Virus record (IMG/VR): IMGVR_UViG_3300042887_002031
Coordinates: 1-26,960 of that record
Direction: 5' to 3' (one strand)
From: a virus
Length of the DNA stretch: 26,960 bases
Shown: one piece after another, positions 1 through 26,960 of the stretch
How the letters are laid out: every line of letters begins with the position of its first letter
Numbering within the stretch: the stretch's first letter is position 1
Translations under genes and position numbers: made by a program
The notes under the pieces: model-generated
What the model was told of the DNA's origin: nothing
Database searches by the model: none
The model's input: the letters and a program-made list of their open reading frames with translations, nothing else

Positions 1-959
1 TTTTGACGGCTATTGATATAAAACTCTTTGAGAGTTTCAATTTTCTTACGGAATGAATCTGTATCAACATATTCGACATCTTCGGATAATGCTTGCAATT
101 TGGCAACTTGAGTATCAGCAAGGTCACGAGTAGTTTCGGCAAGAACATTTGCGCGAGACAGTGTTTCAACTTTCTCAGCAAGGCTCTCAGCAATACGCTC
201 AAGCTTTGCAGCTTGCTCTTGAGTTTCGCTCAACTTGGTTTCCATTTCAGCAACCATATCTGTCTTACCTTCAGGTACGTCAATATAGTTTTCAACAAAT
301 ACGCTCTTAAGAGAAGTGATAAAGTTTTCTGCAATCTCAGTACGCAATGTACTTTCAACTGCAACTTTATTGTCAGCTACCCAGCTTTCAACTGCATACG
401 TTAAATAACCGTCGATCTTTTCGACCAAGTCTTCATGAATGCTTTCAACTTCTTCTGTCAAACGTGTTGCATATTCTTCCTTAAGTGTTGCTTCAGCTTC
501 AGCAACTTTAGAGCGAACTGCAGTTTCAAAAATAAGCGTTGCTTTTTCTTTGAATTCTTCAGTTAGTCCAGCTTCGCTTTCAACCAATTGCGTAATGTCG
601 CTTGAGTCAACTGCAAGTTGTTCTTTAACAACAGGAGTTTCTTCAAGTTCAACTTCTTCATTTTGCTTTTCAATAGCTGCTGAAATTTTCTTGCGGCGAT
701 TCTTTAGATATTCGTCAGTCTCATCGGAATCACCGTCGTTATCAACGTCGTCATCTTCTTTACCAACTTTATCCATTGCTTCTTCCATTTCATCAGCATC
801 TTCCATATCATCTTCATCTTCTTCTTCTTCCTTAACTTTAGCTTCAGCGATCTCAGTTGATTCCGCGTCCGCCTCTAAAGTTTCGTCAAGAGAAAGTAAT
901 GTTTCTTCGCTGATATCTTCAATGATATCATCTTCAATTGTTTCTTGTTTTGTTTTCAT
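1..959 (-). CDS. 22: Prohead scaffold protein, gp22-like (3' end cut by window edge)
   Basis: Major internal scaffold of the T4-type prohead, around which the capsid assembles before proteolytic clearing. The minus frame is open from the ATG at 957-959 to the window edge, giving at least 319 residues; T4 gp22 is shorter (about 270). It begins MKTKQETIEDD, followed by a very acidic stretch at about residues 43-80 that ends DDDVDNDGDSDETDEYL and a basic KNRRKKI, a pattern I know from gp22 homologues of aquatic T4-like phages. The rest is Glu/Lys/Ala-rich and helical-looking, with long heptad-like runs, as expected of a coiled-coil scaffold. It lies directly downstream of protease gene 21, the T4 order. 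No clear Shine-Dalgarno site precedes the start. The C-terminus is not visible. The identity rests on composition, acidic motif and position, not on a catalytic signature. Confidence 0.88.
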   Translation of the reverse strand, partial: MKTKQETIEDDIIEDISEETLLSLDETLEADAESTEIAEAKVKEEEEDEDDMEDADEMEEAMDKVGKEDDDVDNDGDSDETDEYLKNRRKKISAAIEKQNEEVELEETPVVKEQLAVDSSDITQLVESEAGLTEEFKEKATLIFETAVRSKVAEAEATLKEEYATRLTEEVESIHEDLVEKIDGYLTYAVESWVADNKVAVESTLRTEIAENFITSLKSVFVENYIDVPEGKTDMVAEMETKLSETQEQAAKLERIAESLAEKVETLSRANVLAETTRDLADTQVAKLQALSEDVEYVDTDSFRKKIETLKEFYINSRQ

Positions 960-981
960 GAGTTATATTACTTTATTTTGT

Positions 982-1626
982 TTAGAGTTTGGAGAGGAAA
1001 TCTTTGAAGATACGTTCCTGAGCTTCAGCCAATTTGGCAGAAGAGGTCTTCTTAATTTCTGTCTCATACATTTCAATTTGTTGCGGCTTAAGTAGTCCGT
1101 TATCCCAGATCCATTCTACGCCTTCCATAATGCCGTTCACAAAAGCGGACGGAGCACTTGGATCTTGCACAATATCAACTGTGGACAACACGAAGTCTTC
1201 ATTGACAACTGTTTGACCATTCTTGCTTGCAACGGTTCCCATACCACGGCTTGAAACACCCAACTGACATCCGCCTTCCAATAGTCCTTTCACAATTTTA
1301 CCCATTGGCGTATTCAGGATGAGTGCTTTTCCAACAACATCATTACCATTCCACTTGAGAGCGGTAATGCGATGCGAAACTTTATCGAGGTTAATCGCAG
1401 GGCCTTCTGGGTGATTCAATTCACCAACAGCTCGTCCACGATTAACATAGTCAGTTACATACTTTGCAACTGCTCCTTCTAAAACTGTTTTTGGATATAC
1501 ACGGCGATTGCGATTAAGCTGCTCAGCCTGCATGAATATCCCTTCAATAACATAGTTCTTACTGCCATCTGCAGCGGACTCAACTAGATAATTTAAATCC
1601 TCTAAATGTTCAGTAATTAACTTCAT
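982..1626 (-). CDS. 21: Prohead core protease, gp21-like
   Basis: Serine-type maturation protease of the T4 prohead (peptidase family of T4 gp21). It cleaves scaffold, core and capsid proteins inside the prohead. At 214 residues it matches the family's usual size. Visible family features are the N-terminal half reading GIFMQAEQLNRNRRVYPK, the histidine region GELNHPEGPAINLDKVSH (His72 and His85 are the candidates for the catalytic base) and the nucleophile region GVSSRG (Ser125/Ser126). It sits between the small core-protein gene and scaffold gene 22, as in T4. A TATAAATA octamer lies 13 nt upstream of the ATG. No Shine-Dalgarno site is evident. Identification is firm; exact catalytic residue assignment is by analogy. 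Confidence 0.95.
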   Translation of the reverse strand: MKLITEHLEDLNYLVESAADGSKNYVIEGIFMQAEQLNRNRRVYPKTVLEGAVAKYVTDYVNRGRAVGELNHPEGPAINLDKVSHRITALKWNGNDVVGKALILNTPMGKIVKGLLEGGCQLGVSSRGMGTVASKNGQTVVNEDFVLSTVDIVQDPSAPSAFVNGIMEGVEWIWDNGLLKPQQIEMYETEIKKTSSAKLAEAQERIFKDFLSKL

Positions 1627-1639
1627 ATTGATAATAGTT

Positions 1640-1647
1640 TATTTATA
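1640..1647 (-). promoter_or_regulatory. Late promoter box upstream of gene 21
   Basis: Exact TATAAATA, 13 nt before the gene 21 ATG on the minus strand. Confidence 0.65.
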
Positions 1648-1652
1648 TAAAC

Positions 1653-2126
1653 TTATATTTTATCAAGCACATAGTTTAGTGCATCATAGACCTTTGGATT
1701 ACCTCCATCAGATACGCTAACATTCTTAAACTTTTTCATCAGCTTTGTGTATAGCATGCGAATTTCTTTTTCAAATTGCTTACCGTCGTCATCACGTGTA
1801 TCAATTTGAATAATGCGTGAAAGCGCACGTTTGTCTTCATCATCAAGTGCGCGGTAAATTTCGCCTTGTGCTTCACGGAATTTTGGGTCTTTACGTTCAA
1901 TTGCTAAACCATGCGCATAGTCAAACTTTTTTGTGTTTTTCACCATGGCCTCGGATACAATGCTTTCGGTAATTTTTGGTTGATCGTAAATGCTAGCACT
2001 CAATTCAATTCTTTTGATGTCAAGAACAGTCTTAACTTTATCAATGATTAGTGACTGCAACGACGATGCACTTGCAGCTGTATTACCAGATGCAATGCTT
2101 TTTATAAAATTTTTAATGTTACTCAT
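1653..2126 (-). CDS. Small prohead core protein (gp67/gp68 position)
   Basis: A 157-residue protein located between portal gene 20 and protease gene 21, the position T4 uses for the prohead core proteins gp67 and gp68. It is Lys/Asp/Glu-rich and predicted mostly helical. The N-terminal part, with LIIDKVKTVLDIKRIELSAS, resembles a short helical segment recurring in small core proteins of aquatic T4-like phages. The C-terminal half (FEKEIRMLYTKLMKKFKNVS) is amphipathic. TATAAATA ends 8 nt upstream of the ATG. The role as an internal core component is inferred from synteny and composition. The sequence alone does not separate gp67-like from gp68-like. Confidence 0.7.
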   Translation of the reverse strand: MSNIKNFIKSIASGNTAASASSLQSLIIDKVKTVLDIKRIELSASIYDQPKITESIVSEAMVKNTKKFDYAHGLAIERKDPKFREAQGEIYRALDDEDKRALSRIIQIDTRDDDGKQFEKEIRMLYTKLMKKFKNVSVSDGGNPKVYDALNYVLDKI

Positions 2127-2134
2127 ACGGTATT

Positions 2135-2142
2135 TATTTATA
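2135..2142 (-). promoter_or_regulatory. Late promoter box upstream of the small core gene
   Basis: Exact TATAAATA, 8 nt before the ATG at 2126 on the minus strand. Confidence 0.65.
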
Positions 2143-2157
2143 TTTTTCTTTGTTTAA

Positions 2158-3705
2158 TTAAGCGCCAAAATCTGCAGTATCAGGGCCATCGCCTTCTCCA
2201 TCTGCAGGAGCCCCAGCTTCTGCTTCAGCTGCTTCAAGTTTAATTTGCTCATTCATCTTTTCAACCTCATCTTCACTCTGATTTAGAATATTTGAGCGTA
2301 CCCACTTTTCACTGTAGTATTTGCCAATCTGACCTTCAATGCTTCCCAACATTTCAAGGCGCTCTTTCATAATTTCAAAGTCCTTGAGTTCGCTAAAGAA
2401 GTTGTCTTCAATATAGTCAATGCTACTGTTTTGACGTATATGATTCCAATCATCCTGCGTAATAATTCCTTTAAGAATCAATTGAACGCGCAGCATGTCA
2501 ATAAACAATGTACTAAACTTGCGGCGAAGACGGTTGATAAACTTTTGGAATTTAACTTCTTCACGGTTAATCTCAGTGCTGCGACCAACATTAAACATGG
2601 TTTCGCTCTCAAGACGGCTTGATGGAACATTTAGTGACTTGTAAAGATTTTTCTTAAAGTAGATAACATCTTCAATTTGACTAAGGTTTTCACCACCTGG
2701 TAGTGTTGTAATTTCGGTACCTCGGCCACCTTCACGACGCGGGAGCCAAAAGTCTTCAAGCATACTCATGGTCTTGCGATCATCACGTATTTCACCAGTG
2801 TTGGCGTCATACATCAGCTTGTTGCGGTACTTGGCCATAATGCCTTGTACATATTCTTCGGCTTTACCTTTTGGAAGGTTACCAATATCAATATAGAAAA
2901 TACGGCGCTCAGGTGCGCGCGCAATACGATAGATGACCAATGCATCTTCCATCATGCGCAGTTGATTCACTAGTTTAACGGCTTTGTGCAGGTGACTGAT
3001 ACTAACTTTTCCGTTTTCATCCAATACTCCACTTGGTACATATACAATAGCATTAGGATCAATCTTTAATCCGTTCATGCCGGCATTGTTATTAAAATCA
3101 TCAGTATACAAAAAGTATTCATCAGTGATTTCGCTCGTCTTGATGCCGGTAGCTTTATCAATACGAGTACTAACTTCTTTAATCTTTTTGATCTTTAGCG
3201 GATCAATTTGTTGAATCTCTTTGATGCCTTCCTTAGGCTTTTTGGGATCCATAATCATGTAAAAATATATACGCCCATCAATATACCAACGGCGAAACAG
3301 GTCAAAGCCTGTATAAGTAAAATCTAATAGTTGAAGAATATTAGAGAATTCTTCATGAATTTTTTTCTTAATATTATCAGCTAGTTCAACATTATCAAGA
3401 ATCAAATTGACCGGTGCGCCGTCACTATCATTTACAATTGCTCCATTTACAATTTCCGTGATGGCTGCATCGCATTCAGGTTGAACTGCACTAGCACGAT
3501 AGCGTAAGATAAGATCCTTTTCGTTGTTTAGACTACCACCATCAATATCAAGAATCTGACCGTAATAACCAGCAGCACTGTTTGCAGCACTAACATATGC
3601 TGCACCTTCATTGTCAACCGGTAAAGCAAAGCTTTGCAAAGAATCTTTATCTTCTGGTGCATCTTTACTTAAGCGCTTGGTTATTTCAAATCCAAATATT
3701 TTCAT
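2158..3705 (-). CDS. 20: Portal vertex protein, gp20-like
   Basis: Dodecameric portal through which DNA is packaged and to which the neck attaches. The length of 515 residues is close to T4 gp20 (524). The stretch GRSTEINREEVKFQKFI, the preceding clamp/stem region and the acidic Ala/Gly-rich C-terminus are typical of the family. I chose the ATG at 3703-3705 (MKIFGFEITKRL) over an open extension that adds a hydrophobic ten-residue leader; this ATG has the same TATATATA-AACTAT spacing as the plus-strand gene at 14822. A strong hairpin lies just upstream (3724-3755), separating the gene from tail-tube gene 19. High confidence from sequence and order. Confidence 0.95.
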   Translation of the reverse strand: MKIFGFEITKRLSKDAPEDKDSLQSFALPVDNEGAAYVSAANSAAGYYGQILDIDGGSLNNEKDLILRYRASAVQPECDAAITEIVNGAIVNDSDGAPVNLILDNVELADNIKKKIHEEFSNILQLLDFTYTGFDLFRRWYIDGRIYFYMIMDPKKPKEGIKEIQQIDPLKIKKIKEVSTRIDKATGIKTSEITDEYFLYTDDFNNNAGMNGLKIDPNAIVYVPSGVLDENGKVSISHLHKAVKLVNQLRMMEDALVIYRIARAPERRIFYIDIGNLPKGKAEEYVQGIMAKYRNKLMYDANTGEIRDDRKTMSMLEDFWLPRREGGRGTEITTLPGGENLSQIEDVIYFKKNLYKSLNVPSSRLESETMFNVGRSTEINREEVKFQKFINRLRRKFSTLFIDMLRVQLILKGIITQDDWNHIRQNSSIDYIEDNFFSELKDFEIMKERLEMLGSIEGQIGKYYSEKWVRSNILNQSEDEVEKMNEQIKLEAAEAEAGAPADGEGDGPDTADFGA

Positions 3706-3719
3706 ATAGTTTATATATA
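3706..3719 (-). promoter_or_regulatory. Late-promoter-like box of gene 20
   Basis: Minus strand reads TATATATA then AACTAT then the ATG of gene 20. It is a one-base variant of the T4 late octamer at the same 6-nt distance from the start codon as several exact copies in this window. Confidence 0.5.
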
Positions 3720-3723
3720 ATAA

Positions 3724-3755
3724 GAGCAGGAGCACATATATACATGCTCCTGCTC
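3724..3755 (-). terminator. Perfect 11-bp hairpin between genes 19 and 20
   Basis: GAGCAGGAGCA (3724-3734) and TGCTCCTGCTC (3745-3755) are exact inverted repeats around a 10-nt AT-rich loop. On the minus strand the stem is followed by TTATTATATA, a weak T-rich tail. It lies after the tail-tube gene and immediately before the gene 20 promoter-like box, so it could terminate upstream late transcripts or protect or process the mRNA end. The hairpin itself is certain; terminator function is inferred. Confidence 0.6.
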
Positions 3756-3773
3756 AGGTAAACACTTTATGGT

Positions 3774-4310
3774 TTAGATAATGTTATTTACAATATCAGT
3801 CCAGTAGTGATAATTCATTTCGACAGTGAACTCTTCAATGGCATCCGTTGTATCATAACTAAGCTCAATTTGACTTATGTTGATTGGATATGCGCCAATG
3901 AATGTGTATTCTTTCAATACGTTTTCACTGCGGTCGAGTTGTTGAACTTGCATTTGTGCCATGTAGCCTAATGAATTTCCGCCGCTGTAGGCCGATACAT
4001 TTTCGCTATGAGCATTGATGAGATTCATCCAATTTTCAAATGCAGTACGAATGGTCATATTGTTATCATTGATAACAGTAATGGTCCATGTTTCAAATGT
4101 ACGGTCACCTGCAATTTTTAATTTGCGACCGCGGAATGGTACTTCAACAGTACCAATTGTACTTGCAGGCAATCCCGCACCTTTAATCAAGAAGCTTGCT
4201 TTTTCTTGATCAAGACTAGATGCACCAGGCCATGCTAATACTACTCTAAACAAGTTTGGACGAGCTCCACCGCCTGTTAGTTTTGATTTAAAATCTTCGA
4301 TTCCAGCCAT
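3774..4310 (-). CDS. 19: Tail tube protein, gp19-like
   Basis: Subunit of the inner tail tube that forms the DNA conduit in contractile tails. The 178 residues compare with 163 in T4 gp19. The N-terminus MAGIEDFKSKLTGGGARPNL and the motifs FLIKGAGLPASTIG, VPFRGRKLKIAGDR and WTITVINDNNMTIRTAFE are hallmark gp19 segments. The C-terminus keeps the IELSYDTTDAIEEFTVEM strand region. The gene directly follows sheath gene 18, as in T4. TATAAATA (4342-4349) abuts the stop codon of gene 18 and gives a leader of about 30 nt without an obvious Shine-Dalgarno site. Confidence 0.96.
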   Translation of the reverse strand: MAGIEDFKSKLTGGGARPNLFRVVLAWPGASSLDQEKASFLIKGAGLPASTIGTVEVPFRGRKLKIAGDRTFETWTITVINDNNMTIRTAFENWMNLINAHSENVSAYSGGNSLGYMAQMQVQQLDRSENVLKEYTFIGAYPINISQIELSYDTTDAIEEFTVEMNYHYWTDIVNNII

Positions 4311-4341
4311 ATTATTTTTCTATGTTAAATTGTTATAAGTT

Positions 4342-4349
4342 TATTTATA
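4342..4349 (-). promoter_or_regulatory. Late promoter box upstream of gene 19
   Basis: Exact TATAAATA on the minus strand, immediately after the gene 18 stop codon and 31 nt before the gene 19 ATG. Matches the T4 late (gp55-dependent) -10 octamer. Confidence 0.7.
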
Positions 4350-6452
4350 TTAGGCACCAACAATTGTTTTAAACTCAACACCTGTGCGAGTAGCAATAAA
4401 GTTGAGAGTAATGAAGTTGATTGAACGAGTTGGTTTGATATAAATGTCAGCAACAAAACTATTGCTATCAATTACTTGCCCAGTGTTGTTTGTAGCATCA
4501 CAAACAACGCGGAAGTCAGTGATACCACGACGACCTTGAACATCACGCAGATATGGCTCAACAATATTCTTAAATGCTGCACGTGTAAATTCATCGTTTT
4601 GTTCAAACAATTGAAATTTAGATGCGTTAGCAATTGCCTTTTCAAGTGTAATGAACAAGCGGCGAACATTGATGCGATCAAATGCACTTGGTTTTGCCAA
4701 ACGTGTTTTATCTCCATACAATACAACTCCTTGACCTGGGAATGCGCTAATTGGATTAACACCTTGAGTATACAAAGCATCACGGTCAGCTTGATTTGGA
4801 TTGTATGCAAGTTTAACTACATCTTGCAATTGACCACGGTTAAACCCAGCTGGGCTAAACCATGCATCAGCAACAGCGTCAGTATTTGCACATAAGCCAG
4901 CAACATGGCCGCAAGCAGGAATATAAAGATAATTGTCATTATACTTGTTGTACACGTAAACTGGTGAAGAATCCATTACTATGTAACTGCTAACTGGGCA
5001 ACCAGTTGTACCTAGCTTTGTTGTAATTTCGCCAAAGCGACCAGTATCAGTAGATTGACCAGTGATGGACATTGGAGCACTTATGAAACCAACGCAATCT
5101 TTTCGAGCATTCACAATAGCCGAAAGTTTAGCATCATTAGTAACTGCAGTAGCTGTTGTTTGGTGAACTTCACCAAACAGCAAACCAATGTCAACGCTTT
5201 GTGAGTCAGCAAACAAGTCGTATGCAGTAGACATACCAGTAGGAGTCATTGCAACGTTTGCACCACCAGTTAATGTAATGGTTACACCACCTGTGCTTGC
5301 TTTAGCACCAAGAGGAGTTGTAATTGCACTTAAAGCTGTAACATCAGTAACTGCAAATTCACCTTCAACAACGCCAGCAGTACCACTTGTAATACGGGAG
5401 TCTTTTAATTTATTGATATAGATGTAATTTGAAGCACGGTTAATTACCTCACGATAATAATTGGTTGCACCGTTTTCGGTTTTTGCATCGGTGAACAGTG
5501 AAAGGCCTTCATATTTTTCAAGGACTGTGCCGGCCGTACCAGTAAATGAACCGTCGCTATCAATAACAGCAACATGAATTTCATCAACAACTTTGCTCAA
5601 GTTGGTAGCTAATGTGCTCGGTGTGCTATTTGCAGTTGCAACAGCTGTAGCATATGTACTTGTACCTGGGACATATGAAAACACGCTAGCATCAGTACGT
5701 GCAGTAATACCAGTTCCACCCGCGGCCAATGCATTTGCGCGGCAAATCACAACTTTAAGTGTATTACCCAATGATCCTGCATAGCGCGCAACAATTGCAC
5801 TTTTAAGAGTATTTGTACCTGTAATAGCATCAAACACATCTTTGTTTTTAATAAGCACTGGGCTATATGCACTATAAGTAAAACCAGCATCAATGGTTGT
5901 TATATTTAATGTACAACCACTTCCAGTTCCAGATGCAACAGTTGTAGGTTTGCTACCACCAGTGGTATAACCCGAACCACCTGAAATAAGTGATACTCCA
6001 GTGACTGCCCCGCCAGCGCCAATAGTTGTGACTGTTACAGTTGCAAGATTTCCTGTAGTTCCACCTGTGATGGTAAGAATGTCGCCTACGGTATAAAGAG
6101 TACCTCCAGCAGTAGGCGCCGAATTTAATACAGTAATTACTCCAGTTGCTGTGGTTAAAAATGGTGAAGCTGCATTAACATCGGTTGTTTCAACCGAACG
6201 AGAAACTTTAAGACTGTTGCCATATTTTAGAAAGCTGGCAGCTGTGAAAAAGCTTGCTGTTTGCAATGTGTTTGTATTATTTGGCGCACCAAATAGTGTA
6301 ATAAGATCTTTTTCAGAGCTTACGTTAACCAGTTGACCCGCAGGGCCCCAGTTGAATGATCCTGCATAACCACCTAAGCTGGTAGCAAGTGAAGGTACGA
6401 TGTTTGTTAGGTCGATTTCTTTAATTTCGACGCCGGCTGATGTTAGTGCCAT
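4350..6452 (-). CDS. 18: Tail sheath protein, gp18-like, with inserted Gly-rich domain
   Basis: Contractile sheath subunit. The length of 700 residues resembles T4 gp18 (659). The N-terminus (SAGVEIKEIDLTNIVPSLAT) is the standard sheath arm, and the C-terminal domain (RRLFITLEKAIANASKFQLF, then the TGVEFKTIV end) is the conserved core that interlocks subunits and binds the tube. Residues of about 102-188 form a Gly/Thr-rich insertion containing GDILTITGGTTG and ISGGSGYTTGG, the kind of short beta module appended to many phage surface proteins; it would lie on the outer face of the sheath. The gene follows 17 and precedes 19, the T4 order. TATAAATA sits about 64 nt upstream. Confidence 0.96.
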   Translation of the reverse strand: MALTSAGVEIKEIDLTNIVPSLATSLGGYAGSFNWGPAGQLVNVSSEKDLITLFGAPNNTNTLQTASFFTAASFLKYGNSLKVSRSVETTDVNAASPFLTTATGVITVLNSAPTAGGTLYTVGDILTITGGTTGNLATVTVTTIGAGGAVTGVSLISGGSGYTTGGSKPTTVASGTGSGCTLNITTIDAGFTYSAYSPVLIKNKDVFDAITGTNTLKSAIVARYAGSLGNTLKVVICRANALAAGGTGITARTDASVFSYVPGTSTYATAVATANSTPSTLATNLSKVVDEIHVAVIDSDGSFTGTAGTVLEKYEGLSLFTDAKTENGATNYYREVINRASNYIYINKLKDSRITSGTAGVVEGEFAVTDVTALSAITTPLGAKASTGGVTITLTGGANVAMTPTGMSTAYDLFADSQSVDIGLLFGEVHQTTATAVTNDAKLSAIVNARKDCVGFISAPMSITGQSTDTGRFGEITTKLGTTGCPVSSYIVMDSSPVYVYNKYNDNYLYIPACGHVAGLCANTDAVADAWFSPAGFNRGQLQDVVKLAYNPNQADRDALYTQGVNPISAFPGQGVVLYGDKTRLAKPSAFDRINVRRLFITLEKAIANASKFQLFEQNDEFTRAAFKNIVEPYLRDVQGRRGITDFRVVCDATNNTGQVIDSNSFVADIYIKPTRSINFITLNFIATRTGVEFKTIVGA

Positions 6453-6516
6453 ATTTTTTTATTTTCAGTTGTTGTGTTATAATAAGTTGTCATAATAAGA
6501 AGACTTTCAATAATCC

Positions 6517-6524
6517 TATTTATA
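6517..6524 (-). promoter_or_regulatory. Late promoter box upstream of gene 18
   Basis: Exact TATAAATA followed by GGATTATT on the minus strand, in the 84-nt gap between genes 17 and 18. Resembles the T4 late consensus and leaves a leader of about 60 nt. Confidence 0.75.
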
Positions 6525-6536
6525 AAATACACTGTT

Positions 6537-7925
6537 TTATAAGCCGCTCCATTCTCGGTTTTGCTCTAGGGCTTCTTCATAGTATTGAGAGCTTTCTGGA
6601 GCATCTGACACATAGTTGTTTATGATTCCAAACAGTGGAACGTCTTCGTCCATCTCTCGTATCTTTTCGCTATACAAGAGTTGCTTAAGATCAACATTAC
6701 TTATACCGCCAAATGCATCAGTGCTAACAAACCATGAAAACATTACAAGATTCATTACCAAGTCATCGTGCGTACTTCCACGCGCCGCATAGCTGTCGCC
6801 CTTTGGCTCAAAGCTGCTAAGTTCTGAAATGGTGTCTATATCACATACTTCCAGCTTACCGCTTTCAATCAAGTCTTTAAGATTACTACAGCCAATTCGT
6901 TTAACTCTTTTTGTCATTACCACGCCAATGCCGTTGCTTTTGACCGCACTTGATACAAACATATTATCATATTCATATTCATAGTATACAGCATTACAAA
7001 CAACTTGTCCAGCATCATTATTTTCAATAACCACCATTGCATTGTTATATTGCTTGGCGGCACGCACTATCAATTCTGGATATATCAGTGGACTAATTAG
7101 ATTATCACGATAAGTACACACCGTCTTGAATGGCATGGTGCTAACATCGAAAACTGTAAATGTACTATAGTCCTGCCCTCTCCCTTTGCAAACATCAACC
7201 GTCATGATATACTCATGCCCTTCAACCGGATCATCATAATAGCGTATGCCATATTGGCGCTTGCTTGGCTCAACGCCTTTTAGACCTAGTAGTGCTTCAC
7301 TGCTAATTAGAGTAGCGCTGCTGCCAATAAAGTTAACTTCAAATTCTTGGGCAAACTGCAATTCGCTGCTGTTAGCAATTGTTTGACGTTTCCATGCTTC
7401 ATCCCGCCCAGGAACATCGCTCCATTTGATTGTGAATGGTTTAAATTCGCTTGTCTTTTGTACCGCGCCTTCCCACAAGCGATAAAACATATTGCCTACG
7501 CCATTAGGTGTACTTGTGATGATCACCTTGGTATCTTTACCAGATGAAATAACAGGATAGGTACTTGTATAAAACTCATTTGCATTTTGCACGAACGCAA
7601 ATTCGTCAAGAAAAATACAGTTATGACTAATTAATCCATTTGTATAATATGCATGAGTATCTTTAACATTTAGCAAATCATAAACCGATTCATTTGCAAT
7701 TTCATTTATACTTTCTATACAGATATTTGTGTAAAGTACATCTCCAATTTGTAAAAATCTTGCAGGTATATATGTTTCACCATCATCCATTAAAAGTTCA
7801 TGATCAGGCGTGCATTTGATACTCTTATCAGCAGTACATGTAATATATAGAAGACTATCTGAAACACCCTTATTTAGTATTCCATCAAATTGCTTAAACC
7901 CTTTATGCGTTAATACCTCAATCAT
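6537..7925 (-). CDS. 17: Large terminase C-half preceded by C-intein (IntC-gp17C)
   Basis: The 462-residue product begins with a 102-residue C-intein and continues with the C-terminal 360 residues of the packaging ATPase/nuclease. Intein block B (CTPDHELLMDDG), block F (VYDLLNVKDTHAYYTNG) and block G (LISHN followed by Cys+1) are present with intact catalytic residues. The extein opens with Walker B, CIFLDEFAFV, then the STPNG coupling motif and the RNase H-like nuclease with TVDVCKGRGQDYS, VVIENNDAGQ and STHDDLVMNL, holding the expected acidic triad. The start codon overlaps the upstream stop as ATGA, suggesting translational coupling. The product must be trans-spliced to the upstream half to make a normal terminase of about 530 residues. 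The identity of both parts is clear; splicing activity is inferred. Confidence 0.93.
   Translation of the reverse strand: MIEVLTHKGFKQFDGILNKGVSDSLLYITCTADKSIKCTPDHELLMDDGETYIPARFLQIGDVLYTNICIESINEIANESVYDLLNVKDTHAYYTNGLISHNCIFLDEFAFVQNANEFYTSTYPVISSGKDTKVIITSTPNGVGNMFYRLWEGAVQKTSEFKPFTIKWSDVPGRDEAWKRQTIANSSELQFAQEFEVNFIGSSATLISSEALLGLKGVEPSKRQYGIRYYDDPVEGHEYIMTVDVCKGRGQDYSTFTVFDVSTMPFKTVCTYRDNLISPLIYPELIVRAAKQYNNAMVVIENNDAGQVVCNAVYYEYEYDNMFVSSAVKSNGIGVVMTKRVKRIGCSNLKDLIESGKLEVCDIDTISELSSFEPKGDSYAARGSTHDDLVMNLVMFSWFVSTDAFGGISNVDLKQLLYSEKIREMDEDVPLFGIINNYVSDAPESSQYYEEALEQNREWSGL
7620..7925 (-). other. C-intein segment (IntC, 102 residues)
   Basis: Runs from the ATG to the terminal Asn just before Cys+1. 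It carries block B with the TxxH-type His (TPDH), block F and block G ending in His-Asn. Because block B lies here and not in the N-part, the split lies between blocks A and B, unlike the usual split between B and F. Confidence 0.92.
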
Positions 7926-8863
7926 TTCTTAGTTGTGTTAACCCATCCAGTTGGCGCTTCATGCGGAAAGTAATATCCTCTTTTGGATGCATCTGATGGA
8001 TCGGTGAAGTATTTCTTACCTTTATTCTTAGCAATCATTCCCTTTTTAGCAAGTGACATTTTATCTTTAGATTCTGCGCTACGTTTCATACCTCTGTGTT
8101 TTTCAGCAGTCTTACGTATCTTTTCTGGATTATGATTTATTTTTGAAACGTGGTCTGCGCTCTTTTTCATACCAGTCAATGCCTTGCTAATCTTTTCGCC
8201 AAACCCATCTGGCTTTGGCATACCTTTTAATTTTTGCGATACAATCCGGCCATTAGATTTTCTCGTTTCAGGTAAAGCTTCTATCATTTGGTTTCTTTTA
8301 TGATAAAATTCTTCGGCTGCGGATTGAATACCAGGCAATTCATACTGTATATTACCATTAGGATTGCCGCATTCATAAATTACTTTTACTCGCGCAGCGT
8401 GGGCATTGCAATCTTTAAGATAACCCAATTCATTTATTGCATCCTCTACGGTATGGAATATTCTTCCATCAGTGTGTGCTATTTTATAACCATTTCCAGT
8501 AGGCAGTCCGGTTTTTTGTTTACTTAATTTTTCACGAGTTTCTTTACTATGCGTCTTTCCGTAAAATCCATTATTTTCACCATGCAGTACACAAACGTTA
8601 CCTCCAACTGATAGATTATAAGTGTCTTCTCTTAAAGTAAAGTCACGATCAACAATTCTTTTTTCTTCAGCCTCAGCTTCTTCTTTGGTATTGTATACAG
8701 CTAAGATTTCTTTATTAAATTGGTCAACCCCATACTTCTCAACAGCTCTTCTTATCAGTTTACCCGATCCCATATATCCATCATCTATGTTACACGTAGA
8801 ATGATAACCTACATAGATTTTGCCATTAATTTTATTAGTGATTTTATAAACCGTATAATACAT
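7922..8863 (-). CDS. GIY-YIG homing endonuclease from internal start (alternative product)
   Basis: The last 313 codons of the terminase-N ORF can be made separately. An ATG at 8861-8863 (MYYTVYKITNKINGKIYVG) is preceded by GAGGAA three nt upstream and by an exact late-promoter octamer at 8887-8894. Residues of about 1-90 form the GIY-YIG nuclease: the VYKI and YVG strands, the Arg helix (GSGKLIRRAVEKYG), a Glu-bearing helix and a TYNLSVGG turn. Residues of about 95-118 (HSKETREKLSKQKTG) and 225-280 carry NUMOD3-like DNA-binding repeats, and the tail ends FPHEAPTGWVN as in other phage endonucleases. By analogy with T4 homing endonucleases it would cut intein-less gene 17 and drive spread of the element. 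Independent expression is inferred from the embedded signals. Confidence 0.72.
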   Translation of the reverse strand: MYYTVYKITNKINGKIYVGYHSTCNIDDGYMGSGKLIRRAVEKYGVDQFNKEILAVYNTKEEAEAEEKRIVDRDFTLREDTYNLSVGGNVCVLHGENNGFYGKTHSKETREKLSKQKTGLPTGNGYKIAHTDGRIFHTVEDAINELGYLKDCNAHAARVKVIYECGNPNGNIQYELPGIQSAAEEFYHKRNQMIEALPETRKSNGRIVSQKLKGMPKPDGFGEKISKALTGMKKSADHVSKINHNPEKIRKTAEKHRGMKRSAESKDKMSLAKKGMIAKNKGKKYFTDPSDASKRGYYFPHEAPTGWVNTTKK

Positions 8864-9475
8864 ATGTTCCTCGATGAGTTTACTTTTATTTATATAATCA
8901 TCTATTTTAACATAGTAAATTGCATCATTTTCATATATGCAAATTTTGGTATCACCTGTCACACAATTCATACTCAAGCCTCGAATGCTACTACCGCTAG
9001 TTGCCGCTGCAATAATTTGGCTGTTGTTGCTAAACTTGATACTACCTTTGTTCAATACCTTACACCCAGGCTGCAGGAAGAATGGCAGGTTCTCCAACAT
9101 TAGTGTAAGGCGGCTCAACATCTCACGTGCAGTTGCACCTTTGTTGGCAAGTATACCAATAGTCTTGTCAGGATTAAAGATGACATAGTGAAGGAGCCAT
9201 GCCACACTTGTTATACTTTTACCACTTTGACGACATGCTAATACTATATTGAAACGGTTATCACTAAAATGTTTTACCATATTTTCTTGATAACCACGCA
9301 GCTTAAAAGGAACAAGCCCATGATCCAAGTGAATAACCTTTACATACTGCTCACAAAAATAACCAACATCTGCCATGCAGCGCTGATATTCAACTATCTC
9401 ATGAGCGGTAAAGTTTTGCTGCACACCATCGCCCTTCACGTGTGGGTTGCCATTATAGTTAAGTCCAGAATTCAT
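7922..9475 (-). CDS. 17: Large terminase N-half + N-intein + GIY-YIG endonuclease fusion
   Basis: A 517-residue composite. Residues 1-170 are the N-terminal half of the large terminase ATPase, with the adenine-binding and Walker A region (ACRQSGKS at about 80-87) and a normal end at SSIRGLSMN just before Walker B. Residue 171 is Cys1 of an intein whose block A reads CVTGDTKICIYEND. After about 27-34 intein residues the frame runs straight into a GIY-YIG homing endonuclease with NUMOD3-like repeats and stops at ATGA, overlapping the C-half gene. I chose ATG 9473-9475 (MNSGLNYNGNP) because the 11-codon upstream extension would need a TTG start. TATAAATA lies about 58 nt upstream. Packaging function needs trans-splicing with the next ORF. 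Confidence 0.92.
   Translation of the reverse strand: MNSGLNYNGNPHVKGDGVQQNFTAHEIVEYQRCMADVGYFCEQYVKVIHLDHGLVPFKLRGYQENMVKHFSDNRFNIVLACRQSGKSITSVAWLLHYVIFNPDKTIGILANKGATAREMLSRLTLMLENLPFFLQPGCKVLNKGSIKFSNNSQIIAAATSGSSIRGLSMNCVTGDTKICIYENDAIYYVKIDDYINKSKLIEEHMYYTVYKITNKINGKIYVGYHSTCNIDDGYMGSGKLIRRAVEKYGVDQFNKEILAVYNTKEEAEAEEKRIVDRDFTLREDTYNLSVGGNVCVLHGENNGFYGKTHSKETREKLSKQKTGLPTGNGYKIAHTDGRIFHTVEDAINELGYLKDCNAHAARVKVIYECGNPNGNIQYELPGIQSAAEEFYHKRNQMIEALPETRKSNGRIVSQKLKGMPKPDGFGEKISKALTGMKKSADHVSKINHNPEKIRKTAEKHRGMKRSAESKDKMSLAKKGMIAKNKGKKYFTDPSDASKRGYYFPHEAPTGWVNTTKK
8884..8965 (-). other. N-intein segment (IntN, about 27 residues)
   Basis: Starts at Cys1 (codon 8963-8965) right after extein Asn170. 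Block A is CVTGDTKICI; the piece ends near VKIDDYINK, before the linker leading to the GIY-YIG domain. Its 3' boundary is approximate. The length resembles the 25-residue IntN of the atypically split AceL-TerL intein. Confidence 0.85.
8887..8894 (-). promoter_or_regulatory. Late promoter box inside N-intein coding sequence, driving the endonuclease
   Basis: Exact TATAAATA formed by the codons for Tyr-Ile-Asn-Lys of IntN, 23 nt before the internal ATG at 8863. The intervening leader contains GAGGAA (8867-8872). The combination gives the endonuclease its own transcription and translation start. Confidence 0.65.
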
Positions 9476-9688
9476 AATTATTGTAATACTTTTCCAAGAG
9501 ATTGCCAATCTTTAAACTTTTGACTCTTACATCTATTTATACATAAGGATTGCCGTTTGGATGACTCGACATATTTATTTATTTTTACCTTTACAAGTTT
9601 GCAGAACCCTGTTACAATTGATTTAGATCAAACCGCTAATGGCAATCTAATTATATATCCATTCGACCAAAGGTTCCCGAAGGGATGG
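9476..9688. other. 213-nt intergenic region between genes 16 and 17
   Basis: It holds the gene 17 late-promoter box (9534-9541), a GC-rich hairpin overlapping the gene 16 stop (GACCA 9665-9669 with TGGTC 9686-9690, enclosing an inner TCCC/GGGA stem) and an 11-codon minus-strand mini-ORF (9537-9572) resembling the gene 17 N-terminus. I see no other gene. Confidence 0.6.
9534..9541 (-). promoter_or_regulatory. Late promoter box upstream of gene 17
   Basis: Exact TATAAATA followed by GATG on the minus strand, about 58 nt before the chosen gene 17 start. No good Shine-Dalgarno site in the leader. Confidence 0.7.
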
Positions 9689-10153
9689 TCAAACATCAAC
9701 TGTTGTTTCACTTTGACTTTTAAGGAACTTCTGCAATTCAGTGGTTGTTCCAACAAAGATACTGTTGTTTGTGGTATTGGAGCCAACAGTTAGACTCTTT
9801 GGAGTCGCAGGTTCAATCACAAGTTTCTTACGGTCGCGTTGCAATGTTAGCAATTGACTATTCATATCCGCAGCACTCTTAATCATTGCAGCTAGCACTT
9901 CAAATGCGCGTGGGTGTTCAGCGTCGGCCGCAAGTGCATGCATTGTTGCAATTGCTTCATCACTTGTTCCAATCAACTTTTTAATATGATCGCGTGCAAA
10001 GTTGTAGTCTTCCTCTACATCAACACTAATATCATCCGCTGATGGCAACATACTTTTGATGCTTTGCACCACAGGCTCTGCAACAACCGCTGGTAAATTG
10101 TTTTGTAGCGAATCAAGTATGTCTTGTCGTGTTTTTGTTTGTTTGAGACTCAT
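9689..10153 (-). CDS. 16: Small terminase subunit, gp16-like
   Basis: DNA-recognition and regulatory subunit of the packaging motor, working with gp17. The length of 154 residues compares with 164 in T4. The central part (about residues 45-110: EEDYNFARDHIKKLIGTSDE, MHALAADAEHPRAFEVLAAM) is the helical oligomerisation core typical of gp16, followed by LLTLQRDRKKLV and a polar tail. The order 15-16-17 matches T4. The start lies 8 nt after the stop of gene 15, so it is probably cotranscribed with it. A hairpin spans its stop codon. Confidence 0.92.
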   Translation of the reverse strand: MSLKQTKTRQDILDSLQNNLPAVVAEPVVQSIKSMLPSADDISVDVEEDYNFARDHIKKLIGTSDEAIATMHALAADAEHPRAFEVLAAMIKSAADMNSQLLTLQRDRKKLVIEPATPKSLTVGSNTTNNSIFVGTTTELQKFLKSQSETTVDV

Positions 10154-10161
10154 ACTATAAA

Positions 10162-10929
10162 TTATTCAAACCCAAATGTAGTAACCACAGTATAATTGTC
10201 AGGTGTGTCGGTTGTCATATTGCCAAGCTTCACATTAACTTTGTCTAGTGGGAATCCGCGCGAGACTGCAGTTGTATCAAGAAAGTTTACATCAATGTTT
10301 TTGATAATACTCGATGTGTTGGTTTGACCAGCAAATTGAACTTTAAGGTTAAAGTCAAGTGTATAGACTAGAGTACGTCGACTAGTCTGATAGTCTCCTT
10401 CATAATCATCACTAAACGTTGTTCCAACTAAAGTAATAGGAACAACGGTATTTGTTCCTGGCACAGCCAAGTCAATAACAGTTATGCTATATTCAGGTGG
10501 AAATGTTGGAATGATTTGCTCAAATATTTGCAATGCATCATCCTGATTGCGTGCATATATACTAAGCTGCATACCAATTATGTATGGTACAGTTTGCCAA
10601 TAATAATTTTTTTTACCTGTTGCAGTATTGGTATTTACAATTTCCTGATTAAGCCGATTCAATTTGGATGCGCTATCATATGTTATACTTGTTATTTCAA
10701 AGCTCATGCGCGGAACCTTTATAGCAATTTCAGTTTCTTTTTGGTCAACGGTGTTTTGACGAATACGCGCAAGCCAATGTTCTTTAGGCCCATATGCAAT
10801 AGGAACTCGAGTAACTGCAGTTAGCTTACCAGCAATCAACTTGCCAGTATGAATGTTGTTAAAAAGAGTGCCAAATACTGACACAATCTTTTTTATGGTT
10901 CCATGATAGTAGTAAGAATTGTCCAACAT
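10162..10929 (-). CDS. 15: Tail sheath stabilizer / tail terminator, gp15-like
   Basis: Forms the hexameric ring capping the tail and joining it to the neck. The 255 residues compare with 272 in T4 gp15. The N-terminus SYYYHGTIKKIVSVFGTLFN is a signature of the family, and the central region (PRMSFEITSITYDSASKLN, PYIIGMQLSIYARNQDDALQ) is strongly conserved across T4-like phages. It starts 5 nt after the gene 14 stop, so it is likely coupled to it. No separate promoter box is seen. Confidence 0.95.
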   Translation of the reverse strand: MLDNSYYYHGTIKKIVSVFGTLFNNIHTGKLIAGKLTAVTRVPIAYGPKEHWLARIRQNTVDQKETEIAIKVPRMSFEITSITYDSASKLNRLNQEIVNTNTATGKKNYYWQTVPYIIGMQLSIYARNQDDALQIFEQIIPTFPPEYSITVIDLAVPGTNTVVPITLVGTTFSDDYEGDYQTSRRTLVYTLDFNLKVQFAGQTNTSSIIKNIDVNFLDTTAVSRGFPLDKVNVKLGNMTTDTPDNYTVVTTFGFE

Positions 10930-10934
10930 ATGTG

Positions 10935-11852
10935 TTATTGATCTGGTTCGCCAAATGGATTCATTTGGCTAAAGTCGATGTACGCTGCACCGTTGGTTTC
11001 AAAAACATCGTTTTGAGCATTGATGTCGTTTTCAAATGCATCTTCATCAGTACTGCTCATTGCATATACTTCTTGAATTGTAACAACATAACCGTTATCA
11101 ATGCTAGTCAGTGTATCACCTGCATCTATAATATGATAGTCGGCGTCATTCCAAGAAGGTACCCCAAGTTTGGTGCGCACTACACCGTTGCTATCTTTAT
11201 AATAACCAAGAAATTCGAGCGTTCCAGTAACGCTTGTGCCAGACAAACTAACAGTTAGCGTTTCTCCGGCTGTAAATGTTTGCCCAGCCACACTAGTTGT
11301 GCGTACGCTTTGCGCTTGGGCTGCAGTGTATTGTATAGCATCAACTTCACCAACTCCAGTATCAATGTCCTGATTGCTATATTCAAAATTCTCACATGTC
11401 AATTTGAATGTGGGAACTTGACCAGCTTGATAGAATGGTTTTTTATCTTCAACGTAACGAATCTCAAATAAGCCTTTTGTCAATGGCACATAGATAAGAT
11501 CACCTTCACGTGGGCGCGCACCACCTTCAGTAACACCATAGCGGCCAATCAACTGATTCCAACGGCGATTAGCAACAACAAAAGTAACTTGGTCTCGGAA
11601 TTCAAAACCAAACTTATTCATTAGCTTACCATCACCTTCAAAGCCATCTACGCTTTCAACATACATTTCAATTTTAAATGCACTCTCAAAACGCGAAAGC
11701 ATGTCTTCATTTAAAATGGTATCCAATTGCACCACCTTGCGTGGTATATAGTAGACATCATGTCCGTAAATGGACATTGCTTCAATTATTAAATCTTCAT
11801 AAAGGCTTTTTTCGCTACGAGTACCATGGGAAAAATATACATTGCGTGCCAT
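10935..11852 (-). CDS. 14: Neck protein, gp14-like
   Basis: Component of the head-completion and neck complex (gp13/gp14) that readies the filled head for tail joining. The 305 residues make it longer than T4 gp14 (256). The N-terminus (MARNVYFSHGT, then LYEDLIIEAMSIYGHDVYYI) and the VTEGGARPREGDLIYVPL segment identify the family. An extra Thr/Gly/Val-rich stretch of about 70 residues (about 190-260, around TFTAGETLTVSLSGTSVTG) accounts for the added length and looks like a small beta insertion. TATAAATA lies exactly 6 nt before the ATG, so the transcript from it would be nearly leaderless. Confidence 0.94.
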   Translation of the reverse strand: MARNVYFSHGTRSEKSLYEDLIIEAMSIYGHDVYYIPRKVVQLDTILNEDMLSRFESAFKIEMYVESVDGFEGDGKLMNKFGFEFRDQVTFVVANRRWNQLIGRYGVTEGGARPREGDLIYVPLTKGLFEIRYVEDKKPFYQAGQVPTFKLTCENFEYSNQDIDTGVGEVDAIQYTAAQAQSVRTTSVAGQTFTAGETLTVSLSGTSVTGTLEFLGYYKDSNGVVRTKLGVPSWNDADYHIIDAGDTLTSIDNGYVVTIQEVYAMSSTDEDAFENDINAQNDVFETNGAAYIDFSQMNPFGEPDQ

Positions 11853-11858
11853 TGGAGT

Positions 11859-11866
11859 TATTTATA
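11859..11866 (-). promoter_or_regulatory. Late promoter box of gene 14 (6 nt from ATG)
   Basis: TATAAATA-ACTCCA-ATG on the minus strand. The spacing predicts a transcription start at or next to the start codon. Confidence 0.75.
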
Positions 11867-11889
11867 AACTTAACCGACAAAGAATTCTA

Positions 11890-12636
11890 CTAGCCGCAAT
11901 AAAAGTCAGGCGGGAATTGATAACGAGACTCAAAGTCTTCTTCAATCTTTTGGATTTCAGCCGTTGCATCATCAAATAATGCTCGGCCGTTTAGTGTAAC
12001 TCCGCCTGGCAGTTGCATACCTTCGAATTTCAACATATTCGAAGCCCATTGCTTTTTTAACAGAGCAGTAGCATAACGCTTAAGTACCATGTCATTGTAT
12101 ACATCGCCAAATGCATTGGGATCAATTGTTTGATATGCTTCAACCACAATATATTGCCCAACTTTTAGAGTAGTCTTCCAGTCATCATCAATGCTTAAGC
12201 GATTCATGTGGCGTGCAAAAGTAATTTGCTGACTAGAACCAGTAAGAATCATTTCAAGCAAACCCATATATTCTTTAGTCATCTGATAACTAATAATACT
12301 CTCAGGGCGACGAAGACCATACAGGTCATTAAGATACATCTGATACTTGACACTAAACATATCACTTGCATCGCCGCGGTTGATATTCATTACGCGTAGC
12401 ACGCAAATCAAACTGTCTGGGAGAGTAAAATAGCTGTTGTCAAAGTCGGTCTGAGTAATGACATGTTTATAGAATACTCTTGTCACACCATCATTATGGT
12501 ATTCTTGATAGAATTGAATAGCCTCATCAAGTCGGTCTTCAATCTGATCGTCATCAATGTTTATTTCAAGCACAGGAGCGCCCAATGCTCGTAGGCAATA
12601 GTCAACCAATCCTTGTCGTGTAGTAGGGCGCGCCAT
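11890..12636 (-). CDS. 13: Neck protein, gp13-like
   Basis: Head-completion protein that binds the portal with gp14. The 248 residues compare with 309 in T4. The N-terminal helix region (GLVDYCLRALGAPVLEINI, DQIEDRLDEAIQFYQEYH) is diagnostic, and the segment TFARHMNRLSIDDDWKTTLK followed by GQYIVVEAYQTIDPN is conserved in marine homologues. It is first in the core operon after the fibre module. The ATG is exactly 6 nt after TATAAATA and has no Shine-Dalgarno site. Confidence 0.94.
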   Translation of the reverse strand: MARPTTRQGLVDYCLRALGAPVLEINIDDDQIEDRLDEAIQFYQEYHNDGVTRVFYKHVITQTDFDNSYFTLPDSLICVLRVMNINRGDASDMFSVKYQMYLNDLYGLRRPESIISYQMTKEYMGLLEMILTGSSQQITFARHMNRLSIDDDWKTTLKVGQYIVVEAYQTIDPNAFGDVYNDMVLKRYATALLKKQWASNMLKFEGMQLPGGVTLNGRALFDDATAEIQKIEEDFESRYQFPPDFYCG

Positions 12637-12642
12637 ATACTG

Positions 12643-12650
12643 TATTTATA
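12643..12650 (-). promoter_or_regulatory. Late promoter box of gene 13 (6 nt from ATG)
   Basis: TATAAATA-CAGTAT-ATG on the minus strand, nearly identical to the box of the 24354 gene (TATAAATA-CAGAAT-ATG). Confidence 0.75.
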
Positions 12651-12652
12651 AC

Positions 12653-12940
12653 TTATGCCCACCAGATATTCGGGACGGACTCGTCAACTGGGCGGGGATC
12701 GCCCGATGCGCTTGACCAGTGGACGAACTGCTCGCCGCCTACCGGAATCGGGATTCCGACAAGATCACGGAATAGCACCCACCACTCTCCGGCAAACTCG
12801 CCCACAACGCACAGCGCGTGTTCGTGTGACGCAAGATTGGATTGCACCTCGCCGTTATCATCAGGCGCAGCAAACCCATTGGCGATGCCGAACTGCTCGG
12901 CTATTGCTTTTGATGCGAATTTTAGAATGTAGTCGGTCAT
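12653..12940 (-). CDS. Small fibre-partner protein (paralogue of 14995-15375)
   Basis: A 95-residue protein without a family name I can give. It aligns along its length with the 126-residue product of 14995-15375. Shared features are DY-LKF at the N-terminus, a central ALCV-GE, then W-LFRDL, V-WSS, RPVDESVPNIWWA (RP...PN-WA in both) and a C-terminal Trp-Ala. The start overlaps the stop of the fibre gene 12937 by 4 nt, as its paralogue overlaps its own fibre gene. A role in assembling, capping or chaperoning the fibre is inferred from this repeated pairing. The DNA is much more GC-rich than the neighbouring core genes, pointing to transfer as a unit with its fibre. Confidence 0.75.
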   Translation of the reverse strand: MTDYILKFASKAIAEQFGIANGFAAPDDNGEVQSNLASHEHALCVVGEFAGEWWVLFRDLVGIPIPVGGEQFVHWSSASGDPRPVDESVPNIWWA

Positions 12941-13965
12941 GCAGTGATGGCTTGGAGTTTGGCGTTGGGCAGGCGTTTCTTGTAGTAGCGGACAAATTGA
13001 ATGTGCTTTGTGCCAAAGGCCCCGCTATTATCGTAGCCTATACGCAAGTCGGTAGAGTCTGGAATAGTCCCGTTCGTATTTGTGCCGGAATCACCAAGAA
13101 GCCCACTGTATGAACTTTGATAGTCATTGATTGCGTAAGCCAATCCAAGTTTTATCGGGTAAGTGGCTCCCGACGCAACGATTGTTCCGGTGAAATCAGG
13201 TGGTGGTGGTGGCGCAAAATATATGGCCGTTGACCCGAATATGGCAAATGTGCGGGCTGAAGGCGACGTGCAAACAAAGGTGTTAGCGAAGCCGTTCACT
13301 GACGCCCCAGATGAGCCGACTCCGACCACGCAGGTGCCAGCGAACCTGTTCCAAAAGCTCGTGAAGTCCGCTCCGATAATACTGCAAACATCCGCGCTAC
13401 GGGCGAGAGGTCCGCTGGTTGTCTGGATAAAGCTAGATGCTGTCCCGCCTGAGCTCTGTTCAAGCTGTGCGTATTGCACGATTCCAGAAACGGTAAAAGT
13501 GACGTTCCCTCCAATCGCAGTAAAAGAAAATATTCTTCGGGACGGATAAGCCCCTGTTCCAACTATGGTATATGGCGCACCAGTAGCCTTCCCAGACACT
13601 ACCACCGTGCCAGTCCCGTAGAAACTCAACGTGTAGACGGTAGATGAGACGAGTGATCTTGTTTGCGTGGCAAGTTGGGGGACGGCAATACTGCTTGGAT
13701 ACAGCAGGTTGGTGCGTTGTTCCTCAAGAAGCAGACCACGACAGACGCTGGGGGTTGCTGGATCGTGGTCGAAGCGGGCTTGGTTAATAGCAGCAGATTG
13801 GATTAAGCCGTCACTCCCAATAAAGGTAGCAGTAGATGCGCGGGTCAACACCGGAGTCGGACCCTTGCGAGCCGTCAGCGTTTTGTCGGTGGCGAACTGT
13901 AAGTCTAGGGATAGACCGTATGGGTCTTTTATATTACCCCAAAGGTTGATTCCTATGCCTAACAT
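12937..13965 (-). CDS. Fibre-like protein with lectin-type C-terminal domain
   Basis: A 342-residue virion adhesin candidate, using the ATG at 13963-13965; an extension would need TTG. The N-terminal part (LSLDLQFATDKTLTARKGPT, LTRASTATFIGSDGLIQ, FDHDPATPSVCRGLLLEEQR) is a module widespread in phage fibre and spike proteins and shared with the 15372 and 17338 gene products. The C-terminal part (LRIGYDNSGAFGTKHIQFVR, YYKKRLPNAKLQAITA) ends like concanavalin/LamG-type beta sandwiches. Receptor or glycan binding is inferred. The gene is compositionally GC-rich, unlike its neighbours, and overlaps its small partner by 4 nt. No strong Shine-Dalgarno site; it begins 6 nt after the preceding stop. 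Confidence 0.82.
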   Translation of the reverse strand: MLGIGINLWGNIKDPYGLSLDLQFATDKTLTARKGPTPVLTRASTATFIGSDGLIQSAAINQARFDHDPATPSVCRGLLLEEQRTNLLYPSSIAVPQLATQTRSLVSSTVYTLSFYGTGTVVVSGKATGAPYTIVGTGAYPSRRIFSFTAIGGNVTFTVSGIVQYAQLEQSSGGTASSFIQTTSGPLARSADVCSIIGADFTSFWNRFAGTCVVGVGSSGASVNGFANTFVCTSPSARTFAIFGSTAIYFAPPPPPDFTGTIVASGATYPIKLGLAYAINDYQSSYSGLLGDSGTNTNGTIPDSTDLRIGYDNSGAFGTKHIQFVRYYKKRLPNAKLQAITA

Positions 13966-13971
13966 ATGCAA

Positions 13972-14244
13972 TTAGTATAGTATTACAGCAACCGTAGCAG
14001 GTGATGTGGCAGCAGTACCCAGCTTCATGCCAGCAAATGGATACAACCCAGCGGTCACAGCGAAGGTAACTTCAACGCCATCACAACCCATAATCTTAAG
14101 GTTGCCATCCGTGCTAATTAAAAGCCCTTTGAAAAATTTACTAGCATGACTTGTACTAACATGATAGCCACTGGTATAAGCTGGAACTTCATATGTCATT
14201 GCACTATCAAAAACTCTTGCATTACTTACACTTGGAATACTCAT
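13972..14244 (-). CDS. Small virion-like hypothetical protein
   Basis: 90 residues, beta-rich, without signal or membrane segment. The second half (LLISTDGNLKIMGCDGVEVT, GLYPFAGMKLGTAATSPATV) has the pattern of short phage proteins in which a DG-V-F strand pair precedes a G-Y-P hairpin and a GT-A-V end; such genes occur next to fibre and head-decoration genes. The function is not established. The ATG sits exactly 6 nt after TATAAATA, so it probably begins a late transcript that includes the following fibre gene and its partner. Confidence 0.72.
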   Translation of the reverse strand: MSIPSVSNARVFDSAMTYEVPAYTSGYHVSTSHASKFFKGLLISTDGNLKIMGCDGVEVTFAVTAGLYPFAGMKLGTAATSPATVAVILY

Positions 14245-14250
14245 ATGTTA

Positions 14251-14258
14251 TATTTATA
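14251..14258 (-). promoter_or_regulatory. Late promoter box of the 14244 gene (6 nt from ATG)
   Basis: TATAAATA-TAACAT-ATG on the minus strand. It lies in the 9-nt gap after the small membrane protein gene. Confidence 0.75.
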
Positions 14259-14460
14259 CTTTAATTTTAAAAACGAACGGCCATACTATTACAGCTACAA
14301 ATACACTAAACAAATATAAAAACTGTTTGAGTGTTTCCACTTCACAATCAAACGCTGTTTGATTTGCAGCTGCAACTTGTTGCAATATGTAATAGCCTTT
14401 AATGATGAAAGCTAAAACTATACAGACTAATGATGCGACGGCAACTCGATGAGTATTCAT
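14254..14460 (-). CDS. Small two-TM membrane protein (possible holin partner)
   Basis: 68 residues with two hydrophobic spans, about 6-28 (VASLVCIVLAFIIKGYYIL) and about 46-64 (FLYLFSVFVAVIVWPFVF), separated by a polar loop with one Glu-rich turn. It starts inside the stop of the holin-like gene (ATGA overlap), so the two are translationally coupled. A small bitopic or hairpin protein next to a holin could be an antiholin or second holin, but no family match is visible. Its 3' end overlaps the late-promoter box of the next gene. Confidence 0.7.
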   Translation of the reverse strand: MNTHRVAVASLVCIVLAFIIKGYYILQQVAAANQTAFDCEVETLKQFLYLFSVFVAVIVWPFVFKIKV

Positions 14461-14777
14461 TTGCGAGGTAAGAATGATTCTGGTTTGGCCGCAAATTTTT
14501 TTCCAATGCTTACCAAACCTGCTATAATTTCAGGACTAATTACGCCTATGACTCCATAAGTAATTGCTTTATATAGACTTCCTATATCTGTTTGCTCCAA
14601 TAAAAACCATGCAATACCACTTGCCAGCGCAGCAACAAATACTTTCTTAACCTGTTCCAACACAGGCACAGGCGTATTTGTCGAAATCAGACGTGCTAGC
14701 ATCCCTGCCGCTCCTAACAATGGAATAAGCCAGCCGCCATCTAAAAACTCTTTTACCATTGATTTCTCTGCGTCCAT
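14457..14777 (-). CDS. Holin-like membrane protein
   Basis: 106 residues. The N-terminal GGWLIPLLGAAGMLARLIST segment and the later hydrophobic spans (about 46-62, VFVAALASGIAWFLLE, and about 70-90, AITYGVIGVISPEIIAGLV) resemble the LydA/P1-type holin group with three membrane segments and a basic C-terminus (KKFAAKPESFLPRK). Holins form the inner-membrane lesions that let endolysin out. No endolysin gene is present in this window. The ATG is exactly 6 nt after TATAAATA, so expression would be late. Holin assignment is by topology and local similarity. Confidence 0.68.
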   Translation of the reverse strand: MDAEKSMVKEFLDGGWLIPLLGAAGMLARLISTNTPVPVLEQVKKVFVAALASGIAWFLLEQTDIGSLYKAITYGVIGVISPEIIAGLVSIGKKFAAKPESFLPRK

Positions 14778-14783
14778 TGTGTT

Positions 14784-22744: not shown

Positions 22745-23740
22745 TTATAGGAATAAAGCTAGACCAATTATTGAACTAGCATTATCATTTATAAGATATC
22801 TATCGTCAGCCAGTTGTCTTGTGAGAATACTAGCTGACGTAGCAGCTGTTTGGTTGGGTAATGTGTTAGAAACACCGTCGGCCGTGATGGAGCCCGTGAA
22901 CGCCGGGCTGGCGAGCGGTGCCTTGAGCGCGAGCGCGTCAAACACCGCGTTGCTGGAGACCGCGTTGGCGCTGCCGTCGATGATGGTGGTTTCGACGGTG
23001 GTTTCGACGGTCGATGACACAACGCCAGCGGTGATGTTGATGCCTGTGCCTGCGGTCAGGTCTCCCGTATTTGTACCGCTTAGATTTGTTGCGCTGATCG
23101 CTCCTGTAAAAGTTGCACCACTTAGATTTGCTTTGAGATTTAACGCGGTTTGCTGCGCAGCCGATACTGGCTTGTTTGCATCGCTTGTGTTGTTGACATT
23201 GCCTAAATTGACTGCAACTGTACCACCACCATCTGGCAGTGTCCATGTACATGCAGCGGTTAATGTGGCTGGCGTTAATCGCCCAGTATTGCCGTCTTTA
23301 ATCCAGCGCAGCACGCCATTTACTCTTTCAACTGCAAATACTGTTGCCGCCGCGTTTTGAAATGATGCAATATCACTGCCAGTATTGGAATTGATTTGAG
23401 CGCCGCTGCCGCTCCCACTGGTTAGCAATGCGGCAGTACCAGACACACTACGCGCTGCAAAACCATTGCTGCCATTAGTTCCGCTTGCGTCTATTGCAAA
23501 TGTACCGGTTCCACCAGTTGCTGTTGCATATATTGCTGCAGCTCCTGCAACTGTGCGAGCTGTGGTAAAATTAGCATACCCATTCCCATCACGTTTTACA
23601 ATGGCATTGGGAGTTTCTACGCCTGTGCTAAATACAAAATCAAGATAATTTAAACTCTTTGCATACAGAGTCCCAGGCGCACTTAAAGACACATTAATAC
23701 CAGGCGGCTGTGCGATTCTAACTGTTAAGTTGTTGTCCAT
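22745..23740 (-). CDS. Mosaic tail-fibre-like protein, apparently short at the C-terminus
   Basis: 331 residues from ATG 23738-23740, which overlaps the upstream TAA by one base; the longer reading needs TTG. The N-terminal part (NNLTVRIAQPPGINVSLSAP, then FSTGVETPNAIVKRDGNGYA) and middle (RLTPATLTAACTWTLPDGGG, LGNVNNTSDANKPVSAAQQT) are fibre-shaft modules. Toward the end come AVSSNAVFDALALKAPLASP and LADDRYL, which in other fibres lead into more shaft or tip domains, but here the protein ends within 20 residues (NDNASSIIGLALFL). A ~190-bp GC-rich patch inside the gene marks a recombined segment. Probably an adhesin component or shaft. Confidence 0.78.
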   Translation of the reverse strand: MDNNLTVRIAQPPGINVSLSAPGTLYAKSLNYLDFVFSTGVETPNAIVKRDGNGYANFTTARTVAGAAAIYATATGGTGTFAIDASGTNGSNGFAARSVSGTAALLTSGSGSGAQINSNTGSDIASFQNAAATVFAVERVNGVLRWIKDGNTGRLTPATLTAACTWTLPDGGGTVAVNLGNVNNTSDANKPVSAAQQTALNLKANLSGATFTGAISATNLSGTNTGDLTAGTGINITAGVVSSTVETTVETTIIDGSANAVSSNAVFDALALKAPLASPAFTGSITADGVSNTLPNQTAATSASILTRQLADDRYLINDNASSIIGLALFL

Positions 23741-24354
23741 TATGATATGTTGTACCAATTAACTCCATTACTTTGAACTTTTACTGTTTGCCATTGCGTA
23801 AGTATTGTTGGATTAACGGTGGCATCAACAGTACCAACTATTGTTACCACATTTGCGGTAGCATCAATTTTCTTTATTATGAAAATTTTGTTGGGTGCTG
23901 CTGCTGCAGATGGAAGAGTAATACTTATAGCATTATTTACACAATTACATAGCACAGTATTGTCTGTTACTTTAAGAGCGTAGGACGCAGTTACTGTAAA
24001 TATTTGCGCATTGAAAAGATTGCTGCTGGCGCCAGCATTAAAATCAATTTGGCCTTCAACCACTCTTGTAACTTTACCAGTTGATGTTTGCGTTATTTCT
24101 ACATCATACAAGTAACGGCCGGGTTTTATAGCCGCTGTTGTAGCAGAATCCAATGACAGCTGCAGTTGTCCAGTTGTTGGTTGTGGTATAGCCACAACAA
24201 AATCATATGACGTACTGCTGGTGTAAGATTTACGAATCTTGCCACGCGCAGTATAACCAGTAAGATTTACATCAAATGCATCACCACTTCCTACATTAAC
24301 AACTGTAGAAAAATTTGACCCTTGATCCGCATATAAGTCTGCATACATTGCCAT
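23740..24354 (-). CDS. Virion structural protein with fibre-type C-terminal domain
   Basis: 204 residues in two parts. Residues of about 1-115 (ADLYADQGSNFSTVVNVGSG, VNLTGYTARGKIRKSYTSS, IKPGRYLYDVEITQTSTG) match a beta-sandwich family common among structural proteins of aquatic T4-like phages, similar in layout to baseplate/upper-fibre N-domains. Residues of about 118-204 (ISITLPSAAAAPNKIFIIKK, VTIVGTVD, SNGVNWYNIS) are a short C-terminal module reused in many phage fibres. Exact location on the virion is unknown. The ATG is 6 nt after TATAAATA. A deleted copy of this gene survives at 19412-19488. Confidence 0.8.
   Translation of the reverse strand: MAMYADLYADQGSNFSTVVNVGSGDAFDVNLTGYTARGKIRKSYTSSTSYDFVVAIPQPTTGQLQLSLDSATTAAIKPGRYLYDVEITQTSTGKVTRVVEGQIDFNAGASSNLFNAQIFTVTASYALKVTDNTVLCNCVNNAISITLPSAAAAPNKIFIIKKIDATANVVTIVGTVDATVNPTILTQWQTVKVQSNGVNWYNIS
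23744..23774. repeat. 31-bp direct repeat, copy 2
   Basis: Identical to 19414-19444. Encodes the last residues of the intact 24354 gene. Confidence 0.9.
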
Positions 24355-24360
24355 ATTCTG

Positions 24361-24368
24361 TATTTATA
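24361..24368 (-). promoter_or_regulatory. Late promoter box of the 24354 gene (6 nt from ATG)
   Basis: TATAAATA-CAGAAT-ATG on the minus strand. It lies between the glycosyltransferase cluster and the virion genes and is the likely start of the late operon reading toward 22.7 kb. Confidence 0.75.
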
Positions 24369-24382
24369 ACAGAGGACTATTC

Positions 24383-25060
24383 TTATTTTAAAGTGTCTTG
24401 CAATGATGCAGAATAGGCACACCATTCTGCATCATACTTAAGGTCAGATTTTATACCAAGCCAAGGGCCGCCTTCAGTAAAATGTAATGCCTTTGGTTTC
24501 TTTTCAGATGTTTCGGTATACCAGCCGACTAGCCAATTCCACTCATATGAAATTTCACCAATGTCAGAGTCGTCTAACCATTGGAATCGATGTAAGAAAC
24601 TAGCACTCGCAGAGTTTAGCAAATCACCATCAAGAATTTTATTTTTAGGGTGAGTATTGTTCCATAAGATCAAGCTACTCCAATTTTTCCTAGGATAAAC
24701 ACTTTGAGGTTTATCATTCATCTTTACAGCATTGCATGGAGTATAGTCATGCTTTACAACTTGCACTGCATATTGAGGATCGCATTGATCTATTAGCTTT
24801 TGAATATCTTCTAGGAATAAAAAGTCGCTGTCACAAAATATACTCCATCCTTTGTAATCATTTATGAATGGCACATAAAAGCGTGCATATGTGAAAGGAG
24901 TTGATGCAAGCGGATCGCATGGGCGGTCATAGCCAACTATAGTATCAGAGTTAATTTTACTTATGGCGATAGCATTAGAACTGCTATTCTTAATGATGGA
25001 ATGTTTGCATACTTGATATGCAATGTCCTGTGAGTCGTCATATCCGATGTGTATGTTCAT
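24383..25060 (-). CDS. Glycosyltransferase, GT8-like
   Basis: 225 residues. The N-terminus MNIHIGYDDSQDIAYQVCKH is the nucleotide-sugar-binding start seen in GT-A family-8-like enzymes, and WSIFCDSDFLFLEDI holds the DxD metal-binding motif (Asp-Ser-Asp). Then come VVKHDYTPCNAVKMNDK and YPRKNWSSLILWN, followed by SASASFLHRFQWL, a pattern shared by a bacterial and phage glycosyltransferase group. It would transfer a sugar from a nucleotide donor; the acceptor (virion protein, DNA or host glycan) is not indicated. It begins 3 nt after the GT29-like gene and is probably cotranscribed with it. No membrane segment, so it is cytoplasmic. Confidence 0.85.
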   Translation of the reverse strand: MNIHIGYDDSQDIAYQVCKHSIIKNSSSNAIAISKINSDTIVGYDRPCDPLASTPFTYARFYVPFINDYKGWSIFCDSDFLFLEDIQKLIDQCDPQYAVQVVKHDYTPCNAVKMNDKPQSVYPRKNWSSLILWNNTHPKNKILDGDLLNSASASFLHRFQWLDDSDIGEISYEWNWLVGWYTETSEKKPKALHFTEGGPWLGIKSDLKYDAEWCAYSASLQDTLK

Positions 25061-25063
25061 ATT

Positions 25064-25615
25064 TTAATATAATTGGGTAATAGTACCAGATTTAATTAAA
25101 GTTTTATAATAAAGAACTTGTTGAAAAACTGGAGTTGTAAAATTACTAGAATCTTTTTTAACATTATCAATACTTATATTACCATTTTCATACAAGTCAA
25201 ATCCACATACATTTATCTTATGAGAAGGATATCTCAATAACGCTAACAATATAGAACTGATTCCAGCATCTGGCATATATGAATTGTTTAAATTTGCAAC
25301 ATTACCAAAATACTTTTTAATGTAAGACATTTCATTTTCATTTATCATTTTTAAAATTAAATTAAACTGTTCATAGCATTCAGCATCATCTGAAGATATC
25401 CAAATGTCTAAGTTTTTTAACTCGTCAATATGATTAGATAATTTATCAGGAGACTGTGTTGAAAAGATATGCGTCTTAAGTCCAATGACATCATGGTTGT
25501 TGTCATTTGGTAAATGATTAACTCTTATAATAATGTCATGTGAATCTATAAGAGAACCTATTTTATGAGATAACAGTGAACTGCCTTTTGCAACAATACA
25601 TATGCGGCTATTCAT
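25064..25615 (-). CDS. Sialyltransferase-like (GT29-type) protein
   Basis: 183 residues. The N-terminal segment ICIVAKGSSLL, then G-LIDSHDIIIRVNHLP corresponds to sialylmotif L of family GT29 (nucleotide-sugar-binding: G-S-G/S ... G-ID-HD-V-R-N), and PDAGISSILLALLRYP followed by INVCGFDLY corresponds to motif S (P-x-T/A-G ... YGFD). Family members use CMP-sialic acid. This protein is short and lacks a membrane anchor, so it is a soluble cytoplasmic version. The substrate is uncertain and may be another activated sugar. It overlaps the asparagine-synthetase-like gene by 8 nt. The DNA is very AT-rich. Confidence 0.72.
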   Translation of the reverse strand: MNSRICIVAKGSSLLSHKIGSLIDSHDIIIRVNHLPNDNNHDVIGLKTHIFSTQSPDKLSNHIDELKNLDIWISSDDAECYEQFNLILKMINENEMSYIKKYFGNVANLNNSYMPDAGISSILLALLRYPSHKINVCGFDLYENGNISIDNVKKDSSNFTTPVFQQVLYYKTLIKSGTITQLY

Positions 25616-26897
25616 GTTGCGGTAAAATAAAATTTTGTTCTATTTCAGTATAAACGTTATGCGAACAACTCATTCCTACTTTTTTACTGTTAGTAATCAA
25701 GTTATTAATATGTAAATATTCCGTTATAACTGATTTATATTTTTGAGTTTTTAGCTCAGGAGATAAATTTAAAAATTCCTGAACAAAAATTTTATCTAAA
25801 AATGGATATCTTAATTGCACTCCATATGCACCAACTATATATTCAAATTCATTGCAAAAATGCTGAGTAATGTAAGAATAAAAATGAAATGGTTTTTGTA
25901 AATTATAAAAATACACGCCATCTTTTTTATCATTTGACATTATTGCATCAGCACCACTTCCTGAAATAATAACATCATACCCATCTTTTTTAATAACAGA
26001 TACCAATTTAGAAAGCATAAAAACTACAACATCATGTTTATAATTTTCAAAATCTTCCATATTGTTTGAAATGTTTTTAAATTCTATCAAATCATTAACA
26101 CTTTTATTTTTGTAATAGTCAATAATTTTATACGACATGTTTTGGTCTTCACACTTTTTAAGTCTGTCGTCCATTACAATTTCATTTTCTCTATTGTTTT
26201 TGACGTAATAAAAACAGTTTTCTTTTTTATTATTTAACAAAAACCATTGAAAAATTGCTCCACTATCATGACCTGAACTTAATGGTATTGCACATTTTTC
26301 ATTGCATCGTATTTTTATAGCATTTTCTAAAGCAGCGATACAATCATCGTATGTAGTTTTATATTCTTTTAAGTTAAATTTGCTATGGCTATATTCTTTT
26401 ATTGATAAGTCATTTAACTTTAATTCTATAAAAGAAGAATCTTTTACTCTAATTGGATTAGCAAAACCCAAAAGTTTTAATTCAGACGCATACGTGGCAA
26501 TTCCAACATTTCCATTTTCTATACTATAAAATAACGGTTTAGTTGAAAAAATATCGCTATATAGATAAATAACTTCATTGGTTTTATCCATAAGCATTAT
26601 TGCATATTCGCCGTTTATATTTTCAACGAAAGTCTTTCCATACTTTTCATATAAAGATATTACCAGTGATGTCTGATCGTCCGAAGTAGGACTATAAATT
26701 TGACCATCAAATAAAACAGTTATATTATTATGATTTATTGGTTGAGTTATACATTTTTTTGATACATCCAATAAATTATGTATCATATTAAATCCATTTA
26801 CCGTACATATATTTGTAATATCCGGTCCTCTTTTGGCGGAGAAAAAATTTAAATTTTCTACATTTAAATCTTTATCAGTAAATATAAAACTAGACAT
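25608..26897 (-). CDS. Asparagine-synthetase-like amidotransferase, degenerate glutaminase site
   Basis: 429 residues with the two domains of AsnB-type enzymes. The N-terminal glutaminase-like fold is recognised by AKRGPD near residue 22, VLFDGQIYS and NGEYAIMLMD, but the protein begins Met-Ser-Ser, so the catalytic Cys2 is absent. The C-terminal ATP-pyrophosphatase domain has the P-loop LSSGHDSGA, IISGSGADAI (family: SGEGADE) and LRYPFLDKIF. Without Cys2 it cannot use glutamine in the standard way and may use free ammonia or activate a carboxylate by adenylation. The setting with two glycosyltransferases suggests amidation of a sugar acid or peptide in glycan synthesis. AT-rich DNA. Shorter than bacterial AsnB (about 550). 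Confidence 0.82.
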   Translation of the reverse strand: MSSFIFTDKDLNVENLNFFSAKRGPDITNICTVNGFNMIHNLLDVSKKCITQPINHNNITVLFDGQIYSPTSDDQTSLVISLYEKYGKTFVENINGEYAIMLMDKTNEVIYLYSDIFSTKPLFYSIENGNVGIATYASELKLLGFANPIRVKDSSFIELKLNDLSIKEYSHSKFNLKEYKTTYDDCIAALENAIKIRCNEKCAIPLSSGHDSGAIFQWFLLNNKKENCFYYVKNNRENEIVMDDRLKKCEDQNMSYKIIDYYKNKSVNDLIEFKNISNNMEDFENYKHDVVVFMLSKLVSVIKKDGYDVIISGSGADAIMSNDKKDGVYFYNLQKPFHFYSYITQHFCNEFEYIVGAYGVQLRYPFLDKIFVQEFLNLSPELKTQKYKSVITEYLHINNLITNSKKVGMSCSHNVYTEIEQNFILPQHE

Positions 26898-26905
26898 ATT
26901 ATGAT

Positions 26906-26960
26906 TTAATCAATGTTATCGTTATAAAAATGGTAAGATTCTAATTGATGTGATAATACT
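26906..26960 (-). CDS. C-terminal tail of an upstream gene (partial)
   Basis: One minus frame is open from the window edge and ends VLSHQLESYHFYNDNID at a TAA, 8 nt before the next gene's ATG, the usual spacing here. Too short to identify. It could be chance, since another frame is also open for 12 codons. Confidence 0.35.
   Translation of the reverse strand, partial: VLSHQLESYHFYNDNID

What the first reader, a model, noticed from the sequence alone, without database searches (positions are those of the whole stretch)
6537..9475. Gene 17 is fractured by an atypically split intein with intact splice residues
Seen: the terminase N-half ends SSIRGLSMN and continues CVTGDTKICI (intein Cys1, block A). 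After a stop, the next ORF starts with a 102-residue piece holding block B (TPDH), block F and LISHN-Cys+1, then resumes the terminase at Walker B (CIFLDEFAFV). The N-piece holds block A only (about 27 residues). Known: most natural split inteins break between blocks B and F; a rare class with a very short IntN includes the metagenomic AceL-TerL intein (about 25 + 104 residues), also in a phage terminase. Inference: this is a new member of that class and should trans-splice to a terminase of about 530 residues.
Basis: partly seen in the sequence, partly recalled or inferred. Interest (0 to 1): 0.9.

Follow-up and report, generated by a model that had tools for sequence, protein, structure and literature searches.

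The report
Terminase split by endonuclease-carrying intein
A phage's DNA-packaging motor protein is encoded in two pieces that a split self-splicing protein element should join, and a DNA-cutting gene that probably spreads the element sits exactly at the split, welded to the first piece.

Summary
On the minus strand the T4-type terminase (TerL) is broken before Walker B by an atypically split intein with Cys1, TPDH, SHN and Cys+1; the joined exteins would be 530 aa. There is no short free IntN: after 34 residues the same ORF runs on, in frame, into a 313-aa GIY-YIG/NUMOD3 homing endonuclease with its own ATG. Its stop overlaps the IntC start as ATGA. The IntC's closest solved relative, by sequence and predicted fold, is Cat, an atypically split intein. 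Three diverged contigs keep the arrangement; IntN, endonuclease and IntC show purifying selection; the nearest intein-free relative has Val where the window has Cys+1.
Relatives put it in a wider family: 77 TerL intein clusters, mostly split, with inserts (where present) after about 35 intein residues, not at the usual endonuclease site. In Campylobacter phage F341 the halves lie on opposite strands about 24 kb apart, so any joining there must occur in trans. In three contigs, and a fourth cut by its end, the endonuclease is in the +1 frame of an uninterrupted intein ORF.
Splicing is inferred, not shown.

The parts
8966..9475 (-). TerL N-extein, 170 aa from ATG, containing Walker A
   Evidence: Pfam Terminase_6N 1.3e-6
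8864..8965 (-). IntN, 34 residues (Cys1, CVTGDTKICI), up to the endonuclease Met
   Evidence: 40% identical over 30 residues to the start of a 126-aa contiguous mini-intein at the same TerL site in L164
8869..8872 (-). GAGG Shine-Dalgarno-like site 5 nt before the endonuclease ATG
   Evidence: same in L006-L008; not in L009
7922..8863 (-). GIY-YIG/NUMOD3 homing endonuclease, 313 aa, in frame with IntN, own ATG at 8863
   Evidence: Pfam GIY-YIG 1.2e-5, SegE_GIY-YIG 6e-7, NUMOD3 2.8e-8 on this stretch alone
7922..7925 (-). ATGA overlap: stop of TerL-N/IntN/endonuclease ORF and start of IntC ORF
   Evidence: 4-nt overlap also in L007, L008, L009, L145, L209
7620..7925 (-). IntC, 102 residues (TPDH, VYDLLNV, LISHN)
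   Evidence: PDB CatC 2e-11; model pLDDT 80.6, lowest Foldseek E-values Cat then VidaL
6537..7619 (-). TerL C-extein, 360 aa, starting at Cys+1 and Walker B (CIFLDEFAFV)
   Evidence: Pfam Terminase_6N 4.2e-12 and Terminase_6C 8e-15

Best explanation
It is a mobile, atypically split intein inserted just before Walker B of a T4-type terminase, with a GIY-YIG homing endonuclease gene placed at the split. Shown by sequence: one ORF encodes TerL-N + IntN + endonuclease; a second, starting inside the ATGA stop, encodes IntC + TerL-C. Inferred: ribosomes finishing the first ORF re-initiate at the overlapping ATG, giving coupled amounts of the two precursors; IntN docks on IntC and trans-splices the exteins into a 530-aa terminase, releasing the endonuclease still attached to IntN; the internal GAGG/ATG also lets the endonuclease be made alone. 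The endonuclease cuts intein-free TerL alleles in co-infecting phages, and repair copies intein, endonuclease and the Cys+1 codon. The HINT part protects the terminase and the endonuclease spreads the unit.
For: Catalytic residues present and Cat-type fold. Same layout in L007-L009. pN/pS below 1 for IntN (0.00-0.35), endonuclease (0.06-0.21) and IntC (0.17-0.27) against L007, L008, L009. The closest intein-free relative (94.3% over 300 nt) reads AAT|GTT where the window reads AAT|intein|TGT: precise insertion with Cys at +1. ATGA overlap kept in five fused relatives down to 39-47% endonuclease identity. A contiguous endonuclease-free 126-aa homologue at the same site shows where the endonuclease entered, at about its residue 30. 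F341 halves on opposite strands. Endonucleases track the insertion site: of 65 insert sequences compared, 53 had a hit below 90% identity and for 46 the best was at the same site.
Against: No splicing, expression or homing data. IntC scores 33.1 bits against Pfam Intein_splicing, below its 35.8 cut-off. The strong Shine-Dalgarno before the endonuclease ATG is absent in L009, so independent endonuclease synthesis may not be general. In-frame fusion is seen in 9 of 43 split clusters with an insert ORF, no more than the third expected by chance, so fusion itself may be incidental. Of the 14 uninterrupted sites, 7 have Val, 6 Cys and 1 Leu at +1, so Cys there is not found only with the intein.
Confidence: 0.85

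Rival explanations
1. A programmed -1 frameshift at the ATGA overlap yields one long precursor and the intein, with a large endonuclease insert, splices in cis.
For: The ORFs overlap; L009 has a six-A run just before its stop, which could slip; related contiguous inteins exist (L138, L164).
Against: The window, L007 and L008 have AAGAAA there and no canonical slippery heptamer by inspection. Among 31 overlapping separate-insert instances, frame offsets are 15 versus 16, so no fixed shift direction. In F341 the halves are on opposite strands.
Confidence: 0.06
2. The intein is dead and the two terminase pieces work as a non-covalent complex, as reported for a phage ribonucleotide reductase in pieces (cited in a passage of PMC10448857).
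For: Splicing not demonstrated.
Against: Catalytic residues kept and both halves under purifying selection; Cys+1 in L007-L009 while the nearest intein-free relative has Val.
Confidence: 0.07
3. Pseudogene or assembly artefact.
For: Single fragmentary virus record of 26,960 b.
Against: L007-L009 have diverged sequence and the same ORF layout; purifying selection.
Confidence: 0.01

Closest known systems
AceL-TerL, GOS-TerL and Cat (atypically split terminase inteins)
   Same: TerL host, short IntN / long IntC (34/102 here; 25/104, 37/115, 30/104 in PMC11766414, passages), Cys1 and Cys+1 as in AceL-TerL, Cat has the lowest E-value by sequence and fold
   Different: IntN has no free end here; it continues in frame into an endonuclease. 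Insertion site and gene surroundings of AceL/GOS not compared.
Fractured genes with split inteins (Dassa 2009, seen only as a citation, paper not held; AceL NrdHF with intervening GIY-YIG, PMC7891396, passages)
   Same: Gene halves with IntN/IntC and a GIY-YIG gene between
   Different: AceL NrdHF is class 3 and split at the usual place (98 + 48 aa); here the split is after 34 residues and the endonuclease is fused to IntN.
VidaL (atypically split intein)
   Same: Second-lowest Foldseek E-value; also a PDB sequence hit (E 0.0037, after Pho RadA)
   Different: Split earlier (IntN 16 aa, PMC13014065, passages).
Endonuclease-bearing contiguous inteins
   Same: HINT domain plus homing endonuclease
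   Different: PMC6801210 (passages) states that all endonuclease domains within inteins sit at one conserved site (C35); here the endonuclease sits after 34 residues.
Shigella phage JK32, Shewanella phage Thanatos-2, Vibrio phages K469 and 1.244.A (public records)
   Same: TerL-N + IntN + endonuclease in one ORF, IntC + TerL-C in the next
   Different: Other TerL sites; JK32 and Thanatos-2 match TnsA-like nuclease in Pfam; annotated as terminase, coil-containing or hypothetical protein.

Membership tests
Atypically split intein (AceL/GOS-TerL class) | Split near the N-end with IntN of 15-37 aa (range from PMC13014065, passages) | tested here: met
   34 residues before the endonuclease Met; but IntN is not a free fragment
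Atypically split intein (AceL/GOS-TerL class) | Catalytic residues: Cys1, TxxH, C-terminal His-Asn, Cys/Ser/Thr+1 | tested here: met
   CVTGDT, TPDH, LISHN|C
Atypically split intein (AceL/GOS-TerL class) | HINT fold | tested here: met
   IntC model pLDDT 80.6, pTM 0.71; Cat TMq 0.78, VidaL 0.77, gp41-1 (6riz) 0.79
Atypically split intein (AceL/GOS-TerL class) | Trans-splicing activity | not testable with these tools
   needs expression
Atypically split intein (AceL/GOS-TerL class) | Same TerL insertion site as AceL-TerL | not tested
   AceL-TerL sequence and paper not seen
Fractured-gene arrangement | Endonuclease gene between the two halves | tested here: met
Fractured-gene arrangement | Endonuclease as its own separate ORF (definition recalled) | tested here: not met
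   no stop between IntN and endonuclease; internal ATG only
GIY-YIG homing endonuclease | GIY-YIG domain plus NUMOD3 motif | tested here: met
   Pfam GIY-YIG, SegE_GIY-YIG, NUMOD3 above cut-offs
GIY-YIG homing endonuclease | Cuts the intein-free site | not testable with these tools
   site-specific kinship is indirect support
Intein with endonuclease at the canonical site | Endonuclease at the C35 site of the HINT fold | tested here: not met
   endonuclease after residue 34; TPDH lies downstream in IntC

The most novel reading that the evidence does not exclude
Phage terminase inteins form a lineage in which homing endonucleases of several families repeatedly entered at an N-terminal site (after about 35 residues), where a paper seen here says intein endonucleases are not found. 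The unit has solved the clash by many reading-frame routes: fracture with the endonuclease fused to IntN (the window), a separate endonuclease ORF, halves moved to opposite strands, endonuclease loss with re-fusion to a cis intein (L138 versus L145), and an endonuclease gene in the +1 frame of an uninterrupted intein ORF (L093, L211, L220; L212 cut by its contig end). Atypical split sites would then be fossils of endonuclease entry.
Probability: 0.65. Interest if true: 0.8.

Novelty: new variant of a known kind. Interest (0 to 1): 0.62.

Why it matters
It offers an explanation for why some natural inteins are split so close to their N-end: an endonuclease sits there. That bears on the stated puzzle of why intein endonucleases use one site (PMC6801210, passages) and makes it testable, because contiguous, remnant, fused, separate and overlapping states exist at homologous TerL sites. 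It also gives many candidate atypically split inteins for protein ligation, including terminases with two or three intein sites that would need mutually orthogonal pairs, and it corrects annotation of terminases in cultured phages.

Tried and rejected
Frameshift model: not favoured, because overlap frames vary and F341 halves are on opposite strands; L009's A-run keeps it alive for that contig. Chance in-frame fusion: not rejected (9 of 43 clusters). Constraint on the amino acids of the intein frame in the +1-overlap cases: the substitution pattern (third-position share 0.48 and 0.42 versus 0.37-0.66 in 11 single-coding control pairs) shows no extra constraint; only stop avoidance stands out. 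AlphaFold of the L164 contiguous mini-intein failed (pLDDT 45.8, three sequences) and is not used. Equating the insertion point with the 'N35' loop of PMC6801210: not claimed; from memory of NpuDnaE the point lies a few residues before that loop, near the S2 split site. Rfam at gathering thresholds: none in the window. None of the ten paper searches showed in its listing, and none of the passages I read showed, an IntN fused in frame to an endonuclease; I read passages only, and most subscription papers are outside the library.

Survey limits: loci were fetched by similarity to IntC seeds, so proportions are not prevalences. From 137 IntC domain hits in 220 held loci, twelve repeat loci were skipped and identical C-terminal 60-mers collapsed, leaving 92. 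Four rows were dropped (three whose flanks were not recognised as TerL, one fragment), leaving 88 instances in 77 clusters at 90%. Site labels were partly set by hand, and one Cys1 (L155 Walker A) was placed three residues early. 'ORF between' means an ORF of 90 aa or more, not a proven endonuclease: which scanned 40 insert ORFs, 12 match GIY-YIG, 9 SegE_GIY-YIG, 6 MTES_1575, 3 TnsA-like and 2 HNH (counts overlap; the table is per family, so I cannot say which members match nothing).
Full report
What is there. The window is a 26,960-b virus record with T4-type structural genes. On the minus strand one ORF (ATG 9475 to stop 7922) encodes 170 aa of terminase, 34 aa of intein beginning CVTGDTKICI, and, without a stop, a 313-aa protein with GIY-YIG, SegE and NUMOD3 matches. 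Its stop TGA lies inside ATGA at 7922-7925, whose ATG starts the second ORF: 102 aa of intein ending LISHN and 360 aa of terminase beginning CIFLDEFAFV. The endonuclease has its own ATG at 8863 with GAGG 5 nt upstream.

It is an intein. phmmer against PDB gives the engineered consensus CatC at 2e-11, then Pho RadA (4.7e-5) and VidaL (0.0037). NCBIfam intein_Cterm is above its cut-off (17 versus 15.6 bits); Pfam Intein_splicing is slightly below its own (33.1 versus 35.8). The IntC model (18 sequences, pLDDT 80.6, pTM 0.71) has its lowest Foldseek E-values with Cat (TMq 0.78) and VidaL (0.77), both atypically split; other inteins follow, gp41-1 with TMq up to 0.79.

It is real and maintained. 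L006 is identical to the window over 8,468 nt and counts as the same virus. Three diverged contigs carry the same layout: L007 and L008 (IntC 92-93%, endonuclease 96%) and L009 (75% and 74%). pN/pS against L007, L008 and L009 is 0.07, 0.00 and 0.35 for IntN, 0.06, 0.07 and 0.21 for the endonuclease, and 0.27, 0.17 and 0.24 for IntC; some synonymous counts are small or near saturation. The ATGA overlap is kept in L007-L009 and in the more distant L209 and L145, whose endonucleases are 47% and 39% identical to the window's.

It moves precisely. Joining 150 nt of each flank finds 14 distinct uninterrupted relatives. The closest (L218, 94.3% over 300 nt) has GTT (Val) at the +1 codon where the window has TGT (Cys); in all, 7 have Val, 6 Cys and 1 Leu. 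At the same site the related L164 has a contiguous 126-aa mini-intein without endonuclease; the window's IntN matches its residues 1-30 (40%) and IntC its residues 30-126 (43%), which places the endonuclease at about residue 30.

Wider family. Homologous IntCs are found in 94 of 50,697 phage records. Among held loci, 88 TerL IntC instances form 77 clusters: 76 at four TerL sites (Walker A; before Walker B, the window's; within Walker B; a later site, often QE(F/M)E|C) and one, L144, between the two Walker B sites. Classes by cluster: split with an ORF of 90 aa or more between halves, 34; split with IntN fused to a downstream domain, 9; split with nothing that long between, 12; contiguous without insert, 7; contiguous with the endonuclease in another frame, 3 plus 1 cut by a contig end; contiguous with an in-frame endonuclease remnant, 1; IntN not in the locus, 9; unpaired, 1. 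In unfused split cases the IntN from Cys1 to stop is 28-63 aa (median 35, 51 instances). In 38 of 38 instances with a separate ORF between, the chosen IntC start lies within -19 to +46 nt of that ORF's end, with both frame offsets (15 and 16) among the 31 that overlap. This fits translational coupling and not one fixed frameshift. Of 11 fused instances (L006 included), 8 overlap by 4-20 nt and 3 showed gaps of 37-116 nt; for two of these, K469 and 1.244.A, the annotated starts do overlap, by 14 and 11 nt. The third is L010, whose HNH-like insert is broken into pieces.

Evidence that a member acts in trans. In Campylobacter phage F341 (circular, 131,680 b) the TerL N-half ending in a 31-aa IntN is at 108149-108865 on the minus strand, and a 100-aa IntC + TerL-C at 1489-2817 on the plus strand, about 24.3 kb away. 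Frameshifting cannot join these; joining there, if it happens, is in trans.

Steps between states. L138 and L145 are 80-82% identical in DNA; L138 lacks about 0.8 kb of the endonuclease and reads as one 233-aa intein, while L145 is split and fused. In L093, L211 and L220 the intein ORF runs through while the nuclease gene (HNH-like or Vsr-like, judged by eye) is in the +1 frame; L212 shows the same but is cut by its contig end before IntN. The intein frame has 0 stops over 251, 271, 282 and 128 codons where 20,000 synonymous shuffles each average 13.2, 17.4, 15.4 and 9.2 and none reaches zero. Eighteen separate insert ORFs have 12-37 and 28-79 stops in their two other frames. The amino acids of that frame show no further constraint.

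Endonuclease and site. Of 65 insert sequences, 53 had a hit below 90% identity and for 46 the best such hit is at the same TerL site; 5 of the other 7 involve an unlabelled site. At the window's site the window's GIY-YIG part (84-87 residues) is 49-54% identical to eight separate GIY-YIG inserts, and its C-terminal stretch is 54-57% identical to the HNH-like inserts of L211 and L093: the nuclease swaps while the putative DNA-binding module stays.

Known versus new. Atypically split TerL inteins (AceL, GOS, Cat: PMC11766414, passages) and fractured genes with a GIY-YIG gene between intein halves (AceL NrdHF: PMC7891396, passages) are known. PMC6801210 (passages) says all endonuclease domains within inteins sit at one conserved site and argues that insertion at the symmetry-related N-terminal site would clash with the exteins. 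The window and its relatives place the endonuclease in the N-terminal part, near although not certainly at that site, and mostly in split form, as that argument would predict. The IBB_35 paper (PMC3322345, passages) read its terminase as broken by an intein and an intron; the sequence suggests three inteins there, two with separate halves, and the last IntC is itself frame-broken in that record. I file the window as a new variant: a TerL split intein whose IntN is fused in frame to its homing endonuclease. Splicing, coupling and homing are inferred.

Noticed in passing
L211 2157-4985 with 2755-3567; L093 1378-4116 with 1979-2731; L220 2226-5096 with 2614-3459; L212 2-2569 with 3-386: Homing endonuclease gene in the +1 frame of an uninterrupted terminase-intein ORF (L212 cut by its contig end); no stop in the intein frame, 0 of 20,000 synonymous shuffles match.
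   Followed up: partly
L221 1489-2817 and L223 1650-2366 (Campylobacter phage F341): Terminase halves with matching IntN (31 aa) and IntC (100 aa) on opposite strands about 24 kb apart.
   Followed up: yes
L008 2442-6403; L009 798-5315; L099 1-4917; L144 161-4568; L145 3-4106; L155 1020-4523: Terminases with two or three intein sites with separate halves, so three or more polypeptides would have to be joined by distinct intein pairs (in L145 the Walker A IntN is not in the locus).
   Followed up: partly
L138 881-2464 versus L145 3-2560: Loss of about 0.8 kb of endonuclease appears to have turned a split intein into a contiguous 233-aa one.
   Followed up: yes
L099 (Campylobacter phage IBB_35): Published as intein plus intron in the terminase; sequence suggests three inteins, two with separate halves, one IntC frame-broken.
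   Followed up: partly
window 20008-22359 (-): 783-aa protein with DUF285 repeats (Pfam 2.2e-74, seven stretches).
   Followed up: no
window 24383-26897 (-): Cluster of a glutamine-amidotransferase/asparagine-synthase-like protein, a GT29 sialyltransferase-like protein and a weak GT8 match at the window edge.
   Followed up: no
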